Source of the DNA: Amycolatopsis sp. 2-15
GTDB taxonomy: Bacteria; Actinomycetota; Actinomycetes; Mycobacteriales; Pseudonocardiaceae
Direction: 5' to 3'
Length of the DNA stretch: 64,000 nucleotides
NCBI RefSeq assembly: GCF_030285625.1
Contig: NZ_CP127294.1
Coordinates: 1,064,001 to 1,128,000 of the forward strand
Shown: positions 1-64,000 of the stretch, piece after piece
How positions within the stretch are numbered: the stretch's first letter is position 1
Layout: each line of letters begins with the position of its first letter
Made by a program: the position numbers and the translations under genes
Notes under the pieces: model-generated
Told to the model about the DNA's origin: nothing
What the model saw: the letters and a program-made list of their open reading frames with translations, nothing else
Database searches by the model: none

Positions 1-43
1 CGGCGAGCTGACGGTGCCGTGGGACAGTGTGAACCCGCGGTGA
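1..43 (+). CDS. 3' end of an unidentified upstream gene (partial)
   Basis: Reading from base 2 gives 13 codons (GELTVPWDSVNPR) and then TGA at 41-43. The residues look like ordinary coding sequence, but the fragment is too short to assign. The gene starts outside the window. Confidence 0.4.
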   Translation, partial: GELTVPWDSVNPR

Positions 44-172
44 CTACGAAGAGTGCCCGACTGGGCTGATCAGTGCGGCACGAATGCGTCGTCCGGGTAC
101 GAATCCCACCTGTTCACCGACCCACCCCCGCGGTGTCACCCGGTGGTGACCTGCGGTGATCACGATAGGCAG

Positions 173-961
173 GTGGAACTGCTTCAACACGTCACCGACC
201 TGCTGCGCGGCACGCTGGGGTCGCCGTGGCTCTGGGTGCTCGTGTTCGCCGTCGCGGGTCTGGACGCGCTGCTGCCGTTCATGCCCAGCGAGACGACCGT
301 GGTGACGGTCGCGGTCCTGCTCGGGCCCGACCCGCAGCGGCTGGCGCTGCTGGCGCTCGTCGCGGCGACCGGAGCGTGGGTCGGCGACTGCCTTGGCTAC
401 GCGGTGGGCCGGGCGGCCGGGCCGCGGGCGATCGCGCGGCTGCAGCGCGGGCCGTCGGGGCGGCAGCGCTACGACTGGGCGCGCGAGCAGGTGCGGCGGC
501 AGGCGCCGTTGCTGATCATCGCCGCGCGCTACCTGCCGGGCGGCCGCGTGGCGAGCGGGCTGGCGACGGGCAGCCTCGGCTACCCACTGCGCCGCTTCAT
601 GCCGCTCGACGCGGTCGGCGCCGCCGTGTGGTCGGTCTACAGCGTGCTCATCGGCCTGGTCGGCGACACGACGTTCGCCGACGAGCCGGTGAAGGGCCTG
701 CTCCTGTCGTTCCTCCTCGGCCTCGGCCTGGTCACCCTCATCGAGTTCGCGCGACGCCTTCGCTTGCGACGGCTACGGTCGAGCGATGCACCTGACCGAG
801 GCGATCGACATCCACGCCGACCGCCTGAAGGCGGCAGCCCTCACCGCGGGCCCGTCGGCGCGCCTGCGCAACTGTCCGAAGTGGACGATGCACGACCTGG
901 TGACGCACCTGGCGACAGTGCTCTCGTCCACGGTCGCGGCGATCACGGACCGACCCGCTGA
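173..961 (+). CDS. DedA-family integral membrane protein
   Basis: This is a DedA/SNARE-associated-type membrane protein of about 200 real residues, with several hydrophobic segments. The family signature is present as ARYLPGGRVASG followed by GYPLRRFMPLD, close to the usual F/Y-x-R-x-x-P-G-x-R motif. Family members act as lipid flippases or transporters; the substrate here is unknown. A GTG at 173 (VELLQHVTDLL) fits the family N-terminus better than the upstream start at 53. After about residue 200 the frame becomes Arg/Pro/Gly-rich and runs 176 bp into the next gene, so the true end is probably near 770-800 and a 1-nt indel is possible. The core assignment is firm and the 3' end is not. Confidence 0.75.
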   Translation: MELLQHVTDLLRGTLGSPWLWVLVFAVAGLDALLPFMPSETTVVTVAVLLGPDPQRLALLALVAATGAWVGDCLGYAVGRAAGPRAIARLQRGPSGRQRYDWAREQVRRQAPLLIIAARYLPGGRVASGLATGSLGYPLRRFMPLDAVGAAVWSVYSVLIGLVGDTTFADEPVKGLLLSFLLGLGLVTLIEFARRLRLRRLRSSDAPDRGDRHPRRPPEGGSPHRGPVGAPAQLSEVDDARPGDAPGDSALVHGRGDHGPTR

Positions 962-1463
962 CCCGCTGCCGCCCACCGACTGGGCCGACGCGCTCGGCCG
1001 GTGGGACGGCCAGCGCCTCGCCGTCCGCGAAGCCCTCCGGCTGCCTGCCGATACCCCGGTGCGGTCGCCGTTTCCCGGTGGCGGGCTGCTGACCGTCGGC
1101 CGCTGGGCCCGGCGCCTGGCGCACGAGACGGCGATCCACCGGCTGGACGCGGAGAGCGCCCTGCCCGAGCCGCCGGTCACGCGGTATGCGGACGTGTTCG
1201 CGACGGACGGGATCGACGAGTTCTTGACGTTCTTCGTCCCTCGCCGGGCCGTTCACCAGGACGGCGTCGTGCGGATCGAAGCCGGAGACCGGGTGTGGAC
1301 AGTGGTCCTGCGCTCCGGCGAAGTGCCGGAGCTGGGCGACGGCGCCGCGGACCTCACCATCACCGGCTCACCCGACGACGTCTACCGCGCCCTCTGGGGC
1401 CGCCCCCACGCCGCGCGGATGGTGGGCCACGTCGCACTCACCGAGCCCCTCGCGGCGCCCTGA
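786..1463 (+). CDS. Maleylpyruvate isomerase family mycothiol-dependent enzyme (MDMPI/DinB-like)
   Basis: The 225-residue protein has the actinobacterial MDMPI_N fold signature. WTMHDLVTHL lies near residues 33-42 and HETAIHRLDAE near 113-123, supplying the expected His...Glu...His metal ligands (H41, E114, H118). The C-terminal 90 residues resemble the MDMPI_C domain. Family members are metal-dependent thiol-S-transferases or isomerases using mycothiol; the substrate cannot be told from sequence. The ATG at 786 is well placed for the family N-terminus even though it lies inside the DedA frame. purU begins 15 bp downstream, so co-transcription is likely. Confidence 0.8.
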   Translation: MHLTEAIDIHADRLKAAALTAGPSARLRNCPKWTMHDLVTHLATVLSSTVAAITDRPADPLPPTDWADALGRWDGQRLAVREALRLPADTPVRSPFPGGGLLTVGRWARRLAHETAIHRLDAESALPEPPVTRYADVFATDGIDEFLTFFVPRRAVHQDGVVRIEAGDRVWTVVLRSGEVPELGDGAADLTITGSPDDVYRALWGRPHAARMVGHVALTEPLAAP

Positions 1464-1478
1464 CCAGCACCAGCGAGA

Positions 1479-2351
1479 ATGGCGGGCGTGCCTGATCCCC
1501 AGCGTTACGTGCTCACCTTCGGCTGCCCCGACCGCACCGGCATCATCGCCCGCATCTCGGGCTTCCTCGCCGACCACGGCGGGATGATCGTGGAGGCGGC
1601 GTACCACACCGACCCGGACTCGGGCTGGTTCTTCACGCGCCAGGTGGTGCTGGCGGGGTCGCTGCCGTTCGACGCCGCCGGGTTGCGGGAGCGGTTCGCG
1701 GCCGTCGCGGAGGAGCTGTCGGCCGAATCGAGCTGGCAGGTGCGCGACACCGGTGAGCGCCCGCGCGCGGTCGTGCTCGTCTCGAAGGCCGGGCACTGCC
1801 TGTACGACCTGCTGGGCCGCGTCGCGTCCGGGGAGCTCGACGTGGACATCGCGGCGGTGATCGGCAACCACACGTCGCTCGCGGACATCACGCGGGCGCA
1901 CGGGATTCCGTTCCACCACGTGCCTTTCCCGGCCGACGGGAAGGCCGAGGCGTTCACCGAGGTGCGCAAGCTCGTCGACGAACACGACCCCCACGCCGTG
2001 GTGCTGGCGCGTTTCATGCAGGTGCTGCCGGCCGACCTGTGCGACGAGTGGGCCGGGCGGGCGATCAACATCCACCACAGCTTCCTGCCCTCGTTCATCG
2101 GCGCGCGGCCCTATCACCAGGCGCACGTGCGCGGCGTGAAGCTGATCGGCGCGACCTGCCACTACGTGACGGCCGACCTCGACGCCGGCCCGATCATCGA
2201 GCAGGACGTGATCCGCGTGGACCACGGCGACTCCGTCGACGACCTCGTGCGCAAGGGCCGCGACATCGAGAAGGTGACGCTGGCGCGCGGCCTGCGCTGG
2301 CACCTCGAGGGCCGCGTGCTGGTGCACGGCAACCGGACGATGGTGTTCTGA
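1479..2351 (+). CDS. purU: Formyltetrahydrofolate deformylase
   Basis: PurU hydrolyses 10-formyl-THF to THF and formate in the cytosol, balancing the one-carbon pool. The 290-residue length matches the family. An N-terminal ACT domain (about residues 8-90, starting RYVLTFGCPDRTGIIARIS) precedes a formyltransferase-type catalytic domain. Diagnostic segments are NHTSLADI, INIHHSFLPSF, IGATCHYVT and DLDAGPIIEQD, which hold the Asn/His/Asp catalytic set. The ATG at 1479 is adopted; a GTG at 1488 would remove only three residues. It follows the MDMPI gene closely on the same strand. Confidence 0.95.
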   Translation: MAGVPDPQRYVLTFGCPDRTGIIARISGFLADHGGMIVEAAYHTDPDSGWFFTRQVVLAGSLPFDAAGLRERFAAVAEELSAESSWQVRDTGERPRAVVLVSKAGHCLYDLLGRVASGELDVDIAAVIGNHTSLADITRAHGIPFHHVPFPADGKAEAFTEVRKLVDEHDPHAVVLARFMQVLPADLCDEWAGRAINIHHSFLPSFIGARPYHQAHVRGVKLIGATCHYVTADLDAGPIIEQDVIRVDHGDSVDDLVRKGRDIEKVTLARGLRWHLEGRVLVHGNRTMVF

Positions 2352-2372
2352 GCGCAGACCGCGCGGCGGCGA

Positions 2373-3422
2373 TCAGGCGCCGATCGTCGACGCGTCGATC
2401 ACGAAGCGGTAGCGCACGTCGCTGTTGCCGACGCGGTCGTAGGCCTCGTTCACTCGGTCGGCGGAGATCGTCTCGATCTCGGCACCGACGCCGTGCTCGG
2501 CGCAGAAGTCGAGCATCTCCTGGGTCTCGGCGATGCCACCGATCATCGAGCCGGCGAGGATCTTGTTGCCGCCCAGCAGCGAGAAAACGTTGTACTCCAA
2601 CGGCTCGCCGGGCGCACCGACGTTCACCATCGCGCCGCCGACGCGCAGCAGGCTCAGATACGCGTCCACCGGCAGCTTCGCCGACACGGTGTTGAGCACC
2701 AGGTCGAACCGGCCGCGCAGAACGTCGAAAGTGGACTCGTCGCTGGTGGCGAAGTAGTCCTTCGCCCCGAGCTTGAAGCCGTCTTCCTGCTTCTTCAGGC
2801 TCTGGCTCAGCACGGTGACCTCGGCGCCCATCGCCGCGGCGAGCTTCACGGCCATGTGACCGAGCCCGCCGAAGCCGACGACCGCGACCTTCTTGCCCGG
2901 GCCCGCGCCCCACTGGCGCAGCGGTGAGTACGTGGTGATGCCCGCGCACAGCAGCGGTGCGGCGACGTCGAGGCTGATGCCCTCCGGGATACGGCACACG
3001 AAGGCGTCCTTCACCACGACCTGGCGGCTGTATCCGCCGTAGGTGACCTCGCCGTCGAAGCCGACGCCGTTGTAGGTCTGCACGTTGCCCTTCACACAGA
3101 ACTGCTCCGTGCCGGCGACGCAGTACTCGCACTCGCCGCACGAGTCGACCATGCAGCCGACCCCGACGCGGTCGCCGACCTGGTACTTCGTGACGCCCGA
3201 GCCCACCGCGGCGACGACGCCGGCGATCTCGTGGCCGGGCACCATCGGGAAGGTCGAGCCGCCCCACTCGTCACGGGCCTGGTGGATGTCACTGTGGCAG
3301 ATGCCGGCGAAGGCGATGTCGATCAGCACGTCTTCCGGACGCAGGTCGCGGCGCTCGATCGTCGTCGGCGCGAGCGGCTGCCCCGCGGCCGGTGCGGCGA
3401 TGGCGGGTGTGGTGGTGGGCAT
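2373..3422 (-). CDS. Zinc-dependent NAD(P) alcohol dehydrogenase (MDR family, YahK/CAD-like)
   Basis: This 349-residue medium-chain dehydrogenase has catalytic zinc ligands in GICHSD (C42) and PGHE (H64, E65). A four-cysteine structural zinc loop follows in the pattern C-x2-C-x2-C-x7-C, and the cofactor-binding motif is [12 protein letters not shown]. It resembles YahK-type broad aldehyde reductases. Start choice: the ATG at 3422 is preceded by GGAGG with good spacing, which favours it over the ATG at 3464. It is divergent from the TetR gene at 3544, with two palindromic operators between them, so aldehyde- or alcohol-responsive repression is inferred. Confidence 0.9.
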
Positions 3423-3464
3423 GAAATCCTCCAGACAAACCGGGCACCTCGCCCGGGTTTTCAC

Positions 3465-3512
3465 GATGTAAGACCCCCCTTACATCCTCTATAGTAAGAG
3501 GGGTCTTACATC
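3465..3512. promoter_or_regulatory. Paired TetR-type operators between alcohol dehydrogenase and tetR
   Basis: Two dyads of the form GTAAG-N6-CTTAC lie at 3466-3485 (ATGTAAG/CTTACAT arms) and 3494-3509. Together they make a near-perfect 19-bp inverted repeat, 3465-3483 against 3494-3512, with one mismatch. The position in the divergent promoter region of a TetR gene and its neighbour makes this the likely autoregulatory operator. Confidence 0.75.
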
Positions 3513-3543
3513 CGCGCGACCGAGATCGGGTGTGATCCACGAC

Positions 3544-4143
3544 ATGGGCGGCAAGTACCACCACGGCGACCTGCGCGCCGAACTCGTGCGCGGATCACTC
3601 GACCTGATCGCCGAACAGGGCCTGGAGGGCTTCTCCGTCGCCCAGGTCGCGAAGCGCGCGAACGTCTCCGCCGCCGCGCCGTACCGACACTTCCCCGACC
3701 GGTCCAGCCTGCTGGCCGCCGTCGCCGCCGCGGCCGCCTGCCGGCTGCGCGACCTCGTCGACAAGGTCATCGCCGAGGAACCCGACCCGGTCACCCGCAT
3801 GGCCTCCGCGCAGGGCGCCTACACCCGCTTCTTCATCGACACGCGCCTCGGCTTCCCGGTCCTCTTCGCCGACGGCCTGGCCAACCCCGAGTACACCGAA
3901 ATGCACGACCAGCGCCGCGCCCTGTTCGACACGTTCCTCACCCTCAGCCTCGCCGTCACCGACGGCCACGCCGAGGCCCTCGAACTGCTCGAACAACTCA
4001 ACGCCCAGTCCCACGGCTACGGCGCGCTGTACCTGGACGGGGTCTCGCCGCGCATGGGCTACTCGGCGGACCAGGTGGTGACCAAGTCGACGCGGGCGGC
4101 GCGGATCGTGATCGAGGCTTACCGGACGGCGGGTCAGAGGTAG
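3544..4143 (+). CDS. TetR/AcrR-family transcriptional regulator
   Basis: The 199-residue protein has an N-terminal TetR helix-turn-helix (YHHGDLRAELVRGSLDLIAE, then FSVAQVAKRANVSAAAPYRHF) and a C-terminal ligand domain of the TetR_C_WHG type found in YahK-neighbour regulators. The ATG at 3544 is preferred to the GTG at 3532 because the family usually begins at M-G-x-K/Y-H. It is divergent from the zinc alcohol dehydrogenase, with the GTAAG/CTTAC operators between them, so it probably represses both itself and that enzyme. The ligand is not predictable. Confidence 0.88.
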   Translation: MGGKYHHGDLRAELVRGSLDLIAEQGLEGFSVAQVAKRANVSAAAPYRHFPDRSSLLAAVAAAAACRLRDLVDKVIAEEPDPVTRMASAQGAYTRFFIDTRLGFPVLFADGLANPEYTEMHDQRRALFDTFLTLSLAVTDGHAEALELLEQLNAQSHGYGALYLDGVSPRMGYSADQVVTKSTRAARIVIEAYRTAGQR

Positions 4144-4473
4144 TCGAAGAAGCGGCCGCCCCAGGTGATCTCAGGCCGCAGCGCCGTGTTGACGCCGTCG
4201 TAGGGCTCCCAGGTCTCCGGCTCGTCGATGAGCCGATAGCCGAGGTCGGCGAGCGCGGTCTCGACGAGCCGTCGGTCTTCGGCCTCGAAGAAGACGTCGC
4301 GCTCTTCGCTGTCGTACGCGCCGGGATTGCAGGGGGCCGGCGAGCGCGAGGAACCGGCGCCGGGTGGCGTCGTGGTCGTAGCCGTGCGGGATCTCCGGAT
4401 TGCCGGGCTCGTCGGCCGCTCGAAGCGCCCGCCACATCGCCTCACCGGTCAGCACCGGCTCATCCGCCCCCAC
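4134..4473 (-). pseudogene. Conserved small hypothetical protein broken by a +1 frameshift
   Basis: Two reading frames must be joined to give one sensible protein. The N-terminal half (from GTG 4473, VGADEPVLTGEAMWRALR...) runs to about 4337. The C-terminal half (AYDSEERDVFFEAEDRRL... ending GRFFDYL) is read one base later and stops at 4134. The switch falls at a run of five G at 4332-4336 (C5 on the coding strand), and removing one base restores about 112 codons. I do not recognise the family. It overlaps the tetR stop by 10 bp, tail to tail. It is either a genuine pseudogene or a homopolymer sequencing error. Confidence 0.65.
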
Positions 4474-4527
4474 GAGTCGGGCCGGCCCGTCGTCTCCACG
4501 ACGGCGAACCGGCCCGGCGCCGCGAAA

Positions 4528-5541
4528 TCAGCTGAGCCGCACCAGCATCTTGCCGGTGTTCGCGCCGCTGAGGAGGCCCAGGAAGGCGTCCGGCGCGTTG
4601 CGGATGCCGTCCACGATGGTCTCCGAGTACTTGATCTCGCCGGAGGCCACCAGGGGCGCCACCTCGGACACGAACTGCTGCTGCAGGTGCCAGTGGTCGA
4701 GCACGAGCATGCCGCGGATCGTGAGGCGCTTGGCGATGATCTGGACCATGTTGCGCGGCGCGGGCGTCGCCTCGGTGGCGTTGTACTGCGAGATCATGCC
4801 GCACACCGTGATGCGCCCGTGCAGGTTCATCGACGCGATGGCGGCCTCGAGGTGCTCGCCGCCGACGTTGTCGAAGTAGACGTCGATGCCCTCGGGCGCG
4901 GCGGCGGCCAGCTGCTGGGCGACGGGTCCGTCCTTGTAGTTGAAGGCGGCGTCGAAGCCGAGGTCCTCGACGAGGTGGCGCACCTTCTCCGCCGAACCAG
5001 CGCTGCCGATCACGCGCTTGGCGCCCTTGAGCTTCGCCAGCTGGCCGACGAGCGAACCCACCGCGCCGGCCGCGCCGGAGACGAACACCGTGTCGCCCGG
5101 CTTGAACTCCGCGGTGACCAGGAGCCCGGCGTACGCGGTGAGGCCCGGCATGCCGAGCACGCCCAGGTACGTCGAAAGCGGCGCGACGGAACCGTCGACC
5201 TTCACGACCTTCGTCGCGTCGACCACGGCGTGGGTGCGCCAGCCGAGCTGGTGCAGCACGTGGTCACCGGGCTTGAAGCCGTCCACAGTGGACTCCACGA
5301 CCTCGCCGACCGCGCCGCCGCTCATCGCCTCGCCGACCGCGAAGGGCGGTGCGTAGGACTTCGCGTCGTTCATCCGGCCGCGCATGGCCGGGTCGACACT
5401 CATGAACACGTTGCGCACCAGCAGCTGACCGCCGGCCGGCGTCGGGATGTCGGTGTCGACGATGTCGAAGTCGGCCGACGTCGGGACGCCGTGCGGACGG
5501 GCAGCGAGCCGGATCTCGGTCGCCTGGGTCGGTGCGTTCAC
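4528..5541 (-). CDS. NADP-dependent oxidoreductase (CurA/prostaglandin-reductase-like MDR)
   Basis: The 337-residue protein is a zinc-free MDR of the leukotriene B4 dehydrogenase/CurA group, which reduces enones with NADPH. Family marks are FMSVDPAMRGRM near the N-terminus, VSGAAGAVGSLVGQLAKLKG for nucleotide binding, and YFDNVGGEHLEAAI, with ISQYNAT further on. There are no zinc-ligand cysteines. The GTG at 5541 has GGAG seven bases upstream, which is better than the far-upstream alternatives. It stands alone on the minus strand between the frameshifted gene and the SRPBCC gene. The physiological substrate is unknown. Confidence 0.9.
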   Translation of the reverse strand: MNAPTQATEIRLAARPHGVPTSADFDIVDTDIPTPAGGQLLVRNVFMSVDPAMRGRMNDAKSYAPPFAVGEAMSGGAVGEVVESTVDGFKPGDHVLHQLGWRTHAVVDATKVVKVDGSVAPLSTYLGVLGMPGLTAYAGLLVTAEFKPGDTVFVSGAAGAVGSLVGQLAKLKGAKRVIGSAGSAEKVRHLVEDLGFDAAFNYKDGPVAQQLAAAAPEGIDVYFDNVGGEHLEAAIASMNLHGRITVCGMISQYNATEATPAPRNMVQIIAKRLTIRGMLVLDHWHLQQQFVSEVAPLVASGEIKYSETIVDGIRNAPDAFLGLLSGANTGKMLVRLS

Positions 5542-5657
5542 CACTGAACTCCAAATCGTAGAGACTGGGTCGAACCGGGGCCATCGCCCCGCATACACCC
5601 GCCCCAACGAGCAAACCGGGGCGATCATTCCGATTATGCCCGGCCGTGTGGCAAGCG

Positions 5658-6092
5658 CTACACGATCTCCTCGAGCTTGCCGAGCACGCCGTCGTAGATC
5701 TTCTTCAGCCCACCGGGCGCGAAGGTCTTCTCGAAGAAGCCGCCGACGCCACCGGCGCCGTCCCAGCTGGTCTGGATCCGCACGACGCTGCCCGCGCCCG
5801 AAGGCGAAACCGTCCAGGTCGTGACCATGCTGGAGTTCGCGTCGGTCTCCACGAGGGTGCCCGGCGCCGGCTCGCTCACGGTCGCGGCGACGTCGCGCAC
5901 GCGCTTCGACGTAGCCTGCAGCTTCCAGCTCGCCTTGGTGCCCGCGCCCACGCCACCGTCGGTGACCTCGTAGTCGCGGTAGTGCTCGGTGAGCAGCTTC
6001 GGCCGGGTCTCGGCGTAGTCGGCGACCAGCTCGCGAACCCTGTCCACCGGCGCGTCGATCGTGCGCTCCGCGGTGGCCGTGACCTTACCCAT
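5658..6092 (-). CDS. SRPBCC-family (polyketide cyclase/START-like) protein
   Basis: The 144-residue protein has the Bet v1/START-like pattern, starting VTATAERTIDAPVDRVRELVADY, with a central run of beta strands (VRIQTSWDGAGG) and a long C-terminal amphipathic helix. Such proteins bind hydrophobic ligands or act as cyclases, and many actinobacterial copies have no known role. The ATG at 6092 is preceded by GAGGAG and matches the family start, so the longer frame to 6164 is rejected. No partner gene is evident. Confidence 0.8.
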   Translation of the reverse strand: MGKVTATAERTIDAPVDRVRELVADYAETRPKLLTEHYRDYEVTDGGVGAGTKASWKLQATSKRVRDVAATVSEPAPGTLVETDANSSMVTTWTVSPSGAGSVVRIQTSWDGAGGVGGFFEKTFAPGGLKKIYDGVLGKLEEIV

Positions 6093-6195
6093 CTCGCTCC
6101 TCGCTGTACTGGAGAACCCCTCACGCGCCACCTTCGCACACGGTCCGATCGGGCACCGCGTCACCAGGGGTTTTCCCGCCGAGGGTCACACGGAA

Positions 6196-6229
6196 AACGG
6201 GCCGCCCGGAAAGTCCTGGACGGCCCGTT
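6196..6229 (-). terminator. Intrinsic terminator of the ABC substrate-binding protein gene
   Basis: A 9-bp perfect stem (AACGGGCCG at 6196-6204 with CGGCCCGTT at 6221-6229) ends in TTTTCC when read on the minus strand. It lies 17 bases past the stop of the minus-strand gene at 6246. Confidence 0.7.
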
Positions 6230-6245
6230 CACCCGCTGAAAACAC

Positions 6246-7172
6246 TCAGGCGAGGCCCTGCTGCGTCAGCCAGTCCTTCGCGACGTCGGCAGCCGGGTCA
6301 CCGTCGGAGTCCACGCGCTTGTTCAGCTCGCGCATCCCGTCGGTGGTCAGCTTCGCCGAAACGGCGTTGACCACGGCCGCGAAGTCGGCGCCACGCTCGT
6401 CGAGCACCTTCTTGTTCACCGCAGGCACCACGTTCTCCGTCGGCACGATCTGCAGGTCGTCCTTGAGCGCCACGTACTGCGGGTCGCCGACCAGCGGGCT
6501 CACCGAGTCGACCGGGATCACGGTCGCCGCGCCGGAGTTGAGCTGCTGCACGCGCGGCCCGGCTTCCTGCACGGTCTGGAACGAGGTGTTCGTCAGCTTG
6601 TAGACATCGGTGAAGCCCTTGTAGCAAGGCAGCCGCGACTCGCACTCCGGCGGCCCGGCCATGACGACCTTCGGCAGCTTCTTGAGGTCGCTGATGCTCG
6701 TGATGCCGTTGGCCTTCGCAAGGTCGGCCTTCATGATGTAGGTGTTCTTGTCCTCGGCCGCGGCGTAGTTCAGCAGCACGATGCCGTCCGGCGCGAACAG
6801 CTCCGTGAGCTGCTGGTGCTCACCGTCGGCCGTCTTCACCGCGTCCTTGCCGAACCCCGTGGTGATCGCCGCGCCCTGGTACTCGGGCAGGAACTGCAGC
6901 TCACCCGACTTGAGCGACGGGTAGATCAGCTCCCGCGAACCCAGGTTCAGCTTGCGCGTGACCGGGTAGCCCTTGGCCTCCAGCGCGGCCGCGTAGATTT
7001 CCGCCAGGATCTGGCTGTCGGTGAAGTTGAACGACGCGACGACGATCGGCGCCCCGCCCTTGCCCTGCGCGGCGGGCTGGCCGCTGTCGGAGCCCCCACC
7101 CCCACACGCGGTCAGGCCGAGCGCGGCCACCGCCACCAACGCGGCCACTCGGATGTTCCGGGTCCAGCGCAC
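6246..7172 (-). CDS. Glycine betaine/choline-type ABC transporter substrate-binding lipoprotein
   Basis: The 308-residue extracellular binding protein has a lipoprotein signal peptide (MRWTRNIRVAALVAVAALGL) with lipobox LTAC at about residue 23, followed by a Gly/Ser linker. The mature part matches the OpuAC/ProX/OsmF fold: SFNFTDSQILAEIYAAALE, LGSRELIYPSLKSGELQ, and FLPEYQGA early, with VNKKVLDERG late. It would capture osmoprotectants or other quaternary amines. It is divergent from two permease genes at 7306 and 8004. No ATPase gene lies nearby, so the complex must borrow or share an ATPase encoded elsewhere. Confidence 0.88.
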   Translation of the reverse strand: MRWTRNIRVAALVAVAALGLTACGGGGSDSGQPAAQGKGGAPIVVASFNFTDSQILAEIYAAALEAKGYPVTRKLNLGSRELIYPSLKSGELQFLPEYQGAAITTGFGKDAVKTADGEHQQLTELFAPDGIVLLNYAAAEDKNTYIMKADLAKANGITSISDLKKLPKVVMAGPPECESRLPCYKGFTDVYKLTNTSFQTVQEAGPRVQQLNSGAATVIPVDSVSPLVGDPQYVALKDDLQIVPTENVVPAVNKKVLDERGADFAAVVNAVSAKLTTDGMRELNKRVDSDGDPAADVAKDWLTQQGLA

Positions 7173-7305
7173 GTCCCCACACTCCTCGTGTCACGAACAG
7201 AGGATTGGACCCTAACGGTGAGCCAGGACAGAAACCACATTCCGGGAATCACCGCTGCCGAATCTCAACAACCGAAATCACCGCGCTCGAACGGGGTAAC
7301 CTTCC

Positions 7306-8007
7306 GTGGTGCATGCGTCTTCGGTCACCCCGCTGCTCACTGAGAGCAGCCGGCCGATCTTCGAGTGGCGGTGGGTCGAGCGCAACGCCGACGCCATCGG
7401 CCAACGCCTTGGTGAACACATCGCCCTCACGGCCACGGCCCTGGGCATCGGCTTGGTGGTGTCGCTCGTACTGGCCACGCTGTGCCTGCGCTACCGCTGG
7501 TTCTACCCGTTGGTGCTGGGCACCGCGGGTGCCTTGTACGTGATCCCGAGCCTGGGGGCGTTCGCGCTGCTGGTGCCGTTCTTCGGGCTCACGTTCACCA
7601 CGGCGGTGATCCCGTTGGCCACTTACACGCTGCTGATCCTGATCCGCAACATCGTCACGGGCGTGCAGCAGGTGCCCGCCGAGGTGCGCGAGGCCGCGAT
7701 CGGGATGGGCTTCACCCGCGGGCGGCTGCTGTGGCAGGTGGAGCTGCCACTGGCGCTGCCCGTGGTGATCGCCGGCCTGCGCGTGGCCGCCGTGACCACG
7801 ATCGGCCTGGTCACGGTCACGTCGCTGCTCGGCATGGGCGGGCTCGGGTACTTCATCCGCGCCGGCATCCAGACGACCACGCCGAACCCGAGCCCGATCA
7901 TCGTCGGCGTGGTGCTGTCGGTGGTGCTCGCGGTGGTCGTCGACCTGTTGTTGTGGCTGAGCGAGCGCGCGCTCGCGCCGTGGGTGCGGAAGGTGCGGGC
8001 GCGATGA
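7306..8007 (+). CDS. ABC transporter permease (osmoprotectant/OpuC-type), first subunit
   Basis: The 233-residue inner-membrane protein has about six hydrophobic segments and the BPD-type EAA loop (VREAAIGMGFTRGRLLWQVELPLALPVVIAGLR), where the ATPase would dock. It matches OpuCB/OsmW-type permeases. The start is one of two adjacent GTG codons (7306, 7309). It overlaps the next permease by 4 bp (ATGA), so the two are translationally coupled. The divergent gene at 6246 encodes the binding protein. Confidence 0.9.
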   Translation: MVHASSVTPLLTESSRPIFEWRWVERNADAIGQRLGEHIALTATALGIGLVVSLVLATLCLRYRWFYPLVLGTAGALYVIPSLGAFALLVPFFGLTFTTAVIPLATYTLLILIRNIVTGVQQVPAEVREAAIGMGFTRGRLLWQVELPLALPVVIAGLRVAAVTTIGLVTVTSLLGMGGLGYFIRAGIQTTTPNPSPIIVGVVLSVVLAVVVDLLLWLSERALAPWVRKVRAR

Positions 8008-8714
8008 ACGTCTTCACACAGCTGGGCGAGTGGCTCTCGGCGCCGAACCGCTGGAGCTGGACCGACCCCGCGGGTGTCCCGTACCGGACGGTGGAGCACC
8101 TGTGGTTCTCCGTGCTGTCGCTGGTGGTCGCGGCCGTGCTCACGATCCCGCTCGCGCTGTGGCTCGCGCACTACCGCCGCGGCGCGTTCCTCGCGAGCAG
8201 CGCCGTGAACATCGGCCGCGCGATCCCGAGCTTCGGCCTGATCATCCTGTTCTGGTTCCTGGCCAGCCGCTGGGGCGCGAACACGGACTTCTGGCCACTG
8301 CTGCTCGCGCTCGTCGGGCTGGCGCTGCCGCCGCTGTTCACCAACACCTACGCCGGGGTGGTGCAACTGGAGCAGGAGACGATCGACGCGGCGCGCGGCA
8401 CGGGCTACCGCGAGTGGCAGATCATGCTGAAGCTGGAGCTACCGCTGGCCTCGCCCGTGATCGTGGCGGGTGCGCGCGTGGCGTTCCTGCAGCTGGTGGC
8501 GACGGTCGCGATCGGCGCCATCGTGAACGACGGCGGCGGCCTCGGCCGCTACATCGTCGACGGCTTCGCCGAAGGCGCCCAAGGCTACGGCGAGATCTTC
8601 GGCGGCGGGCTGGCCGTGATCATCCTGGCTCTGTTGTGCGAAGGGATCTTCGCGTTGCTGACGCGTTGGGCGACGCCGAAGGGGGTCGCGCTGCAGGCGG
8701 CTCGGCGCGACTAA
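8004..8714 (+). CDS. ABC transporter permease (osmoprotectant/OpuC-type), second subunit
   Basis: The 236-residue permease paralogue starts at ATG 8004, overlapping the upstream stop. The EAA loop reads TIDAARGTGYREWQIMLKLELPLASPVIVAG, and about six membrane spans are visible. It should form a heterodimeric channel with the preceding subunit. The stop overlaps the lyase-like gene on the opposite strand by 4 bp, so there is no room for an ATPase gene in this operon. Confidence 0.9.
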   Translation: MNVFTQLGEWLSAPNRWSWTDPAGVPYRTVEHLWFSVLSLVVAAVLTIPLALWLAHYRRGAFLASSAVNIGRAIPSFGLIILFWFLASRWGANTDFWPLLLALVGLALPPLFTNTYAGVVQLEQETIDAARGTGYREWQIMLKLELPLASPVIVAGARVAFLQLVATVAIGAIVNDGGGLGRYIVDGFAEGAQGYGEIFGGGLAVIILALLCEGIFALLTRWATPKGVALQAARRD

Positions 8715-10111
8715 CGCAGGTCGTCGATCAGCCGCGTGATCTCCGGTCCCAGCGGCCGGTCCACCACAACCGGCGGCACGCGTTCGGCGACCCACGCGTA
8801 GAGCGGCTCCAGCGCGGGGGCGCCGTGGCCGCGCAGGTAGCGCGCCTGCGCGGCGGTGACCAGCTCGCACGCCGTGATCGCCGTCAGGTGGCCGAGCGAG
8901 TCCTCCAGCTCGGCGCCCGCGGCCCACGCGAACGCCTGCACGTCCTCCTGGCCGGCCGAGGTGTCGAGCGAACCGAGCGTGGCGGGCGCGGCCAGGCGGC
9001 GCAGCGCGTGCAGCTCGCCGACCGCGCGTTTGTGCAGCGGCACGAGACCCGCCTGCGGTCCCGGGTCCACGGCCAGCTGCGGTGGCAGGCCGCTGAACTG
9101 CGGGTCGAGCAGGCGGTGCAGCCGTTGCACGGAGATCTCCCCGGCGTGGACCAGCACGGCTTTGAGCGCGTCCATGCGGAAACCGAGCCCGGACGCGTGG
9201 TAGCCGGTCGTGGCGACGAACTCACCGTCTACAAAGGACGGCGAATCGGCCGGTGTGTCCCAGGAGATTCCCAGCTCGGCTTCGAGGTCGCCGGCCACCC
9301 GATCCAGCAGATCGAGCACGAGGGGGCCGACCCGGACCGAGACGGGCGCCTGCACCACGTCCGCGCGGGGTTCGGCACCCGCGATCAGCTCGCGGAACTC
9401 GGCCGGCGCGCCGTAGCGGTAGACCGAGTGCGGTGACCCGAGGACGTCGACGGCCATCGCGGCGCACTGCGTCTGCAGGTCGAGCAGCCTTCGTGCGCGG
9501 CGGCCGCAGACCCAGGCGTAGGCCTCGGCCAGCGGGGAGCCCTGGATCAGGCTCGCACCCTCTTTGGGGCCGAGCGTGAACGGGTCGACACCTCTTTGCG
9601 CCAGCGCGGTGGCGGCCGGCGTGAGCACGCCGTCCTCCAGCACCGAGCCCAGGCCGGTGAACGTCTGGAACGTGTGCGCCAGCGGGATGATCTCGCCGGC
9701 GCTGCCCAGGCCGCCACGCGGGACGGCGGGGAGGAACCCGTCGTTGAGGCGGTCGGCGAGGAACGTCACCAGTTCCGGGCTCACCGCCGCTTCGGAGCGC
9801 AGGAACCCGCGCAGGCGCATCAGCAGCAACGCGCGGGTGAGCTCCGGGGCGAGCCACGGCGGGCCGCCGACGGCGCGGCCGACCAGGAGATTGTGCTGGT
9901 GTTCGGCCTGCTGGGCGGCGGTGAGCTTGATGCCCGCGAGGCGGCCCATGCCGGTGTTGACGCCGTAGATCGGTCCGTCGGCGGCGTCGAGCGCGGCCAG
10001 CATGGCGGCGCGGTTTTCTTTGACGCGCCTCAGCAGGTCGGGGTGGAGTTCCAGGGGTTCCCCCGGCTCGCTGCCGGCCGTCAGGACGTCGGCGGGCTCC
10101 CGGACGATCAT
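8711..10111 (-). CDS. Histidine/aromatic ammonia-lyase homologue lacking the Ala-Ser-Gly MIO triad
   Basis: The 466-residue protein aligns along its length with the HAL/PAL family: IYGVNTGMG (Tyr49), HNLLVGRAVG, a lid and core helix region, SVRVGP with the active-site Arg, and DTSAGQED. The MIO loop reads PRGGLGSAGEIIPLAH, so residues 137-139 are Ser-Ala-Gly where active enzymes have Ala-Ser-Gly. The nucleotides (GGC AGC GCC GGC) are unambiguous. Without a central Ser or Cys the MIO electrophile should not form, so ordinary deamination is doubtful. It is the third gene of an overlapping trio; its ATG overlaps the upstream stop by 4 bp. Confidence 0.85.
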   Translation of the reverse strand: MIVREPADVLTAGSEPGEPLELHPDLLRRVKENRAAMLAALDAADGPIYGVNTGMGRLAGIKLTAAQQAEHQHNLLVGRAVGGPPWLAPELTRALLLMRLRGFLRSEAAVSPELVTFLADRLNDGFLPAVPRGGLGSAGEIIPLAHTFQTFTGLGSVLEDGVLTPAATALAQRGVDPFTLGPKEGASLIQGSPLAEAYAWVCGRRARRLLDLQTQCAAMAVDVLGSPHSVYRYGAPAEFRELIAGAEPRADVVQAPVSVRVGPLVLDLLDRVAGDLEAELGISWDTPADSPSFVDGEFVATTGYHASGLGFRMDALKAVLVHAGEISVQRLHRLLDPQFSGLPPQLAVDPGPQAGLVPLHKRAVGELHALRRLAAPATLGSLDTSAGQEDVQAFAWAAGAELEDSLGHLTAITACELVTAAQARYLRGHGAPALEPLYAWVAERVPPVVVDRPLGPEITRLIDDLR

Positions 10112-11124
10112 CGGTACGGCAGCATCGTGCCGACGTCCGCCGCTTCGGCACGCTGCAGGATCAGGTGCGCGACGGCGACGTCCGTTGTGGACAGTCCGCG
10201 GTGCCAGAAGAGGATGCGCTCGTCGTCGCTCTCACGGCCGGGACGGTTGCCCGCGACGATGTCGCCGATCTCGGCGTGCACGCCGGTTTCGGTGAGCAGC
10301 CCGGCGTTGAGGTGCGGTCGCAGCGCGCCGAAGCGGGGGTTGCCCGACTGCGACTCGCGCCAGTTGTCGACCACGACCTTGTCCACGGCGTCGAGCAGTG
10401 TGAGTTCGAGGGCGCTGATGGTGCCGTAGGGCACGAGGAACGCACCGGGCCGGAGAAACTCCTTGCGCACCAACGCTTCCGGCTCGGTCAGGCGAGAGGC
10501 TTCCACGAGCACGTCGGCGCCGTCGAGCGTTTCGGCGGCGGTTTCGCAGACGCGGACTTCCTTGCCGAGGTGCTCGGTCAGCCGTTGCGCGAAGCCTTCG
10601 CGGGACTCGGGGCGCTTACTGGTCACGCGGATCTCGTCGAAGTCGAACAGCGAGTCGAGCAGCACCACGTTCCACCACGCCGTGCCGCGCGCGCCGACGT
10701 GGCCGAGCACCTTCGAACCGGGCCGCGCCAGGTGTTTCGCGCCGACGGCCGTCATCGCGCCCGTGCGGGCCTCGGTGATCATGGTGCCGTCGACGATCGC
10801 GCGCGGCATGCCTGTGTCGGGGTCGAGCAGGAGGATCAGGGCCATCTCGCTGGGCAGGCCGCGTTCGAAGTTGCCGACGAAGTCGCCGACCACCTTCACG
10901 CCGCTGACCTGCTTGGCCGAGAGGTGGCCGCGCAGGATGTTGAAGTGGCCCTTGCCGCCGTTGTCGGGCACGAGGTGCGTGCGCGGCTCGAACACGACCT
11001 CGCCACGGCCGTGGTCGGCCAGCACGTCCTCGACGGCGCCCACGATGTCGGCGTTGGTGATGCCAAGGGAGTCGATGTTCTCGCCGGTGAGGTAGCGCAG
11101 CCAGACCGAGTGCGGCACAGTCAC
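10108..11124 (-). CDS. Ornithine cyclodeaminase/mu-crystallin family protein
   Basis: This is a 338-residue member of the OCD family, whose enzymes are NAD(P)-dependent cyclodeaminases, imine reductases or amino acid dehydrogenases. Signs are an N-terminal half with GGKGHFNILRG and TMITEARTGAMTAVGAKHLARPGS, a Rossmann motif LGHVGARGTAWWN, and the late GDIVAGNRPGR motif. The GTG at 11124 (VTVPHSVWLRYL) overlaps the upstream stop by 4 bp (GTGA), and the longer frame is rejected. It is coupled to the lyase-like gene downstream and the YbaK-like gene upstream, so the three probably share one amino-acid-related pathway. Confidence 0.85.
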   Translation of the reverse strand: MTVPHSVWLRYLTGENIDSLGITNADIVGAVEDVLADHGRGEVVFEPRTHLVPDNGGKGHFNILRGHLSAKQVSGVKVVGDFVGNFERGLPSEMALILLLDPDTGMPRAIVDGTMITEARTGAMTAVGAKHLARPGSKVLGHVGARGTAWWNVVLLDSLFDFDEIRVTSKRPESREGFAQRLTEHLGKEVRVCETAAETLDGADVLVEASRLTEPEALVRKEFLRPGAFLVPYGTISALELTLLDAVDKVVVDNWRESQSGNPRFGALRPHLNAGLLTETGVHAEIGDIVAGNRPGRESDDERILFWHRGLSTTDVAVAHLILQRAEAADVGTMLPYR

Positions 11125-11666
11125 CGTGCGAGGTCCTCGATGACCTCGGCGCCGGGCAGCGTCTGCAGGGCGGCGCCGGAGATGAGGAGCTTGCTGCCGC
11201 GGATGCCGCTGCCGATCACGAGCTCCGGCGCGGCGGCGACGCGGGCGTCGATGAGGATCGGCCATTCGGCGGGCAGGCCGACGGGGGTGATGCCGCCGTA
11301 CTCCATGCCGGTGAGGGACACGGCTTCGTCCATGGGCGCGAAGGAGGCCTTGCGCACGTCGAGGCGGCGCTTGATCACGCCGTTCACGTCGGCGCGAGTG
11401 GTGGCGAGCACCAGGGCCGCCGCGAAGCGCACCTCGCCGGCGCGCTTCCCGGCGACGACGACGCAGTTGGCCGACGCGTCGAGGGGCGAGCCGTACGTCT
11501 CGCAGAAGGCCGCGGTGTCCGCGAGCTCGGGGTCGATCTCCGTGACGCCGACCGCGTCGGGCTCCGCGAGGGCGGCGAGCGCCTTCGCGACGGGTTCGGC
11601 CAGCAGGTCGGTACGGGTGGGCGCGGGGACGACCGTGAGGCTCCCGGCGATGGTCCAGGTGGTCAC
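11121..11666 (-). CDS. YbaK/EbsC-family protein (aminoacyl-tRNA deacylase-like)
   Basis: The 181-residue protein has the YbaK fold: ASANCVVVAGKRAGEVRFAAALVLATTRADVNGVIKR in the middle, then ASFAPMDEAVSLTGMEYGGITPVGLP and VIGSGIRGSKLLISGAAL. Family members hydrolyse mischarged aminoacyl-tRNAs in trans. As the first gene of the trio it may edit tRNA charged with the non-standard amino acid the other two handle, which is inference. The start is GTG 11666. The stop overlaps the OCD-like start. Confidence 0.85.
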   Translation of the reverse strand: MTTWTIAGSLTVVPAPTRTDLLAEPVAKALAALAEPDAVGVTEIDPELADTAAFCETYGSPLDASANCVVVAGKRAGEVRFAAALVLATTRADVNGVIKRRLDVRKASFAPMDEAVSLTGMEYGGITPVGLPAEWPILIDARVAAAPELVIGSGIRGSKLLISGAALQTLPGAEVIEDLAR

Positions 11667-11684
11667 ACAGTTGAATCTACGCGG

Positions 11685-11978
11685 CTACCAGTTGCGGTTG
11701 CCCCGCTGCACCTCGATGAGCCGCGGCCGCACATCCACGATGTACACGAGAGCGGCGGCCATCGCGGGCACCCAGAAGATGAACCCGGGGCCCTGGACGT
11801 CGAACAGGACCATCGCGAGCGTGGCACCGCCGGTGATCAGCATCCAGATCGGCTTGGTCCTGCGGTCGGCCGCCTGGTACGCGTCAGAGCGCTGCAGCAG
11901 CGCATGAACGAAGGCGAAGAGCCCGACCAAGGCGCTGCCCCAGTGGATGACCCTAAGGATCCAATCGGCAACCAGCAC
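11685..11978 (-). CDS. DUF2516-family small membrane protein
   Basis: The roughly 97-residue protein has three hydrophobic segments (WILRVIHWGSALVGLFAFVHALL, PIWMLITGGATLAMVLF and FIFWVPAMAAALVYIVDV) and the conserved stretch RSDAYQAADRRTKPIW. It matches DUF2516, which in mycobacteria is encoded beside hbhA (the Rv0474-Rv0476 region). The start is uncertain: GTG 11978 is chosen because it places the first segment at the N-terminus, and GTG 12002 would add eight residues. Its function is unknown, but the synteny with the HBHA-like gene is conserved. Confidence 0.75.
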   Translation of the reverse strand: MLVADWILRVIHWGSALVGLFAFVHALLQRSDAYQAADRRTKPIWMLITGGATLAMVLFDVQGPGFIFWVPAMAAALVYIVDVRPRLIEVQRGNRNW

Positions 11979-12002
11979 GCGTGCCAGCTTACGGCAAACC
12001 AC

Positions 12003-12387
12003 CCAACGCGCCCGTGGCCCGGCACTTCACGGGCGCTCCGGTCCGGGGGGGGTGTGACCTAGTTCTCTGTTGTGGCGGAGGGGTTGCGTTCGGGCGCGTG
12101 GTTCGGGTTGGCGTGGCGGGCGGTGAAGTCGCTCTTCGGGCGGGCTTTCGGCGCACGGCGGGCTTCCGCTGCCCGGAGGCTGCGGTGGTCGTGGGGCGTT
12201 GGGGAAGCCGGCTTGGGTCGTTGCCGGTCTTGGTGCTCGACTCGGCGCAGGGCACCACCCGAAGGCTGCGGCAGTCGGCGGCGCCCGCACATTCTCGGCT
12301 CTCGCGAGCTCGGCGCTCGCTTCGGGCGGCGCCGCGAACGGGAGGCAGACTCCCGCTGTTGCCGACTCCACCAGCCGTACCGCGAAA
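12003..12387. other. Intergenic stretch without a recognisable gene
   Basis: About 385 bp separate the DUF2516 gene from the HBHA terminator. Several frames are open, but all give Arg/Pro/Gly-rich products with no domain or codon pattern, so I see no gene here. A G8 run (tccgggggggg) occurs at 12043-12053 near the left end. Confidence 0.5.
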
Positions 12388-12438
12388 GCCCGCTCCCCGG
12401 CGGCCGGCCCTGTCGGGGCGGCGCGCCGGGGAGCGGGC
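12388..12438 (-). terminator. Strong hairpin downstream of the HBHA-like gene
   Basis: A perfect 14-bp inverted repeat (GCCCGCTCCCCGGC at 12388-12401 and its complement at 12425-12438) begins 17 bases past the stop codon at 12455. There is no U tract, which is normal for high-GC actinobacteria. Confidence 0.65.
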
Positions 12439-12454
12439 GGTGTCGTGCTCGGGC

Positions 12455-13120
12455 TTACTTCTCGGTCTTCGGCGCGGCGGCCGGCTTCTTCGCGACCGTC
12501 GTGGTGGTGCGGCGGGCGGGCGAAGCGGTCTTCGGCGCCGTGCGGTTGGCGGTCTTGCGGGCGACCGAGCGGGTCTCGTGGGCGAGGTCGTCGCCGAGCT
12601 CCTCGACCGCTTCGGCGGTCTCGTCGGCGACCTCGGTCACCTTGCGGGCGGCCTTCTCGCCGGCGGAGCGGGTGCGCTTGGTGACCTTGGCGAGCACGCC
12701 GTCGACGCGCTCGCGGGTCTCGCCGGCCAGGCCGTCCACGCGCTCCTGCGCGCTGGTCAGCGCGTCCTCGAGCTGGTCGAGGGCCTTCTTCACCTGCGGC
12801 TGCGCGGAGATCTTGTCCCAGGTCTGCTCGCCGGACTCGGCCAGCTTGTTGTAGAGCTTGAGCGCGGCCTCGGTGTACTCGTCGATGACCTTGCGCAGCT
12901 CGGCCGGGTCGAGCTTGCCGCGAAGGCTCTCGACGTCGGTGGGCAGCTCTTCGAGGTTCTTGCGGGCGTTCTCGCCGCTCTTGCGGGCCTTCGCGACCGC
13001 GTCGGTCACTGCCTGGCTCGCGAGGTTGCCGGCGCCGAGCGCGGCGAGCAGCGGGGTGCGGACCTGGTCGATGGCGGTGCTGACGGCCTTGCGGACGTCC
13101 TCGGTCTTGGGCGTGGTCAT
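12455..13120 (-). CDS. Heparin-binding hemagglutinin (HBHA)-like coiled-coil protein
   Basis: The 221-residue protein has an N-terminal KTEDVRKAVSTAIDQVRTPLLAALGAGNLA, a long charged helical/coiled-coil region (about residues 30-170), and a Lys/Ala/Thr-rich tail (RRTTTTVAKKPAAAPKTEK). This is the architecture of mycobacterial HBHA, whose lysine tail binds glycosaminoglycans or DNA and whose role in soil actinomycetes is unclear. The ATG overlaps the stop of the XRE regulator by 4 bp. The XRE-HBHA-DUF2516 order matches mycobacteria, which supports the assignment. Confidence 0.85.
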   Translation of the reverse strand: MTTPKTEDVRKAVSTAIDQVRTPLLAALGAGNLASQAVTDAVAKARKSGENARKNLEELPTDVESLRGKLDPAELRKVIDEYTEAALKLYNKLAESGEQTWDKISAQPQVKKALDQLEDALTSAQERVDGLAGETRERVDGVLAKVTKRTRSAGEKAARKVTEVADETAEAVEELGDDLAHETRSVARKTANRTAPKTASPARRTTTTVAKKPAAAPKTEK

Positions 13121-13554
13121 GCCGACTCCTCTGTGGTGTCGATGGTGGTCTTGGTGGTCGGTGGCTCAGCGGGCGTGCCGGCGGCGTTCTCCCGCCGGAA
13201 GGACTCGTAGACGTCGAGCAGAACCTGCTTCTGCCGCTCGGTCAGCACGGTGTCGGCACGAATCGCGTCGCCGACCGGGCCGCCCGTGGGCACGTCGAGG
13301 ATTCCTGCCTGCACGTAAAGCGCTTCGGCCGAAATCCGCAGACCTTTGGCGATCTGCTGCAGGATCTCCGCGCTGGGTTTGCGGACCCCGCGCTCGATCT
13401 GGCTCAGGTACGGATTGGACACGCCGGCGAGCTTCGACAACTGGCGCAACGAAATCTTCGCCGAACTCCGCTGCTGGCGGATGTACTCGCCGATGTCGGA
13501 GGCGATGTCCGCGACCTTCTCGATCGGGTTCTGGGTCCCGCCGGGTTCTGTCAT
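13117..13554 (-). CDS. XRE-family regulator upstream of the HBHA-like gene
   Basis: The 145-residue protein has a helix-turn-helix of the XRE/Cro type (IRQQRSSAKISLRQLSKLAGVSNPYLSQIERGVRKPSAEILQQIAKGL) at about residues 25-75. ATG 13554 is preceded by GGAGG seven bases upstream, so this start is preferred to the longer version. It is the homologue of the regulator beside hbhA in mycobacteria and is translationally coupled to the HBHA gene here. A role in envelope or adhesin regulation is inference. Confidence 0.88.
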   Translation of the reverse strand: MTEPGGTQNPIEKVADIASDIGEYIRQQRSSAKISLRQLSKLAGVSNPYLSQIERGVRKPSAEILQQIAKGLRISAEALYVQAGILDVPTGGPVGDAIRADTVLTERQKQVLLDVYESFRRENAAGTPAEPPTTKTTIDTTEESA

Positions 13555-13663
13555 CCGGTCACCTCCTCGCGACACTTCCGACCGTACGCGGACGTGCTAG
13601 CTATTGCAAGCACTCTGCTTGCACCATGGGGTGTGCTTCCGCTCACCCGGCTACGGTGGTCCC

Positions 13664-14839
13664 ATGGCGACTCAGCGGTTGCGCCGCAGGCTGGTCAAGC
13701 ACCTGGTCGAGGAGGACGTGCTGCACGACCCGAAGTGGGTCGAGGCCTTTCGCAGCGTGCCGCGCCACGTGTTCCTGCCGCGGTTCTTCACCCGCGTCGA
13801 CGAGGGCTGGGCGGCTGTCGGCCGTGACGACCCCGGGTGGCTGGAGCGGGCCTACTCCCCCGATGTGCTGGTGACGCAGCTCGACGACGACTCGTCCCTG
13901 TGGGAGAAGGCCCGGCGCGAGGGGCCGATCGAGGGAGTGCCGACGAGTTCTTCGAGCATGCCCTCGATCATGGCGATCATGCTCGAGGAGCTGCGCGTGG
14001 GGGACGGGCAGCGCGTGCTGGAGATCGGGACCGGCACCGGGTACAACGCGGCCTTGCTGAGCCATCGTTGCGGGTCCGGTTCGGTGTCCACTGTGGACGT
14101 CGATGCGGGGCTGGTCGCGGCTGCGCGCGGGCGCCTGCAGGAGGCGGGGTACGCGCCGTCGTGCGAGGTCGGTGACGGGGCGCTGGGATTTCCGGCAGGG
14201 GTCATGTTCGATCGGGTGCTGTGCACGGCTTCGGTTTCTTCGGTGCCGCCGGCTTGGCTCGAGCAGACGGTGCCGGGCGGGTTGGTCGTGACGACATTGA
14301 ATCGGCCGTTGGGCGCGGGGCTGGTTCGGCTGGTCGCCGGCTCGGGCGCCACCGGCCGCGGACGGGTTCTGGCTCGCGACGGTCGTTTCATGCCCCTGCG
14401 GGCGCACCGCCGTCCGGCTCCGGCTGCCCTGCCTTCGCCGGCTTCGGCGGACTGGCGGCCGACACAGCTGCCCATCGACTTGGTGCTGAAGCCGCGCCTG
14501 AAGTTCGAGTTCTTCGCCTCCTTGGAACTCCCGGGCGTCCACCCGGTCCGCGAACTCCCCGACGGCTCGACCGACCCGATCTCCTCGGGCGACCCCCACG
14601 CGGGCGCCTTCGCCCTCACCCACCCCGACGGCTCGTGGGCGCGCTTCCGCACCAGCGGCGACACGTTCGAAATCGCCCAAGGCGGCCCCCGCGGCCTGTG
14701 GGACCTCGCCGAGCGTGCCCTTGTCCTGTGGAACTCCCTGGGCCGCCCGGAGCGCGACCGCTTCGGGCTGACCGTGGACGGTTCGAGGCAGGAGTTCTGG
14801 CTGGATGAGCCGGATGGGCTGCGCTGGGAGTTGAGCTAG
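13664..14839 (+). CDS. PCMT-type SAM-dependent methyltransferase with C-terminal extension
   Basis: This 391-residue protein has an L-isoaspartate methyltransferase-like domain: VEAFRSVPRHVFLPRF, a PIEGVPTSSSSMPSIMAIMLEEL substrate loop, motif I VLEIGTGTGYNAALLS, and motif II ELRV...STVDVDAGL. A C-terminal part of about 150 residues (from about 240) resembles that of actinobacterial PCMT relatives that modify peptides. No RiPP precursor or ATP-grasp gene is nearby, so its target is unknown. ATG 13664 (MATQRLRRRLVKHLV) is chosen over the upstream in-frame codons. Confidence 0.8.
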   Translation: MATQRLRRRLVKHLVEEDVLHDPKWVEAFRSVPRHVFLPRFFTRVDEGWAAVGRDDPGWLERAYSPDVLVTQLDDDSSLWEKARREGPIEGVPTSSSSMPSIMAIMLEELRVGDGQRVLEIGTGTGYNAALLSHRCGSGSVSTVDVDAGLVAAARGRLQEAGYAPSCEVGDGALGFPAGVMFDRVLCTASVSSVPPAWLEQTVPGGLVVTTLNRPLGAGLVRLVAGSGATGRGRVLARDGRFMPLRAHRRPAPAALPSPASADWRPTQLPIDLVLKPRLKFEFFASLELPGVHPVRELPDGSTDPISSGDPHAGAFALTHPDGSWARFRTSGDTFEIAQGGPRGLWDLAERALVLWNSLGRPERDRFGLTVDGSRQEFWLDEPDGLRWELS

Positions 14840-14966
14840 GTCGGACCCAGGGGTGTTGGTTGCGCCCTGTGGACAAGTCGTCAGGTTCGGGGCGCTGTGG
14901 ACAACCGCTGGGCCCGACTCAACCGGCGAGGGCCGCCGCCGGTGCACGCGAGCCAGGTCCGACCTA
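14837..14966. repeat. Long-loop inverted repeat joining two stop codons, with two DnaA-like boxes inside
   Basis: An 11-bp perfect inverted repeat (TAGGTCGGACC at 14837-14847, GGTCCGACCTA at 14956-14966) contains the TAG stop of the methyltransferase gene at its left edge and that of the convergent kinase gene at its right edge. Two TGTGGACAA boxes lie inside (14868-14876, 14896-14904). It may be a bidirectional terminator. Confidence 0.5.
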
Positions 14967-15605
14967 AACCACCCCCGCTGGGCGGCTCGCGGTCAGGTTC
15001 GACCTGACCCATTTCTCCACCCGAGTGACCACGTCATCGAGCGAGGCGACGGTGGTGTCGAGGTGCGGAACCTGGGTGCGGATCCGCTGGTTGAACTCGA
15101 GCATCTCGTCGATGCGCGGCTCGTCCCATTCACGCCACGCGGGGCGGGCGCGCAAGCGTTTGCGGAGGGCTGCGTCGCCGGCGACGAGGGCGAGGTAGTG
15201 CACGTCGGAGAAGAAGGCGCGTTCCGGCAGGGGCCCGAGTTCCTGCGGCGCGACGGTGCCGCACAGGACGACCGGCCGGCCGTTCTGGTGCAACATCGCC
15301 GCCATGCGGAGCCAGGCCGCGCGGAAGGCCTGGGTGTCGTCGCGGAGGGCGCCGGTCCACAGGACGTCCTGCTCCAGCACCACCGCATCCCCGGCCAGCC
15401 GCGCCGCCAGCGCCGGGCCGACGGTGGACTTGCCCGCGCCGCTCGGACCCGTGAGCGCGAACAGCGGCAGCCGCCGAAACGGCCACCGGTGTCCACAGAG
15501 GACACACTCCAGCACCGCGCCCTCGACCCGCGGAAGGTCGGCCCGATCACCGCACGCGGGACAAATCCGCAGGTCGAGGGCAGGTACCGGATCGAGAGCG
15601 GGCAC
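14964..15605 (-). CDS. Zinc-ribbon plus P-loop nucleotide kinase-like protein
   Basis: The roughly 213-residue protein has an N-terminal zinc ribbon (CPACGDRADLPRVEGAVLEC, then CGHRW) followed by a P-loop kinase: Walker A GPSGAGKSTVG and VVLEQDVLW, with a late helical region EFNQRIRTQVPHLDTT. It resembles AAA-like small-molecule or nucleoside kinases whose substrate is not known. The start is uncertain: GTG 15605 is used here, and a TTG at 15734, one base after the upstream stop, would add a Pro/Gly-rich leader. It lies directly downstream of another zinc-ribbon gene. Confidence 0.7.
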   Translation of the reverse strand: MPALDPVPALDLRICPACGDRADLPRVEGAVLECVLCGHRWPFRRLPLFALTGPSGAGKSTVGPALAARLAGDAVVLEQDVLWTGALRDDTQAFRAAWLRMAAMLHQNGRPVVLCGTVAPQELGPLPERAFFSDVHYLALVAGDAALRKRLRARPAWREWDEPRIDEMLEFNQRIRTQVPHLDTTVASLDDVVTRVEKWVRSNLTASRPAGVV

Positions 15606-15735
15606 CGGGCCCGAGACCGGAACGAGGGCCGGTCTCAGACCTGTGCCGGGCCCCGCATCAACGGGCGGCACCTCGCGCGTCCCGCCCGGACCCGGCGCCG
15701 AGCCTGGGCCGCTTACCGGATCGACGGTAGGCAAC

Positions 15736-16119
15736 TCAGTCGAACAGGTTCTCGAGGAAGCTGCGTTTTCGGTGACCGTGCGGGCGAGGTGAGTCGGCGT
15801 ACCCGCGATGGCCGCCACCCCCGTAGGGCCGCGGCGAGTCCGAGTACCCGCCACCGCCGTAGGGCTTGGGCGAGTCCGAATACCCACCACCTCGGTACGG
15901 CCGCGGCGAGTCCCCACCCCGGTACGGGCGCGGCGAGTCCGCTCGCCCGTAGCGCGGCGGCGGTGACTGCGCGCCGCCGTAGTACGAGCTCTCGGCTCCG
16001 GCGATCTGCTCCAGCTCACCGTGGTCCAAGAAGATCCCCCGGCACGCCTCGCACTGTTCGATGTGGATGCCGTTCTTGTCGACGGTCCGCATCCGGTTCT
16101 GACACTTCGGACAAATCAC
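15736..16119 (-). CDS. zf-TFIIB domain protein with Ser-Pro-Arg-Pro-Tyr repeats
   Basis: The 127-residue protein opens with a TFIIB-type zinc ribbon (ICPKCQNRMRTVDKNGIHIEQCEACRGIFLDHGELEQI). A low-complexity tail follows with repeats of the form DSPRPYRGG and YSDSPRPYGGGG (about residues 55-110), and the protein ends in a basic RKRSFLENLFD. Such proteins are widespread in actinobacteria and uncharacterised. The start is GTG 16119. Only a one-base gap would separate it from the longest version of the kinase gene, so the pair is likely an operon. Confidence 0.8.
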   Translation of the reverse strand: MICPKCQNRMRTVDKNGIHIEQCEACRGIFLDHGELEQIAGAESSYYGGAQSPPPRYGRADSPRPYRGGDSPRPYRGGGYSDSPKPYGGGGYSDSPRPYGGGGHRGYADSPRPHGHRKRSFLENLFD

Positions 16120-16152
16120 GCAGCCGAGACTACGCAGATTCCGCTCGGCGCG

Positions 16153-16512
16153 TCAGCAGGCGCACAGGCAGAACGGGTGACCCACCGGATCGGCGTAGAC
16201 GCGGAAGGTCGAGGGCGAGTCGTCGAGCAGCTTGGCACCCAGGGAAAGCACGCGGGTGTGCGCGGCTTCCAGGTCGTCCACGTCCAGGTCGAGGTGCGCC
16301 TGCTGTGGCCGCTCCACCGAGGGCGCGCGGTAGTCCGCCACCTGCTGGAACTCCAGGCGCGCGCCGCCAGCCGGGTTGACGAGCCGGGCCCAGTCGCCGT
16401 CCGCGTGCACGTCAGGTTCGGGCCAGTCGAGCACCGCGCGGTAGAAGCCGGCGAGCGCGGCCGGGTCCGGGCAGTCGAAGACGGTCGAGCCGAACGTCGG
16501 AACAGCACCCAT
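16153..16512 (-). CDS. VOC-family (glyoxalase/bleomycin-resistance-like) protein
   Basis: The 119-residue protein has the vicinal-oxygen-chelate fold: STVFDCPDPAALAGFYRAVLDWP at the start, LEFQQVADYRAPSVERPQQAHLDLDVDDLEAA in the middle, and VYADPVGHPFCLC at the end. It is of the glyoxalase-like (PF18029-type) group common in actinobacteria, with no assigned substrate. The ATG at 16512 is used. It diverges from the CGNR gene at 16599. Confidence 0.85.
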   Translation of the reverse strand: MGAVPTFGSTVFDCPDPAALAGFYRAVLDWPEPDVHADGDWARLVNPAGGARLEFQQVADYRAPSVERPQQAHLDLDVDDLEAAHTRVLSLGAKLLDDSPSTFRVYADPVGHPFCLCAC

Positions 16513-16598
16513 GACCGCGACTCCCTCCAGTAACCAGTATTCGGAGTATGGGAGTTATCAGCCGACGAAGCAACCACCCTCGCTCGTACACTGGTTGC

Positions 16599-17066
16599 GT
16601 GCACACCGACGCGACCCTGGTGGTGGACTTCCTCAACACCGTCGACATCGAGCGCGGCGAGGACCTGCTGGACGACCCCGGGCTGTGGCAACGCTGGTCC
16701 GCCCAACGCGGCGTTTCCCCGGGTAACGCGGACGAAGCCCGAGCCATCCGCGACGCGCTGCGCGCCGCCGCCGGAGATCCGCGGCTCCCCGTGGACCAGC
16801 TCGAAGTCCCGCTGACGTTCTCACTGAACAGCCAGGGCCCGCAGCTCCTGGGGACAACCGCCGTCTCCGCGGTACTGGTCGCCGCCACCCGGCTCGCCAT
16901 CCGCGGCGACTGGGTCCGGCTCAAGATCTGCCCCGCCGACGACTGCCTCGAAGCCTTCTACGACGAGTCCCGCAACCGCTCGCGCACGTGGTGCTCCATG
17001 CGCGTCTGCGGCAACCGCGAGAAGGCTCGAACCTGGCGCGCCCGCGCGACGGGTGTGCACAACTGA
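16599..17066 (+). CDS. CGNR zinc-finger (ABATE-domain) regulator
   Basis: The 155-residue protein has an ABATE-like N-terminal region (VVDFLNTVDIERGEDLL) and a C-terminal CGNR zinc finger (LKICPADDCLEAFYDESRNRSRTWCSMRVCGNREKAR), giving four Cys ligands and a basic helix. This family binds DNA as stress- or metabolite-responsive regulators. GTG 16599 (VHTDATLVVDFLN) fits the family N-terminus better than the earlier ATG at 16548. It is followed by an intergenic stretch with DnaA-like boxes. Confidence 0.85.
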   Translation: MHTDATLVVDFLNTVDIERGEDLLDDPGLWQRWSAQRGVSPGNADEARAIRDALRAAAGDPRLPVDQLEVPLTFSLNSQGPQLLGTTAVSAVLVAATRLAIRGDWVRLKICPADDCLEAFYDESRNRSRTWCSMRVCGNREKARTWRARATGVHN

Positions 17067-17071
17067 GGGCC

Positions 17072-17207
17072 TGTGGACAACTCGTGCACAGCCACCAGAT
17101 ATGCACGTGCAGACGCATCGGATCCCCACACCTTGTGGATGGTCGTTAGGCCAGATCCGTGAAAAGTTGTGGATAACCCGGGGGATAACTCAGCTTCCTG
17201 TGGACAA
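17072..17207 (+). other. Cluster of DnaA-box-like 9-mers
   Basis: Three perfect boxes in one orientation lie at 17072-17080 (TGTGGACAA), 17168-17176 (TGTGGATAA, the complement of TTATCCACA) and 17199-17207 (TGTGGACAA). A 7/9 match lies at 17134-17142. No dnaA or dnaN is present, so this is not the chromosomal origin as far as the window shows. A DnaA-binding or titration site is possible. Confidence 0.45.
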
Positions 17208-17305
17208 CTGGTTTGAAGGCCCCCCGGGTGTGGTATACGCACTGGCTGCGCATGTGCAGCGACGCTCTGGCACCCAGGCCCGGCGAAAATTACGAAATGC
17301 CCAGA

Positions 17306-18604
17306 TCAGAACAGCAACTGCGCCACCGTGTAGATCACCAGCCCGGCCAGCGCGCCCACCACCGTGCCGTTGATGCGGATGAACTGGAGGTCGCGCCCGA
17401 CCTGCAGCTCGATCTTCCGCGACGTCTCCTCGGCGTCCCAGCGCTCGACGGTGTCGGTGATGATCGTGGTGATCTCCTTCGAGTAGTTCTTCACCAGGTA
17501 CGCCGCGGCGCCCTCGACCCAGCTGTCCACCTTCGACGCCAGCGAATCGTCGGTGATCAGCCGCTCGCCCAGTGACTGCAGGCCCGCGCGCACGCGCCGG
17601 CGCAGCTCGCTCGACGGGTCCTCGGCGGCGTTGAGCAGCATCTCCTTGGCCGTGGCCCACGCGTTGCCGATCAGCCTCTGCACCTCGTCGTGGTGCACGA
17701 TCTGGCTCTTGACCTGCTCGGCTCGTTCCATGGTCTTCGGGTCGTTCTGCAGGTCCTGCGCGAACTCGCCGAGGAACTTGTCCAGCGCCAGGCGCATCGG
17801 GTGGTTCACGTCCGTCTTCACGGCCCACGCGAACGACAGCACCTCGCCGTAGACCTTGTCCGCCAGCATCTCGTCGACGAACTTCGGCGACCAGCTCGGC
17901 GCGCGGTCGGAGACGACCCGCAGCATGGCCTGGTGGTTGTCGCGCACCCACTCGTACGCGCGGTCGCACATCAGGTCCACGAGCTTGTGGTGCGCGCCGT
18001 CCTCGAACACGCCCTCGAGGATCTTGCCCAGCGGCGGGCCCCACGGCCGGTCGATGATGCGCTTGACCACGGCTTGTTCCATGATCGCCTGCACGTCTTC
18101 GTCGCGCAGCACCGTCACGGCGCCGCGCACGACCGTGGCCAGCTCCGACGTCACGCGCTCGGCGTTGTCCGGCTGCGAAAGCCAGCCGCCGAGGCGACGC
18201 GAGATCTCGACGCGCTTGAGCTTGTCGCGGATCACGTCCTCGGAGAGGAAGTTCGAGCCGACGAAGTCGCCCAGGCTGTTGCCGAGCTGGTCTTTTTTGT
18301 TCGGGATGATCGCCGTGTGCGGGATCCGCAGGCCCATCGGGTGGCGGAAGAGCGCGGTGACGGCGAACCAGTCGGCGAGCGCGCCGACCATGCCCGCTTC
18401 GGCCGCCGCCTTCACGTAGCCGACCCACGCGGGCCAGCCTGCCGACTCCGCCCAGCTCGTGAGCAGGAAGACGACCGTGGCGCCGAGGAGGAAGGACAGC
18501 GCGACCTGCTTCATCCTCCGCAGGCCGCGCCGTTTTTCCGCTTCACCGGCGGCGCCACCGGGCGGGTCTGCGGGCGTGACCTTGGCTGGGGTGAGTTGCT
18601 CCAC
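17306..18604 (-). CDS. DUF445-family membrane-associated protein
   Basis: The 432-residue protein has two N-terminal hydrophobic segments (VALSFLLGATVVFLLTSWAES, then GYVKAAAEAGMVGALADWFAVTALF) and the DUF445 hallmark HPMGLRIPHTAIIPNKKDQLG. A long helical middle and a last membrane segment (INGTVVGALAGLVIYTVAQLLF) complete it. YheB and YtwI-like proteins belong here, and the function is unknown. The start is GTG 18604, only 29 bp from the divergent aminotransferase start, so the two promoters must overlap or one transcript is leaderless. Confidence 0.88.
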   Translation of the reverse strand: MEQLTPAKVTPADPPGGAAGEAEKRRGLRRMKQVALSFLLGATVVFLLTSWAESAGWPAWVGYVKAAAEAGMVGALADWFAVTALFRHPMGLRIPHTAIIPNKKDQLGNSLGDFVGSNFLSEDVIRDKLKRVEISRRLGGWLSQPDNAERVTSELATVVRGAVTVLRDEDVQAIMEQAVVKRIIDRPWGPPLGKILEGVFEDGAHHKLVDLMCDRAYEWVRDNHQAMLRVVSDRAPSWSPKFVDEMLADKVYGEVLSFAWAVKTDVNHPMRLALDKFLGEFAQDLQNDPKTMERAEQVKSQIVHHDEVQRLIGNAWATAKEMLLNAAEDPSSELRRRVRAGLQSLGERLITDDSLASKVDSWVEGAAAYLVKNYSKEITTIITDTVERWDAEETSRKIELQVGRDLQFIRINGTVVGALAGLVIYTVAQLLF

Positions 18605-18633
18605 GACGCCATTGTCCGTGAGGATGCGTTTTC

Positions 18634-19800
18634 GTGCGTGAACCAGCTCTCGTCCCCCGCCTCCGCCCCTTCACCGCGACGATCTTCGCCGAGATGACGG
18701 CGCTGGCCGTGAAGCACGGCGCCGTGAACCTCGGCCAGGGTTTTCCCGACACCGACGGGCCCGCCGGCATGCTCGAAGCGGCGAAGAATTCCCTGTTCGG
18801 CGGCGACAACCAGTACCCTCCGGGGCCCGGCCGGCCCGAGCTGCGCGCCGCCATCGCGCGCCACCGGCTGCGCTACGGCACCGAGTACGACCCGGACACG
18901 GAAGTCCTGGTCACGGCGGGAGCGACCGAGGCGATCACGGCCGCGCTCATCGCACTGACGGAGGCCGGCGACGAGGTGATCGTGGTCGAGCCGTACTACG
19001 ACTCCTACGCCGCGGCCGTCGCCATGGCCGGCGCCCAGCGGCGCGTGATCGGCCTGGTCGAGACGCCCGACGGGCACCTCGAGCTCGACCTCGACGCCCT
19101 GCGCGACGCCATCACGCCGCGCACCCGCGCCGTGCTGCTGAACTCGCCGCACAACCCGACCGGCACCGTGTTCTCGCGCGCGCAGCTGGAGGCCGTGGCG
19201 GCACTGTGTGTCGAGCACGACCTCATCGCGGTGACCGACGAGGTCTACGAGCACCTCGTGTTCGACGACGCGGTCCACCTCCCGCTCGCCACGCTGCCCG
19301 GCATGCGCGAGCGGACGGTGTCGATCTCCAGCGCCGGCAAGACGTTCAACTGCACCGGCTGGAAGATCGGCTGGGTCTGCTCGACGCCCGAACTGGTGGC
19401 CGCGGTGAAAGCGGCGAAGCAGTTCATCACGTTCGTCTCGGGCGGGCCCCTGCAGCCGGCGGTGGCATACGCGCTGGACCACGAGCTGCCGTGGGTCGAG
19501 GAACTGCGGACGAGCCTGCAGGACAAGCGCGACCGGCTGTCGGCGGGACTCGCGGACGCGGGTTTCGCCGTTCGCCCCAGCAGCGGCACGTACTTCGTGA
19601 CGGCCGACGTCCGCCCGCTCGGGTTCACCGACGCCGCCGAGCTGGCGTGGGAGCTGCCCGAACGCGTCGGCGTCGCAGCCGTGCCCGTGAAGGTGTTCAC
19701 AGATCACCCGGACGAGTGGAAACATCTGCTGCGTTTCGCGTTCTGCAAGCGGAACGAAGTCATCGACGAGGCGGTCGGACGATTGCGCCGACTCGTCTGA
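18634..19800 (+). CDS. PLP-dependent class I/II aminotransferase (DapC/methionine aminotransferase-like)
   Basis: The 388-residue fold-type I aminotransferase has NLGQGFPDTDGP near the N-terminus, NSPHNPTGTVFSR for the PLP phosphate and ring region, VTDEVYEHLVFD with the pyridine-N Asp, and the Schiff-base lysine in SISSAGKTFNCTGWKIGW. It resembles actinobacterial enzymes called N-succinyldiaminopimelate aminotransferase or YbdL-type. Which amino donor it uses cannot be decided from sequence. The start is GTG 18634. It is transcribed away from DUF445. Confidence 0.9.
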   Translation: MREPALVPRLRPFTATIFAEMTALAVKHGAVNLGQGFPDTDGPAGMLEAAKNSLFGGDNQYPPGPGRPELRAAIARHRLRYGTEYDPDTEVLVTAGATEAITAALIALTEAGDEVIVVEPYYDSYAAAVAMAGAQRRVIGLVETPDGHLELDLDALRDAITPRTRAVLLNSPHNPTGTVFSRAQLEAVAALCVEHDLIAVTDEVYEHLVFDDAVHLPLATLPGMRERTVSISSAGKTFNCTGWKIGWVCSTPELVAAVKAAKQFITFVSGGPLQPAVAYALDHELPWVEELRTSLQDKRDRLSAGLADAGFAVRPSSGTYFVTADVRPLGFTDAAELAWELPERVGVAAVPVKVFTDHPDEWKHLLRFAFCKRNEVIDEAVGRLRRLV

Positions 19801-20179
19801 CCACTGCGGTTACCGAATCACCAGTTGCGACGCGGTTACGCTCCAGGTTTTATTGACGGCGCGTTGGTGAAACGATACTGAGAGTATGTTTTCGGGGCGA
19901 AACATCAGGTCAACGGCCTTGCACGGGTCCGCCCGGATGGCCGCAGAGGGTCCGGTCGGGCACACGCTCAGTGATCAACTTCGGCCGACCGGACACCGAA
20001 GCCGGTAAGTCCGTTCCGCCTTACGGGGTGGATCGAACGCAGGGAAGATGAAACACTCGCGACCGGTGCTAGAAAGAGTGCAGCCCCGGGGGAACTGCGA
20101 CCTGGCCGGAGAAGAACCCCAGTTGGATCAGTCTCGTGCGGCAGCCGCATGAGCTTCAGGCGCGGACGGTGGTGGTGGT
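19801..20179 (+). other. Long leader/intergenic region ahead of the low-complexity surface protein
   Basis: The 379 bp have no recognised gene. A 10-bp perfect inverted repeat (GTCCGGTCGG at 19950-19959, CCGACCGGAC at 19985-19994) could end the aminotransferase transcript or structure a 5' leader. A TTGACG at 19853 with TACTGA 17 bases later is a possible promoter. A 26-codon frame from GTG 19971 is open but lacks a ribosome-binding site. Confidence 0.4.
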
Positions 20180-21631
20180 GTGAGCGACATGGCAGCCGCA
20201 CGCACCGGCACACCACTCGTGAGCAGCGCTGATCCCGGATCGGCTCCCGCCGTGGTGGCTTCCGCGCTTCCGCCTGCCGGCGCTCCGGCGACGGGCTCGG
20301 GTTCGAGTGGCCTCGCTTCGGTGCGGCGGCCACGGCCGTGGGCGGCCCCGTTGGCGAGGCCGGCCGCGCGGATCGCGCTGGCGGGCGGGTTGACGTTGGC
20401 CGGGTGGCTGCTCGGCGCGTTGGTCGCCGGGGCCGGCGCGGAGGCGGCGGAACAGCCGCACGGGGACGCGTCGGGGAACACCGTGGCGACCGCGCCGGGG
20501 CACACCGGGCGTACCGGGCAGGCTCGGGAGCACCGCCGAGAGCCACGCGGACATCCTTGGCACGGTGTTTCGACCGGGTCCACTGCGGACTCGGGTGCTG
20601 CGGGAACTTCGGGTGGCGGCACGGATTCGGCTAGCACTTCGGGCGAGGCCGTCGGCTCGGACGCCGCCGCGCCGAGCGCTTCCGACACGAGCGCGTCGGA
20701 CCAGGCCGCGACGCCCGCCATTTCCGATGACAGCACCGACTCCGCTGCCACGACCGGCGCGAGCCAGAGCGGCGACACCGCCGGCCCCGCCCAGGTCGTG
20801 CCCGACGGGTCAGGCGCAGCGAAGCAGCACGAGACCGGCGACTGCGACGGGACCCCCCACAGCGCGACCGACCAGACCACCACCGACACCACGGCGACCG
20901 ACCCCGCCACGGCTCCCGGCACCACCGGCACCACCGATACCGAAGCGCCGCTGCGCGTCACACCGTCGCAACACGGTGGGCTGCTGGGCGGGTTGCTCGG
21001 GGGCGTGCTCGGGCTGGTCGGCAACACGGTGCACTCGATCACCGGCGTGGTCGGGACCGTGGGCGACGTCGGGGAAACCGTGCTGCCGCCGGTAACGACG
21101 GTGCCGGGTGGCGAATACGCGCCGCCGTTGATCCCGATCGGCGATGTGCTCGGGCCGGTGTTCTCGGGTGGGACGGTGAGCGGCGGGGTCACGGCGACCG
21201 TGCCCGAGCCGGCGGTCCAGCCCGGTGCAGTGGTGAGCGCCGAGGTGCCGGTGGTCGTGCCGCAGCCGGCGCCGGTGACCGTGCCGAAGGCGGCCGGTCT
21301 GGTGCACTACCCGAGTGTCGCGCACCTGATTCCCGTGCAGCAGCGCGGCACCGGCGCGCAGCACACGAACAACGAGAGCTCCCACGTCGGCGTCACAGGT
21401 GGCGGCGGCAGTGGGGGCGGCGGTGGCCTGCCCGCGGCGCCCAGCGCGCCCGTCGCGCCGACCACCACCGCCAACCCGGGCCACGACGGCCCGGGCGGCG
21501 CACGGCAGCCGTTCGGCGTCGTCGGGGACAGCGTGACCACCACGCAGCTCAAGCTGATCGGCGTCAGCCGCGACCACGAGGTCGCCGGCGCGGGCAGGGA
21601 AGCAGCCCTGCCCACCACCTCCCCGGACTGA
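20180..21631 (+). CDS. Large low-complexity, probably exported Ser/Thr/Ala/Gly-rich protein
   Basis: I do not recognise this 483-residue protein. One hydrophobic segment (RIALAGGLTLAGWLLGALVAG, about residues 63-84) after a basic Arg-rich stretch would act as a signal or anchor. Residues 95-260 are Ser/Thr/Ala/Asp-rich without structure. A glycine-rich amphipathic section GGLLGGLLGGVLGLVGNTVH follows near 275-295, then Val/Pro-rich and Gly-rich tails. No LPxTG motif is present. The GTG at 20180 lies in a long leader region. A wall- or surface-associated role is a guess from composition alone. Confidence 0.6.
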   Translation: MSDMAAARTGTPLVSSADPGSAPAVVASALPPAGAPATGSGSSGLASVRRPRPWAAPLARPAARIALAGGLTLAGWLLGALVAGAGAEAAEQPHGDASGNTVATAPGHTGRTGQAREHRREPRGHPWHGVSTGSTADSGAAGTSGGGTDSASTSGEAVGSDAAAPSASDTSASDQAATPAISDDSTDSAATTGASQSGDTAGPAQVVPDGSGAAKQHETGDCDGTPHSATDQTTTDTTATDPATAPGTTGTTDTEAPLRVTPSQHGGLLGGLLGGVLGLVGNTVHSITGVVGTVGDVGETVLPPVTTVPGGEYAPPLIPIGDVLGPVFSGGTVSGGVTATVPEPAVQPGAVVSAEVPVVVPQPAPVTVPKAAGLVHYPSVAHLIPVQQRGTGAQHTNNESSHVGVTGGGGSGGGGGLPAAPSAPVAPTTTANPGHDGPGGARQPFGVVGDSVTTTQLKLIGVSRDHEVAGAGREAALPTTSPD

Positions 21632-21762
21632 CCGGCACCCGGTCCACCGGGGAGAGCCACGTCCAAACCAAGATCAACTTCTTGGAGCGCGCGCCCGTTC
21701 GCTGCGCCTGGCTCACCCTTTCGCACCAATCATTCGACATGTCATTCAGCAAGGGGCGATCC

Positions 21763-21927
21763 ATGCGTACGACCAGCCTTCCCGACCGGCCGACCGCGCC
21801 CGGCCGGATCGGGTCCTGGTCCCGGCGCCGCGCTGCCCCCGCGGCGCCGGGACCCACAACGGGCGTGCTCCGGAGGTTCCCGCTCACCGCGCCGAGCGGG
21901 AACCTGCGCCAACCGAAGCCCGCCTGA
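21763..21927 (+). CDS. Possible 54-residue basic small protein (weak)
   Basis: ATG 21763 has AAGGGGCG upstream and opens MRTTSLPDRPTAPGRIGSWS, with a basic, Pro-rich product. However, two perfect hairpins (21818-21854 and 21875-21904) sit inside it, which fits structured non-coding DNA equally well. No family is recognised. Confidence 0.25.
   Translation: MRTTSLPDRPTAPGRIGSWSRRRAAPAAPGPTTGVLRRFPLTAPSGNLRQPKPA
21818..21854. terminator. 15-bp perfect hairpin, 7-nt loop
   Basis: GGTCCCGGCGCCGCG at 21818-21832 pairs with its exact complement at 21840-21854. It lies about 190 bp past the stop of the surface-protein gene and is the first of several hairpins in this gap. Confidence 0.5.
21875..21904. 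terminator. 11-bp perfect hairpin, 8-nt loop
   Basis: GGTTCCCGCTC at 21875-21885 pairs with GAGCGGGAACC at 21894-21904. It is the second hairpin of the cluster. Confidence 0.45.
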
Positions 21928-21937
21928 GCCGTCGGCG

Positions 21938-21970
21938 CTTCCCGGCACGTCGAGGGGCTGTGCCGGGAAG
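21938..21970. terminator. 11-bp perfect hairpin, 11-nt loop
   Basis: CTTCCCGGCAC at 21938-21948 pairs with GTGCCGGGAAG at 21960-21970. It is the third hairpin between the convergent surface-protein and TetR genes. Confidence 0.45.
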
Positions 21971-22006
21971 CCGCCGCGGCGCCCGCTCTGAACGGAGCGG
22001 GTGACG

Positions 22007-22076
22007 AACAGCCGGTGCGCCGGATGCGACCACCACCATCCCTGGAGTGGTTGGAACATCCGGCGCACCGGCTGTT
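22007..22076. terminator. 20-bp perfect inverted repeat, probable bidirectional terminator
   Basis: AACAGCCGGTGCGCCGGATG at 22007-22026 is exactly complementary to 22057-22076, with a 30-nt loop. It lies 32 bp past the stop of the minus-strand TetR gene at 22109, between convergent transcripts, and the plus side is followed by a T-rich stretch. Confidence 0.65.
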
Positions 22077-22108
22077 TATCGTTTGCGGGGCGAAAAAATG
22101 CCGCGCCG

Positions 22109-22720
22109 TCAGTCCTGGGGAGCCGGGATCGCCTTCATCGCCACGTCCACCACCCGCTGCAGGTCCGCGCGCGAAGCGCCCGCGACGGCGTGGACGGCGA
22201 GGCCCTCGCCGACGGTCATGACGTAGCGCGCGAGGTCGTCGGGGTTGTCGGAGGCCGACAGGTCGCCGTCGGATACTGCGCGGCGGAAGCGGGTGAGCAG
22301 GGCCTCTTCGCCGGCCCGGCGGGCGCGCGCCACGGCGGCGCTGATGTCCGCGTTCTCGGGTGCGGACACGAGTCCACTTTGGACCGTGAAGCAGCCCGGC
22401 GGGCGGCCGGGGGTGGTGACCGCGTCGGCGCAGGCGTGGAGGTACCGCGAGGCCACGGAGTGGGCGGTGGGGGCCGCGAGGGCGTCGTACGCGTAGGCCA
22501 GGTCGCGGTGGAGGTAGCGGTCGAGGGCGAGCCCGTACAAGTCCGCTTTGTTGCCGAAGGCCGCGTACATGCTCGTGCGCGTGATGCCCATCGCGGCGGT
22601 CAGGTCGGTGAGCGACGCGCCCTCGTAGCCCTGGTTCCAGAAGACCTCGATGGCGCGGTCGAGGGCGACGTCCGCGTCGAAGGCGCGCGGGCGGCCGACG
22701 TGCCGCTTCGAAGTTTCCAC
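22109..22720 (-). CDS. TetR/AcrR-family regulator of the adjacent SDR
   Basis: The 203-residue protein has a TetR helix-turn-helix (FDADVALDRAIEVFWNQGYEGASLTDLTAAMGITRTSMYAAFGNKADLY) and the C-terminal domain type seen with short-chain dehydrogenases (TetR_C_6-like). GTG 22720 (VETSKRHVGRPRAF) is preferred over the longer frame that would run into the operator. It is divergent from a broken SDR gene; repeats of ACCGATCxxTACA between them are the likely binding sites. Its target is now defective. Confidence 0.88.
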   Translation of the reverse strand: METSKRHVGRPRAFDADVALDRAIEVFWNQGYEGASLTDLTAAMGITRTSMYAAFGNKADLYGLALDRYLHRDLAYAYDALAAPTAHSVASRYLHACADAVTTPGRPPGCFTVQSGLVSAPENADISAAVARARRAGEEALLTRFRRAVSDGDLSASDNPDDLARYVMTVGEGLAVHAVAGASRADLQRVVDVAMKAIPAPQD

Positions 22721-22743
22721 GAACCCCAGCCTACCCGTTCCAT

Positions 22744-22793
22744 ACCGATCGATACACAACTGTGCTAGCGTTCATTAAGAACCGATCAGTACA
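22744..22793. promoter_or_regulatory. Putative TetR operators: repeated ACCGATCxxTACA
   Basis: ACCGATCGATACA (22744-22756) and ACCGATCAGTACA (22781-22793) are direct repeats 37 bp apart. They lie between the divergent TetR and SDR genes, one near each start. Confidence 0.6.
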
Positions 22794-22817
22794 TAAATAT
22801 GTGAAGGGTACGAGGCT

Positions 22818-23410
22818 GTGGGAGAGTTCGACGGCAAGACGGCAGTGATCACGGGCGGCACGACCGGCATCGGCCTCACGGCGGCGCAACGGCTGGCCGC
22901 GGAAGGCGCGTACGTGTTCATCACGGGCAGGCGCAAACCCGAGCTCGACGCGGCGGTGGCGTCGATCGGGAACGCGACGGGCGTGCAGAGCGACGTCTCG
23001 AAAGCCGCCGACGTGGATCGGCTCTACGACGAGGCCTCAACGACGGCGCGTCCGTGATCCTCCCCGGCTCCACCGCGGCGGTGAAAGGCGACGAGGGCGC
23101 GGGCGTCTATGCGGCGAGCAAGGCCGCGGTGCGCTCGTTCGCGCGCACGTGGGCCAACGAACTCAAACACCGCCGGATCCGCGTCAACGCCATCGCGCCC
23201 GGTCCGATCGAGACGCCCAGCGTCCGCGGCGCGTTCAGCGATCCGCAGCAGCCCGAGCAGTTCAAGGAGTTCTTCTCCGCCCTGGTTCCCTTGGGCCGCA
23301 TGGGAAGCACCGACGAAATCGCCGACGCCGTGCTGTTCCTGGCGTCGAGCCGGAGCAGCTTCGTCACCGGCTCGAACCTGAACGTCGACGGCGGCTTCAC
23401 GCAGATCTGA
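22818..23410 (+). pseudogene. Short-chain dehydrogenase/reductase with internal deletion and frameshift
   Basis: The first 70 or so codons from GTG 22818 encode an SDR N-terminus ([33 protein letters not shown]) up to VDRLYDEA, then the frame ends. A second frame resumes at about 23037 ([18 protein letters not shown]) and carries the YAASKAA active site and the normal C-terminus, ending NVDGGFTQI. A typical SDR has about 50 more residues between, with the NAG motif and helix E. The middle is therefore deleted out of frame, and no functional enzyme is expected. The divergent TetR gene is intact. Confidence 0.85.
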
Positions 23411-23413
23411 AAC

Positions 23414-24868
23414 TCAGGTCACCGGCACGTTCGCCGCCGGCACGTCCGCGTAACCGCGCACCGACTCGACGGCCAGGCTCAGCCGCCGCACGGCCTCCAG
23501 CAGCTGGTCGGGCGGCAGGCCGAACGGCAGGCGCAGCCAGCGTTCGAGGCCGCCGTGCACGCCGAAGCGCGAGGCCGGCGCCAGCTGCACGCCGTGGTTC
23601 GCGGCCGAGACGGCCAGGCGCGTGCTCATCGGTTCCGGCAGACGGCACCACAGCGACAGGCCGCCGGCCGGGACCTCGAACGTCCACTCAGGACAGTAGG
23701 CGTGCACGGCGTCGATCAGGGCATCGCGCTGCAGCCGGAAATCCACCCGCCGCTGGGCCAAGGCGGCATACCCCTCCGGCTCAAGCAGCGAAGCCAGCAC
23801 CAGCTGGTCGAACACCGGCGCCCCCAGGTCCACGGCGAAGCGGGACGACAGCAGCCGGTCGAGCAGCTCGGCCGACGCGCGGATCCAGCCCAGCCGCAGC
23901 CCGCCCCACTGCGACTTCGCGGCCGAGCCGACCGTCAGCGCCAAGTCCCCCGCGAAGGCGGCCAGCGGCGGCGGCGCGTCGAGCGGATCACCCTCGTAAT
24001 CCAGCTCCACCAACGATTCGTCGACGACCACGGGCGTGCGCGAGCGCGCGAGGAGGCCGCCGAGGCGTTCGCGGCCGGCGGCGTCGAGGCGCAGGCCCGT
24101 GGGGTTCTGGAAGTCGACGACGAGGTAGGCGAACCGCGGCGAGGCCTGGCGCAGCGCGGCCTCGATGCCGGTGAGGTCCCAGCCGCGCACAGGGTCGAGC
24201 GCCACCGGCACGGGCAACGCGTGGGCGGCGCGCACGGCGTCGATCGCGTTCGGGTACGTCGGCTGCTCCACCAGCACGCGGTCGCCGGGGCCGGCCAGCA
24301 TGCGCAGGCACAGCACGAAAGCCGAGTACGCGCCGGCCGTCAGCATCACCTGGTCCGGAGTCGTCGGCAGGCCGCGCGCGGTGTAGCGCTCGGCGATCCG
24401 CTCGCGCAGCAGCGGCAGGCCGCCGGTGAGGTAACCGTTGCCGCTCAGGTGCTCCACGAGGTCGCGCCGCGCGGTGTCGACGGCGTTGATCAGGCCGGGC
24501 AACGCGGGTGGCGCGGCCCGGGCCAAGTCGATCAGACCGGCGCGTTCGTGCTGGGCCGGCGCGGCCGAGCGGTGGCCGGCACCGGAGATCCACGAACCGG
24601 CGCCGCGACGGCTGGCGACGACACCGGTGGAACGCAGCCGGTCCAGCGCCGCGCCGATGAGCGTGCGGCTGACTCCGAGGGCGTCGGCGAGCTCGCGCTC
24701 CGCGGGCAGCCGGGTGCCGATGGGGAGCTGGCCGTCGAGCACTTGCAGCTCGACGGCCGCGGCCAGATCCGCCGCGCCCTGCCGGGAGCCGCGACGGCGC
24801 CACTCCCCCAGCAACACGGCCAATCGGGTGCCGGAGACACGGCTCCCCAGCGGAAGATGCGAACTCAT
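23414..24868 (-). CDS. MocR-family regulator (GntR HTH fused to aminotransferase), YczR type
   Basis: The 484-residue fusion has a GntR winged helix (about residues 30-95: LQVLDGQLPIGTRLPAERELADALGVSRTLIGAALDRLRSTGVV) and a fold-type I aminotransferase domain. Marks in the latter are GGLPLLRERIAERYTARGLPTTPDQVMLTAGA and the PLP lysine in VGSAAKSQWGGLRLGW. Its divergent neighbour is a YczE-like membrane protein, the classical partner of YczR regulators. It should sense PLP or an amino compound and control yczE. ATG 24868 is adopted. Confidence 0.9.
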   Translation of the reverse strand: MSSHLPLGSRVSGTRLAVLLGEWRRRGSRQGAADLAAAVELQVLDGQLPIGTRLPAERELADALGVSRTLIGAALDRLRSTGVVASRRGAGSWISGAGHRSAAPAQHERAGLIDLARAAPPALPGLINAVDTARRDLVEHLSGNGYLTGGLPLLRERIAERYTARGLPTTPDQVMLTAGAYSAFVLCLRMLAGPGDRVLVEQPTYPNAIDAVRAAHALPVPVALDPVRGWDLTGIEAALRQASPRFAYLVVDFQNPTGLRLDAAGRERLGGLLARSRTPVVVDESLVELDYEGDPLDAPPPLAAFAGDLALTVGSAAKSQWGGLRLGWIRASAELLDRLLSSRFAVDLGAPVFDQLVLASLLEPEGYAALAQRRVDFRLQRDALIDAVHAYCPEWTFEVPAGGLSLWCRLPEPMSTRLAVSAANHGVQLAPASRFGVHGGLERWLRLPFGLPPDQLLEAVRRLSLAVESVRGYADVPAANVPVT

Positions 24869-24872
24869 AAGA

Positions 24873-24904
24873 CCAATTATCCGACATTGGCCATGGATTA
24901 CCAG
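24873..24904. promoter_or_regulatory. Probable MocR binding region between yczR- and yczE-like genes
   Basis: The 61-bp divergent gap holds a CCAAT (24873-24877)/ATTGG (24886-24890) dyad and repeated ATTGGCCA (24886-24893) and ATTACCAG (24897-24904). MocR proteins often bind such mixed direct and inverted repeats in the shared promoter. Confidence 0.4.
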
Positions 24905-24929
24905 TCCACTTGTCGCCGATAGTGGAGAA

Positions 24930-25571
24930 GTGGCAGTTGTCGACCTCAGTCCCCTCAGCGTCCGCCGAGCGCCCGTCCGCCGTGGTGCCCAGCTCCTGGC
25001 CGGTCTCGCGCTCTACGGCGCCAGCATGGCCATGCTCACCCGCGCCCACCTCGGCCTCGACCCGTGGGACGTGCTCCACGAAGGCATCACCAAGCTCACC
25101 GGCCTGAGCTTCGGCACGGTCACGGCCATCGCGTCGGTGTTCGTGCTGCTGCTGTGGATCCCGCTACGCCAGCGGCCCGGCATCGGCACCGTGGCCAACG
25201 TCGTGGTGATCTCCGTGACCGTCGACGCCGTCCGCGCGGTGCTGCCCGACCAGCACGCGCTCGCCTTGCAAATCCTGCTGCTCGTCGGCGGCGTGGTGCT
25301 CAACGCGGTGGCCACCGCCGTCTACGTCGGAGCCCGCCTCGGCCCCGGGCCGCGCGACGGGCTGATGACCGGCCTCACCGCGCGTACCGGTTGGTCGGTG
25401 CGGCTGGTGCGCACCGGGATCGAGGTGACCGTGCTCGCCGTCGGCTGGCTGCTCGGCGGCACCTTCGGCGTCGGCACCGTGCTCTACGCGCTTACGATCG
25501 GACCGCTCACGCAGGCCCTGTTGCCGCTGGTCACGTGGCGGACCGGGCGCCGCGAAGAGCAGCAGCACTAG
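24930..25571 (+). CDS. YczE/YitT-like integral membrane protein
   Basis: The 213-residue protein has about five membrane segments, starting RRGAQLLAGLALYGASMAMLTRAHLGLDPWDVLHEGI. The conserved segment GLDPWD and a second half-repeat (LGPGPRDGLMTGLTARTGWSVRLVRTGIEV) are typical of YczE proteins. Transport of a small amino- or vitamin-related compound is suspected for the family but not shown. GTG 24930 is used. It is divergent from the MocR gene and its stop overlaps the Clp_N gene stop by 4 bp. Confidence 0.88.
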   Translation: MAVVDLSPLSVRRAPVRRGAQLLAGLALYGASMAMLTRAHLGLDPWDVLHEGITKLTGLSFGTVTAIASVFVLLLWIPLRQRPGIGTVANVVVISVTVDAVRAVLPDQHALALQILLLVGGVVLNAVATAVYVGARLGPGPRDGLMTGLTARTGWSVRLVRTGIEVTVLAVGWLLGGTFGVGTVLYALTIGPLTQALLPLVTWRTGRREEQQH

Positions 25572-26110
25572 CTCGCCTCCCGCTGCGCGACCACACGGCG
25601 CACCGACACGTAGTCGACGCCGTGGGCGGCCAGCAGGTCGGGCACCGGGCCTTTCTGCTGCACCAGCGCGAGCAGCAGGTGCTCTTGGCCCAGGTGCTTG
25701 TCCCCCAGCTTCACGGCTTCCCGCAGGCTCAGCTCCATCGTGCGTTTCGCGTCGGCGGCGAACGGGATGTGGCCCCGTTTGGCGCGTCTGCCACCCCCGG
25801 CGAGCGCACCGGGGCCGTGGGTCTCCTCGATGCGTTCCACGATCTGCTCCACGTCGATGCCGAACTCGGTGAGCGCGGCGACGTCGGCGTCGCTGATCCC
25901 GCCCCGCCGGCGGATGCGGTCGAGCTCGGCCAGCACGTCTTCCCGCGACACGCCGAGCTCCTGCAGCAACCGCAGGCCGGCGCCGTTTTCCGTGCGGGCG
26001 AGCCCGGTCAGGACGTCGGTGAGCTCGATCTGCCGCGCGCCGGTTTCGCGCGCCACGATCTGGGCCTCGACCACGGCCAGCCGCGCGTCGATTGTGAACC
26101 GTTCGAACAT
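25568..26110 (-). CDS. Stand-alone double Clp_N-domain protein
   Basis: The 180-residue protein has two Clp N-terminal repeats: MFERFTIDARLAVVEAQIVARETGARQIELTDVLTGLAR and AKRTMELSLREAVKLGDKHLGQEHLLLALVQQ. It has no ATPase module. Such proteins are thought to be regulators or adaptors rather than unfoldases. Its ATG overlaps the stop of the 69-residue HTH gene (TGATG), so the two products form a module. The same arrangement occurs fused in one chain at 47271-48002. Confidence 0.88.
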   Translation of the reverse strand: MFERFTIDARLAVVEAQIVARETGARQIELTDVLTGLARTENGAGLRLLQELGVSREDVLAELDRIRRRGGISDADVAALTEFGIDVEQIVERIEETHGPGALAGGGRRAKRGHIPFAADAKRTMELSLREAVKLGDKHLGQEHLLLALVQQKGPVPDLLAAHGVDYVSVRRVVAQREAS

Positions 26111-26319
26111 CAGTGCCTCCCGTACTTCTTGTGGACGGCCTGCCGGCTGACCCCCAGCTCGGCGGCGATCTCCTGCCAGGACCAGCCGTGCACGCGGGCG
26201 CTGCGCACCTGCACGGCTTCGAGTTGTTCGAGGAGCCGACGAAGCGCCGCGACCGCGCGAAGCCCCACTCGGGGATCACGGTCGCCCGCCCTCGCGGCCA
26301 GGTCTGTTGCTTCCGTCAT
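26110..26319 (-). CDS. Small helix-turn-helix protein paired with the Clp_N protein
   Basis: The 69-residue protein ends in a helix-turn-helix (HGWSWQEIAAELGVSRQAVHKKYGRH) preceded by a short helical region. It corresponds to the N-terminal part of the fused Clp_N gene at 47271. The ATG at 26319 has no ribosome-binding site and sits 2 bases from an 18-bp operator dyad, so transcription is probably leaderless and autorepressed. It is coupled to the Clp_N gene downstream. Confidence 0.85.
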   Translation of the reverse strand: MTEATDLAARAGDRDPRVGLRAVAALRRLLEQLEAVQVRSARVHGWSWQEIAAELGVSRQAVHKKYGRH

Positions 26320-26321
26320 GA

Positions 26322-26367
26322 TGTCAATCTAGGTTGACACCACCACGTCTGTCAACCGAAGTTGACA
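26322..26367. promoter_or_regulatory. Two TGTCAA-N6-TTGACA operators upstream of the HTH/Clp_N module
   Basis: TGTCAATCTAGGTTGACA (26322-26339) and TGTCAACCGAAGTTGACA (26350-26367) are 18-bp dyads separated by 10 bp. The first starts 3 bases upstream of the start codon at 26319. A related pair lies upstream of the fused Clp_N gene at 48005-48051. Confidence 0.8.
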
Positions 26368-26405
26368 GGCCGGTCTCGGTCAGCCGTTCGGGTTAGCATC
26401 GGGTG

Positions 26406-27179
26406 ATGCCCGAGATCGCGATCGCGGAGCGCGCGGGAGTAGGCGCGGACGGCCTGCCTCGCGCGAGCGAAGACCACGTCGTGGTGCTGGACAACGCCGT
26501 GCTGCTGCTGGACGGCGCCACGTCACCGAGCCCTGACCTGCCGCCCGGCGGCTGGTACGCGGACCTGCTGGTGCGCCGGCTGGCGGACGAGCTGAGAGAA
26601 AGTCCCAAGGAGGATCTCGCCGTCGCGCTGGCGTCGTCCATCGCCGGCGTCGCGGCGGAGCACGGGCTGGAGCCCGGGCACTCGCCGTCGAGCACCGTGT
26701 CGATCCTGCGCTGGGACGCGGCCGAGGTCGAATCCCTTGTGCTGGCGGACAGCCCGGTTGTCGCGTTCGGACAGTTCGGGGTCGACGTGGTGGCCGACGA
26801 CCGTCTGGTCTCCCTGCGCGACGGCGGCCTGCTGCAGACCGGCGCCGACGTCCGGCGCCGCCGCAACGCCGAAGGCGGCTTCTGGGTCGCCGAAGCCGAC
26901 CCCGCGGCGGCGTCGAAAGCCGTGCGGCGCTCGTGGCCACGCCCTGAGGTCGACGCCGTGCTGCTCGCCACCGACGGCGTGTCCACCGGGGTCGACGACT
27001 ACGGCCTCTTCGGCTGGCCCGACGTCCTGCGTCTCGCTCGGGTGAACGGCCCGAACGCCGTGCTCGACGCCGTGCGAACCGCGGAAACGCAGGATCCCGA
27101 CGGTTCACGCTGGCCGCGCGCGAAGCGGCACGACGACCAGGCGCTGGTGCTCGCGGAATTCACCGGCGAAGCCGAATAG
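26406..27179 (+). CDS. PP2C-like protein phosphatase family protein
   Basis: The 257-residue protein shows a divergent PP2C pattern: the metal Asp motif LLLDGATSP near residue 38, SSTVSILRWD, VLLATDGVSTGVDDYGLFGWPDVLRLA, and the terminal HDDQALVLAEF. Metal-binding Asp residues are conserved although the usual DGxGG is DGATS. It could dephosphorylate Ser/Thr or act as a pseudophosphatase. ATG 26406 is adopted over the GTG three bases earlier. It is divergent from the HTH/Clp_N module, sharing the operator region. Confidence 0.7.
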   Translation: MPEIAIAERAGVGADGLPRASEDHVVVLDNAVLLLDGATSPSPDLPPGGWYADLLVRRLADELRESPKEDLAVALASSIAGVAAEHGLEPGHSPSSTVSILRWDAAEVESLVLADSPVVAFGQFGVDVVADDRLVSLRDGGLLQTGADVRRRRNAEGGFWVAEADPAAASKAVRRSWPRPEVDAVLLATDGVSTGVDDYGLFGWPDVLRLARVNGPNAVLDAVRTAETQDPDGSRWPRAKRHDDQALVLAEFTGEAE

Positions 27180-27239
27180 GGGTCGAATTCAGGGTTATCC
27201 CGGATCACGGATCGCCCGCGGCCCGCGACGCTGGGGACC

Positions 27240-27917
27240 ATGGGGATTTCACGGGGGCTGCGGATCTGGCGGATGGGCGCGCTGGTGGCGATCGGGTGGG
27301 GGCTGTTCACGATCACCCTGATGCACGTGATCAGCTCGCACGACCCGATCCACGACACGTTGTCCAGCTACACCACCACCGACCCGGGCCTGCTGAGCGC
27401 GAGCGTGCTGGCGCTCGCCGTCGGTTCGCTCGCCGTGCTCGGCTGCCTGGCGGCCGGCGGCGTGCCGCTGCCGCGGACCACACGGGTGCTGCTTTCGTTG
27501 TGGGCCTTGGGGTTGGCGACGGCCGCGGTGTTCCCGGCGAGCTACCCGCCGCGCCCGGATCTGGCCAGCGGCGAGATCCACCTGTACTCGTGCGTGGTGG
27601 CGTTCGCGAGCCTGCCGGCCGCGGCGCTGACGTTGCTGGAACCGTTGCGCGGCACGGCCGAGCGCGCGGTGGTGGCGCGGTGGCTGCGGTTCGGGGTGGC
27701 CGTTCTGGTGGTGTTCGGCGTGAGCTTCCTGTTCGCCCGCCTCGACGAAGCCGGGCTGCCGGTCCACACCGTCACCGAGCTGCTGCCGGCCGGGGCCACG
27801 CAACGCCTGATGCTCGTCGCCGACGTCGTGCTGCTGCTGGGCCTGATCCGCGTGGCGGTGCGGGTCGACGCCACCCGCACGGCGGCCGAACTGCAACCGG
27901 CCACCGCGCGGGACTGA
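27240..27917 (+). CDS. DUF998-family membrane protein
   Basis: The 225-residue protein has about six hydrophobic segments. The DUF998-type features are SSHDPIHDTLSSYTTTDPGLL near the first loop, then FPASYPPRPDLASGEIHLYSCVVAFASLPAAAL. The function is unknown. ATG 27240 is used. It runs tail to tail with the PLP desulfhydrase gene, whose stop lies 2 bp beyond. No regulatory site stands out in the 60-bp gap from the phosphatase-like gene. Confidence 0.8.
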   Translation: MGISRGLRIWRMGALVAIGWGLFTITLMHVISSHDPIHDTLSSYTTTDPGLLSASVLALAVGSLAVLGCLAAGGVPLPRTTRVLLSLWALGLATAAVFPASYPPRPDLASGEIHLYSCVVAFASLPAAALTLLEPLRGTAERAVVARWLRFGVAVLVVFGVSFLFARLDEAGLPVHTVTELLPAGATQRLMLVADVVLLLGLIRVAVRVDATRTAAELQPATARD

Positions 27918-27918
27918 C

Positions 27919-28947
27919 TCACTCCTGCATCGCGGCGACGAACTCCGGCGCGTAGCCGTACAGCCCGGGCAGGCCGCCGGTGTGCACGAACACCACCGTC
28001 TCCTCCGGGTCGAACCGGCCGGCCGCGGCCCATTCGACGAGCGCGGCGGCGGCCTTGCCGGAGTAGACCGGGTCCAGCACCACGCCTTCGGTGCGGCCGA
28101 ACAGCCGCAGCGCGCCCCACGTCGAGGGCGCCGGGATGCCGTAGCCCTCGCCCATGGTGGAGTCGCTCATGCGCACGTGGTCGAGCGACGGCGTGTCGAC
28201 GCCGAGCAGCTGCGCGGCTGACGTGACGAGGTGTGTGAGGTTGTCGGTGGCCTCGTCGAGCGGGTGGCTCACACAGGCGAAATCGGCGCCGAGGTTGCCG
28301 AGCATCGCCGTGCCGAGCGCGAGGCCGGCGGAGGTGCCGCCGCTCGCGTGGGGCGCGACGATGCGCGCGCTGCCGATGCCGAGCGCCGAGAGCTGCTGTG
28401 CGAGCTCGTGCGTCGCGGAGACGTAGCCGAGGGTGCCGAGCGCGTCGGACCCACCGACGGGGACGGTGAAGACCTTGCGGCCCTCATAATCGGCCGACGC
28501 GAGCAGCTCTTCGTAGGTGCGCTCGGCTTCTTCGACGGTGGCGCAGATGTGCAAGCGGGCGCCGAAGAGCAGGTCGAGTGGGATGTTGCCGGAGTGCTCG
28601 TAGGCCTCGCCCTCGCGCGGCACCTTCGCCGTCAGCACGAGCTCGCAGCGCAGCCCGAGCCGCGCGCACGCCGCCGCCGTCTGGCGTCCGTGGTTGGTCT
28701 GCAGAGCCCCGAAGGTGATCACCGTGTCGGCGCCGGCGGCGAGCGCCGCGCCGAGGTGGAAGTCGAGTTTGCGCAGCTTGTTGCCGCCGACGCCGAGCGG
28801 GTGGACGTCGTCGCGCTTGAGCATCAGCCGCGGCAGCCCGAGCGCCTCGCCCAGTCGCGGCGCCGCCAGCAGCGGCGTCGGTCCGGTGCCGAGCCCCGCC
28901 CGCGGGAACGCGTCGAAAACGGGAAACCGGTCGAAGTCGAACGTCAT
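27919..28947 (-). CDS. D-cysteine desulfhydrase/ACC deaminase-family PLP enzyme
   Basis: The 342-residue fold-type II PLP enzyme has the Schiff-base lysine in GGNKLRKLDFHLGAALAAGADTVITFGALQTNHGRQTAAAC. The phosphate cup is ASGGTSAGLALG, and a late HTGGLPGLYGY motif is present. These enzymes convert D-cysteine to pyruvate, sulfide and ammonia or deaminate ACC; substrate choice is not decidable here. ATG 28947 fits the family start (FDRFPVFDAFPRAGLGTGPTPL). It is divergent from the amidase across a 136-bp gap that holds an operator. Confidence 0.88.
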   Translation of the reverse strand: MTFDFDRFPVFDAFPRAGLGTGPTPLLAAPRLGEALGLPRLMLKRDDVHPLGVGGNKLRKLDFHLGAALAAGADTVITFGALQTNHGRQTAAACARLGLRCELVLTAKVPREGEAYEHSGNIPLDLLFGARLHICATVEEAERTYEELLASADYEGRKVFTVPVGGSDALGTLGYVSATHELAQQLSALGIGSARIVAPHASGGTSAGLALGTAMLGNLGADFACVSHPLDEATDNLTHLVTSAAQLLGVDTPSLDHVRMSDSTMGEGYGIPAPSTWGALRLFGRTEGVVLDPVYSGKAAAALVEWAAAGRFDPEETVVFVHTGGLPGLYGYAPEFVAAMQE

Positions 28948-29045
28948 CGATCCTCCGTGGTGCTGGGGCGGGTCTCGGGGGTAATCGTCGGCCTCGGGCC
29001 GGGCGGCTGTCGAACCAGGCAGCCGGAATCACAGTCCGGTGGTAA

Positions 29046-29063
29046 CGTTCGTTCGAACGAACG
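29046..29063. promoter_or_regulatory. Perfect 18-bp palindrome upstream of the amidase operon
   Basis: CGTTCGTTCGAACGAACG is a fully symmetric TetR-style operator, 20 bases before the amidase start. The TetR gene at 30424 in the same operon is the likely ligand-responsive repressor. Confidence 0.75.
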
Positions 29064-29083
29064 AGAACCCCGGGGGTGGCCCG

Positions 29084-30457
29084 ATGACCGTCAGGACTCC
29101 TGCGTTCACGACCGTCGCCGAGCAGGTGGCAGCGCTCGAAGCAGGCGAAACGACCTCGGTGGCACTCACCAGGACGGCACTGGAAGAGGCGCACGCGAGC
29201 CAGACCGTGCTCAACGCGTTCCGCCGAATCCGCGACGAAGAAGCCCTCACCGAGGCGGAAGAAGCCGATCGGCGCCGGGCCCGAGGTGACCGGACGCCGT
29301 TGCTGGGCGTGCCCGTCGCGATCAAGGACGACGTGGACCTCGCGGGCCTGCCCACGGCGTTCGGCTGCGCGGGCGACTTCCCGGACGCGACGGCCGATGC
29401 GCCTGCCGTGGCGCTGCTCAAGCAGGCCGGCGCCGTGATCATCGGCAAGACGAACACGCCTGAGCTGGGGCAATGGCCGTTCACGGAGGGGCCGGCGTTC
29501 GGCGTCACGCGTAACCCGTGGCACCCCGACCACACGCCTGGCGGGTCCTCCGGCGGCTCGGCGGCCGCGGTGGCCGGCGGGGTGGTCGCGGCGGCCCTCG
29601 GCTCGGACGGTGCCGGGTCGGTGCGCATCCCGGCGGCGTGGACGGGGCTCGTCGGCATCAAGACGCAGCGCGGACGCGTGCCACTCGGCGGGGAGCTGTT
29701 CCACGGCCTCACGGTGCTCGGTCCGCTGGCCCGGACCGTCGCGGACGCGGCGACCCTGTTGGACGTCACGACGGGCTCCGACAGCATGTTCCGCACCGCG
29801 GCCCGCCGGGAACCCGGCCGGCTGCGCATCGGGTTGTCGACGAGGGCACCCTTCACCGCAACGAAAACCAGCCTCGACCCGGTGGTCGAAGCGGCTGTGC
29901 GCAACACCGCGGAGGCGCTCGCGAACCTCGGCCACGAGATCGTCGAGATCGAGCCGGACTACGGGCTCATCGGGCTCACCTTCCTGCCGCGCTCGCTCAC
30001 CGGCGTGCGCGACTGGGCCGCTCGCGTGCCCGAGAAGGCCAAGCTCGACCCCCGCACGCGCGGCAACGCGCAGCAGGGCACCGTGCTCGCCGGCGCGTTG
30101 AAACTCGCCCGGGCGCTCGAACCCGCGCTGCAGCGCCGCATCGGCTCGGTGTTCGGGCGCGTCGACGTGCTGCTCACCCCGACCACCGCGACGCCGCCGC
30201 CGAAGACCGGCGCGTTCGACGGCCTCACCGGCTGGCGCACCGACCAGACGATGATCGCCGCATGCCCCTACGCTTGGCCGTGGAACGTGCTGGGCTGGCC
30301 GGGGATCAACGTCCCGGCCGGACAGACGGCGGACGGGCTCCCCCTCGGCGCCCAGCTGCTGGGCCCGTCGCACGCCGAGGAGCGGCTGATCTCCGTTGCC
30401 GCGCAACTGGAAGAGGTCCGACGGTGGCACCTGCGCCGGCCCGCAAGGGTGTGGTGA
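29084..30457 (+). CDS. Amidase (amidase-signature family)
   Basis: The 457-residue amidase-signature hydrolase has the Lys of the triad in VPVAIKDDVD, the cis-Ser in GGSSGGSAAAVAGG and the nucleophilic Ser in GSDGAGSVRIPAA. Length and C-terminal VLLTPTTATPPP fit the GatA/FAAH-like group. The amide substrate is unknown. ATG 29084 is preceded by a G-rich ribosome-binding site and an 18-bp palindromic operator. Its 3' end overlaps the TetR gene by 34 bp, so the amidase, TetR and MpaB genes form one operon. Confidence 0.92.
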   Translation: MTVRTPAFTTVAEQVAALEAGETTSVALTRTALEEAHASQTVLNAFRRIRDEEALTEAEEADRRRARGDRTPLLGVPVAIKDDVDLAGLPTAFGCAGDFPDATADAPAVALLKQAGAVIIGKTNTPELGQWPFTEGPAFGVTRNPWHPDHTPGGSSGGSAAAVAGGVVAAALGSDGAGSVRIPAAWTGLVGIKTQRGRVPLGGELFHGLTVLGPLARTVADAATLLDVTTGSDSMFRTAARREPGRLRIGLSTRAPFTATKTSLDPVVEAAVRNTAEALANLGHEIVEIEPDYGLIGLTFLPRSLTGVRDWAARVPEKAKLDPRTRGNAQQGTVLAGALKLARALEPALQRRIGSVFGRVDVLLTPTTATPPPKTGAFDGLTGWRTDQTMIAACPYAWPWNVLGWPGINVPAGQTADGLPLGAQLLGPSHAEERLISVAAQLEEVRRWHLRRPARVW

Positions 30458-30996
30458 ACACCCGCGACGCGATCCTGCGGGCGACCCTCGAGGTCGTCGG
30501 CGAGCAAGGCGTCGGCGGGCTCACCAACCGGCGCATCGTGGCCGCCGCCGGCGTCTCGCTCGGCACGCTGACCTACCACTTCCCCAGCCAGACGGAGCTG
30601 CTGCGCGAGGCGATGCTGCTGTTCGCCGAGGAGGAGACGGCGAAGCTCGCCGCGATCGCCGACGCCCACAGCGCTGACGGCCTCAGCCTGGAGCAGGCCG
30701 CGGCCGTGGTTGAGCACGTGATCGAGCAGCTGCCGTTCGGCACCGACGACCTCGCGCCCCACGAGCTCTACCTGCAGGCCGCGCGTGATCCTGGCCTGCG
30801 CGACGCGTCGGCGCGTTGCTTCGCGGCGTACGACGATCTCGCCATGACTGTTCTGCGCGCGCTCGGCGTGTCCGATCCCGCGCGGGTGGCGGGTCCCGTC
30901 GTTGCGCTCATCGCCGGATTGCAGCTGCGGCGCCTGTCGACGGGCACCGACGTGCCGGCCGCCGAGCCGCTGATGATGCTGCTCCGCGGGGCCTGA
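30424..30996 (+). CDS. TetR-family repressor of the amidase operon
   Basis: The 190-residue protein has a TetR helix-turn-helix (NTRDAILRATLEVVGEQGVGGLTNRRIVAAAGVSLGTLTYHFPSQTELL) and a variable ligand domain. GTG 30424 has GAGG seven bases upstream; GTG 30451 and 30454 are alternatives. It overlaps the amidase end by 34 bp and is followed 1 bp later by the MpaB-like gene. The palindrome at 29046 is its likely binding site. Confidence 0.88.
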   Translation: MAPAPARKGVVNTRDAILRATLEVVGEQGVGGLTNRRIVAAAGVSLGTLTYHFPSQTELLREAMLLFAEEETAKLAAIADAHSADGLSLEQAAAVVEHVIEQLPFGTDDLAPHELYLQAARDPGLRDASARCFAAYDDLAMTVLRALGVSDPARVAGPVVALIAGLQLRRLSTGTDVPAAEPLMMLLRGA

Positions 30997-30997
30997 C

Positions 30998-31843
30998 GTG
31001 GCGCCGCCGGTTGTGCGGGGCACCGCGGCCTGGCGCTACTTCGGTGACTTCCGCGACGTGCTGCTCGCGGGCCAGGTCCTGGTGCTGCAGGTGGCGCACC
31101 CCGTGGTCGCGGCCGGGGTGCGGGACCACTCGAACTACACCGAGGACCCCTGGGCGCGATTGATGCGTACGGGGGCTTCGCTGTCGATTTACGTGTACGG
31201 CGGTGCTGCGGGCGCACGGTTCGAGGCTTCGCGGTTGCGGGAGCTGCATCGGACGTTCACCGGGGTGGCCGACGGGCGGCGGTACAGCGGGCTGGATCCG
31301 GGGGCTTATGCGTGGGTGCATGCGACGTTGGTGAAGGTTCCCGTTGATGTGCAACGGTTTTTCGGGCGACCGCTGATGGCTGGCGAGCTTGCCGAGTACT
31401 ACGCGCAGATGTGCGACATCGGCCGGGTGCTCGGGGTGCGCGAGCGGGACCTGCCGCCGGACTGGGCCGCGTTCGAGCGGTACTACGACGAGATGGTCGC
31501 GTCGTTTCGGCCGAACGAGACGATGACGACGTTGTTCGAGACCATCCACACGGTGCCGAAACCCGTGCGGTGGCTGCCGGATCGGTGGTGGCCTCGGCTC
31601 CGGAACGCGCAGGCCGCGGGGCAGCTGTTCCTGATCCGGGCGACGTTGCCGCCGGCTTTGCGGAAGCAGCTCGGTCTACAGTGGACTTATGCTGATGAAC
31701 TCCGGTTCAGGCGGTTCTGCCGCGTGGTGCGGATGGTCGGCTCGCTGGTGCCCGCGCCGTTGCGGACGGCGCACATGCGGTGGATCGGCAAGCTGAACGT
31801 GTGGCTGCGGGCCCATCCGTGGGCCTACCGGCTGATTCCCTGA
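30998..31843 (+). CDS. MpaB-family oxygenase (DUF2236)
   Basis: The 281-residue protein is of the MpaB/latex-clearing-protein-like DUF2236 family, with the conserved QVLVLQVAHPVVAAGVRDHSNYTEDPWARL stretch and a C-terminal MRWIGKLNVWLRAHPWAYRLIP. Family members such as MpaB and Lcp are heme oxygenases on terpenoid or polyisoprene chains. The heme ligand here is not fixed by sequence alone. GTG 30998 starts 1 bp after the TetR stop, so it is in the amidase operon and presumably co-regulated. Confidence 0.85.
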   Translation: MAPPVVRGTAAWRYFGDFRDVLLAGQVLVLQVAHPVVAAGVRDHSNYTEDPWARLMRTGASLSIYVYGGAAGARFEASRLRELHRTFTGVADGRRYSGLDPGAYAWVHATLVKVPVDVQRFFGRPLMAGELAEYYAQMCDIGRVLGVRERDLPPDWAAFERYYDEMVASFRPNETMTTLFETIHTVPKPVRWLPDRWWPRLRNAQAAGQLFLIRATLPPALRKQLGLQWTYADELRFRRFCRVVRMVGSLVPAPLRTAHMRWIGKLNVWLRAHPWAYRLIP

Positions 31844-31844
31844 C

Positions 31845-32384
31845 TCAGCCGCGGGTGCGGGCGTAGTGGGCCCGGGCCTTGGCGCGGTTGCCGCAGCGGG
31901 ACATCGAGCACCACTGGCGGGTCCTTCGCGGTGACGCGTCCGCGAAGCGCAGGCCGCAGTCTTCGGCGGCGCAGACGCGGACGTCCACCGGGCTCGTCAC
32001 CAGCTCGATCACGTCGATGGCGATCAGGGCGAAGGCGGCCGCGACCGGGTTGCGCGGGGTTCGCGCCGCTTTGTGCAGCTCACCGCCCGCCAGCCGCAGG
32101 CGCGCGTGGGGCAGCGGCTCCTCGACGATTTTGTTGACGAGCTCGACATCCTGCCGGGCCGGCTGGGTGGTGACCAGCCGGTTCACGGCTTCCCTCAGCC
32201 ATTTCGCCGTTTCGAGGTCTTCCTCCGTGGCGCGCACCCGGCCCTCGATGAGACCGGCGAGCGAGAGCCACTCGGTGAGGGCTTCGGGCGAGGTCAGCAG
32301 CTCGGTCCCCTCGGCCTGGTAGCGGTCGCGCAGCGTGTTGACGAGGTCGAGACACGGCCTGCCGCCGTCGAAGACCCACTCCAT
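31845..32384 (-). CDS. CGNR zinc-finger regulator
   Basis: The roughly 179-residue protein has an ABATE-type N-terminal region (WVFDGGRPCLDLVNTLRDRY) and a CGNR zinc finger (VRVCAAEDCGLRFADASPRRTRQWCSMSRCGNRAKARAHYARTRG). ATG 32384 is chosen, since the longer start at 32408 would overlap an operator dyad. It is divergent from an alpha/beta hydrolase gene, with two TCTAACC/GGTTAGA dyads between. It presumably represses that gene and itself. Its stop lies 1 bp beyond the MpaB gene, tail to tail. Confidence 0.88.
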   Translation of the reverse strand: MEWVFDGGRPCLDLVNTLRDRYQAEGTELLTSPEALTEWLSLAGLIEGRVRATEEDLETAKWLREAVNRLVTTQPARQDVELVNKIVEEPLPHARLRLAGGELHKAARTPRNPVAAAFALIAIDVIELVTSPVDVRVCAAEDCGLRFADASPRRTRQWCSMSRCGNRAKARAHYARTRG

Positions 32385-32393
32385 GGGGTTGAT

Positions 32394-32453
32394 TCTAACC
32401 CTTGTCACCGGTTAGCCGCCTCCGGTAGCGTCTAACCTCATGATCCGGTTAGA
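32394..32453. promoter_or_regulatory. Two TCTAACC-N9-GGTTAG operators between the CGNR and hydrolase genes
   Basis: TCTAACC...GGTTAGC at 32394-32416 (last base mismatched) and TCTAACC...GGTTAGA at 32431-32453 (perfect) are both spaced by 9 bases and lie 37 bp apart. They flank or overlap both start regions, so the CGNR protein is the likely ligand. Confidence 0.7.
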
Positions 32454-32460
32454 ATCCTCG

Positions 32461-33294
32461 ATGGCCCAGGTCGGCGACCTCCGGATGCACTACCTGCGCG
32501 GCGGCGACGGCCCGCCCGTGTTTCTGGTGCACGGCTGGCCGCAGACCTCGCACTGCTGGCACCGCGTCGCGGGCCCGCTCGCCGAAACCCACACCGTGAT
32601 TGCGCCCGACCTGCGCGGTTACGGCCGCACCGACAAACCCCGCGGCGGCTACGACAAGCGCACGATGGCCACCGACCTCGCTCAGCTCGCCGAGCAGCTG
32701 GGGTTCGACCGGCTGGCGGTGGTCGGCCACGACCGCGGCGGCCGCGTCGGGCACCGCTGGGCACTGGACCGTCCGGAACAGGTCGAGCGCCTGGCCGTCC
32801 TCGACATCGCACCGACGCGCGAGATGTGGAAGCGCCTCGACTCCGACGTCGCGAAGGGCTACTGGCACTGGTTGTTCCACCTGCAGCCCGACCTGCCGGA
32901 ACTGCTGGCGGGCAGCAACATCGCCGCCTACCTGGGCTACTTCTTCGAACGCTGGACGTTCCAGCGCCAGGGCCTGCCCGCCGAAGACGTCGACGAGTAC
33001 GTGCGCGCCTTCTCCGCCCCGGGCGCCCTACGCGCCGGCTTCGACGACTACCGCGCCTCCTTCCCGGACGACGCCACCCTCGACGACGCCGACTACGCCG
33101 CCGGCAAGCGCCTCACCCAACCCGTACTCGCGATGTGGGGCGAGGCGGGGCTACTCGGCAAACTCCCAACCCTCGACCTCTGGCGCGACTACGCCGACAA
33201 CGTCACCGGCGTGGGCCTCGAGAACTGCGGCCACTTCTTGCCCGAGGAAAAGCCGGAAACGGTGGTGTCGCATTTGCAGGAGTTCTTGGGTTAG
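32461..33294 (+). CDS. Alpha/beta-hydrolase (haloacetate dehalogenase/epoxide hydrolase-like)
   Basis: The 277-residue hydrolase has the oxyanion region VFLVHGWPQTSHCWHRVAGPLAETHTVIAPDLRGYGRTDKP and the nucleophile elbow VVGHDRGGRVGHRWA, where Asp rather than Ser marks the dehalogenase/epoxide hydrolase class. The acid is probably in FDDYRASF...WGEAG, and the catalytic His in LENCGHFLPEEKPE. ATG 32461 (MAQVGDLRMHYL) is preferred over 32440, which lies inside an operator. Its substrate is unknown. The divergent CGNR gene is its likely regulator. Confidence 0.9.
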   Translation: MAQVGDLRMHYLRGGDGPPVFLVHGWPQTSHCWHRVAGPLAETHTVIAPDLRGYGRTDKPRGGYDKRTMATDLAQLAEQLGFDRLAVVGHDRGGRVGHRWALDRPEQVERLAVLDIAPTREMWKRLDSDVAKGYWHWLFHLQPDLPELLAGSNIAAYLGYFFERWTFQRQGLPAEDVDEYVRAFSAPGALRAGFDDYRASFPDDATLDDADYAAGKRLTQPVLAMWGEAGLLGKLPTLDLWRDYADNVTGVGLENCGHFLPEEKPETVVSHLQEFLG

Positions 33295-33298
33295 GGCT

Positions 33299-34014
33299 TG
33301 ATCAGCTCGTCGACCCCTCGATACGCGACACCCTCGGGGAAGCGCCGGCCGCGCGGCAAGCGAGCGCCCCACCCGGCTCGCGGTCCGCAATGCCGGGCCG
33401 AGCCGGACCGCGACCGCTTCCCGGGAGAAGCTGCCGACGTGGTGCACCGGCCTGAGTTTCCCGGTCAATCGTTGGTCAGCTCATCAACCATCAGCCGCGC
33501 GACATCCCGAGGAAACGCCGGGCACTCGACAAGTGAGCACCCACCCGGACCGCAATCCGCAACGCAGAGTGAAGCCGGACTGCGGCCGCCGCTTGCTCAG
33601 GCGGAGCGACCAGTAGCCGCCGAGGGCGGACCGCCGTGAGCTCCTCGCGTAGCCGCTGATCAGCTCGGCGACCACCAGCCGCGCCGGACCTGCGACGGAA
33701 CGCCGGCTGCGGCGAGTGAGCGCCCCACCCGGCTCACAGTCCGCAATGCCGGGCCGAGCCGGACCGCGACCACTTCCCGAGACAAGCCGCCGGAGGTCGT
33801 CGTGGCGCACCGGTGCGAGCTCCTGGCTAGCCGCTGATCAGCTCACCGGCCGCCAGCCGCGCCACGCCTCCGAGAAAACGCCGGCCGCGCGGCAAGCGAG
33901 CGCCCACCCAGCCCGCGGTCCGCAATGCCGGGCCGAGCCGGACCGCGACCACTTCCCGAGACAAGCCGCCGAAGGTCGTCGTGGCGCGTCGGCGGGGGTT
34001 TCGCGGTTAGGGCT
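33299..34014. repeat. Four imperfect tandem repeats of about 178 bp
   Basis: Units begin TGATCAGCTC (or TGGTCAGCTC) at 33299, 33473, 33657 and 33835, and the next occurrence, 34015, is the 3' end of the LLM oxidoreductase gene. The spacing is 174-184 bp. Units 1, 3 and 4 share a long block ending CGGGCCGAGCCGGACCGCGACC. The first unit starts with a near copy of the oxidoreductase gene end (GGGCTTGATCAGCTCGTCGAC at 33294-33314 and 34008-34028). No gene is seen in the 712 bp. Duplication of this gene tail is the likely origin. Confidence 0.75.
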
Positions 34015-34864
34015 TGATCAGCTCGTCGACAACCCACTGCGCGACGCCCTCCGGGAACGGTGACGGCAACCCGAGCACCACGTGCTCGAAACCGGCGTCG
34101 ACGGCCTCGCCGATGGCTTTGCGCGTGAGGGCGGGGTCCGCATAGGACACCGGCAGGTGGATCGAGCGCGTGATTTCCGCCGGGTCGCGGCCGAGCTCCG
34201 TGCAGTAGCGGTCGAGCAGGGCGCTGCGGCTCACGGCGTCGTCGAGGTCGCCGCCGGGGATGTTCCAGACGCCGGCGTGCTCCGCGGCTACGCGCAGGGT
34301 TGCGGCGGCGCGGCCACCGATGACGATCGGGGGGTGGGGGCGCTGCACGGGCTTGGGGTTGCCGAACGCGCCCTTGAGCTGGACGGTGTCGCCGGTGAAG
34401 TCGAAGGGTGTGGCGTCCGTCCACAAGCGACGGATGACGGCGCAGGCTTCGGCGAGGGCCTGCACGGCGTGCGCGGTCTCGTGGAACGGGAGGCCGTGGG
34501 CCTCGTACTCGCGCCGGGCCAGTGGGTGGCTCGGGCGGGAGCCGACGCCGATGCCGAAGTCGAGGCGGCCGGCGGAGACCACGTCGACGGTCGTGGCGAT
34601 CTTGGCGAGGACGGCGGGCGGGCGGAAGCGGTTGCTGGTGACCATGAGGCCGAGGCGCAGGCGCGAAGTTTGCGCAGCAAGGGCTGAAAGCAGCGTCCAG
34701 CCTTCGAAAATGGGCCCGTCGGGGTCGCCGACGATGGGCAGGAGGTGGTCGAAGAGCCAGGCGTGCTCGATCGCCGGCAGGGTGTCGGCTTCGTGCCAGA
34801 CGCGCACGAGGTCGGCGTAGTCCACCTGCATCGGGGCGGTCATGATGCCGAATCGAGGTGACAT
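34007..34864 (-). CDS. LLM-class F420-dependent oxidoreductase
   Basis: The 285-residue luciferase-like monooxygenase family protein starts MSPRFGIMTAPMQVDYADLVRVWHEAD, then has EHAWLFDHLLPI, LRLGLMVTSNRFRPPAVLAKIATTVDVVSAGRLDFGIGVGSRPSHP and HPPIVIGGRAAATLRVAAEHAGVWN. These fit F420- or FMN-using members abundant in actinobacteria. The substrate is unknown. ATG 34864 with AAAGGAA upstream is used. It lies 13 bp downstream of the aldo/keto reductase gene on the same strand, so an operon with a shared operator is likely. Its tail is copied in the adjacent repeat block. Confidence 0.88.
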   Translation of the reverse strand: MSPRFGIMTAPMQVDYADLVRVWHEADTLPAIEHAWLFDHLLPIVGDPDGPIFEGWTLLSALAAQTSRLRLGLMVTSNRFRPPAVLAKIATTVDVVSAGRLDFGIGVGSRPSHPLARREYEAHGLPFHETAHAVQALAEACAVIRRLWTDATPFDFTGDTVQLKGAFGNPKPVQRPHPPIVIGGRAAATLRVAAEHAGVWNIPGGDLDDAVSRSALLDRYCTELGRDPAEITRSIHLPVSYADPALTRKAIGEAVDAGFEHVVLGLPSPFPEGVAQWVVDELIKP

Positions 34865-34877
34865 CGGAAGGTTCCTT

Positions 34878-35897
34878 TCAGCGGCGACGCAATGAGGGAT
34901 CCAGCAGGGCAGGAGGGGTGTCGAACTTCTCGTGCGCGGCCAGGTCCACACCGGGCGCGACGATCTCGTCGATCGCGTCCAGCACGTCGGCGGAGAGCAC
35001 GGTGTCGGCGGCCGCGAGGTGTGAGCGCAGGTGCTCCGGCGTGCGCGGGCCGATGATCGCGCTGGTCACGGCCGGGTGCGCGGTCACGAAGCCGAGCGCG
35101 AGCTGGATCAACGTGAGGCCCGCGCCGGCGGCGACCTTCGCCAGGCGCTCCACGGCCTCGAGGCGAGCCTGGTTGGCGGGCAGCGCCAGGTCGAACCGCT
35201 GCGGCAAGGCCTTCGAGCGGCTCGTGGTGATCTCGCGCCCCTCGCGGACCGCGCCCGACAGCCAGCCGGACGCGAGCGGGCTCCACGCCAGCACGCCCAG
35301 GCCGTACTCCTCGGTCATCGGCAGCACGTCGGCCTCGATGCCGCGCTGCAGGATCGAGTAGCTGGGCTGCTCGGTGACGTAGCGGCTCAGGCGGTGCTCC
35401 CGCGCGGCCCACTGCGCCTGCACGATCTTGTACGCGGGGAACGTCGACGAGCCGAAGTAGCGGATCTTCCCGGCCCGCTGCAGGTCCGTGAGCGCGGAAA
35501 GCGTCTCCTCGTCGCTGGTCGAAGAGTCCCAGCGGTGGATCTGGTAGAGGTCGACGTGGTCGACCCCGAGCCGGCGCAGGCTGTTGTCGAGCTCGGTGAC
35601 GAGCCAGCGACGCGAGCTGCCGCGGTGGTTGCGCTCGTCGCCCATCGGCATGGCGGCCTTCGTGGCGAGCACGAGGTCGTCGCGGCGCCCGGCGATGGCC
35701 TTGCCGACCATCGCCTCCGACTCGCCGGCGCCGTACATGTCGGCCGTGTCGACGACGTTGATGCCGCCTTCCAGCGCGGCGTCGACGATCGCCGTGGCGT
35801 CGTCCTGCGTGGTCCGGCCGATCGCGCCGAAGTTCATGGCACCGAGCGAAAGCGCGCTGACCTGCACACCGGTGTGGCCCAAGGTGCGGTACTGCAT
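34878..35897 (-). CDS. Aldo/keto reductase
   Basis: The 339-residue aldo/keto reductase has the tetrad region DTADMYGAGESEAMVGKAI (Asp, Tyr), the Lys in VLATKAAMP and the His in DLYQIHRWD. AKR11/YhdN-like features are ILQRGIEADVLPMTEEYGLGVLAWSPLASGWL. ATG 35897 is adopted; upstream lies a 15-bp inverted repeat in a 184-bp gap. It heads a two-gene unit with the LLM oxidoreductase. Its NADPH-dependent carbonyl substrate is unknown. Confidence 0.92.
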   Translation of the reverse strand: MQYRTLGHTGVQVSALSLGAMNFGAIGRTTQDDATAIVDAALEGGINVVDTADMYGAGESEAMVGKAIAGRRDDLVLATKAAMPMGDERNHRGSSRRWLVTELDNSLRRLGVDHVDLYQIHRWDSSTSDEETLSALTDLQRAGKIRYFGSSTFPAYKIVQAQWAAREHRLSRYVTEQPSYSILQRGIEADVLPMTEEYGLGVLAWSPLASGWLSGAVREGREITTSRSKALPQRFDLALPANQARLEAVERLAKVAAGAGLTLIQLALGFVTAHPAVTSAIIGPRTPEHLRSHLAAADTVLSADVLDAIDEIVAPGVDLAAHEKFDTPPALLDPSLRRR

Positions 35898-35922
35898 GGG
35901 ATTGGTCCTCCGAAGAGCAAAC

Positions 35923-35959
35923 GGAACGTTGCTCCGTTAACCGTACGGAGCAACGTTCC
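35923..35959. promoter_or_regulatory. 15-bp perfect inverted repeat operator upstream of the aldo/keto reductase
   Basis: GGAACGTTGCTCCGT (35923-35937) pairs exactly with ACGGAGCAACGTTCC (35945-35959), with a 7-base spacer. Each arm contains the palindromic core AACGTT. It looks like a TetR-type operator, but no TetR gene is adjacent, so the regulator is in trans. Confidence 0.6.
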
Positions 35960-36081
35960 ACGTTTCAAGAGCGAGGTGCCAGGGGGCCGCACCTAAGGGT
36001 CCGCATCCCCCGAACCGGGGATGGATCTTCCCCCGCTTCCGTGACGATTCGGCTCCCCTGACCTCGTTACCTTTTCCCCTG

Positions 36082-37497
36082 ATGGGGACCACAAAGAGAT
36101 CGGCGCTGCTGCTGGTGCTGTGCGCGCTGGGGATCGCGCTCGGCGGCGGCACGGCGCGCGCCGACGGGGCACCGGTCGGCGCGGACATCCAGGTGGCGCA
36201 GACACTCGGCGCACGCGAGCTGACCGTGATCATCCGGCGGATCGACGTGACCCCGGGCGACCTGCACGTCGACATCGCCACGCACGCGGGCACCGCACCC
36301 GGCCCGCTGCACCTGGCGGCGGCCTCCGACGGCGTCGTGTTCTCCCGCGGCGACGTCGTGCTCGGCGCCACGCCCGGGCTCTACCCGGGCACGGTCGGCG
36401 TCGATCACGCCGGACCATGGGAATTGCAGCTGTCCGACGGCACGACCACCGCGACCATCCCGTTCGTCGTGCCTGCTCGCGTGGTGCCGCCATGGGAAAA
36501 GGCGACGTACGGCGGTTTTGTTGCGGCAGGGGCGTTTCTGCTCATCGCCTTGGTCGTGGCGGTGCGGTCACGCCGGACCGCCTACGCCCTGCTACCGGCT
36601 GGTGGGATGGTCGCGGCGCTGGCCGTCGCGGTCACCGGCGCACTGCTGTCCACCGGCACTCCCCCGCCGCCCGCGCCGGGCGCGCAGCTGGACGCGACCG
36701 TCGACAACGTCACCGATCCGTACGCGCTGTCCCGCCTGCCCGTCACGGACTACTCGCGGCCGCCGGTGAACCTGACCGTTGGCACGCAAGGAAAGTCCCT
36801 CGACCTCCACTTCACCGACGGGTCCACCGGCCGGCCCGCCGACGACCTCGTGATCCACGACGACGCCTTGGTCCACCTCATCGTCGTCTCGCCCTCGGGC
36901 CGGTTGTGGCACCTCCATCCGGTACGGGTGGCACCCGGCGAGTACCGCATCGACTTCACTCCACCGGAGTCCGGGACTTACGCAGTGGCCGCGGAACTCG
37001 AACGACGCGGCGGCGGCGTTCAGCTGGCACGGTCCACTGTGGACTTCGACGGCGTCACCGGCAACCAAGCCGAAGTTTCCGCAGGACCAGGAAAACGCGT
37101 CGTCGACGGAGTGCCGATCGACGTCACCACCACGGCCGTGCAAGCCGGCACGCCGGTCACCGTCACCGCGCACTTCCCCGCCGGCGACCTCCAGCCGTGG
37201 CTGGGCATGCTGGGCCACCTGATCGTCGTCGGGCCGCTGCCGTCGGAGCACAACGTCGGCGCCGCGGCCGCCACCGCACCGACGTGGGCCCACGCGCACG
37301 CGATGCCGCCGTACGTCCCGGGCCTGACGGGCGTGCCGGACGAAACCGTCGCCGCGTACGGGCCCGACGTGCCCTTCACGTACACCTTCCCCGCGCCCGG
37401 CCGCTACCGGCTGTGGCTGCAGGCCGAACGCGGCTGGTCCGTTCTGACCGTGCCGGTGGTGCTCGACGTGCCGGCTTTTCCCGGAGGGGGCCAATGA
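36082..37497 (+). CDS. Envelope protein with YtkA/CopC-like domains and two membrane segments
   Basis: The 471-residue protein has a signal peptide (cleavage after TARA near residue 26), an extracytoplasmic beta-rich domain (about 30-130) of the YtkA/FixH-like type, and two membrane segments (about 141-160 and 167-189). A larger domain of about 270 residues follows with many potential metal ligands: HLIVVSPSGRLWHLHPV (H264, H276, H278), then LGMLGHLIVVGPLPSEHN and AHAHAMPP near 375-410. A copper- or redox-linked envelope role is inference. It is first in a four-gene operon; the next gene's ATG overlaps its stop by 4 bp. Confidence 0.6.
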   Translation: MGTTKRSALLLVLCALGIALGGGTARADGAPVGADIQVAQTLGARELTVIIRRIDVTPGDLHVDIATHAGTAPGPLHLAAASDGVVFSRGDVVLGATPGLYPGTVGVDHAGPWELQLSDGTTTATIPFVVPARVVPPWEKATYGGFVAAGAFLLIALVVAVRSRRTAYALLPAGGMVAALAVAVTGALLSTGTPPPPAPGAQLDATVDNVTDPYALSRLPVTDYSRPPVNLTVGTQGKSLDLHFTDGSTGRPADDLVIHDDALVHLIVVSPSGRLWHLHPVRVAPGEYRIDFTPPESGTYAVAAELERRGGGVQLARSTVDFDGVTGNQAEVSAGPGKRVVDGVPIDVTTTAVQAGTPVTVTAHFPAGDLQPWLGMLGHLIVVGPLPSEHNVGAAAATAPTWAHAHAMPPYVPGLTGVPDETVAAYGPDVPFTYTFPAPGRYRLWLQAERGWSVLTVPVVLDVPAFPGGGQ

Positions 37498-37895
37498 AAA
37501 CGAAACGTCCGGTGGTGCTGATCAGCGTCGTCGTGGTGGTAGCCGCGGTGATCGCCGGCTGGCTGTTGTTCGGCGGCGGGTCGAGCGGCCCCACCGTGCT
37601 GAAGTCGACGACCGGGCCCTACACCGTGCAGCTGTCCGCGGACGCGCCACGGGTCGGCGGCAACACGTTCGCGTTCGCGGTGACCGGTCACGCCGTCGAC
37701 GGCGTGACGGTGGAGCCGGTGATGCCGCAGATGGGCCACGCCATCACGCCCGTGCCGGCGGCCGCCGACGGGCCGGGGCACTTCCGCGCCGCCGACGTCG
37801 GCCTGCCGATGGCGGGCCAGTGGGAGATCACGGTCTCCCTGCGCGGGCCGGCGGGCGCCGGCCAGGTCGTGTTTCCCGTGTTGGTCAACCAGTAA
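37494..37895 (+). CDS. YtkA/FixH-like membrane-anchored protein
   Basis: The 133-residue protein has an N-terminal membrane anchor (PVVLISVVVVVAAVIAGWLLF) and an extracytoplasmic YtkA/FixH-like domain. The segment VEPVMPQMGHAITPV supplies Met and His in the M-x-x-M-G-H pattern seen in metal-handling relatives. The start ATG 37494 has GGAGGGGG upstream and overlaps the preceding stop. It is second in the operon. Confidence 0.75.
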   Translation: MKTKRPVVLISVVVVVAAVIAGWLLFGGGSSGPTVLKSTTGPYTVQLSADAPRVGGNTFAFAVTGHAVDGVTVEPVMPQMGHAITPVPAAADGPGHFRAADVGLPMAGQWEITVSLRGPAGAGQVVFPVLVNQ

Positions 37896-37918
37896 GACCA
37901 GTAAGAAGGGGGCTGGGG

Positions 37919-39046
37919 ATGGATCTCACCGCGTCGGGGGCCCGGGTGGTCACCGCGACTCGAAGGCCAGGGCTGGCACCCGCGGGCACGGTGCTCGCGG
38001 GGTCGGTGATCTCGATGGTCGGGCTCACGTGGGACGTGCAGTGGCACGACGACGTCGGCCCGGACACGTTCTTCACGCTGCCGCACCTGTTCCTGTACTC
38101 GGGCAGCGCGATCGTCGGGCTGGCGAGCCTGGCCGTGGTGCTGCTGACCACGGCCGCGCAACGCGCCGGGCGGCCGGTGGACCCGCGCATCGGCGGGCGC
38201 GCGATCGGCGTGTTCGGCCGGACGTTCGCCGCGCCGGCCGGCTACCTCACCTCCGGCGTCGGCGCCGCGCTGTTCCTGCTCTACGGGCTGTGGGACCAGT
38301 GGTGGCACGGGCTGTACGGCTTCGACGCCGTGATCGACTCGCCGCCGCACATCGGGCTGCTGCTCTCCGTGACGTTGTCGATCATCGGCACCACGATGGT
38401 CTTCGCGGCCGCGCGGGAGCACCGCTGGGGCCGGATCGGGGTGTTCGGTTCGCTGGCCGTGCTGATCGCGTTCAGCGCGGTGACGGCGCTGGGGCTGCAG
38501 CAGGTGAACCTCGACCCGGTGGAGGCGACGTCGGTCGGCTCCACACTGTTGTCCGTGCTGCTCGTGTTCGCCGGCGCCGGGTTCCTGCGCCGGCCCGGCG
38601 GCGCCGTGGCGACAGCGGCGATCCTGGCCGTGATCCAGGCCGTCTTCTGGTGGTTCTCACCGTGGGCCGCGCGCACGTACGCCGATCTCGTCGGGCTGCC
38701 GGTGCGCGACTACGTGAGCGGCGTGCCGGACATGCCCGCGCTGATGCCGATGGCGCTCCTGCCGGTGGCGGCATTGGTCGAGGGCTACCTGCTGATCGCG
38801 CGACGGCGGGGGTGGCAGCTGGGCCGCGTGTCCGTGCTCGCGGGCGGGCTGGCCGGGCTCCTGGTCGGCGCGACCCTGCTGGTGCAGCGCGGGTTGGTCT
38901 ACTCCGGTCACGTCGGTGACCTCACGGCGGTTCTTGCGACCGGCGTCGCCGCCGGCGTGCTGGGTGTGACGGGCGGCTTCTCGGGCTGGCGCTTCGGCGG
39001 CATGCTCCGCCTGCTCGCCCCGGTTTCGGAGGGTTCGAATGCGTAA
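37919..39046 (+). CDS. Polytopic membrane protein with duplicated WDxxWH...PH motif
   Basis: The 375-residue protein has about ten membrane segments. Near the N-terminus WDVQWH...GPD...PH (W38, D39, H43, D49, H56) is matched by WDQWWH...GFD...PPH (W125, D126, H130, D136, H144). This suggests an internal duplication giving two intramembrane metal- or heme-type sites. I know no characterised family. ATG 37919 with an AAGGGGG ribosome-binding site is used, rejecting a longer frame over the preceding gene. The next gene overlaps by 8 bp, so the four genes are one operon. Confidence 0.6.
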   Translation: MDLTASGARVVTATRRPGLAPAGTVLAGSVISMVGLTWDVQWHDDVGPDTFFTLPHLFLYSGSAIVGLASLAVVLLTTAAQRAGRPVDPRIGGRAIGVFGRTFAAPAGYLTSGVGAALFLLYGLWDQWWHGLYGFDAVIDSPPHIGLLLSVTLSIIGTTMVFAAAREHRWGRIGVFGSLAVLIAFSAVTALGLQQVNLDPVEATSVGSTLLSVLLVFAGAGFLRRPGGAVATAAILAVIQAVFWWFSPWAARTYADLVGLPVRDYVSGVPDMPALMPMALLPVAALVEGYLLIARRRGWQLGRVSVLAGGLAGLLVGATLLVQRGLVYSGHVGDLTAVLATGVAAGVLGVTGGFSGWRFGGMLRLLAPVSEGSNA

Positions 39047-39587
39047 AACACTGCTGGCGCTGGGCGCGGTCATCGGCCTGCTGCTCGCCACCGCCCTGCC
39101 GGCCAACGCGTACGAGCCGGTGAACATCGTCCACACCGAACGCGTGCAGGCCGGGCCCTACGGCCTCACCGTGGGCTTCTCGACGTGGCCGCTGCGGGCC
39201 ATGCAGTCGCTGGACTTCACCTTCATCCCCGACGGCGGCATCGGCACCAAAACGGGCACGCTCGCTCTGCACAACCCCTCGGCCGCCGCGTTCCAGCGCC
39301 CGCAGCCGCTCGCGCGCCACCCGCGCAAGCGCGACGTCTGGGGTCTGGACATCCGCGCCCTGCCGACGGAGGGCACGTGGGCGTTCCGCTTCACGATCAA
39401 CGGCCCCCGGGGCCAGGGCACGGGCGAGCTGAAGAGCCTGCCGGTGCTGGCGCAGCCGGGACCGCCGATGGGGTTGAGCTGGGCGATCAGCAGCCTGCCA
39501 CTGATCGGGCTCGTGGTGCTGGTGGTCATCGCCTGGCGCCGCACGCGCGGCCGGCTGCGCGGCGGCGGGGTGCCGGCCGCCGCCTGA
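39039..39587 (+). CDS. Secreted/anchored YtkA-like protein, last gene of the envelope operon
   Basis: The 182-residue protein has a signal peptide (MRKTLLALGAVIGLLLATALPANA), a beta-rich extracytoplasmic domain (VNIVHTERVQAGPYGLTVGFSTWPL, then WAFRFTINGPRGQG) similar to the YtkA-like class, and one C-terminal membrane anchor (WAISSLPLIGLVVLVVIAWRRTRGR). It overlaps the upstream polytopic gene by 8 bp, so it is coupled. A hairpin terminator follows at 39608-39638. Confidence 0.6.
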   Translation: MRKTLLALGAVIGLLLATALPANAYEPVNIVHTERVQAGPYGLTVGFSTWPLRAMQSLDFTFIPDGGIGTKTGTLALHNPSAAAFQRPQPLARHPRKRDVWGLDIRALPTEGTWAFRFTINGPRGQGTGELKSLPVLAQPGPPMGLSWAISSLPLIGLVVLVVIAWRRTRGRLRGGGVPAAA

Positions 39588-39607
39588 TCCGCCGTGATCC
39601 GACTCGG

Positions 39608-39638
39608 GGCCGGGAGTACCGATCAGGTGCTCCCGGCC
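39608..39638 (+). terminator. Terminator of the 36.1-39.6 kb operon
   Basis: A perfect 9-bp stem GGCCGGGAG (39608-39616) and CTCCCGGCC (39630-39638) is followed by TCTT, 20 bp past the last stop codon of the envelope operon. Confidence 0.7.
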
Positions 39639-39763
39639 TCTTGATCAACAACTCACTCCGGGCAAACACCCAGGGTCAGCGCCAATCACTCGTTCGAGTG
39701 GTAGTTGGTGAAACTCTCACGCCGAGGCCCCCATGCGGGCTCCCCGGCAAATCGCGAGCCGCG

Positions 39764-40024
39764 TCAAGCGCCAGGCGGCAGATCGAACTGCCCGGCCTTC
39801 ACCGCGACCAGGAACGCCTCCCACTCGCCCCGGTCGAACACGAAGACCGGACTCGACGCGAGCTTCGTGTCGCGGACGCCGACGAGGTCGGAACGGCCCA
39901 GGTTGACCTCGACGCAGCTGCCGCCGTTCGGCTCACTGGCGAACGACTTCTCCCAGGCAGCGTCCTCGAACAGCCCCTCGGCCGCGTCCGGGTCGTAATC
40001 CTGGAGCGACGGATAATCCGTCAT
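39764..40024 (-). CDS. DUF397-domain small protein
   Basis: The 86-residue protein shows the actinobacterial DUF397 signature: AAWEKSFASEPNGGSCVEVN then GVRDTKLASSPVFVFDRGEWEAFLVAVKAGQFD. These proteins typically pair with XRE/DUF5753 regulators in development- and antibiotic-linked clusters. The ATG at 40024 is adopted. It sits near, but separate from, the XRE/DUF5753 gene at 42995-43852. Its role here is inferred from the family only. Confidence 0.88.
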   Translation of the reverse strand: MTDYPSLQDYDPDAAEGLFEDAAWEKSFASEPNGGSCVEVNLGRSDLVGVRDTKLASSPVFVFDRGEWEAFLVAVKAGQFDLPPGA

Positions 40025-40277
40025 GGGTCGTACCTCCGAGCCTCCTGCAGGGCATGCGGTCGCCACGCACGTCCCCGGCTTCTTTCTGTCACTACGGAGC
40101 AAACCGCAGGGCCAAGCGGGTGATCAACTCGACCCGATCTCGACATGAAGATTATTCCAGGAGTAGGATTAATCGCATCGATCGGGGCGCCGATGGTGGG
40201 TGAATGGCTTGCTGCATTCGGCCCAGCCCACCAGCGGAGTCCACGAACCCGCCGCAGACCTCGGGGGGAGGGACCGC

Positions 40278-40544
40278 GTGATCATCCAGGACAGCATGAC
40301 GGCGAACGTGCTCATGACGGGCAGGCTCGCTCCCGGCAGGGCCGGCGAATCCCGCCGCGTCGCGCACGTGTTCGAGGTGGACGCAGCGAGTTCTTCCGCA
40401 GAGGTGCTCGCGCGGTGCGGGGAATCACTTCCCCGGACCCACATCGAGTGGCTGGCGCCGGGCGTGGGTATGCCGTGCGAAAGCTGTCTCGGTCTGGCCG
40501 GAGCGGATCTGCCCCGGTCACCGCTATCGGAACTGGGGGTGTGA
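40278..40544 (+). CDS. Small protein with a C-terminal Cys-x-x-Cys motif
   Basis: The 88-residue protein has VIIQDSMTANVLMTG at the start and a PCESCLGLAG motif near the C-terminus. GTG 40278 has a G-rich ribosome-binding site (GGGGGGAGGGA) upstream. I do not recognise it beyond resemblance to short actinobacterial proteins found near DUF397 genes. The next gene starts 4 bp later on the same strand. Confidence 0.55.
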   Translation: MIIQDSMTANVLMTGRLAPGRAGESRRVAHVFEVDAASSSAEVLARCGESLPRTHIEWLAPGVGMPCESCLGLAGADLPRSPLSELGV

Positions 40545-40548
40545 TCTC

Positions 40549-40803
40549 ATGGCCGTCCGGCTCACCACGCTCTTCCGTCGTGAGGATGAACACACTCACG
40601 GCCGACGTGGGATCAACCACGAGCTGCGCAGCCGCTTCGGCTTCAGCCTGATCCAGGCACCGCTGCGCAGCCCGGTCACCTGGGACACCGACCTCGACGT
40701 CCCCGCCCCACGCCAGCCGGACCTGGTCCGCGCCACGAGGCCGCTGGAGGCGCGCGTCGACCTCGCCCCGCTCGTCCACGGACTGGGCCCGTCCCGCGCG
40801 TAA
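40549..40803 (+). CDS. Small hypothetical protein
   Basis: The 84-residue product (MAVRLTTLFRREDEHTHGRRGI...) has no recognised domain, signal or membrane segment and is basic. ATG 40549 follows the preceding stop closely, with GGGGGTG upstream. It is followed by a strong terminator at 40827-40860, which supports it being a real last gene of a two-gene unit. Confidence 0.5.
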   Translation: MAVRLTTLFRREDEHTHGRRGINHELRSRFGFSLIQAPLRSPVTWDTDLDVPAPRQPDLVRATRPLEARVDLAPLVHGLGPSRA

Positions 40804-40826
40804 GCGCGACACAGACCATCGAACCA

Positions 40827-40860
40827 GCGCGCCCCGGGCCACCCTCCCGGGGCGCGCTTT
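40827..40860. terminator. 12-bp perfect GC hairpin with T tract, bidirectional
   Basis: GCGCGCCCCGGG (40827-40838) and CCCGGGGCGCGC (40846-40857) with a 7-nt loop are followed by TTT at 40858-40860. It lies between the convergent small gene and the methyltransferase gene. Confidence 0.8.
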
Positions 40861-40865
40861 CGTCG

Positions 40866-41714
40866 TTACGGCTTCCGTCCCACGGCGCAGATGCCGCCAC
40901 TGAACGACGGGTCGGCGGCCATGCGGTCGCTGTTGCGCGACTCGCCTTCCTCCGGCCGCCACTCCGAAACCCAGACCACCCCGGGGTCCACGAGCTCCAG
41001 ACCGTCGAAGAACTCCGCGAACTCCGCGCGCGAGCGGAAGTGGATCGGGGTGCTCGACTGCTTGTACTGCTCGTGGATCGACTCGCGGCTGTCCCCGTCG
41101 GACTCCGGGACGCCGTCGAGCGTGATGTGCGAGGCCATGAAGAACGAGCCCGAGGGCACCAGCGAGAGGTACTTGCGCACCATCTCGTGCGCCCCCTCCT
41201 CACGGCCGATGAAGTACAGGACGCCGGACATGATCAACCCGATCGGGCGCTTCGGGTCCAGCACGCCGGTGTCGAGCGCACGCGGCCAGATGTCACCCGG
41301 GTTACGCAGGTCGCCGTGCAGCACCGCGTGCCGGTCGGCGACGCCCTCACGCTCCAGCAGGATCTGCGAGTGGGCGACGGCCACGGGCTCGTTGTCCACG
41401 TACACGCAGCGCGCGTCGGGGTTCACCGACGTGGCGATCTGGTGCACGTTGCCCGCCGTCGGCACCCCGGAGCCGAGGTCGAGGTACTGGTCGATGCCGT
41501 TGCGCGCCATGTAGCGCACGGTGCGGCCGAGCAGCTCGCGCCCGGACTTCGCGATGGTCTTGATCATGGGGAAGGTCTGTACCGCGCGTTCGCCGAACTC
41601 GCGGTCGATCGCCCAGTTGGCCGTGCCGCCGAGGAACCAGTCGTAGATGCGGGCCGCGTTGGGCCGATCGAGGTCGATGCTCTCAGGGGCTTCGGGATCC
41701 GGTACCTGTGTCAT
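40866..41714 (-). CDS. SAM-dependent methyltransferase (DUF574/Methyltransf_19 family)
   Basis: The 282-residue protein starts MTQVPDPEAPESIDLDRPNAARIYDWFLGGTANWAID, then has motif I YLDLGSGVPTAGNVHQIA and CVYVDNEPVAVAHSQILL, with LIMSGVLYFIG later. This is the SAV2177/DUF574 methyltransferase family, large in actinomycetes and often linked to XRE/DUF397 regulators or specialised metabolism. No substrate is known. ATG 41714 is adopted. It is divergent from the glycosyltransferase gene. Confidence 0.92.
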   Translation of the reverse strand: MTQVPDPEAPESIDLDRPNAARIYDWFLGGTANWAIDREFGERAVQTFPMIKTIAKSGRELLGRTVRYMARNGIDQYLDLGSGVPTAGNVHQIATSVNPDARCVYVDNEPVAVAHSQILLEREGVADRHAVLHGDLRNPGDIWPRALDTGVLDPKRPIGLIMSGVLYFIGREEGAHEMVRKYLSLVPSGSFFMASHITLDGVPESDGDSRESIHEQYKQSSTPIHFRSRAEFAEFFDGLELVDPGVVWVSEWRPEEGESRNSDRMAADPSFSGGICAVGRKP

Positions 41715-41883
41715 CAGCTGTCCCTTTCCGACCCGCGGTGTGCTGGTGCGGACCAGTCTGCCGATCTCCCGGCGCGTCCCGCAGCCGACCCCCGATCGAG
41801 TGACACCCGATCGGGGCTTGCGGTCACGGAAGCCCGGGAAAACGACGCGACCAGCCCCGTCGTCAACCACTACTTTGCCGGGA

Positions 41884-43038
41884 ATGCGCTTCCTCTTCAC
41901 CTTCGTCGGCGGCCGCGGCCACTTCGATCCGATGGCGCCCGTCGTGCGGGCCGCCGCCGCGCGGGGGCACACCGTCGCGGTGGCCGGGGCGGGCAGCCAC
42001 GTGTCGGCGATCGAGCGCGCGGGGTTCACGGCGCTGGCCACGAGCGCACCGCGCGCGCAAGCCGCAGCGAAGCGCGAGCCGCTGCCACCCCTCGACCCGG
42101 CCCGCGACGACTGGGAGATCCAGGAGCTCTTCGCGCGCCGCGCCGGCCGGGAACGCGCCACCGCGTTGCTGGAGATCATCCGCGACTGGCGGCCCGACGT
42201 CGTGATCCGCGACGAGGTCGACTTCGGCGCCGCGATCGCCGCCGAACGGCTCGGCGTGCCGTGTGTGAACGTCCTCGTGCTGGCCGCGGGAACCTTGCTG
42301 CGCAAGGACCTCGTGGCCGAACCCCTGCACGAGCTGCGCGCCGGGCACGGCCTGCCGCCGGACCCGGAGCTGACGATGCTGGCGGGGCAGCTCGTGCTGT
42401 CGCCGTTCCCGCCGTCGGTCCGCGACCCGGCTTCGCCGTTGCCGCCCGGCGCGTTCTCCTTCCGCCAGGGCGACCCCATTCCGCCGAGACCGCCGCACGA
42501 GCCGCCCGGCGTGTACTTCACGCTCGGCACGGACTTCAACACCGCGTCCGGCGACCTCTTCGAACGCACGCTGGCGGGTCTCGCGCGGCTGACCGCGAAC
42601 GTGACCACCACCGTCGGCACCCAGCTCGACCCGGCCGTCTTCGGGCCGCAACCCGCGCACGTCCGCGTCGAACGCTTCGTGCCCCAGGCCGAGCTGCTGC
42701 CCTCGATCGACCTCGTGGTGTCCCACGGCGGTTCCGGCAGCCTGCTGGGCGCGCTGGCCCACGGCCTGCCGTCGCTCGTGTTCGCCATGGGCGCCGACCA
42801 GCCTGGCAACGCTCGCCAGACCACCCGGCTCGGCATCGGCGTCGCGCTGGACCCGGAGACCGCGACGCCGGACGAAATCCACGAAACGGCCGTGCGGCTG
42901 CTCACCGAACCGCGGTGGCGCGAGGCGGCTCAGCGCGTGCAGGAGGAGATCAACGGCCAGGCCGGCGCGGAAGAAACCGTGCCACTGCTGGAAATCACTG
43001 CGACATCTGCGCCCGGTAGCCCTCGGCGAGCTCCTTGA
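41884..43038 (+). CDS. Glycosyltransferase, GT1/MGT-like
   Basis: The 384-residue GT-B protein starts MRFLFTFVGGRGHFDPMAPVVRAAAARGHTVAVAG and carries the sugar-nucleotide motif HGGSGSLLGALAHGLPSLVFAMGADQPGNA near residue 280. It resembles macrolide- and polyketide-type UDP/TDP-glycosyltransferases. No biosynthetic cluster surrounds it, so it may inactivate or decorate a foreign compound, which is inference. ATG 41884 is used. Its last 44 bp overlap the convergent XRE gene. Confidence 0.88.
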   Translation: MRFLFTFVGGRGHFDPMAPVVRAAAARGHTVAVAGAGSHVSAIERAGFTALATSAPRAQAAAKREPLPPLDPARDDWEIQELFARRAGRERATALLEIIRDWRPDVVIRDEVDFGAAIAAERLGVPCVNVLVLAAGTLLRKDLVAEPLHELRAGHGLPPDPELTMLAGQLVLSPFPPSVRDPASPLPPGAFSFRQGDPIPPRPPHEPPGVYFTLGTDFNTASGDLFERTLAGLARLTANVTTTVGTQLDPAVFGPQPAHVRVERFVPQAELLPSIDLVVSHGGSGSLLGALAHGLPSLVFAMGADQPGNARQTTRLGIGVALDPETATPDEIHETAVRLLTEPRWREAAQRVQEEINGQAGAEETVPLLEITATSAPGSPRRAP

Positions 43039-43852
43039 GGAACTGCCGCGTCTCGCCGCGCTCCAGCGCAGCACCGCGCAGCCGGTCCCACGAGTCGACG
43101 AAGATGTTGAAGTCCTTGACGTCGTCGAGGTAGAGCCCGCCCGCGGAGTGTTCGATGTAGACGAAGTCCCGCGTGCGGTCGGGGAAGCGCATGATCGTGA
43201 AGTCGTTGGGCACCGCGGCGAGCTTCGCGCCGAAGGGCAGCACGTGCACGTACACGCGGGGGTAGCGGTCCAGCGCCAGCATGTGCTCGACCTGGTCCAG
43301 CATCACGGCCGGCGCGATCCCACCGGGAGCGCGGCGCAGCGCGCCCTCGCTCACGATGAACCGGTAGTACGGCGGCTGCTGCTGGTCGAACACGGCCTTG
43401 CGGTCGAGCCGGTTGCGCACCAGCGACGTGACGTCGGTCGCGCCCGCCTCCGTGAACTGCTTGAGCATGTAGTGCTCGGACTGCAGCGGGCCCGGGATGC
43501 GCTCACCGTGCCAGGTGAGGATCTCCGCGGCGGCCGGCTCGAGGTCGGTGAAGGTGCGGAACCAGTGGGGCACCACCGAGCGGTAGCCCGACCAGTGGCC
43601 GCGCTGCCCGGCGGCGGCGCGGGCCAGGTTCATCAGGGTGTCGGCTTCTTCGCCGTTGATCCCGAACGCGTTCAGCATCGATCGCACATCTCCGAGCTTG
43701 ACCCCCACTGCTCCGGACTCGATCTTGTTGACCTTGCCCTGGGTGCAGCCGAGAACTTCGGCGACCTGCTGCTGTGTCATCCGCGCGGCGTTGCGGGCAT
43801 GCCGGAGCTCGTTTCCGAGCTGCTTCCGGCGCGAGGTGACGGTGCTCGCCAT
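42995..43852 (-). CDS. XRE-family regulator with DUF5753 domain
   Basis: The 285-residue protein has a Cro/XRE helix-turn-helix (ELRHARNAARMTQQQVAEVLGCTQGKVNKIESGAVGVKLGDVRSML) and the DUF5753 domain (about residues 105-285) with AAAEILTWHGERIPGPLQSEHYMLKQF and EGALRRAPGGIAPAVMLDQVEHML. It is the usual partner of DUF397 proteins; one is encoded 3 kb away at 39764. Control of the nearby glycosyltransferase or methyltransferase is possible but unproven. Its 3' end overlaps the glycosyltransferase gene by 44 bp. Confidence 0.92.
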   Translation of the reverse strand: MASTVTSRRKQLGNELRHARNAARMTQQQVAEVLGCTQGKVNKIESGAVGVKLGDVRSMLNAFGINGEEADTLMNLARAAAGQRGHWSGYRSVVPHWFRTFTDLEPAAAEILTWHGERIPGPLQSEHYMLKQFTEAGATDVTSLVRNRLDRKAVFDQQQPPYYRFIVSEGALRRAPGGIAPAVMLDQVEHMLALDRYPRVYVHVLPFGAKLAAVPNDFTIMRFPDRTRDFVYIEHSAGGLYLDDVKDFNIFVDSWDRLRGAALERGETRQFLKELAEGYRAQMSQ

Positions 43853-44123
43853 CAGCCTTGCTCTCCCGGACCACTAACCGCCGGAGCGGTCTCTCGACCA
43901 CTGCCGGCGCGCGAACGTTCGAACCACCCAGGTTAGTACGTTGACCCAACGGGGTTCGATGATGACACCGCGCAGCGTTCCAGGAAATGATCCGAAAAGC
44001 CAGTCACCCCGGGTGTCACTCGCCTGGACCAGGCCATCTAGCGCCTTTCGGACACCGCCACTGCTCCATCCGGACTACTTCCGCCGGTTCTGCGGCGCTC
44101 GGTCGTACGGCATAGTGGCGGGC

Positions 44124-45041
44124 GTGATCGATCGCTCCCCCGGCGCCGCGAAGGTCGAGCGCCTCGCAGACGGTGTCTTCGGCTACGTGCAGCCCGACGG
44201 TTCCTGGTTCATCAACAACTGCGGCTTCGTGTCCGCAGGCGACCACACCGTGCTCATCGACACGTGCGCCACCGAGCGGCGCACGCGCGCCCTGCTGGCC
44301 GCCGCGGAGGCCACGGCTGGACCGGTCACCACGCTCGTGAACACCCACCACCACTCCGACCACACCAACGGCAACTACCTCGTCGGCGGCGCGACGATCA
44401 TCGGCCAGCGCAAAACGCGGGACGCGATGCTCGCCGCCGGCATCGAGACCTACGACGGCGTGCTCGTCGGCAACGACTGGGGCCACCTGGAGCTGCGCGC
44501 GCCCGACGTCGTGTTCGACGACCGGCTGACCGTCCACGCGGGCGACACCGCGATCGAGCTCGTGCACTCGGGCCACGCCGCCCACACCACCAACGACGTG
44601 CTCGCCTGGCTGCCCGAGCAGCGCGTGCTGTTCGCGGGTGACCTGGTTTTCAACGGCGGCAGCCCGTTCGCGCTGATGGGCTCGGTCGCCGGCTGGCGCG
44701 CCGCCCTCGACGTGATCCGCGAGCTGGAGCCCGCGCTGATCCTGCCCGGCCACGGCGGCCCGTGTGGCCTGGAGACCGTGGACGTCGTCGACGCGTACCT
44801 GAAGTTCGTGCAGGAGACGGCCGAACGCGGCAAGGCAGCGGGGCTTTCGCCGTTGCACCTGGCGAAAGAGACCGATCTGGGTGCCTTTTCGGACCTGTCC
44901 GAACAGGAACGCTTGGCAGGCAACCTGCATCGCGCGTATGCGGAGCTCGACGGCGCCGAGTGGGGCGCCCCGATCGACCTCGTCGCGGCGATCACTGACA
45001 TGGTCGCGTACAACGGCGCGCCGATCCGCTGTTTCTCCTGA
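44124..45041 (+). CDS. MBL-fold metallo-hydrolase
   Basis: The 305-residue protein has the metallo-beta-lactamase metal motif NTHHHSDHTNG (H75, H77, D79, H80), with later ligands in HSGHAAHTTNDV and FAGDLVF and a GHGG segment (ILPGHGGPCG). This is the class used by quorum-quenching lactonases and glyoxalase-II-like hydrolases, and the substrate is unassigned. GTG 44124 (VIDRSPGAAKVERLADGVFGYVQ) is preferred, with GTG 44115 as an alternative. A 160-bp gap separates it from gndA. Confidence 0.85.
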   Translation: MIDRSPGAAKVERLADGVFGYVQPDGSWFINNCGFVSAGDHTVLIDTCATERRTRALLAAAEATAGPVTTLVNTHHHSDHTNGNYLVGGATIIGQRKTRDAMLAAGIETYDGVLVGNDWGHLELRAPDVVFDDRLTVHAGDTAIELVHSGHAAHTTNDVLAWLPEQRVLFAGDLVFNGGSPFALMGSVAGWRAALDVIRELEPALILPGHGGPCGLETVDVVDAYLKFVQETAERGKAAGLSPLHLAKETDLGAFSDLSEQERLAGNLHRAYAELDGAEWGAPIDLVAAITDMVAYNGAPIRCFS

Positions 45042-45202
45042 AACTTCGCACCACATTCGCACCACAGAGGACAGAAGTGGTCCCGGTCACCGGGCTCCAC
45101 GTGATTCATTCCCCCCGGACGCCCGTGAGTGTTCTCGCAGGTTCGCGCGAGCGTGAACCGGACTACGCTCGGACTCCGGCAGAGACTTCGGAAAGGGTTC
45201 GG

Positions 45203-46639
45203 ATGAGCAAGAAGGCGAGCATCGGGGTCACCGGCTTGGCGGTCATGGGCCGCAACCTGGCGCGGAACCTGGCCCGGCACGGGCACACGGTCGCCCTGCA
45301 CAACCGCTCCGAGGCGCGGACGCGCACGCTCGTCGAGCAGTTCGGCGACGAGGGTGACTTCATCCCGGCGTACTCCGCGCAGGAGTTCGTCAACGCGCTG
45401 GAGCGGCCACGGCAGATCGTGATCATGGTGCAGGCCGGTGGGCCCACCGACGCCGTGATCGAGGAGTTCGCGCCGCTGCTGGAACCGGGTGACGTGATCG
45501 TCGACGCCGGCAACGCGCACTTCGCGGACACCCGCCGGCGCGAGGCCGCGCTGCGCGAGCGCGGGCTGCACTTCGTCGGCACCGGCGTGTCCGGCGGCGA
45601 GGAGGGCGCGCTCAACGGCCCGAGCATCATGCCGGGTGGGTCGAAGGAGTCGTACGAGTCGCTCGGCCCGCTGTTCGAGGACATCTCGGCCAAGGTCGAC
45701 GGCGACCCCTGCTGCACGCACATCGGCGCGGACGGTGCGGGCCACTTCGTGAAGATGGTCCACAACGGCATCGAGTACGCCGACATGCAGCTGATCGCGG
45801 AGTCGTTCGACCTCCTGCGCGGCGCCGCCGGCTACTCGCCCGCGGAGACCGCCGACGTGTTCTCGACGTGGAACACCGGCCGGCTCGAGTCCTACCTGAT
45901 CGAGATCACCGCCGAGGTGCTCAAGCACGTCGACGGTTCGGGCAAGCCGTTCGTCGACATCGTCGAGGACGCGGCGGAGCAGAAGGGCACGGGCCGCTGG
46001 ACCGTGCAGATCGGGCTCGACCTGGGCGTGCCGATCAGTGGCATCGCGGAGGCCGTGTTCGCGCGTTCGCTTTCGGGCTCGAAGCCGCTTCGCGCGGCCG
46101 CCCGCGGGCTGGCGGGGCCGGCGCGTACGCCGCTGAAGGGCGCCGCGCTGGAAACCTTCGCCGACGACGTCGAGCAGGCGCTGTACGCGTCGAAGGTCGT
46201 CGCGTACGCGCAGGGCTTCAACCAGATCCAGGCCGGCGCCACGGAGTACGGCTGGGACATCGACCTGGGCGCCGTCGCGTCCATCTGGCGCGGCGGCTGC
46301 ATCATCCGCGCGAAGTTCCTGAACGACATCACCGCGGCCTACGCCGAGGACCCGGCCCTCCCGACGCTGCTGACCGCGGGCGCGTTCCGCAAGGCCGTCG
46401 AGGACGCGCAGGACTCGTGGCGCTCGGTCATCTCCACGGCGGTGCAGCTGGGCATCCCGACGCCGGGCTTCTCCACCGCGCTGGCCTACTACGACGGCCT
46501 GCGCGCCGACCGGCTGCCGGCGGCGCTGGTGCAGGGTCAGCGTGACTTCTTCGGTGCGCACACGTACCGGCGCGTCGACCGCGAGGGTTCGTTCCACACC
46601 CTGTGGGCCACGGATTCTCGTGACGAGGTCGGTGCTTGA
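45203..46639 (+). CDS. gndA: 6-phosphogluconate dehydrogenase (decarboxylating), long type
   Basis: The 478-residue NADP-dependent dehydrogenase catalyses 6-phosphogluconate to ribulose 5-phosphate, CO2 and NADPH in the oxidative pentose phosphate pathway. The N-terminal dinucleotide motif is GLAVMGRNLARNLARHGH, followed by VDAGNAHFADTRRRE, FVGTGVSGGEEGA and HFVKMVHNGIEYADMQLIAES with the catalytic Lys, then the C-terminal all-helical domain. The ATG at 45203 with GGAAAGG upstream is clear. A strong terminator lies just after the stop. Confidence 0.95.
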   Translation: MSKKASIGVTGLAVMGRNLARNLARHGHTVALHNRSEARTRTLVEQFGDEGDFIPAYSAQEFVNALERPRQIVIMVQAGGPTDAVIEEFAPLLEPGDVIVDAGNAHFADTRRREAALRERGLHFVGTGVSGGEEGALNGPSIMPGGSKESYESLGPLFEDISAKVDGDPCCTHIGADGAGHFVKMVHNGIEYADMQLIAESFDLLRGAAGYSPAETADVFSTWNTGRLESYLIEITAEVLKHVDGSGKPFVDIVEDAAEQKGTGRWTVQIGLDLGVPISGIAEAVFARSLSGSKPLRAAARGLAGPARTPLKGAALETFADDVEQALYASKVVAYAQGFNQIQAGATEYGWDIDLGAVASIWRGGCIIRAKFLNDITAAYAEDPALPTLLTAGAFRKAVEDAQDSWRSVISTAVQLGIPTPGFSTALAYYDGLRADRLPAALVQGQRDFFGAHTYRRVDREGSFHTLWATDSRDEVGA

Positions 46640-46650
46640 TCTTTTCTTCG

Positions 46651-46685
46651 GGGACCCCCACCTTGGTTGGTGGGGGTCCCTTTTT
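46651..46685 (+). terminator. Strong intrinsic terminator of gndA
   Basis: A perfect 12-bp stem (GGGACCCCCACC at 46651-46662, complement at 46669-46680), 6-nt loop and T5 tract (46681-46685) follow the gndA stop by 11 bp. Confidence 0.9.
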
Positions 46686-47197
46686 CATCGCGTGTACTCG
46701 GCGAGCCAAGGCGGGACCTGCGGGCGGCGGTAGGTCTTGAGGTCGTCGCGGTAGTGCTGCGGCGGCAGGAGCTGGTGCGGCGGGAAGGGTTCGTCGCCGT
46801 AGTCGTAGGTGACGCTGAGCTGGCCGCTGTTGAGGACGCTCAGGATCAGGCGCCACCACGGGCCGGCAGACATCTGCGCGGCGACGTGGCGCTGGTTGCG
46901 CAGCATCGCGGTGATGGGCTCGGGAACGTAGACGTCCTGGTGCTGGTTGCCGGCGAAGAACCGCAGGAGCGCGATTTCCGCGGAGACGGTGAACGAGAAC
47001 TCGGCGGATAACCATTCCCAGCCTTGCGGACCGAGCAGCGCCAGCTGTTGCACGATCGGCTCCAGCAAGCGGCTGGCTTCGGCGGCGAGGGTTTCGTCGT
47101 TGTTCGGGACGATTTCGAAGCTCTGGATGGCGGGAGGGCCGTCGCCTTGGGCGTCTTCGAACGCCTGGCGGAACTCCTCCATGAACCGGTCGGCCAT
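46685..47197 (-). CDS. Uncharacterised protein resembling YezG/DUF600-type proteins
   Basis: The 170-residue protein ends with SVLNSGQLSVTYDYGDEPFPPHQLLPPQHYRDDLKTY, which resembles the C-terminal part of DUF600/YezG-like immunity proteins. The N-terminus has no signal peptide. If the resemblance holds it might be an orphan immunity-like protein, since no polymorphic toxin is encoded nearby. The stop codon overlaps the last T of the gndA terminator. Confidence 0.55.
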   Translation of the reverse strand: MADRFMEEFRQAFEDAQGDGPPAIQSFEIVPNNDETLAAEASRLLEPIVQQLALLGPQGWEWLSAEFSFTVSAEIALLRFFAGNQHQDVYVPEPITAMLRNQRHVAAQMSAGPWWRLILSVLNSGQLSVTYDYGDEPFPPHQLLPPQHYRDDLKTYRRPQVPPWLAEYTR

Positions 47198-47214
47198 GCC
47201 GGCCAGCCTAGGGG

Positions 47215-47274
47215 TCAGGCGGTCGCCGCCACCAGAAGCAAAGCGACGACGACCGCCGGCACCAGATACCTCAC
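47215..47274 (-). CDS. 19-residue hydrophobic micro-ORF coupled to the Clp_N regulator
   Basis: GTG 47274 overlaps the Clp_N stop by 4 bp (GTGA) and encodes VRYLVPAVVVALLLVAATA followed by TGA at 47215-47217. A GAGGG stretch precedes the start. The product is one short membrane-like segment. It was found by reading the sequence; conservation is untested. Chance occurrence in GC-rich DNA cannot be excluded. Confidence 0.45.
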   Translation of the reverse strand: MRYLVPAVVVALLLVAATA

Positions 47275-48002
47275 TGCCCTCGCGCGGCCAGGATTTCGGC
47301 CAGGGCCTCGCGGATCTTCGCCTCCGCCGGCTCCTTCGTGATGCCCAGCCCGGCGAGCACCTCGTAGCCGGCGCCTTCGCCCTGCTCCAGGATCGCCAGC
47401 AGGATGTGCTCGGTGCCGATGTAGTTGTGGCCGAGCCGCAGGCCTTCGCGCAGGGTCAGCTCGAGCGTCTTCTTGCCCGCCGCGGTGAACGGCATCGGGT
47501 CCGGCACCGGGTCGACGGGCTCGGGCAACCGCGCCTCCGCCGCTTCCTTCACAGCGTCGAGGCTCGCGCCCTGGAACACCATGATCCCGGCGGCCAGCGC
47601 GGCCGGTTCGGTGAGCAGCCCGAGCACCAGGTGCACGGTGTCGATCCCCGGGCTCTTCGCGTGTTTGGCCGCCTGCTGCGCCGCCACGACGACGTGCCGC
47701 GCACGGTCGGTGTAGCGGCCGTAGAGGCGCTCGATCATCCCGCCCGGATCACCCCCCGGGTCGACCTTCGGCACGAACCGCTTCTGGGCCGCCTGCTTCG
47801 AAACGCCCATGCTCGTACCGATGTCCGTCCACGAAGCACCGGACCGCCGCGCCTGGTCCACGAAGTGCCCGATGAGGTGATCGGCGAGCTCCCCGAGGTG
47901 CTCCCCCATGTACACCGCATCCGACAGCTGCGCGAGGGCGTCCTTGTCGTTGTTCGCCTTGATGGCACTGATGAGGTCGTCGAGCTTTACTGGGTAGGTC
48001 AT
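47271..48002 (-). CDS. Fused HTH and Clp_N-domain regulator
   Basis: The 243-residue protein has an N-terminal helical part with a helix-turn-helix (GASWTDIGTSMGVSKQAAQKRFV, about residues 60-85) followed by two Clp_N repeats (ARHVVVAAQQAAKHAKSPGIDTVHLVLGLL and KKTLELTLREGLRLGHNYIGTEHILLAILEQ). It is a one-chain version of the gene pair at 25568-26319. ATG 48002 lies 3 bases from the operator dyad at 48005-48023, so the longer upstream start is rejected. Autoregulation and leaderless transcription are likely. Confidence 0.88.
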   Translation of the reverse strand: MTYPVKLDDLISAIKANNDKDALAQLSDAVYMGEHLGELADHLIGHFVDQARRSGASWTDIGTSMGVSKQAAQKRFVPKVDPGGDPGGMIERLYGRYTDRARHVVVAAQQAAKHAKSPGIDTVHLVLGLLTEPAALAAGIMVFQGASLDAVKEAAEARLPEPVDPVPDPMPFTAAGKKTLELTLREGLRLGHNYIGTEHILLAILEQGEGAGYEVLAGLGITKEPAEAKIREALAEILAARGQ

Positions 48003-48004
48003 GC

Positions 48005-48051
48005 CGTCAACTGTAGGTTGACGATCCGGTATCGTCAACCCTGGGTTGACG
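48005..48051. promoter_or_regulatory. Two CGTCAAC-N5-GTTGACG operators upstream of the fused Clp_N regulator
   Basis: CGTCAACTGTAGGTTGACG (48005-48023) and CGTCAACCCTGGGTTGACG (48033-48051) are 19-bp dyads separated by 9 bp. The first begins 3 bases upstream of the ATG at 48002, the same distance as the related 18-bp pair at 26322. Confidence 0.8.
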
Positions 48052-48155
48052 ATCGGTTTGGTGGGGTGGGAGCGGGTCTGTTGGTCGACGTCGGCCGGGT
48101 CGCTGCCGTGCGGGCTGGGTCGGATGTGTCGGATGTGCCGGCCCAGCCCGGTTCG

Positions 48156-48971
48156 TCAGGCGGCCGAAACCGGGATCTGCAGTTCGGTCACCCAGCCCGT
48201 CTCGTCGCCGTCGGTGTGCAGGTAGACCTCGCGGGCGTGGCCCGGTTCGGCGCGGTAGCCGTTGTCGTCGATCCAGCGCGCGAGGGCCTGGTACGACTCG
48301 GCGATGGTGGCCATCGTGCCGCGGTGGACGAGCGTCGCGGCGTGGGCGAGGGCCGGCAGCTCCGTCTCGTCCAGCCCGGCGCCCTCCGCCGACCCGACGT
48401 AGGGCGCGCAGGCCTGCACGTGCACCCGATCGTCGGCCGGCTCGTACCAAGCGATGGCCGGCCCGGCGAACTTCAGGCCCGCGCGCTCCATCCGTTCGGC
48501 GAGACTCGCGCACAGCCCGCCGACGACGGGCCCGATGTCGTCGTACTCGAACGACTCGGCAATACCCCCGACGGCAACCACACGAGCACCCTCGACCGGC
48601 TTGACCACAACGTCCACTTCGGACATGGTGTCCTCCACTTCGATCAACCGGAGCCTTGCCTCGACGCGCGCCAGCCGCGCCGTCTCCGCCGCGACCCGCT
48701 CCGCCAGCTCCCCGCGGCGCAACCTGAGCATCCCGCGCAGCTGCTCCGCGCTTGGCCGCTCGCCGAGCACCTCGGCGACCTGCTTGAGCCCGATCCCGAG
48801 ATCACTCAGCGCCAGGATGCGGTTGAGCCGCGCGAGCTGGTCCGCCGCGTAGTAGCGGTACCCACTGTGCGGATCCACCCGCGCCGGCCTGAGCAGCCCG
48901 AGCGCGTCGTAGTGCCGCAACATCCGCACGGACACGCGGCCGACCTTGGCGAACTCTCCGATGCTGAACAT
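48156..48971 (-). CDS. MerR-family regulator with GyrI-like effector domain
   Basis: The 271-residue protein has a MerR winged helix (MFSIGEFAKVGRVSVRMLRHYDALGLLRPARVDPHSGYRYY), a coiled-coil linker (about residues 75-110) and a GyrI-like/AraC-effector-binding domain (VVVKPVEGARVVAVGGI ... HTDGDETGWVTELQIPV). It is BmrR-like, sensing amphipathic cations or drugs. ATG 48971 has AGGTGG upstream. A MerR dyad in its own promoter indicates autoregulation. No transporter is adjacent, so targets are elsewhere. Confidence 0.9.
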   Translation of the reverse strand: MFSIGEFAKVGRVSVRMLRHYDALGLLRPARVDPHSGYRYYAADQLARLNRILALSDLGIGLKQVAEVLGERPSAEQLRGMLRLRRGELAERVAAETARLARVEARLRLIEVEDTMSEVDVVVKPVEGARVVAVGGIAESFEYDDIGPVVGGLCASLAERMERAGLKFAGPAIAWYEPADDRVHVQACAPYVGSAEGAGLDETELPALAHAATLVHRGTMATIAESYQALARWIDDNGYRAEPGHAREVYLHTDGDETGWVTELQIPVSAA

Positions 48972-48990
48972 GACACCACCTACGTTCGGA

Positions 48991-49012
48991 TCTCACACGG
49001 TGTCAGAGTCAA
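48991..49012 (-). promoter_or_regulatory. MerR-type promoter/operator
   Basis: A near-perfect 17-bp dyad (TCTGACACCGTGTGAGA on the minus strand, 48991-49007) lies next to TTGACT (49007-49012) as a -35 box, 20 to 40 bases from the regulator's ATG. This is the usual autoregulated MerR arrangement. Confidence 0.6.
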
Positions 49013-49109
49013 GCGCCCTTGGCGACGGGTTCGCATCGGTGCGGCGGCGGGGAGCCGGCGGTCCGCTCGCGCGCGGGGCTTGGTTCGAATGGTCCCTTCG
49101 CGCCATTTC

Positions 49110-49795
49110 GCCTGCGGCGCGAAAGGTCACTTCGCGCCCGCATCACCGCGTGAAAGGTCCACTCGCGCCCGCATCACCGCGTGAAAGGTCCACTCGCGCC
49201 CGCATCACCGCGTGAAAGGTCCACTCGCGACATCGCGGAATGGTGGACGGTCCAGTCGCAGCGGCACTGCGCGAAGGTCCCGCCCCATCGACGCGGCGGC
49301 GCGAAAGGTCCGCTGGCGACTGCAACGTGGCGCGAGAGCTCCGCTCGTGCCATCACAGCGGCACGAATGGTCCCCTCGTGGCGCCGACACAGGGCGAGCG
49401 GTCCACTCACGTCGGCAACGTCACGCGAGTAGTCCACTCGCCGCCAACTCGGTCGACTCGGTCACTCACCTGCGCGCAGGCAGTCCGCTCACCCTGCCAC
49501 GGCAGCACGAAGGGACCGTTCGCTCACCCACCGACGCACGAACGGTCCCATCGCGGCCGCCCCACAGCACGAAAGGTCCCATCGCAGCCGCTTCACAGCA
49601 CGAAAGGTCCCATCGCAGCCGCCCCACGTCACGAAATCGCGGCCGCCGCGCAGCACGAAAGGTCCACTCGTTCCGGCGGTCCACTCAGCGACCACCCCAC
49701 GGCGCGAAAGGTCCTCTCGCACCGGCGCCACGCCGCGAGAGGGCCACTCAGCGACCGAAGCATGGCACGAAAGGCCCACTCACGAGCCCAAGCAA
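49110..49795. repeat. Degenerate minisatellite with a 31-bp period
   Basis: The core GAAAGGTCCACTCGC recurs at a period of 31 bp: 49120, 49151, 49182, 49213; 49396, 49427; 49509, 49540, 49571, 49602, 49633. Irregular spacers lie between these groups, for about 20 units in all. The first units are nearly identical (GCGTGAAAGGTCCACTCGCG). Open frames cross it but give only repeat peptides, and I see no gene between 49006 and 49805. The units follow each other without unique spacers, so this is not CRISPR. Confidence 0.8.
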
Positions 49796-49805
49796 GAGCG
49801 AAGCC

Positions 49806-50981
49806 TCAACCCCCGAACGGCAACCCCACATAATTCTCCGCCACACTCGTCGCCGCAGCGCGAGACGAAGCCGTGTAGCGGAGTTGCGACAGTTGCAGCC
49901 GGCGGGCGAAGGCGTCGGCGCCCGGGTCGGTGTGGAGCATGGTCGTCATGAACCAGGAGAAGTGTTCGGCGCGCCAGACGCGGCGGAGGCAGGTGTCGGA
50001 GTAGGCGTCGGCCGGGGTGGGGTCGCCCTTGGCCAGCGAGACCAAGGCGCGCGAGAGGACTCGGACGTCCGCGACGGCGAGGTTCATGCCCTTGGCCCCG
50101 GTGGGCGGCACGATGTGGGCGGCGTCGCCGGCCAGGAACAGCCGGCCGTGGCGCATGGGTTCGGCGACGAAGCTGCGCATGGGCGTGATGCCCTTGTCGA
50201 GGATCGGGCCTTCGCGCAGGGTGAACTCGCCATCGACGGCCAGGCGCAACGACAGCTCGGACCAGATGCGGTCGTCGGACCAGGCCGAGAGGTCCTCGCC
50301 AGGGTCGACTTGCAGATAAAGGCGCGTGATTTCCGGGGAACGCATGCTGTGCAAGGCGAAGCCACGCGGGTGGTGTGTGTAGATCAGCTCCTCGTGCGAA
50401 GGCGGCGTCTGCGCCAGAACACCCAGCCACGCGAAGGGGTACTCCCGCTCGAAGAACTGCAACCCACCGTCCGGAATGGACGGACGGGATACACCATGGA
50501 AACCGTCACAGCCGACAATGGCGTCACATTCGAGAACCTGCGAAACACCAGCAGCGTCCACATAACGGACCACCGGACGCGAAGTGTCCACATCAGACAC
50601 AGCAACGTCCGAAACCTCGAACTCCAACGGCAAACCCTGACGCTCATGCGCGTCCACGAGGTCCTTCACGATCTCCTGCTGCCCGTACACCGTGATCGAC
50701 CGGCCCGTCAGCTCGGTGAGCGCGATCCGGTGGTCCTGGCCGTCGAACCGGAGCGAGAAACCCTCGTGCGGCAAGCCTTCCCGCACCAGCCGATCGCCGA
50801 GGCCGATCTCCGTCAGCAGCTCGACCGTCGGTTGTTCGCAGACCCCCGCGCGCACGCGTTGGCGCACATACTCGCGGTCGCGCGCCTCCAGCACGACGGC
50901 CTCCACGCCCTCGGAGTGGAGCAGGTACGAAAGCAGCAGCCCGGCCGGGCCGGCGCCGATCACAGCGACCTGGGTACGCAA
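49806..50981 (-). CDS. pobA: 4-hydroxybenzoate 3-monooxygenase
   Basis: PobA is an FAD enzyme that hydroxylates 4-hydroxybenzoate to protocatechuate with NADPH and O2. The 391-residue length matches. It has the FAD motif VAVIGAGPAGLLLSYLLHSEGVEAVVLEARDREYV, RAGVCEQPTVELL, the FAD contact GRLFLAGDAAHIVPPTGAKGMNLAVAD and the late AEHFSWFMTTML. The start is a TTG at 50981 supported by GGAGG eight bases upstream. It is last in the run P450-ferredoxin-reductase-pobA on the minus strand, 24 bp after the reductase. Confidence 0.95.
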   Translation of the reverse strand: MRTQVAVIGAGPAGLLLSYLLHSEGVEAVVLEARDREYVRQRVRAGVCEQPTVELLTEIGLGDRLVREGLPHEGFSLRFDGQDHRIALTELTGRSITVYGQQEIVKDLVDAHERQGLPLEFEVSDVAVSDVDTSRPVVRYVDAAGVSQVLECDAIVGCDGFHGVSRPSIPDGGLQFFEREYPFAWLGVLAQTPPSHEELIYTHHPRGFALHSMRSPEITRLYLQVDPGEDLSAWSDDRIWSELSLRLAVDGEFTLREGPILDKGITPMRSFVAEPMRHGRLFLAGDAAHIVPPTGAKGMNLAVADVRVLSRALVSLAKGDPTPADAYSDTCLRRVWRAEHFSWFMTTMLHTDPGADAFARRLQLSQLRYTASSRAAATSVAENYVGLPFGG

Positions 50982-51005
50982 CGGGGGGACCTCCGAACGA
51001 ATACG

Positions 51006-52241
51006 TCAAGCCGCGGAACGCGACTTCACATGGGCTTTCAAATCGAACGAGCTGGCTTCGAGGTCGGCGTAGGACGGACGCAGCTCCGCCGTGAACAGCC
51101 GGCGCGCGGCGATGTGGTCGGGCGGGCGGTTCACGGACTCGACGGCGATCAGCACACCGTCGCGGAACGACAGCACGGAAAACCGCCCCTCGGCACGGTC
51201 GCCGGTCACCACGGTCTGGTCCGCGTTGGCGAGGATGCCGACGATCTGCAGCTTCGCGTCCGTCTGGTCGGTCCAGAACCAGGGCAGGCTGTCGTACGGC
51301 GCGGCGTCGCCGGTGATCGCCGCGGCCACGCATCGGGCCTGGTCAACGGCATTCTGCACCGACTCCAGCCGCGTCGCCGCGCCCGCGTGGACGCACGGGA
51401 AGTTGGCGCAGTCGCCGATCGCGAAGATCTTCGAGTCCTCGGTGCGCAGGTGCTCGTCGACGACGACACCGTTGGTCACCGTCAGCCCGGCCTGCGAAGC
51501 AAGCGTCGTCTCCGGCACCACGCCGACCGCGACCACGACCAGGTCGGCCGGCAGCCGCGAGCCGTCGGCCAGCTCGACCGACGAGACGTGCCCGTCGCCG
51601 TGCAGAGCCGTAACACCTGTTCCGAGCAACACCGTGTGCCCGGCCTTTTCGTGCAGCTCCTTGAAAAACTCCGACACCTCCGGCGACGCCACCCGCGCCA
51701 GCAGCCGGTCCTGCGCCTCCACGACCGTCACGGGCCGCCCGGCGTGCGAGGCGAACTCCAGCCCGATGAACCCGCCGCCGATGACCACGACGTTCGAAGC
51801 ACGTTCCAACGACGAACGCAGCCGATCCGCGTCATCCCGCGTACGCAGCATCAACACGCCGTCGAGATCCGCCCCCGGCACCGGCAGCACCCGGTTGCGC
51901 GCGCCAGTCGCCAACACGAGGTGGTCATACGCCAGCTCCTCGCCCGACTCCAGAACCACCCGCGAGGCAGCCCGGTCCACCGAAGCCACCCGCCCCGGCA
52001 CGAGCTCGATGCCCTTCTCCGCGAAGAAGTCCTCCGGCCGCAACCGCAGCTGCTCTTCGCCCGCCGTGCCCTTGAGGTAGGCCTTCGACAGCGGCGGCCG
52101 CTGGTACGGCACGCCCGGCTCGTCTCCGACCAGGACCACCCGCCCGGTGAAACCCTTGTCCCGCAACGAAGCCGCGGCCTGGAAGCCGCTCTGGCCGCCG
52201 CCGGCGACGAGCACGGTCTCGGACGAGGATCCTGTGGTCAT
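51006..52241 (-). CDS. NAD(P)H-dependent ferredoxin reductase (FAD, putidaredoxin reductase type)
   Basis: The 411-residue two-domain FAD protein has VLVAGGGQSGFQAAASLRDKGFTGRVVLVGDEPGVPYQRPPLSKAYLKG, a NAD motif NVVVIGGGFIGLEFASHAG and the late ATRLESVQNAVDQARCVAAAITG, all family signatures. It shuttles electrons to the [2Fe-2S] ferredoxin encoded directly upstream, whose stop overlaps its ATG by 4 bp. It is part of the P450 operon and so serves the P450 at 52567. Confidence 0.93.
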   Translation of the reverse strand: MTTGSSSETVLVAGGGQSGFQAAASLRDKGFTGRVVLVGDEPGVPYQRPPLSKAYLKGTAGEEQLRLRPEDFFAEKGIELVPGRVASVDRAASRVVLESGEELAYDHLVLATGARNRVLPVPGADLDGVLMLRTRDDADRLRSSLERASNVVVIGGGFIGLEFASHAGRPVTVVEAQDRLLARVASPEVSEFFKELHEKAGHTVLLGTGVTALHGDGHVSSVELADGSRLPADLVVVAVGVVPETTLASQAGLTVTNGVVVDEHLRTEDSKIFAIGDCANFPCVHAGAATRLESVQNAVDQARCVAAAITGDAAPYDSLPWFWTDQTDAKLQIVGILANADQTVVTGDRAEGRFSVLSFRDGVLIAVESVNRPPDHIAARRLFTAELRPSYADLEASSFDLKAHVKSRSAA

Positions 52242-52561
52242 AACTGCTCCTCCGGCAAGCGCAGGACCAGACCGTCGAGGTCCTCGGTCACCGGTAGCTG
52301 GCAGGACAGCCTGCTGGTGGCCGCCCTCGGGCTGGCCGTGCAGTCCAACATCTCCTCTTCATCTGAGCACAAGGGCCCAAGATCGTCGAGACGCTCCGGA
52401 GCAACGTAGACGTGACAGGTCGCACACATGGCGTTACCGCCACACTCGGCCACGATCCCGTCCACGCCGTGGTCGAGTGCCACCTGCATCAGGGAGCGAC
52501 CGACAGTGGCGTCGACGGTGCGGGAGGTCCCGTCGGGCTGCACGTAGGTGACCTTCGGCAT
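52238..52561 (-). CDS. [2Fe-2S] ferredoxin, putidaredoxin-like
   Basis: The 107-residue ferredoxin has Cys ligands C40, C46, C49 (CGGNAMCATCHVYV) and C87 (RLSCQLPV) in the C-x5-C-x2-C...C pattern of P450-serving ferredoxins. The stop overlaps the reductase ATG by 4 bp and the start lies 5 bp after the P450 stop, so all three are coupled. It carries electrons from the reductase to the P450. Confidence 0.95.
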   Translation of the reverse strand: MPKVTYVQPDGTSRTVDATVGRSLMQVALDHGVDGIVAECGGNAMCATCHVYVAPERLDDLGPLCSDEEEMLDCTASPRAATSRLSCQLPVTEDLDGLVLRLPEEQL

Positions 52562-52566
52562 CCCGC

Positions 52567-53733
52567 TCACCGCACCCGCACCGGCAGCGATGCGAGGCCA
52601 CGCAGCGTGTTGGACAGCTGGGGCCGCGGCTCGCCGGCGAGCTCGATCGTCGTGACGCGCCGGGCCAGCGCCGCGAGCAGCACCTCGCCTTCGAGCCGCG
52701 CGAACATCTGGCCGACGCACGCGTGGACGCCCGAGCCGAACCCGACGTGGCCGGCCGCGCGGCGCGTGATGTCGAACGTGTCCGCGTCGGGCCAGCGCCG
52801 CGGGTCGCGGTTGGCGGCGGCCAGGAAGAGCAGCACCTTGTCCCCCGCCGGGATCCGCTCGCCGCCGATCTCGACGTCGCGCGTGGTGGTGCGGAAGAAC
52901 GTCTGCACCGGCGACGTGAACCGCACGACCTCTTCGAACGCCGCACGCGAGCGTTCCGGCTTCTCGCGCAGCGCGGCCCACTGGTCGGGATACGACGCAA
53001 AGCACAACACGGCGTTACCGAGCGCGTGGACGGTCGTGTCGACGCCGGCACTCAGGAAGGAGCGCACGAGCAGCGCGCGCTCTTCCTCGCTGAACTCTGA
53101 AGCGGCTTCGTGGATCCGCGCACCGAGCCCGCCCGGCGCCAGGTTCTCGGCGCGGCAGTGCTCGGCGATCCACTCGCGGGCCACGGCGCCGCGCTCCATG
53201 GCCTCGGTGAAGAGGTGGTTGCGGGGGCCGAAGCCGTTGAACACCATGGCTCCGTACGGCAGCAGGTGCTCGCGGCCCTCGGCGGGCAGGCCGACGGCGT
53301 CGGGAAAGACCTTCAGCGGGAAGGCTTCCGCGAAGTCGGCGACGGCGTCGAACTCGCCGCGCTCCACCAGCGTGGCCACGAGCTTCTCCGCTTCACGCGC
53401 GAAGGTGTCCCGGTAGGTCTTCACGACCTTCGGCGTGAGCACGCTCGTCACGGTGCGGCGGGCCCGGTCGTGCTCCGGTGCGTCGGCCTCCAGCAGCAGG
53501 CTCGGCGGGCGCCACGGCGTCTCCTTCCGGAAGTCGCTGAGCCCGACGCCGGCGGACGAGCAGAACGTCTCGGGATCGGTCAACGCCCGCGTGACCTCGT
53601 CGGCGCGGGCCATCGCCCACACGTCGTAGCGGACGAGGCGCACCACGGGGCCGGCGTCGCGCAGCCGGCGGTGCAGCGGCACGGGGTCGGCGAGGACCGC
53701 ATCCGCGAACGGATCGTCGTCGAGGGTGATCAC
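52567..53733 (-). CDS. Cytochrome P450, CYP199-like
   Basis: The 388-residue P450 has the I-helix SFLSAGVDTTVHAL, an ExxR region in the AFEEVVRFTSPVQTFFRTTTRDVEIGG stretch, and the heme-Cys loop GFGSGVHACVGQ with C339. The sequence resembles CYP199A enzymes, which O-demethylate 4-methoxybenzoate (p-anisate) and related para-substituted benzoates. The operon also encodes a ferredoxin, a reductase and PobA, the enzyme that uses the demethylation product, so this substrate is a good inference. The start is GTG 53733 with AGGAGG upstream. Confidence 0.9.
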   Translation of the reverse strand: MITLDDDPFADAVLADPVPLHRRLRDAGPVVRLVRYDVWAMARADEVTRALTDPETFCSSAGVGLSDFRKETPWRPPSLLLEADAPEHDRARRTVTSVLTPKVVKTYRDTFAREAEKLVATLVERGEFDAVADFAEAFPLKVFPDAVGLPAEGREHLLPYGAMVFNGFGPRNHLFTEAMERGAVAREWIAEHCRAENLAPGGLGARIHEAASEFSEEERALLVRSFLSAGVDTTVHALGNAVLCFASYPDQWAALREKPERSRAAFEEVVRFTSPVQTFFRTTTRDVEIGGERIPAGDKVLLFLAAANRDPRRWPDADTFDITRRAAGHVGFGSGVHACVGQMFARLEGEVLLAALARRVTTIELAGEPRPQLSNTLRGLASLPVRVR

Positions 53734-53799
53734 CGGGCCTCCTCACGTCGTCGGGATGGCCCTCAGAGTGCTGCTTCGCGGACCTGAAACACAGCACGT

Positions 53800-53816
53800 C
53801 TTCCACTCAGTGGAAG
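53800..53816. promoter_or_regulatory. IclR-type operator upstream of the P450 operon
   Basis: CTTCCACTCAGTGGAAG (53800-53816) is a perfect 8+1+8 palindrome. It lies between the P450 operon start (53733) and the IclR stop (53835) and resembles the TTCCAC/GTGGAA half-sites of IclR regulators of aromatic catabolism. Confidence 0.7.
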
Positions 53817-53834
53817 GGAGTGTGGGTTCAGATT

Positions 53835-54626
53835 TCAGTGCGTCTCGCGATGCGCGTCTTCGGAAAGCCGCAGCGTGGCGCCCAGCGTCCGGGAAATACC
53901 GCGCGCCGCCGCCCGCACAGCCGGCACCAGCGTCAACGGGTCCGTCCCCTCGGCCGGCACGACCACGGAAATCGACGCGACCACGGTGTCCGACGCGCCG
54001 TGCACCGCCGCCGCGACCGACAGGGCGGGCAGCTCGATCTGGCCGTCACTCACCGCGTAGCCATTGCGGCGGACATCGGCCAGCACCCGGCGCAGCTGCT
54101 CGGCCGAGCGAATCGTCTTGCTGGTGTAGCGCTTGAGCGGCAGCCCGAGCACCTGCTCCTGCACCTCGGCCGGCGCGTGCGCGAGCAGCACGAGCCCGAC
54201 GCCCGTCGCGTGCAACGGCAGCCGCCCACCCACGCGCGAAATCACGTTCACCGCGCGGCGCCCGGAAAGCCGTTCGAGGTACACGACCTCGGCCCCGTCG
54301 AGCACGGCGAGCTGCACGTTCTGGTGCGTGGCCTCGTAGAGGTCCTCGAGGAACGGCATGGCGCTCTCCCGCAGCTGCGCCCCGTGCGGCGCGAGCGACG
54401 CCACCTCCCACAGCCACAGGCCCACGCGGAAGTGCCCCTGCTCGTCGCGCTGCAACGCCCCACGCCGCACGAGCTCACCCGCCAGCCGGTGCGTCGTCGA
54501 CAACGGCAGGCCGGCGCGCCGGCTGAGCTCGGACAGCGTCAGCACCGGTCGCTCGGACGTGAACGCGCCCAGCACGTCCAACACCCGCTCCACGACCGAC
54601 GGTGGCCGCTGCGCGTTGTGCCGCAT
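53835..54626 (-). CDS. IclR-family regulator of the P450/pobA operon
   Basis: The 263-residue protein has an IclR winged helix (VERVLDVLGAFTSERPVLTLSELSRRAGLPLSTTHRLAGELVRRGAL) and the IclR effector domain (about residues 80-250, with VYLERLSGRRAVNVISRVGGRLPLHATGVGLVLLAH). It is transcribed in the same direction as, and upstream of, the P450 operon, with a palindromic operator between. Activation or repression by 4-hydroxybenzoate, 4-methoxybenzoate or a related aromatic acid is inference. Confidence 0.92.
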   Translation of the reverse strand: MRHNAQRPPSVVERVLDVLGAFTSERPVLTLSELSRRAGLPLSTTHRLAGELVRRGALQRDEQGHFRVGLWLWEVASLAPHGAQLRESAMPFLEDLYEATHQNVQLAVLDGAEVVYLERLSGRRAVNVISRVGGRLPLHATGVGLVLLAHAPAEVQEQVLGLPLKRYTSKTIRSAEQLRRVLADVRRNGYAVSDGQIELPALSVAAAVHGASDTVVASISVVVPAEGTDPLTLVPAVRAAARGISRTLGATLRLSEDAHRETH

Positions 54627-54645
54627 GGGTATCAGTCAAGCACCC

Positions 54646-55986
54646 CTACGGCGCCGACAGCAGATCCGGATCCTTCCTCGCCCCCAGGTGGTTGAACAGG
54701 AGGTTCAGCAGGAACGCCAGGATCGACGCCAGCGTGATCGGGCTGCCGCAGATGGTCTGGAGCCACGCGGGGAAGTGCTGGAAGAAGATGGACGTGCCGA
54801 AGCGGTCGGTGGCGAAGGCTGGCAGCAGGCCGACGCCGAGGGACACGGCGACGATGAAGGTGTTGTGGTTGCCCGAGAACTCGACCTTCTTGAGGTTCTG
54901 CACGCCCACCGCGGCGACCATGGCGAACATGATCACCGCGACGCCGCCGACGACCGGTTCGGGGATCGAGGCGATCGCCGCGCCGACCTTCGGCACGAGG
55001 CCCATCACCACGAGTAGGCCGCCCGTCACGGCGACGACCCAGCGGCTGCGCACGCGCGTCATCTGGACGAGGCCGACGTTCTGGGCGAACGCGGTGTCGG
55101 GGAAGGAGTTCATGAAGCCGCCGAGGATGGCGGACAGGCCGTCGGTGGCGAGGCCGCGGGCGACGTCGGCGTCGGTGGCCGGGCGGCCGGTGATCTCGCC
55201 GACGGCGATGATGTCGGCGGTGGACTCGGTGAACGTCACCAGCATGACCACGCACATCGACAGCACGGCGGCGATCGGGAACGTCGGCGCGCCGAAGTGC
55301 AGCGGGGACGCGAGCCCGAACCAGCTCGCCTCCCCCACGTCGCCGAAGTGCGTCAGGCCAAGGGGAATCGCCACGATCAGGCCGACGGCGAGCGCCACCA
55401 GCGGCGCGATCTGCGCGACGAACCCACGCAGCACCCGCGTGAGGAGCACGATCAGCGCCACCACGCCGAGCGCGATGCCCAGGTGCGACGGGGTCGCGTA
55501 GTCGGGCGCCTCCGTGTCGTGGCCGGCAATCATCGCCGCACCCGGGCCGAGCAGCGAGACGCCGATGACCAGCAGCAACGTGCCCGAGACCAACGGCGGG
55601 AAGAACCGGATCATCTTCGCGAACGGCCGCGCCAGCAGGAGCCCGAACACGCCAGAGGCGATCATCGAGCCGTACACGGCGGTGAGCCCGTACTGCGAGG
55701 CGATCAGGATCATCGGGTTGACCACGGTGAACGTCGCGCCGGCCACCACGGGCAGCCGCACGCCGATGAGCTTGCCGATCCCGATGGACTGGACCAGTGT
55801 GGCGATGCCGGCCACGAAGAGGTCGGCGTTGACCAGCAACGCGATCGTCGCCTCGTCGAGCTTCAGCGCGCTGCCGACGATCAGCGGCACGGCCACCGAC
55901 CCCGTGTACATGATCGCCATGTGCTGCAGGCCGAGCAGGAGCAGCCGCCCGGCGGGCAGGCCTTGGTCGACCGGGTGTTTGGTCAT
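54646..55986 (-). CDS. NCS2-family nucleobase (xanthine/uracil) permease
   Basis: The 446-residue transporter has 12 or more hydrophobic segments and NCS2 marks: GLQHMAIMYTGSVAVPLIVGSAL near the N-terminus, then VVAGATFTVVNPMI and FTESTADIIAVGEITGRPATDADVARGLATDGLSAILGGFMNSFPDTAFAQNVGLVQMTRVRSR. The FTES...DTAFAQNVG pattern fits the xanthine/urate branch rather than UraA. ATG 55986 is used and the longer frame rejected. It stands between IclR and a divergent MetE-like gene without an obvious operator. Confidence 0.9.
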   Translation of the reverse strand: MTKHPVDQGLPAGRLLLLGLQHMAIMYTGSVAVPLIVGSALKLDEATIALLVNADLFVAGIATLVQSIGIGKLIGVRLPVVAGATFTVVNPMILIASQYGLTAVYGSMIASGVFGLLLARPFAKMIRFFPPLVSGTLLLVIGVSLLGPGAAMIAGHDTEAPDYATPSHLGIALGVVALIVLLTRVLRGFVAQIAPLVALAVGLIVAIPLGLTHFGDVGEASWFGLASPLHFGAPTFPIAAVLSMCVVMLVTFTESTADIIAVGEITGRPATDADVARGLATDGLSAILGGFMNSFPDTAFAQNVGLVQMTRVRSRWVVAVTGGLLVVMGLVPKVGAAIASIPEPVVGGVAVIMFAMVAAVGVQNLKKVEFSGNHNTFIVAVSLGVGLLPAFATDRFGTSIFFQHFPAWLQTICGSPITLASILAFLLNLLFNHLGARKDPDLLSAP

Positions 55987-56066
55987 GGGTGGCAGCCCTT
56001 TCACGCGGATCCGATCGCGCATCTTCTCACGACGCATACCGCCGGTTTGTGTGTGACGATCGGGGC

Positions 56067-57185
56067 ATGACTCCGCGTCCCCCCTTCCGCGCCGACCACG
56101 TCGGGAGCCTGCTGCGGCCGCCGGTTCTGCGCGACGCCCGCCGCCGGCACACCGCGGGTGAGATCACCGCCGAACAGCTGAAGGCCGTCGAAGACGACGC
56201 GATCCGCGACGTGATCAAGATGCAGAAGGTCGCCGGCCTGTCCTCGGCCACCGACGGCGAGTTCCGCCGCGCGTCGTGGCACATGGACTTCATCTACTCG
56301 CTCGGCGGCATCTCGCAGAGCGACGAGCGCCTGCACGTGAAGTTCCACAACCTCGCGGGCGACCTCGAGTTCAGCCCGCCCGGCCTCCAGGTCGACGGCC
56401 GCGTGCGGCTGGACCAGCCGATCTTCGCCGAGCACTTCGCGTTCCTGAAGTCCCACGTGGACGCCGGCATCACGCCGAAGCTCACGATCCCGTCGCCGAG
56501 CATGATCTACTACCGCGGCGGCCGGGCTGCGGTGAGCGAGACTGTGTACCCGGATCTGGAGGAGTTCTTCGCCGATCTGGCCACGGCGTACGCGGCGCAG
56601 CTGACGGCGATGGGCGAGCTCGGCTGCACGTACCTGCAGCTCGACGACACCAGCCTCGCGTACCTCAACGACCCGGCGCAGCGCGAGCTCGTCGCGCGCA
56701 TGGGCGGCGACCCGGACACCCTGCACCTGCGCAACATCCAGCAGATCAACGCGGCCCTGCGCGGCCGGACCGAGGGCATGAGCGTGACTACCCACCTGTG
56801 CCGCGGCAACTTCCGCTCGTCGTGGGCGGCTTCGGGCAGCTACGAGTTCGTGGCCGAGGCCCTGTTCGGTGAGCTCGGCGTCGACGGCTTCTTCCTGGAG
56901 TTCGACGACGAACGCTCCGGCGGCTTCGAGCCGCTGCGGTTCGTGCCGCCGGGCAAACGCGTGGTGCTCGGCTTGGTGACCACGAAACGCCCCGAGCTGG
57001 AAGACGCGGACGATCTGGTGCGCCGCATCGAGGAAGCTTCCCGCTTCGTCGACATCGACCAGCTCTGCCTCTCGCCGCAGTGCGGTTTTTCCTCCACGGA
57101 GGAGGGCAACGAGCTCACCACGGACGACCAGCTGCGCAAGCTCGAGCTCATCGTCTCGACCGCCGAACGAGTGTGGGGCCGGTGA
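56067..57185 (+). CDS. MetE C-terminal-like methionine synthase family protein (YxjG-type)
   Basis: The 372-residue protein matches the cobalamin-independent methionine synthase C-terminal family: FRADHVGSLLRPPVLRDARRRH, then LQLDDTSLAYLNDPAQRELV and THLCRGNFRSSWAASGSYE. Late LSPQCGFSSTEEGN and GKRVVLGLVTTKRPELED carry the zinc-ligand Cys set (His, Cys, Cys). It should transfer a methyl group from a methyl-THF-like donor, but donor and acceptor are uncertain. ATG 56067 is used. The next gene overlaps by 4 bp (GTGA). Confidence 0.9.
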   Translation: MTPRPPFRADHVGSLLRPPVLRDARRRHTAGEITAEQLKAVEDDAIRDVIKMQKVAGLSSATDGEFRRASWHMDFIYSLGGISQSDERLHVKFHNLAGDLEFSPPGLQVDGRVRLDQPIFAEHFAFLKSHVDAGITPKLTIPSPSMIYYRGGRAAVSETVYPDLEEFFADLATAYAAQLTAMGELGCTYLQLDDTSLAYLNDPAQRELVARMGGDPDTLHLRNIQQINAALRGRTEGMSVTTHLCRGNFRSSWAASGSYEFVAEALFGELGVDGFFLEFDDERSGGFEPLRFVPPGKRVVLGLVTTKRPELEDADDLVRRIEEASRFVDIDQLCLSPQCGFSSTEEGNELTTDDQLRKLELIVSTAERVWGR

Positions 57186-57498
57186 TCACCTGCGTGGTCG
57201 ACTACGTCATCGATCCCGCGAAGATCACCGAGTTCGAACGCTTCGCGCAGGCGTGGATGCGCCTGGTCACCCGCGAGGCGGCGTGCACCACGGCTACTTC
57301 CTGCCCGCCGAAGGCGCGAGCGACGAGGCCAGGGCGTTGTTCAGCTTCGAAAGCCTCGCCGCGGACGAGCAGTACCGCGCGCTCTTCGGCATCGACCCGG
57401 ATTTCATCGAGGCCGATCGCATCCGCGACGAGTCGGGCTGCGTGGTGCGGTACCGCCGCAGCTTCATGCGGCCGCTGATGCCGGACGACGGCAGCTGA
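57182..57498 (+). pseudogene. NIPSNAP-family protein interrupted by a -1 frameshift
   Basis: GTG 57182 overlaps the MetE-like stop by 4 bp and encodes VITCVVDYVIDPAKITEFERFAQAWMRLVTR. The frame is then lost. The rest (GGVHHGYFLPAEGASDEARALFSFESL...) is read in another frame to TGA at 57498. One base is missing at about 57275-57276. Restoring it gives 105 residues, the normal NIPSNAP length. Such genes often follow MetE-like genes. It is either a real pseudogene or an assembly error. Confidence 0.8.
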
Positions 57499-57606
57499 CC
57501 CACGGGCACGAGCGCCGGTGCGGGTCGGATTCCGCGCACCGCAGCACTTCCCGCGTCACCTCGAGGGTTCGGCACCGCGTTTGTGTTCGCCTTCGAGCAG
57601 CCGAAC

Positions 57607-58191
57607 TCAGATGCAGAGGATGCCCAGGACACACGGCCGATTGGGCTTCGTCGTGGTCGACGGGGGCGGAGGCGGCGGAGGCTGGTTGTCCGACGAGGAG
57701 CCGCCCGAGCCGGGCTGCGTGCCGGTGGGTGAGGTCGGCGAGTCGGAGCCGCTGGTCGCGGTGCCGGAGTCGCTGCTCGACGTCGTGCCGGGCTCGCCGC
57801 CGCCGCGCGGGTTGAGCGGGTCGATGATCGACGTGATCTTCGGGGCGCTGGCCTCGGTGGTCTCGTCGTCGCTCGAAGAGCTCGAGTCCTGGCCCTGCCC
57901 GGACCCCGCGATCGTGGCCGGTGGCGGGCTCGACTCCGAGACGCCACCCGCACCGTCGGTGCGGTCGGGCATCTCGATGACCTTCATCTCGGTCAGGCGC
58001 GTGGCCTCGTCGTTCGCCGTGGTGCCGAACGACACCAGGATCGCCGCGGCGCCACACCCCACGACCACGGCCACCATCACGGCAACCATGCGCCAGCGCG
58101 ACCGCGAAGGCGGTGGCAGACGTTCGCCCCACCCTTCGCGCACGAGCAGTTCGGCGACCGAAACCTCTTCGTCCACCAGCGGGCCTTTCAC
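57607..58191 (-). CDS. Single-pass membrane protein with a Ser/Pro-rich extracytoplasmic tail
   Basis: The roughly 194-residue protein has a short cytoplasmic part (VDEEVSVAELLVREGWGERLPPPSRSRW), one membrane segment (MVAVMVAVVVGCGAAAILVSF, about residues 35-55) and a long disordered Ser/Thr/Gly/Pro tail ending PNRPCVLGILCI with two Cys. I do not recognise it. The start is uncertain: GTG 58191 (VKGPLVDEEV) is used, and ATG 58224 would add 11 residues. Envelope localisation is inference from the membrane segment. Confidence 0.6.
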   Translation of the reverse strand: MKGPLVDEEVSVAELLVREGWGERLPPPSRSRWRMVAVMVAVVVGCGAAAILVSFGTTANDEATRLTEMKVIEMPDRTDGAGGVSESSPPPATIAGSGQGQDSSSSSDDETTEASAPKITSIIDPLNPRGGGEPGTTSSSDSGTATSGSDSPTSPTGTQPGSGGSSSDNQPPPPPPPSTTTKPNRPCVLGILCI

Positions 58192-58345
58192 CAGGAGTGG
58201 GCCATTCTTACCGCACCAGGCCACCGAACGGGTGAATAATGACAGAAAATTCTACGCAGCGTGCGTCACTCTAGCGGGTGAGAATCACAGCGCTTTCACA
58301 GCTGCCCTTAGCGAAACTCCCAGGATGCCCGGAGAGCCTGGAGTA

Positions 58346-59134
58346 ATGCTGCTGCGAGCCCGACAGCCGGTCACCCTCCGAGGCTGGTGGAACCACCGGC
58401 TCGTCGGCGCGGCCGCACCCACCCGGGTGACGCTGACCTGGCGAGCAGTGGGCCGCAGCTCCGCGCGGGCGCTGCCGACTCCGCGGTCGACACCGTTCAC
58501 GTTCGGTTACCTCATCGTCCTGCTCGGCACCACGCTCGTGCTGCGCTTCGCCGACCCCGTCGTCACGGCGAAGCTGCTGCAGCTCTCGAGCACCGACGCC
58601 CACAACCTCTGGCGCCGCCCCCTCGTCTCCCTGCTCAGCAGCGCGCTGTGGCTCGAAGACGGCGGCTGGCTCGCCTACGCGATCATCTTCACCATCGCGC
58701 TCGCCCCGCTCGAACGCCGGTTCGGGCCCGGCCGCACGGCGATCGTGTTCTTCAGTGGCCACGTGCTGGCCACGCTCGCCACGGAAGTGCCCGTGATGCT
58801 GCTGATCAGCGGCGGCGTGCTGCCGACGACCGCGAGCCGCTGGCTCGACATCGGCGTGAGCTACGGCTTCTTCACCACGGCGGGCGCGCTCGTGTTCCTG
58901 CTGCGCGGCCGGCTGAGGATCACTGCGCTCGTGGTGATGGAGCTGTTCATCGCCGTGGTCTGGGTATCCGATTCGCCCGGCGACCTCGATTCCGTGGTGA
59001 CCGTGCTCGGCCACGCGTGCGCGGCGCACTTCGGCCTCTTCTACTGGGGCCCGCGGCTTCGCGACTCCCTGAACCGGCGTCTAGGGCGCGCGACACCGAC
59101 GGAATTCGCGGAGCCAGGGCCCGACGGCGCGTGA
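58346..59134 (+). CDS. Rhomboid-like integral membrane protein
   Basis: The 262-residue protein has about six membrane segments after a basic N-terminus. LDIGVSYGFFTTAGALVF resembles the GxSxG region of rhomboids and GHACAAHFGLFYWG the His-containing helix, although neither motif is canonical. An active protease is therefore uncertain and a pseudo-rhomboid is possible. ATG 58346 is preceded by GGAG. It lies head to head with the single-pass protein gene, with a 154-bp gap. Confidence 0.6.
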   Translation: MLLRARQPVTLRGWWNHRLVGAAAPTRVTLTWRAVGRSSARALPTPRSTPFTFGYLIVLLGTTLVLRFADPVVTAKLLQLSSTDAHNLWRRPLVSLLSSALWLEDGGWLAYAIIFTIALAPLERRFGPGRTAIVFFSGHVLATLATEVPVMLLISGGVLPTTASRWLDIGVSYGFFTTAGALVFLLRGRLRITALVVMELFIAVVWVSDSPGDLDSVVTVLGHACAAHFGLFYWGPRLRDSLNRRLGRATPTEFAEPGPDGA

Positions 59135-59225
59135 TATACGAAGGTTCCCCGGCGCATATACACGAGAGATCCCTTGGTGGTGTAATCGACGGGCCACACG
59201 CCGACACAGGGGGACCGGACGCACT

Positions 59226-61553
59226 ATGGAGGCCGACGCCCTAGCCGAGGCGCAGCTCGCGGAGCTGGCCGAACGCTACCGGCGGCTCGTGGAGCTGAGC
59301 GCCGACGCGACCTGTGTGCACGAAAGCGGCGTGATCACCTACGCCAACCCCGCGGCGCTCGATCTCTTCGGCGCACAGTCGACGACCGAGGTCGTGGGCC
59401 GGCCGGTCACCGACTTCGTGGTCGCCGAACGGGATCGCGGCGCGGCGCCCGGGGGCGAACCGGTCGAAACGGTCGTGAAACGGGTGGACGGCAGCACGTT
59501 CGCCGTGGAGACGGTGTCGCTGCGCGCCGGCGACGAGGCCGCGTCGGCGATCCAGGTCGTGATCCGCGACGTCGCCGGCCGCCGGGCCGCCGCCGCGCAG
59601 GCCGCGCTGATGTCGCAGGTGAGCGACGCGATCGTGGCGGTGACCGCGGACTGCATCGTCACGAGCTGGAACCCCGCGGCGGAGACCGTGTACGGGTGGA
59701 CCGCCGCGCAAGCCGTCGGCCGCCCGGCGCGCGAGCTGCTCGGCGCGGATCCCGATCCCGCGGCGATCCAGCTCGCGGGATGCGTGGTGCAGCAGACGCA
59801 CCACCATCGCGAAGGGGCTCCGCTCTCGATCCGCGTTTCCGCAGCTGAGATGAATGACGGCCACGTGCTCGTCTGCACTGACGAGACCGCGCGCCGCCGA
59901 GCGGAGCAGCACTACCGCACGGTGGTCGCCGCGCTCGACGAAGGCGTGCTGGTCGTGGGCTCGAAAGGTCTGATCGAGTCGGTGAACCCCGCCGCGAGCC
60001 GCATCCTGGGCGTGCCGGCCGACGAGCTGATCGGCGTGCCGTGCTCGTCGCTCGTGCTCTTCGACGAGTCCGGGCACCGGCTGGCCGAGGACGAGCTGCC
60101 GTCGATCTCCACCCGCCGCACCGGGGTCACGCACAACGGCCTCGTCCTGCGCCTGCGCCGCGCCGACGGCCGCGACGTGTGGGTGGCGCTCACGTCGCGG
60201 CTGCTCAACCCGGACGACCCTGCCGGCGTCTCGGTCGTCACGTCGTTCACCGACATCACCGAGCGCCGCGCGATCAGCGCCCGTCTGGCCCACGACGCGA
60301 CCCACGACCCGTTGACCCGTCTGGCCAACCGCACGCTCGTGCTCGACCGGCTCGATCGCCGCGACCGCGTCAGCCCGACCACGGTGCTGTTCCTCGACCT
60401 CGACAAGTTCAAGATCATCAACGATTCCCTCGGCCACTCCGTCGGCGACCAGGTGCTGCGGATCGTCGGCGAACGCCTGCGCCGCGCCACCGCCGCGGCC
60501 GACGTGGTGGGCCGCTTCGGGGGCGACGAGTTCGTGGTCGTCACGGCCGGGGCCACGGCCGACGCCGAGGTGCGCTCGCTCGCGGCGCACCTGCGTTCGG
60601 TGCTGGCGGAGCCCATTTCCGTGCACGGGCGCGAGCTCCACGTGGACGCGAGCATCGGCATCGTCCTCGTCGCGGCGGGCGACCAGCGCAGCGCCGAAGA
60701 CCTGCTGCGGGACGCGGATGTCGCGATGTACCAAGCGAAAGCCCTCGGTCGCGGGCGCTACGAGTTCTTCGACGTCGCCCTGCGCGAGCGCATGCAGCGG
60801 CGGCTGCGCATGGAGCAGGACCTGCGCGACGCCGTCCACAGTGGACAGTTGTGGCCCGCGTACCAGCCCGTGGTCGACCTGCCCACCGGCGAGATGGTGG
60901 GCGTGGAAGCGTTGCTGCGCTGGACCCACCCCGTCCACGGCGCGGTCTCGCCCGCGGAGTTCATCCCGCTCGCCGAGGAAAGCGAGCTGATCAACGAAAT
61001 CGGCAAGTTCGTGCTGCGCGACACGACGCGTGAGGTGGCTTCGCTGCGTTCCGCACGCGGTCTGGACCTGTCGTTGAAGGTGAACCTTTCCGTGCGCCAG
61101 CTGGAAGACCCGCAGCTGGTGCCGGCCGTGCGCGACGCCCTGGCGACGACGGGCCTGCCGCCGTCCGCGTTGTGCCTGGAGGTGACGGAGAGCGCGCTGA
61201 TGCGCGACGAGGTCGCCGCCGCGGAAGTGCTGGCAGCACTGCGTTCCCTCGGCGTGCTCCTCGCGATCGACGACTTCGGCACGGGCTATTCGTCGTTGGC
61301 ACAGCTGCGCCGCCTGACGCTGGACACGCTGAAGATCGACCGCTCGTTCATCACCGGCATCGCCGACTCCCGCGACGCCGCGGCGATCGTCGCGAGCATC
61401 ATCGCGATGGCGCACGCGGTCGGCTTGACCGTGGTCGCCGAGGGCGTGGAGACGGCCGAGGAGCTGGCGTTGCTGCGTCAGCTCGGCTGCGACCAGGCCC
61501 AGGGCTACCACCTGGGCCGGCCGCTGCCGGCCGCGGAGCTGTTCGCTCAGTAG
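59226..61553 (+). CDS. Triple-PAS GGDEF-EAL protein (c-di-GMP turnover)
   Basis: The 775-residue cytosolic signalling protein has three PAS domains (about residues 15-120, 125-225, 235-345), then a GGDEF domain with intact GGDEF (432-436) and an EAL domain with intact EAL (561-563) and DDFGTGYSSLAQL. Both cyclase and phosphodiesterase activity are possible, and the dominant output is unknown. No membrane segment is seen. ATG 59226 follows a 91-bp gap. Its end overlaps the convergent N-acetyltransferase gene by 7 bp. Confidence 0.95.
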   Translation: MEADALAEAQLAELAERYRRLVELSADATCVHESGVITYANPAALDLFGAQSTTEVVGRPVTDFVVAERDRGAAPGGEPVETVVKRVDGSTFAVETVSLRAGDEAASAIQVVIRDVAGRRAAAAQAALMSQVSDAIVAVTADCIVTSWNPAAETVYGWTAAQAVGRPARELLGADPDPAAIQLAGCVVQQTHHHREGAPLSIRVSAAEMNDGHVLVCTDETARRRAEQHYRTVVAALDEGVLVVGSKGLIESVNPAASRILGVPADELIGVPCSSLVLFDESGHRLAEDELPSISTRRTGVTHNGLVLRLRRADGRDVWVALTSRLLNPDDPAGVSVVTSFTDITERRAISARLAHDATHDPLTRLANRTLVLDRLDRRDRVSPTTVLFLDLDKFKIINDSLGHSVGDQVLRIVGERLRRATAAADVVGRFGGDEFVVVTAGATADAEVRSLAAHLRSVLAEPISVHGRELHVDASIGIVLVAAGDQRSAEDLLRDADVAMYQAKALGRGRYEFFDVALRERMQRRLRMEQDLRDAVHSGQLWPAYQPVVDLPTGEMVGVEALLRWTHPVHGAVSPAEFIPLAEESELINEIGKFVLRDTTREVASLRSARGLDLSLKVNLSVRQLEDPQLVPAVRDALATTGLPPSALCLEVTESALMRDEVAAAEVLAALRSLGVLLAIDDFGTGYSSLAQLRRLTLDTLKIDRSFITGIADSRDAAAIVASIIAMAHAVGLTVVAEGVETAEELALLRQLGCDQAQGYHLGRPLPAAELFAQ

Positions 61554-62346
61554 ACCTTCAGCAGTGCGCCGAGTTCCTCGTCGGTGAGCACGATGTCGAG
61601 GTCCACCAACGTCTTCTCCAGCTCCTCGGGCGCGATCGTCCTCGTCTCGTCCGCCGCACCGGGCCGGGATTCGGTGAGCTCCCGCCCGATCATGCGGCGC
61701 AGCCGGCCTTCCTCGAGCCGCATGAGGATCAGCCGCCCGAAAAACACCGACTTCGGGTGGGTGGCGATGTAGTGGTGTAGACCTCGTAGTCCACGGGCCT
61801 GCTGTGGACCTGCGGGAGGAGCTCGTGGAGGTCTTCCCAGCCGCCCTCGTCCTGTTTCTGGAAGACCCACCAGTCGCCCCGGCGGATGAGGCGGTGCGGC
61901 CACCCGCCCTGGTCCACGACCGCGCCGTCCTCGAACGCCATCGGCACGAGCATCCCGGACCCGAACCCGACGTCGACGAGATACGGCGTGTTCTCCACGG
62001 TGACGATCAACGTCATGTGCGTGTACGGCCCGCCCCGGTCGGGCTGCACCCGCGAGACCGTCCGCTGCACGTCGTACCCGAGCCACTCCGCGACGGCCGC
62101 GAAGAGGCCGGCCTGCTCGTAGCAGTAGCCGCCCCTTTGCCGCGTGATCAGCTTCTCGCCGACCACGTCCAGCCCGATCCCCCGATGCCGCCCGAGCACG
62201 ACGTCCACGTTCTCGAACGGAATCGTCTCGACGTGCGCCCGCGTCAACTCCCGCAGCCCCTCGGCTGACGGTGGTCGACGCGGGCGCCCGACCCGCTCGA
62301 GATACGCGTCGACGTCCACCGCGTCGGTGTTCCACTCCCCGGTCAT
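61547..62346 (-). pseudogene. nat: Arylamine N-acetyltransferase interrupted by a -1 frameshift
   Basis: From ATG 62346 the frame encodes the NAT N-terminus with the full catalytic triad: Cys in RQRGGYCYEQ, His in YTHMTLIV and Asp in YLVDVGFGSGM. At about 61775 the frame is lost. The C-terminal part (HYIATHPKSVFFGRLILMRLEEG...) continues in another frame to TAG at 61547. Adding one base restores VYNHYIATHP and a normal 266 residues. The acetyl-CoA-dependent enzyme acts on arylamines and aryl-hydrazines. It is either a pseudogene or a sequencing error. Confidence 0.85.
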
Positions 62347-62380
62347 GGTCACCACTCTGCAACCTCGACCGTGGTGCAGG

Positions 62381-62725
62381 TCAAGCTTCGTGCACCACCG
62401 GCCGCACCTCGACCGCCGTGTGCTTCGCGTCCGGGATCTGCGCGGCGAGCTCGATCGCCCGGGTCTTCGTGGGCACGTCGACGACGTAGTAGCCGCAGAA
62501 GAAGGTGTCACTGCCGTTGAGGAGGCCGGTCTCGTGCTGGGCCTTGCCGTCGCGGACCCGCACGGTGGTGCTCTCCCCCGGCTCGGCCAGCGCCTTGGTC
62601 TCGACGATCTCGGCGGCGTTGTTCTTCATGAACGCGTCGTGGCCGTCGTAGACGTCCTGCTTGGCGTCGTCGGGGAGGGTGTCCCAGAGGGCGGGGGTCA
62701 TGTGGAGGGTGAGGAGGTACTTCAT
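62381..62725 (-). CDS. YCII-related small protein
   Basis: The 114-residue protein starts MKYLLTLHMTPALWDTLPDD and ends GYYVVDVPTKTRAIELAAQIPDAKHTAVEVRPVV, the YCII/DGPF-type pattern with conserved His and Asp. DGPF-domain proteins often accompany sigma-70 factors of the ECF type, but none is adjacent here. The ATG at 62725 is adopted over the longer frame. Its biochemical role is unknown. Confidence 0.85.
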   Translation of the reverse strand: MKYLLTLHMTPALWDTLPDDAKQDVYDGHDAFMKNNAAEIVETKALAEPGESTTVRVRDGKAQHETGLLNGSDTFFCGYYVVDVPTKTRAIELAAQIPDAKHTAVEVRPVVHEA

Positions 62726-62815
62726 GGTGGCTCCTTCGGTGTTGGTTTCACCGGATGGTCGGAGCCGGGGTGGTGGTCCGGACATGGCTTCGTGAAGTTT
62801 TTTCCGCGTTCAGGC

Positions 62816-63430
62816 TCAGCTGACCACCACGTACCGCTCGTCCTCTATCTCCGCACCCCACAGCGCCGGATCGTCCAGTTTCTTGACGTGCGCCTCCCGA
62901 CGGTGACCTCGCACCAGCGCCTCGCATTCCGCCGCGGTCAGCCCGGCCCCGGTGGACCACCGGCCCTCGATCAGCACAAGCCGTCCGCCTGGCCTCAGCA
63001 GCCCGACCCACCGCGCGACCGCGGCGGCGGGATCGGGCATCGCCCACAGCACGTGCCGCCTGAGGACCACGTCGTACGCCCCCGCCGGCGGATCAGCCAC
63101 GTCGCCATGGCGGAACTCGACCCGGACCTCAGCCGCCGCGGCCTTGTCCTCGGCGAGCGCCAGCATCCGGCGCGACAGATCCACCCCGCACACCTCGTAA
63201 CCCGCCTCGGCCAGCAGAACGGCCAGACTGCCCGTGCCACAACCGAGATCGACCACGGACGCCGGTGTCTCCGGCATCAACGACAGCAGGAGCTCCCGCC
63301 ACGCCACCCGCACAACCGGATCGCGCAACCACGCACAGCAGACAAATCTCGCGCACAGGTCACTCCGGGTGATCACGAGTGGATCACCGAGAGCGGGAAT
63401 TCCGGGAAAGTCCGGCAGGATTCGGTGCAT
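62816..63430 (-). CDS. SAM-dependent methyltransferase (class I)
   Basis: The roughly 204-residue protein has motif I VVDLGCGTGSLAVLLAEAGYEVCGVDLSRRML, then VEFRHGDVADPPAGAYDVVLRRHVLWAMPDPAAAVARWVGLLRPGGRLVLIEG, typical of Methyltransf_11/25. The start is ambiguous. ATG 63430 shares the CATG of the divergent lipoprotein start (63429); ATG 63451 has a better ribosome-binding site but would overlap that gene; GTG 63376 would drop conserved-looking residues. The substrate is unknown. Confidence 0.8.
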   Translation of the reverse strand: MHRILPDFPGIPALGDPLVITRSDLCARFVCCAWLRDPVVRVAWRELLLSLMPETPASVVDLGCGTGSLAVLLAEAGYEVCGVDLSRRMLALAEDKAAAAEVRVEFRHGDVADPPAGAYDVVLRRHVLWAMPDPAAAVARWVGLLRPGGRLVLIEGRWSTGAGLTAAECEALVRGHRREAHVKKLDDPALWGAEIEDERYVVVS

Positions 63431-64000
63431 GAGTTTGTCTCGAAGATTCATCGCCGCCGCCTTCGTGGTGGCGGCTGCCGCGGGGTGTTCGAACGGTGGG
63501 AGCGGAGCGGTGGTGGCGGCCGCCTCCAGCGGGAATCCGGCGCCCACCACGAGCGCCAGCCCTCCCCCGGCGCCGTTCGTGCCCGCGGTGTCGCCGGCCA
63601 AGGTGACTGCGGCGTGTCCGTTTCTGGACCCGGCGGAGATCGCGAAGGCGTTCGGCGACCCGAACATTTACGACAGCAGCGAACAAATCCCGTCGATCCA
63701 GGGCGGGCTCACCGTCTACACCTGCAAGTACCACCGCGCCGACGACCCCGGTTCCCTGATGGGAGCCCTCGAGGTCGCCGACACGCCGACAATGGTTGCG
63801 CAGAAGACAATGCTGCAAGTCGCCGAACAGGAATGCGCTGACAAGGCGCAGCCGCTCGGTGAAGGCGCGATCTACTGCCTCAGCAAGGGCAACGGCACCG
63901 ACATCGCGGTCATCGAGCCGAGCCACGGCGTGACCCGGATCGCCCACCTCTCCTTGGCCGTCACCCGCAACGACGGGTTGCGCGCCGGCTACACCACGCT
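63429..64000 (+). CDS. Secreted DUF3558-like lipoprotein, truncated by the window end
   Basis: From ATG 63429 the frame is open to the end of the window (190 codons). It has a lipoprotein signal peptide (MSLSRRFIAAAFVVAAAAG, lipobox AAGC at about residue 20), a Ser/Pro/Ala linker, and a domain (CPFLDPAEIAKAFGDPN ... YTCKYHRADD) resembling the DUF3558-type exported lipoproteins of actinobacteria. The DUF call is moderate confidence. The start overlaps the minus-strand methyltransferase start. The 3' end is outside the window. Confidence 0.75.
   Translation, partial: MSLSRRFIAAAFVVAAAAGCSNGGSGAVVAAASSGNPAPTTSASPPPAPFVPAVSPAKVTAACPFLDPAEIAKAFGDPNIYDSSEQIPSIQGGLTVYTCKYHRADDPGSLMGALEVADTPTMVAQKTMLQVAEQECADKAQPLGEGAIYCLSKGNGTDIAVIEPSHGVTRIAHLSLAVTRNDGLRAGYTT

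Follow-up and report, generated by a model that had tools for sequence, protein, structure and literature searches.

The stretch of DNA that we analyzed (the window) comprises 64,000 nucleotides of Amycolatopsis sp. 2-15, contig NZ_CP127294.1. It carries four open reading frames in the order g1-g2-g3-g4 on the same strand (Table 1). The ORFs were called, and the transmembrane segments counted, with simple scripts. Genes g1 and g2 overlap by 4 bp and g3 and g4 by 8 bp, which bears out the linkage described in a sequence-only reading of the locus, and recalculation of the coordinates placed a 23-bp gap between g2 and g3. The same reading had called domains of this operon His/Met-rich, and this was overstated: g1 contains 3.0% His and 0.85% Met, g2 2.2% and 3.0%, and g4 1.6% of each. 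What is notable in these three proteins is which His and Met residues are invariant, rather than how many there are.

Table 1. Features of the four-gene locus (nucleotide positions in the window; residue numbers refer to the protein named).
Feature	Position	Strand	Description
g1	36082..37497	+	471 aa; signal-peptide-like start; beta-sandwich 36-130; TM 137-162 and 166-191; linker; beta domains 229-322 and 337-463
g1 H265 and H277-x-H279	36874..36918	+	putative metal site, second beta domain; invariant in 53 rows and 30 operons
g1 M376, H379 and H404-x-H406	37207..37299	+	putative metal site, third beta domain; invariant in 53 rows and 30 operons
g2	37494..37895	+	133 aa; N-terminal TM anchor and YtkA-like domain (PF13115, 2.1e-9, 38.3 bits, cut-off 25.9)
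g2 M77, H82 and M106	37722..37811	+	putative copper-binding Met/His set; invariant in 28/28 aligned rows
g3	37919..39046	+	375 aa counted from the ATG at 37919; core protein, predicted to have ten long helices; carries two D/H/H triads; sites of the N half resemble PmoC, fold of the C half resembles PmoA
g3 site 1, WDVQWHDDVGPDTFFTLPH	38030..38086	+	D39, H43, H56; CuC-like +4/+13; end of TM1 and start of TM2
g3 site 2, WDQWWHGLYGFDAVIDSPPH	38291..38350	+	D126, H130, H144; CuD-like +4/+14, Asp replacing Asn; end of TM3 and start of TM4
g3 residues 168-374	38420..39040	+	PmoA-like helical half, from predicted structure only
g4	39039..39587	+	182 aa; signal-peptide-like start, extracytoplasmic domain, C-terminal TM; invariant H32, E34, D59, H94, D104

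The motif WD..WH...G.D....(.)PH, reported earlier as duplicated in g3, was found exactly at residues 38-56 and 125-144, and its two copies reduce to the triads D39/H43/H56 (+4/+13) and D126/H130/H144 (+4/+14). Homologue searches yielded the best 120 of 709 matches (queried with the whole of g3, without selection for the motif), of 1451 and of 717. Both triads were kept in 240/240 homologues listed, 120 of them close (all at least 54% identical) and 120 from a fused clade, a count that covers listed homologues only because the searches list the best 120 of longer hit sets. This conservation rules out an oddity of one genome. All six triad residues were invariant in 66/66 rows of an alignment with a lowest row identity of 19%, for which we picked by hand 32 close and 28 fused proteins, each set from 120 listed; complete distant relatives numbered six. 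A second alignment, of fused relatives, held 56 of the 120 listed, again hand-picked.

Spacing within site 1 was exact (D-x3-H-x12-H) in each of the 120 listed close homologues, while the fused clade has +14 or +15, that is, one or two extra residues before the last His. Site-2 spacing was constant in all 240 listed homologues, with Asp, not Asn, at its first position in every one of the 66 rows; one more distant relative (L281) has a different second-site spacing. A search of the fetched DNA with the double-triad pattern recovered 87 of 91 PmoC ORFs. Of the 190 g3-family ORFs, several of them partial, 114 carried it; the pattern does not admit +15 in the first site. Among the 5568 remaining ORFs with a length of 200 aa or more it occurred in 9 (6 distinct sequences, apparently out-of-frame). 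The duplicated triad pattern in g3 is not chance.

Residues of this kind might also serve without metal, holding the hairpins or handling protons in a transporter. WD and WH pairs may play a structural role, a length of ten helices would fit a transporter, and metal binding in g3 is a prediction. We nevertheless consider this explanation very improbable, as the invariance of six Asp and His residues, together with invariant His/Met sets in the linked domains, exceeds what packing needs, and no transporter family in Pfam or NCBIfam matched. Nor is g3 a member of an ordinary annotated family, which the lack of any Pfam or NCBIfam match at E <= 1 rules out. We found no description of the g1-g4 family in the open-licence PMC literature, a weak negative judged by titles and the starts of abstracts. 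That literature also gave nothing on copper in combination with the annotation fenitrothion hydrolase.

The triads of g3 correspond to copper sites in PmoC of particulate methane monooxygenase, described in the account of PMC12576850 as CuC (D156/H160/H173) and CuD (N227/H231/H245). The order and the spacing, +4/+13 and then +4/+14, are identical, and PmoC and g3 share a Trp ahead of the first His, an Asp six residues past the first His and a Pro two before the last His. Arg-Asp at +5/+6, as in PmoC, was present in 120/120 listed fused relatives, whereas in the clade of the window's g3 Pro replaces the residue equivalent to R165. Unlike PmoC, g3 has Asp for Asn in the second site, a second helical half (375 aa in total versus about 255 aa for fetched PmoC) and no Pfam match, and in the fused clade the first site is spaced +14 or +15. 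We compared profiles of g3 and PmoC with hhalign, supplying no motif, and both sites aligned in register (E 2e-5); 100 of 100 shuffled controls scored lower. The decoy pool included related and overlapping ORFs, some of them in wrong frames, with score lines for 93 of 120 decoys. With the N half of g3, the comparison gave a probability of 86 and E 4.8e-6. PmoC chains were not among the VIA-align rows listed, which is compatible with a PmoC fold of this half; the hhalign signal is confined to the sites, and the match depends on the motif columns.

The AlphaFold2 model of g3 had a pLDDT of 89.6 and a pTM of 0.90. When this model was compared with VIA-align, the best eight re-aligned PDB entries were all pMMO or AMO; the best matches cover residues 168-374, where 3 of the 8 entries were placed. 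The chain matched there is apparently PmoA, to judge from the model. There is no detectable sequence similarity to PmoA/AmoA (PF02461), and the PmoA-like part differs further in sharing its chain with the PmoC-like half. A whole-fold match of g3 to PmoC was not seen by Foldseek against the PDB or in the VIA-align rows listed; Foldseek against the PDB and against viral models returned nothing with E < 0.001, and neither phmmer of g3 nor the fused-clade profiles found anything relevant among PDB sequences.

These results bear on whether the two hairpins could each have evolved D-x3-H...H for zinc, iron or manganese, in proteins unrelated to PmoC whose spacing agrees by coincidence. Such convergence would accommodate the reliance of the profile match on motif columns, the missing whole-fold match, the shift of one or two residues in site 1 between clades and the deviant second site of L281. 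It would leave to coincidence the order of the sites, the site-2 spacing, the flanking Trp, Asp and Pro and the Arg-Asp of the fused relatives, all of which agree with PmoC, as well as the selection of pMMO/AMO by structural comparison for the other half of g3. We therefore regard convergence as improbable.

Families of the known enzymes were sought directly, and PF04896, PF02461 and PF04744 gave no match at E <= 1 to g1-g4 or to 57 fused g3 relatives. Nothing in the strain's own genome exceeded the cut-off for PF04896 or PF02461, ruling out, for the C and A subunits, an ordinary copper membrane monooxygenase (CuMMO) elsewhere in the genome as the explanation of the link. Of 396 genomes sampled from the phylum, just 3 contained the AmoC family, and to our knowledge actinomycetes carrying the g1-g4 family are not known as methanotrophs. 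Of the 30 loci fetched, 29 kept the complete g1-g2-g3-g4 order; conservation within genome-scan loci is partly built in, because the scan used motif-derived patterns.

The model of g1 resembles PmoB/AmoB (PF04744) in having a beta domain, two TM helices and a further beta domain, and g1 contains a W/Y-HxHP segment as PmoB does; it differs in one extra beta domain and the lack of an N-terminal His. The layouts are thus alike in the model, homology with PmoB being unproven. By hhalign g1 did not match PmoB, and PmoB was not among the Foldseek or VIA-align rows listed. The HxH pairs of g1 sit in later domains, and its first His, residue 62, lies well past the signal-like start, so that g1 has no CuB-type site (mature N-terminal His plus HxH). 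The 53-row alignment of g1 was built from 52 of 120 listed proteins picked by hand. Foldseek of the g1 model gave 220 matches below 0.001, the VIA-align rows listed contained CrdA (a copper protein, matching the first domain) and then generic beta-sandwich proteins, and g1 profiles found nothing relevant among PDB sequences. PmoB was found in 0 of 33 viral records with pmoC, in a search that gave no match anywhere.

YtkA/FixH-like neighbours had been proposed from sequence alone, and this held for g2, which exceeds the PF13115 cut-off; g1, at 15.3 bits, falls under it. The fused relatives of g3 carry at their C terminus a domain homologous to g2 (hhalign E 1.3e-6, probability 90.6), ruling out g4 as the origin of that domain. 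Comparison with Pfam and NCBIfam assigned g4 to no family, and hhalign showed no similarity of g4 to the C-terminal domain of the fused proteins, to g1 or to PmoB.

The main rival to catalysis is copper trafficking, in which the g3 triads would pass copper across, or insert it into, the membrane, fed by g1 and g2, the likeness to PmoC reflecting a shared ancestral copper-binding fold. YcnJ (CopC-CopD-YtkA) and CtaK (YtkA) of Bacillus subtilis serve terminal oxidases, and in the account of PMC13344008 YtkA domains aid copper insertion into cytochrome oxidase. The YtkA-like domain of g2 and the joining of extracytoplasmic copper-type domains to membrane proteins recall these systems, and the CrdA-like first domain of g1, the invariant H...HxH sets of g1 and the M/H set of g2 also point this way. 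No substrate-pathway gene was recognized among recurring neighbour clusters, inspected by eye with a minority Pfam-scanned, but genes for a copper ATPase, a copper chaperone or an oxidase were not recognized in the same inspection either. In some relatives a kinase gene neighbours the operon. Unlike YcnJ and CopCD import, g1-g4 have no match to CopC or CopD, or to CtaG or Sco, at E <= 1 in Pfam and NCBIfam, and the first g1 domain is CrdA-like in fold only. Trafficking alone would leave the PmoC-type site pair and the PmoA-like second half unexplained. We consider it possible, though doubtful.

The description of the locus as a metal, perhaps copper, or redox system of the cell envelope is supported, copper being the presumed metal. 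Our tentative preference, held with a little less than even confidence, is that g1-g4 form one cell-envelope copper complex, distantly related to the copper membrane monooxygenases (pMMO/AMO). In such a complex g3 would be the membrane core, its four N-terminal helices holding two PmoC-type copper sites at the ends of two hairpins, with D39/H43/H56 acting like CuC and D126/H130/H144 like CuD. The six C-terminal helices would stand in for PmoA, and the C and A parts would therefore be one chain; in the actinobacterial HMO/BMO (Mycolicibacterium chubuense NBB4, plasmid pMYCCH.01), likewise a CuMMO of this phylum, C, A and B are annotated as separate genes. With its beta domain, TM hairpin and two beta domains bearing H...HxH sets, g1 would replace PmoB as extracytoplasmic scaffold, g2 would deliver copper, and g4 may be an accessory subunit. 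The complex would most probably activate oxygen at the twin sites in a copper-dependent manner, oxidizing a small hydrophobic molecule or a quinol. A broader proposal, which we think rather unlikely, is that g1-g4 represent, as its first member to be seen, a second major branch of CuMMOs with C and A fused, spread over Actinomycetota and reaching MAGs labelled Chloroflexi and Dormiibacterota, oxidizing some substrate in ordinary soil bacteria and placed close to where the methane and ammonia monooxygenases originated.

Copper membrane monooxygenases perform biological methane and ammonia oxidation. According to the sources cited, CuMMO trees have been rooted only among CuMMOs themselves (PMC6215863), the membrane-bound nature of pMMO makes this enzyme difficult to study (PMC11194816), and its active site is still disputed (PMC12576850). 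A large uncharacterized family with PmoC-type twin sites would supply an outgroup for the CuMMOs and a model for CuC/CuD chemistry. Should the complex prove to be no oxygenase, it would still show what the PmoC-type copper fold does beyond oxygenation. If experiments confirm the proposal, the locus would encode an unrecognized relative of the methane- and ammonia-oxidizing copper enzymes in a soil bacterium.

The membrane core protein of the four-gene envelope operon, g3, carries a duplicated motif at the residues that the sequence-only reading had assigned to it, 38-56 (WDVQWHDDVGPDTFFTLPH) and 125-144 (WDQWWHGLYGFDAVIDSPPH), each with an Asp/His/His triad (site 1, D39/H43/H56; site 2, D126/H130/H144). 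A search with the whole of g3 returned 709 homologues at E <= 1e-3, and both triads were present with g3's exact spacing in all of the best 120 of these 709, which are at least 54% identical, distant members being the harder test of conservation. When 149 actinobacterial genomes were searched (own included), g3 matches were found in 10. Six of the nine other genomes encoded full-length proteins (587-670 aa) in which both motifs are recognisable (L002, L004, L006-L009), while L003, a contig-cut piece, carried both motifs, L005, also a piece, carried the first motif only, and L010 looks like an unrelated protein. A second, alignment-based search matched 1451 proteins, and the double triad was present in all of the best 120 of the 1451, with site-1 spacing of +14 in 112 and +15 in 8, and site-2 spacing of +14 throughout.

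We then considered an alignment of 66 rows, in which close members are joined by distant ones at 19-26% identity to g3. Fourteen of its 17 invariant columns are motif residues, W38, D39, H43, D45, G47, D49 and H56 around site 1 and D126, W129, H130, G134, D136, P142 and H144 around site 2; the others are G35, P106 and G309. The check proposed earlier, conservation of the His, Asp and Trp residues, came out in favour of the motif, with both triads, W38 and W129 invariant across the 66 rows. Judged from these alignments, the motif is strongly conserved.

Genes of the envelope operon (positions within the window)
Gene	Position	Strand	Length
g1	36082-37497	+	471 aa
g2	37494-37895	+	133 aa
g3	37919-39046	+	375 aa
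g4	39039-39587	+	182 aa

The genes had been described as coupled by 4- and 8-bp overlaps, which is correct for g1/g2 (4 bp) and g3/g4 (8 bp), but g2 and g3 are separated by a 23-bp gap. A description as His/Met-rich was not borne out by the composition of the proteins. By Pfam, g2 is a YtkA protein (38.3 bits versus a cut-off of 25.9), g1 had scores below threshold only (Filamin, 16 bits; YtkA, 15.3 bits), g4 had a weak CcmD-like score (13.2 bits, under the cut-off of 25.6), and g3 matched no family; none of the four matched NCBIfam. The genome is one 10.05-Mb contig, and the closest named homologues, among the matches listed, come from Amycolatopsis. Titles and abstract openings in the open-licence literature yielded no description of the g1-g4 family.

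Both triads resemble copper sites in PmoC, chain C of particulate methane monooxygenase. One paper gives CuC as Asp156, His160 and His173, and CuD as Asn227, His231 and His245, with Arg165 close to the CuD water (PMC12576850); on this numbering the offsets, +4/+13 and +4/+14, are identical to those of the g3 triads. Site 1 reads D-G-T-W-H-x4-R-D-T-D-F-T-P-S-H in PmoC and D-V-Q-W-H-x4-P-D-T-F-F-T-L-P-H in g3, and site 2 reads N-E-W-G-H...A-P-L-H and D-Q-W-W-H...S-P-P-H, respectively. At +5/+6 past the first His, Arg-Asp occurs in 11/11 PmoC and in 120/120 members (best 120 of 1451) of the fused clade, distant g3 relatives with an extra C-terminal domain, whereas close homologues, the window clade, have Pro-Asp (120/120; best 120 of 709). 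A PmoC motif used as query gave 96 viral stretches. Among the 80 loci read, the first PmoC site was complete in 77, being cut or altered in the other three, and the second was present in 72; both viral PmoC tested matched Pfam AmoC.

Profile comparison with hhalign aligned the g3 family, close and fused members together, with eleven diverse PmoC at E 2.1e-5 (probability 77, score 47.8), both sites falling in register with no motif given. The E value was 2.2e-4 (probability 45) against eleven viral PmoC, 8.7e-5 (probability 60) when the fused clade was used by itself, and 4.8e-6 for the N half of g3 alone, while the C half gave no match. The highest score from 100 block-shuffled PmoC profiles was 34.4 (mean 17.2, s.d. 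3.4), and reversed PmoC scored 19.7. With 12 motif columns masked, the score fell to 18.0, which confines the similarity to the sites. The window clade alone gave only E 0.0085 over 27 aligned columns, and with 30 operon rows the value was E 0.008. A PmoC HMM was run on 272 polytopic ORFs (147 g3-family, 120 decoys, 5 PmoC): 46 of the 147 outscored the best decoy, but the window's g3, at 2.7 bits, fell under that decoy's 3.5. Three of the five PmoC outscored the best decoy of the g3-family HMM. We rejected membership of the copper membrane monooxygenases (CuMMO) by their defining tests: the Pfam subunits are unmatched, the CuB N-terminal His is absent, and site 2 has Asp for Asn.

The operon itself is well kept. 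A g3 match was found in 33 of 120 genomes of the window's family (own included), and in 29 of 30 loci surveyed (24 genomes, out of 40 non-window places listed) the order and strand g1-g2-g3-g4 were retained, including paralogues down to about 36% g3 identity; L243, the one locus that departs from this, belongs to the fused type. In two of the 29 intact loci g1 and g2 are fused, as they also are in P0346. Three genomes have three whole operons each: G270 (L221, L233, L234), G208 (L225, L237, L238) and G246 (L223, L240, L241). Among 21 loci compared at 20 kb, window included, one histidine-kinase-like cluster (one member Pfam-tested) adjoins the operon in 15 (L257, L258, L260-L268, L271, L272, L274, L275), and 8 loci contain a member of a response-regulator-like cluster (assigned by eye), which in 6 of the 8 stands next to the kinase-like gene. 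The window has neither in this comparison. For the window's luciferase-like oxidoreductase gene (Pfam) the other 20 loci contain no counterpart, for its alpha/beta hydrolase gene two of them do, and several remaining neighbours recur in L256, the sole other same-genus locus. The window's neighbour genes look incidental.

In fused relatives the g3-like core is followed by a domain homologous to g2 (hhalign E 1.3e-6), with one more TM helix at the end. Across the phylum their profile matched 24 of 198 genomes, two of which, G114 and the window's own, matched only via still more divergent relatives. In 80 fused-type loci, with flanks of at most 8 kb that were often cut short, we found a MerR-type regulator cluster (one member Pfam-tested) in 40; a polytopic protein with HGxGxRxDLP, to which the annotation name fenitrothion hydrolase may apply, in 30 (L144-L187 and others); a flavin-monooxygenase-like protein in 10 (L111, L131, L141, L151, L166, L169, L179, L180 and two more); and, within 2.2 kb, a small lipoprotein carrying HxHG/HxHS (DELHVHGYD-like) in 12, after two of 14 scripted candidates were judged spurious. 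At L284 the upstream gene encodes a cupredoxin (PF13473, 32.7 bits versus a cut-off of 27). With this cupredoxin and the lipoprotein among the neighbours, copper-type proteins recur beside fused relatives too, and the HGxGxRxDLP protein and the lipoprotein may be additional components of the fused-type system.

The window's own genome has a second, very divergent g3 relative (397 aa, C1:1902574-1903764, minus strand; L280:8574-9764) with first triad WDMSWHFMWLRDDLAPPH and second triad DVINHRVNGLDLTAWSPSH, which retains PmoC's Arg-Asp; a flavin-binding monooxygenase gene (L280:1864-3366, Pfam FMO-like) lies about 5 kb away. A third type (L281:7649-8746, minus strand, 366 aa) has a first triad and a longer second one (H to H +17), which suggests a still wider superfamily.

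A genome-collection scan found 539 stretches encoding g3 relatives; its patterns were derived from the motif, so it shows spread and not conservation. Most of the best 80 among the 539 come from Actinomycetota; they also include two MAGs labelled Chloroflexi and one labelled Dormiibacterota. One fused-type relative, L148 (SPQJ01000016.1), comes from a record that bears the title Bacillus sp. AZ43, marked UNVERIFIED_ORG, and sits amid Blastococcus-like loci; this genome is probably mislabelled.

On the simplest account, g1-g4 encode a copper complex of the envelope, with a core that has a common origin with the C subunit, and probably also the A subunit, of CuMMO. Copper trafficking rather than oxidation is close behind as a function. 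Because all the homologues listed retain the two PmoC-type sites together and not just one, we lean towards substrate oxidation as what the complex would do.
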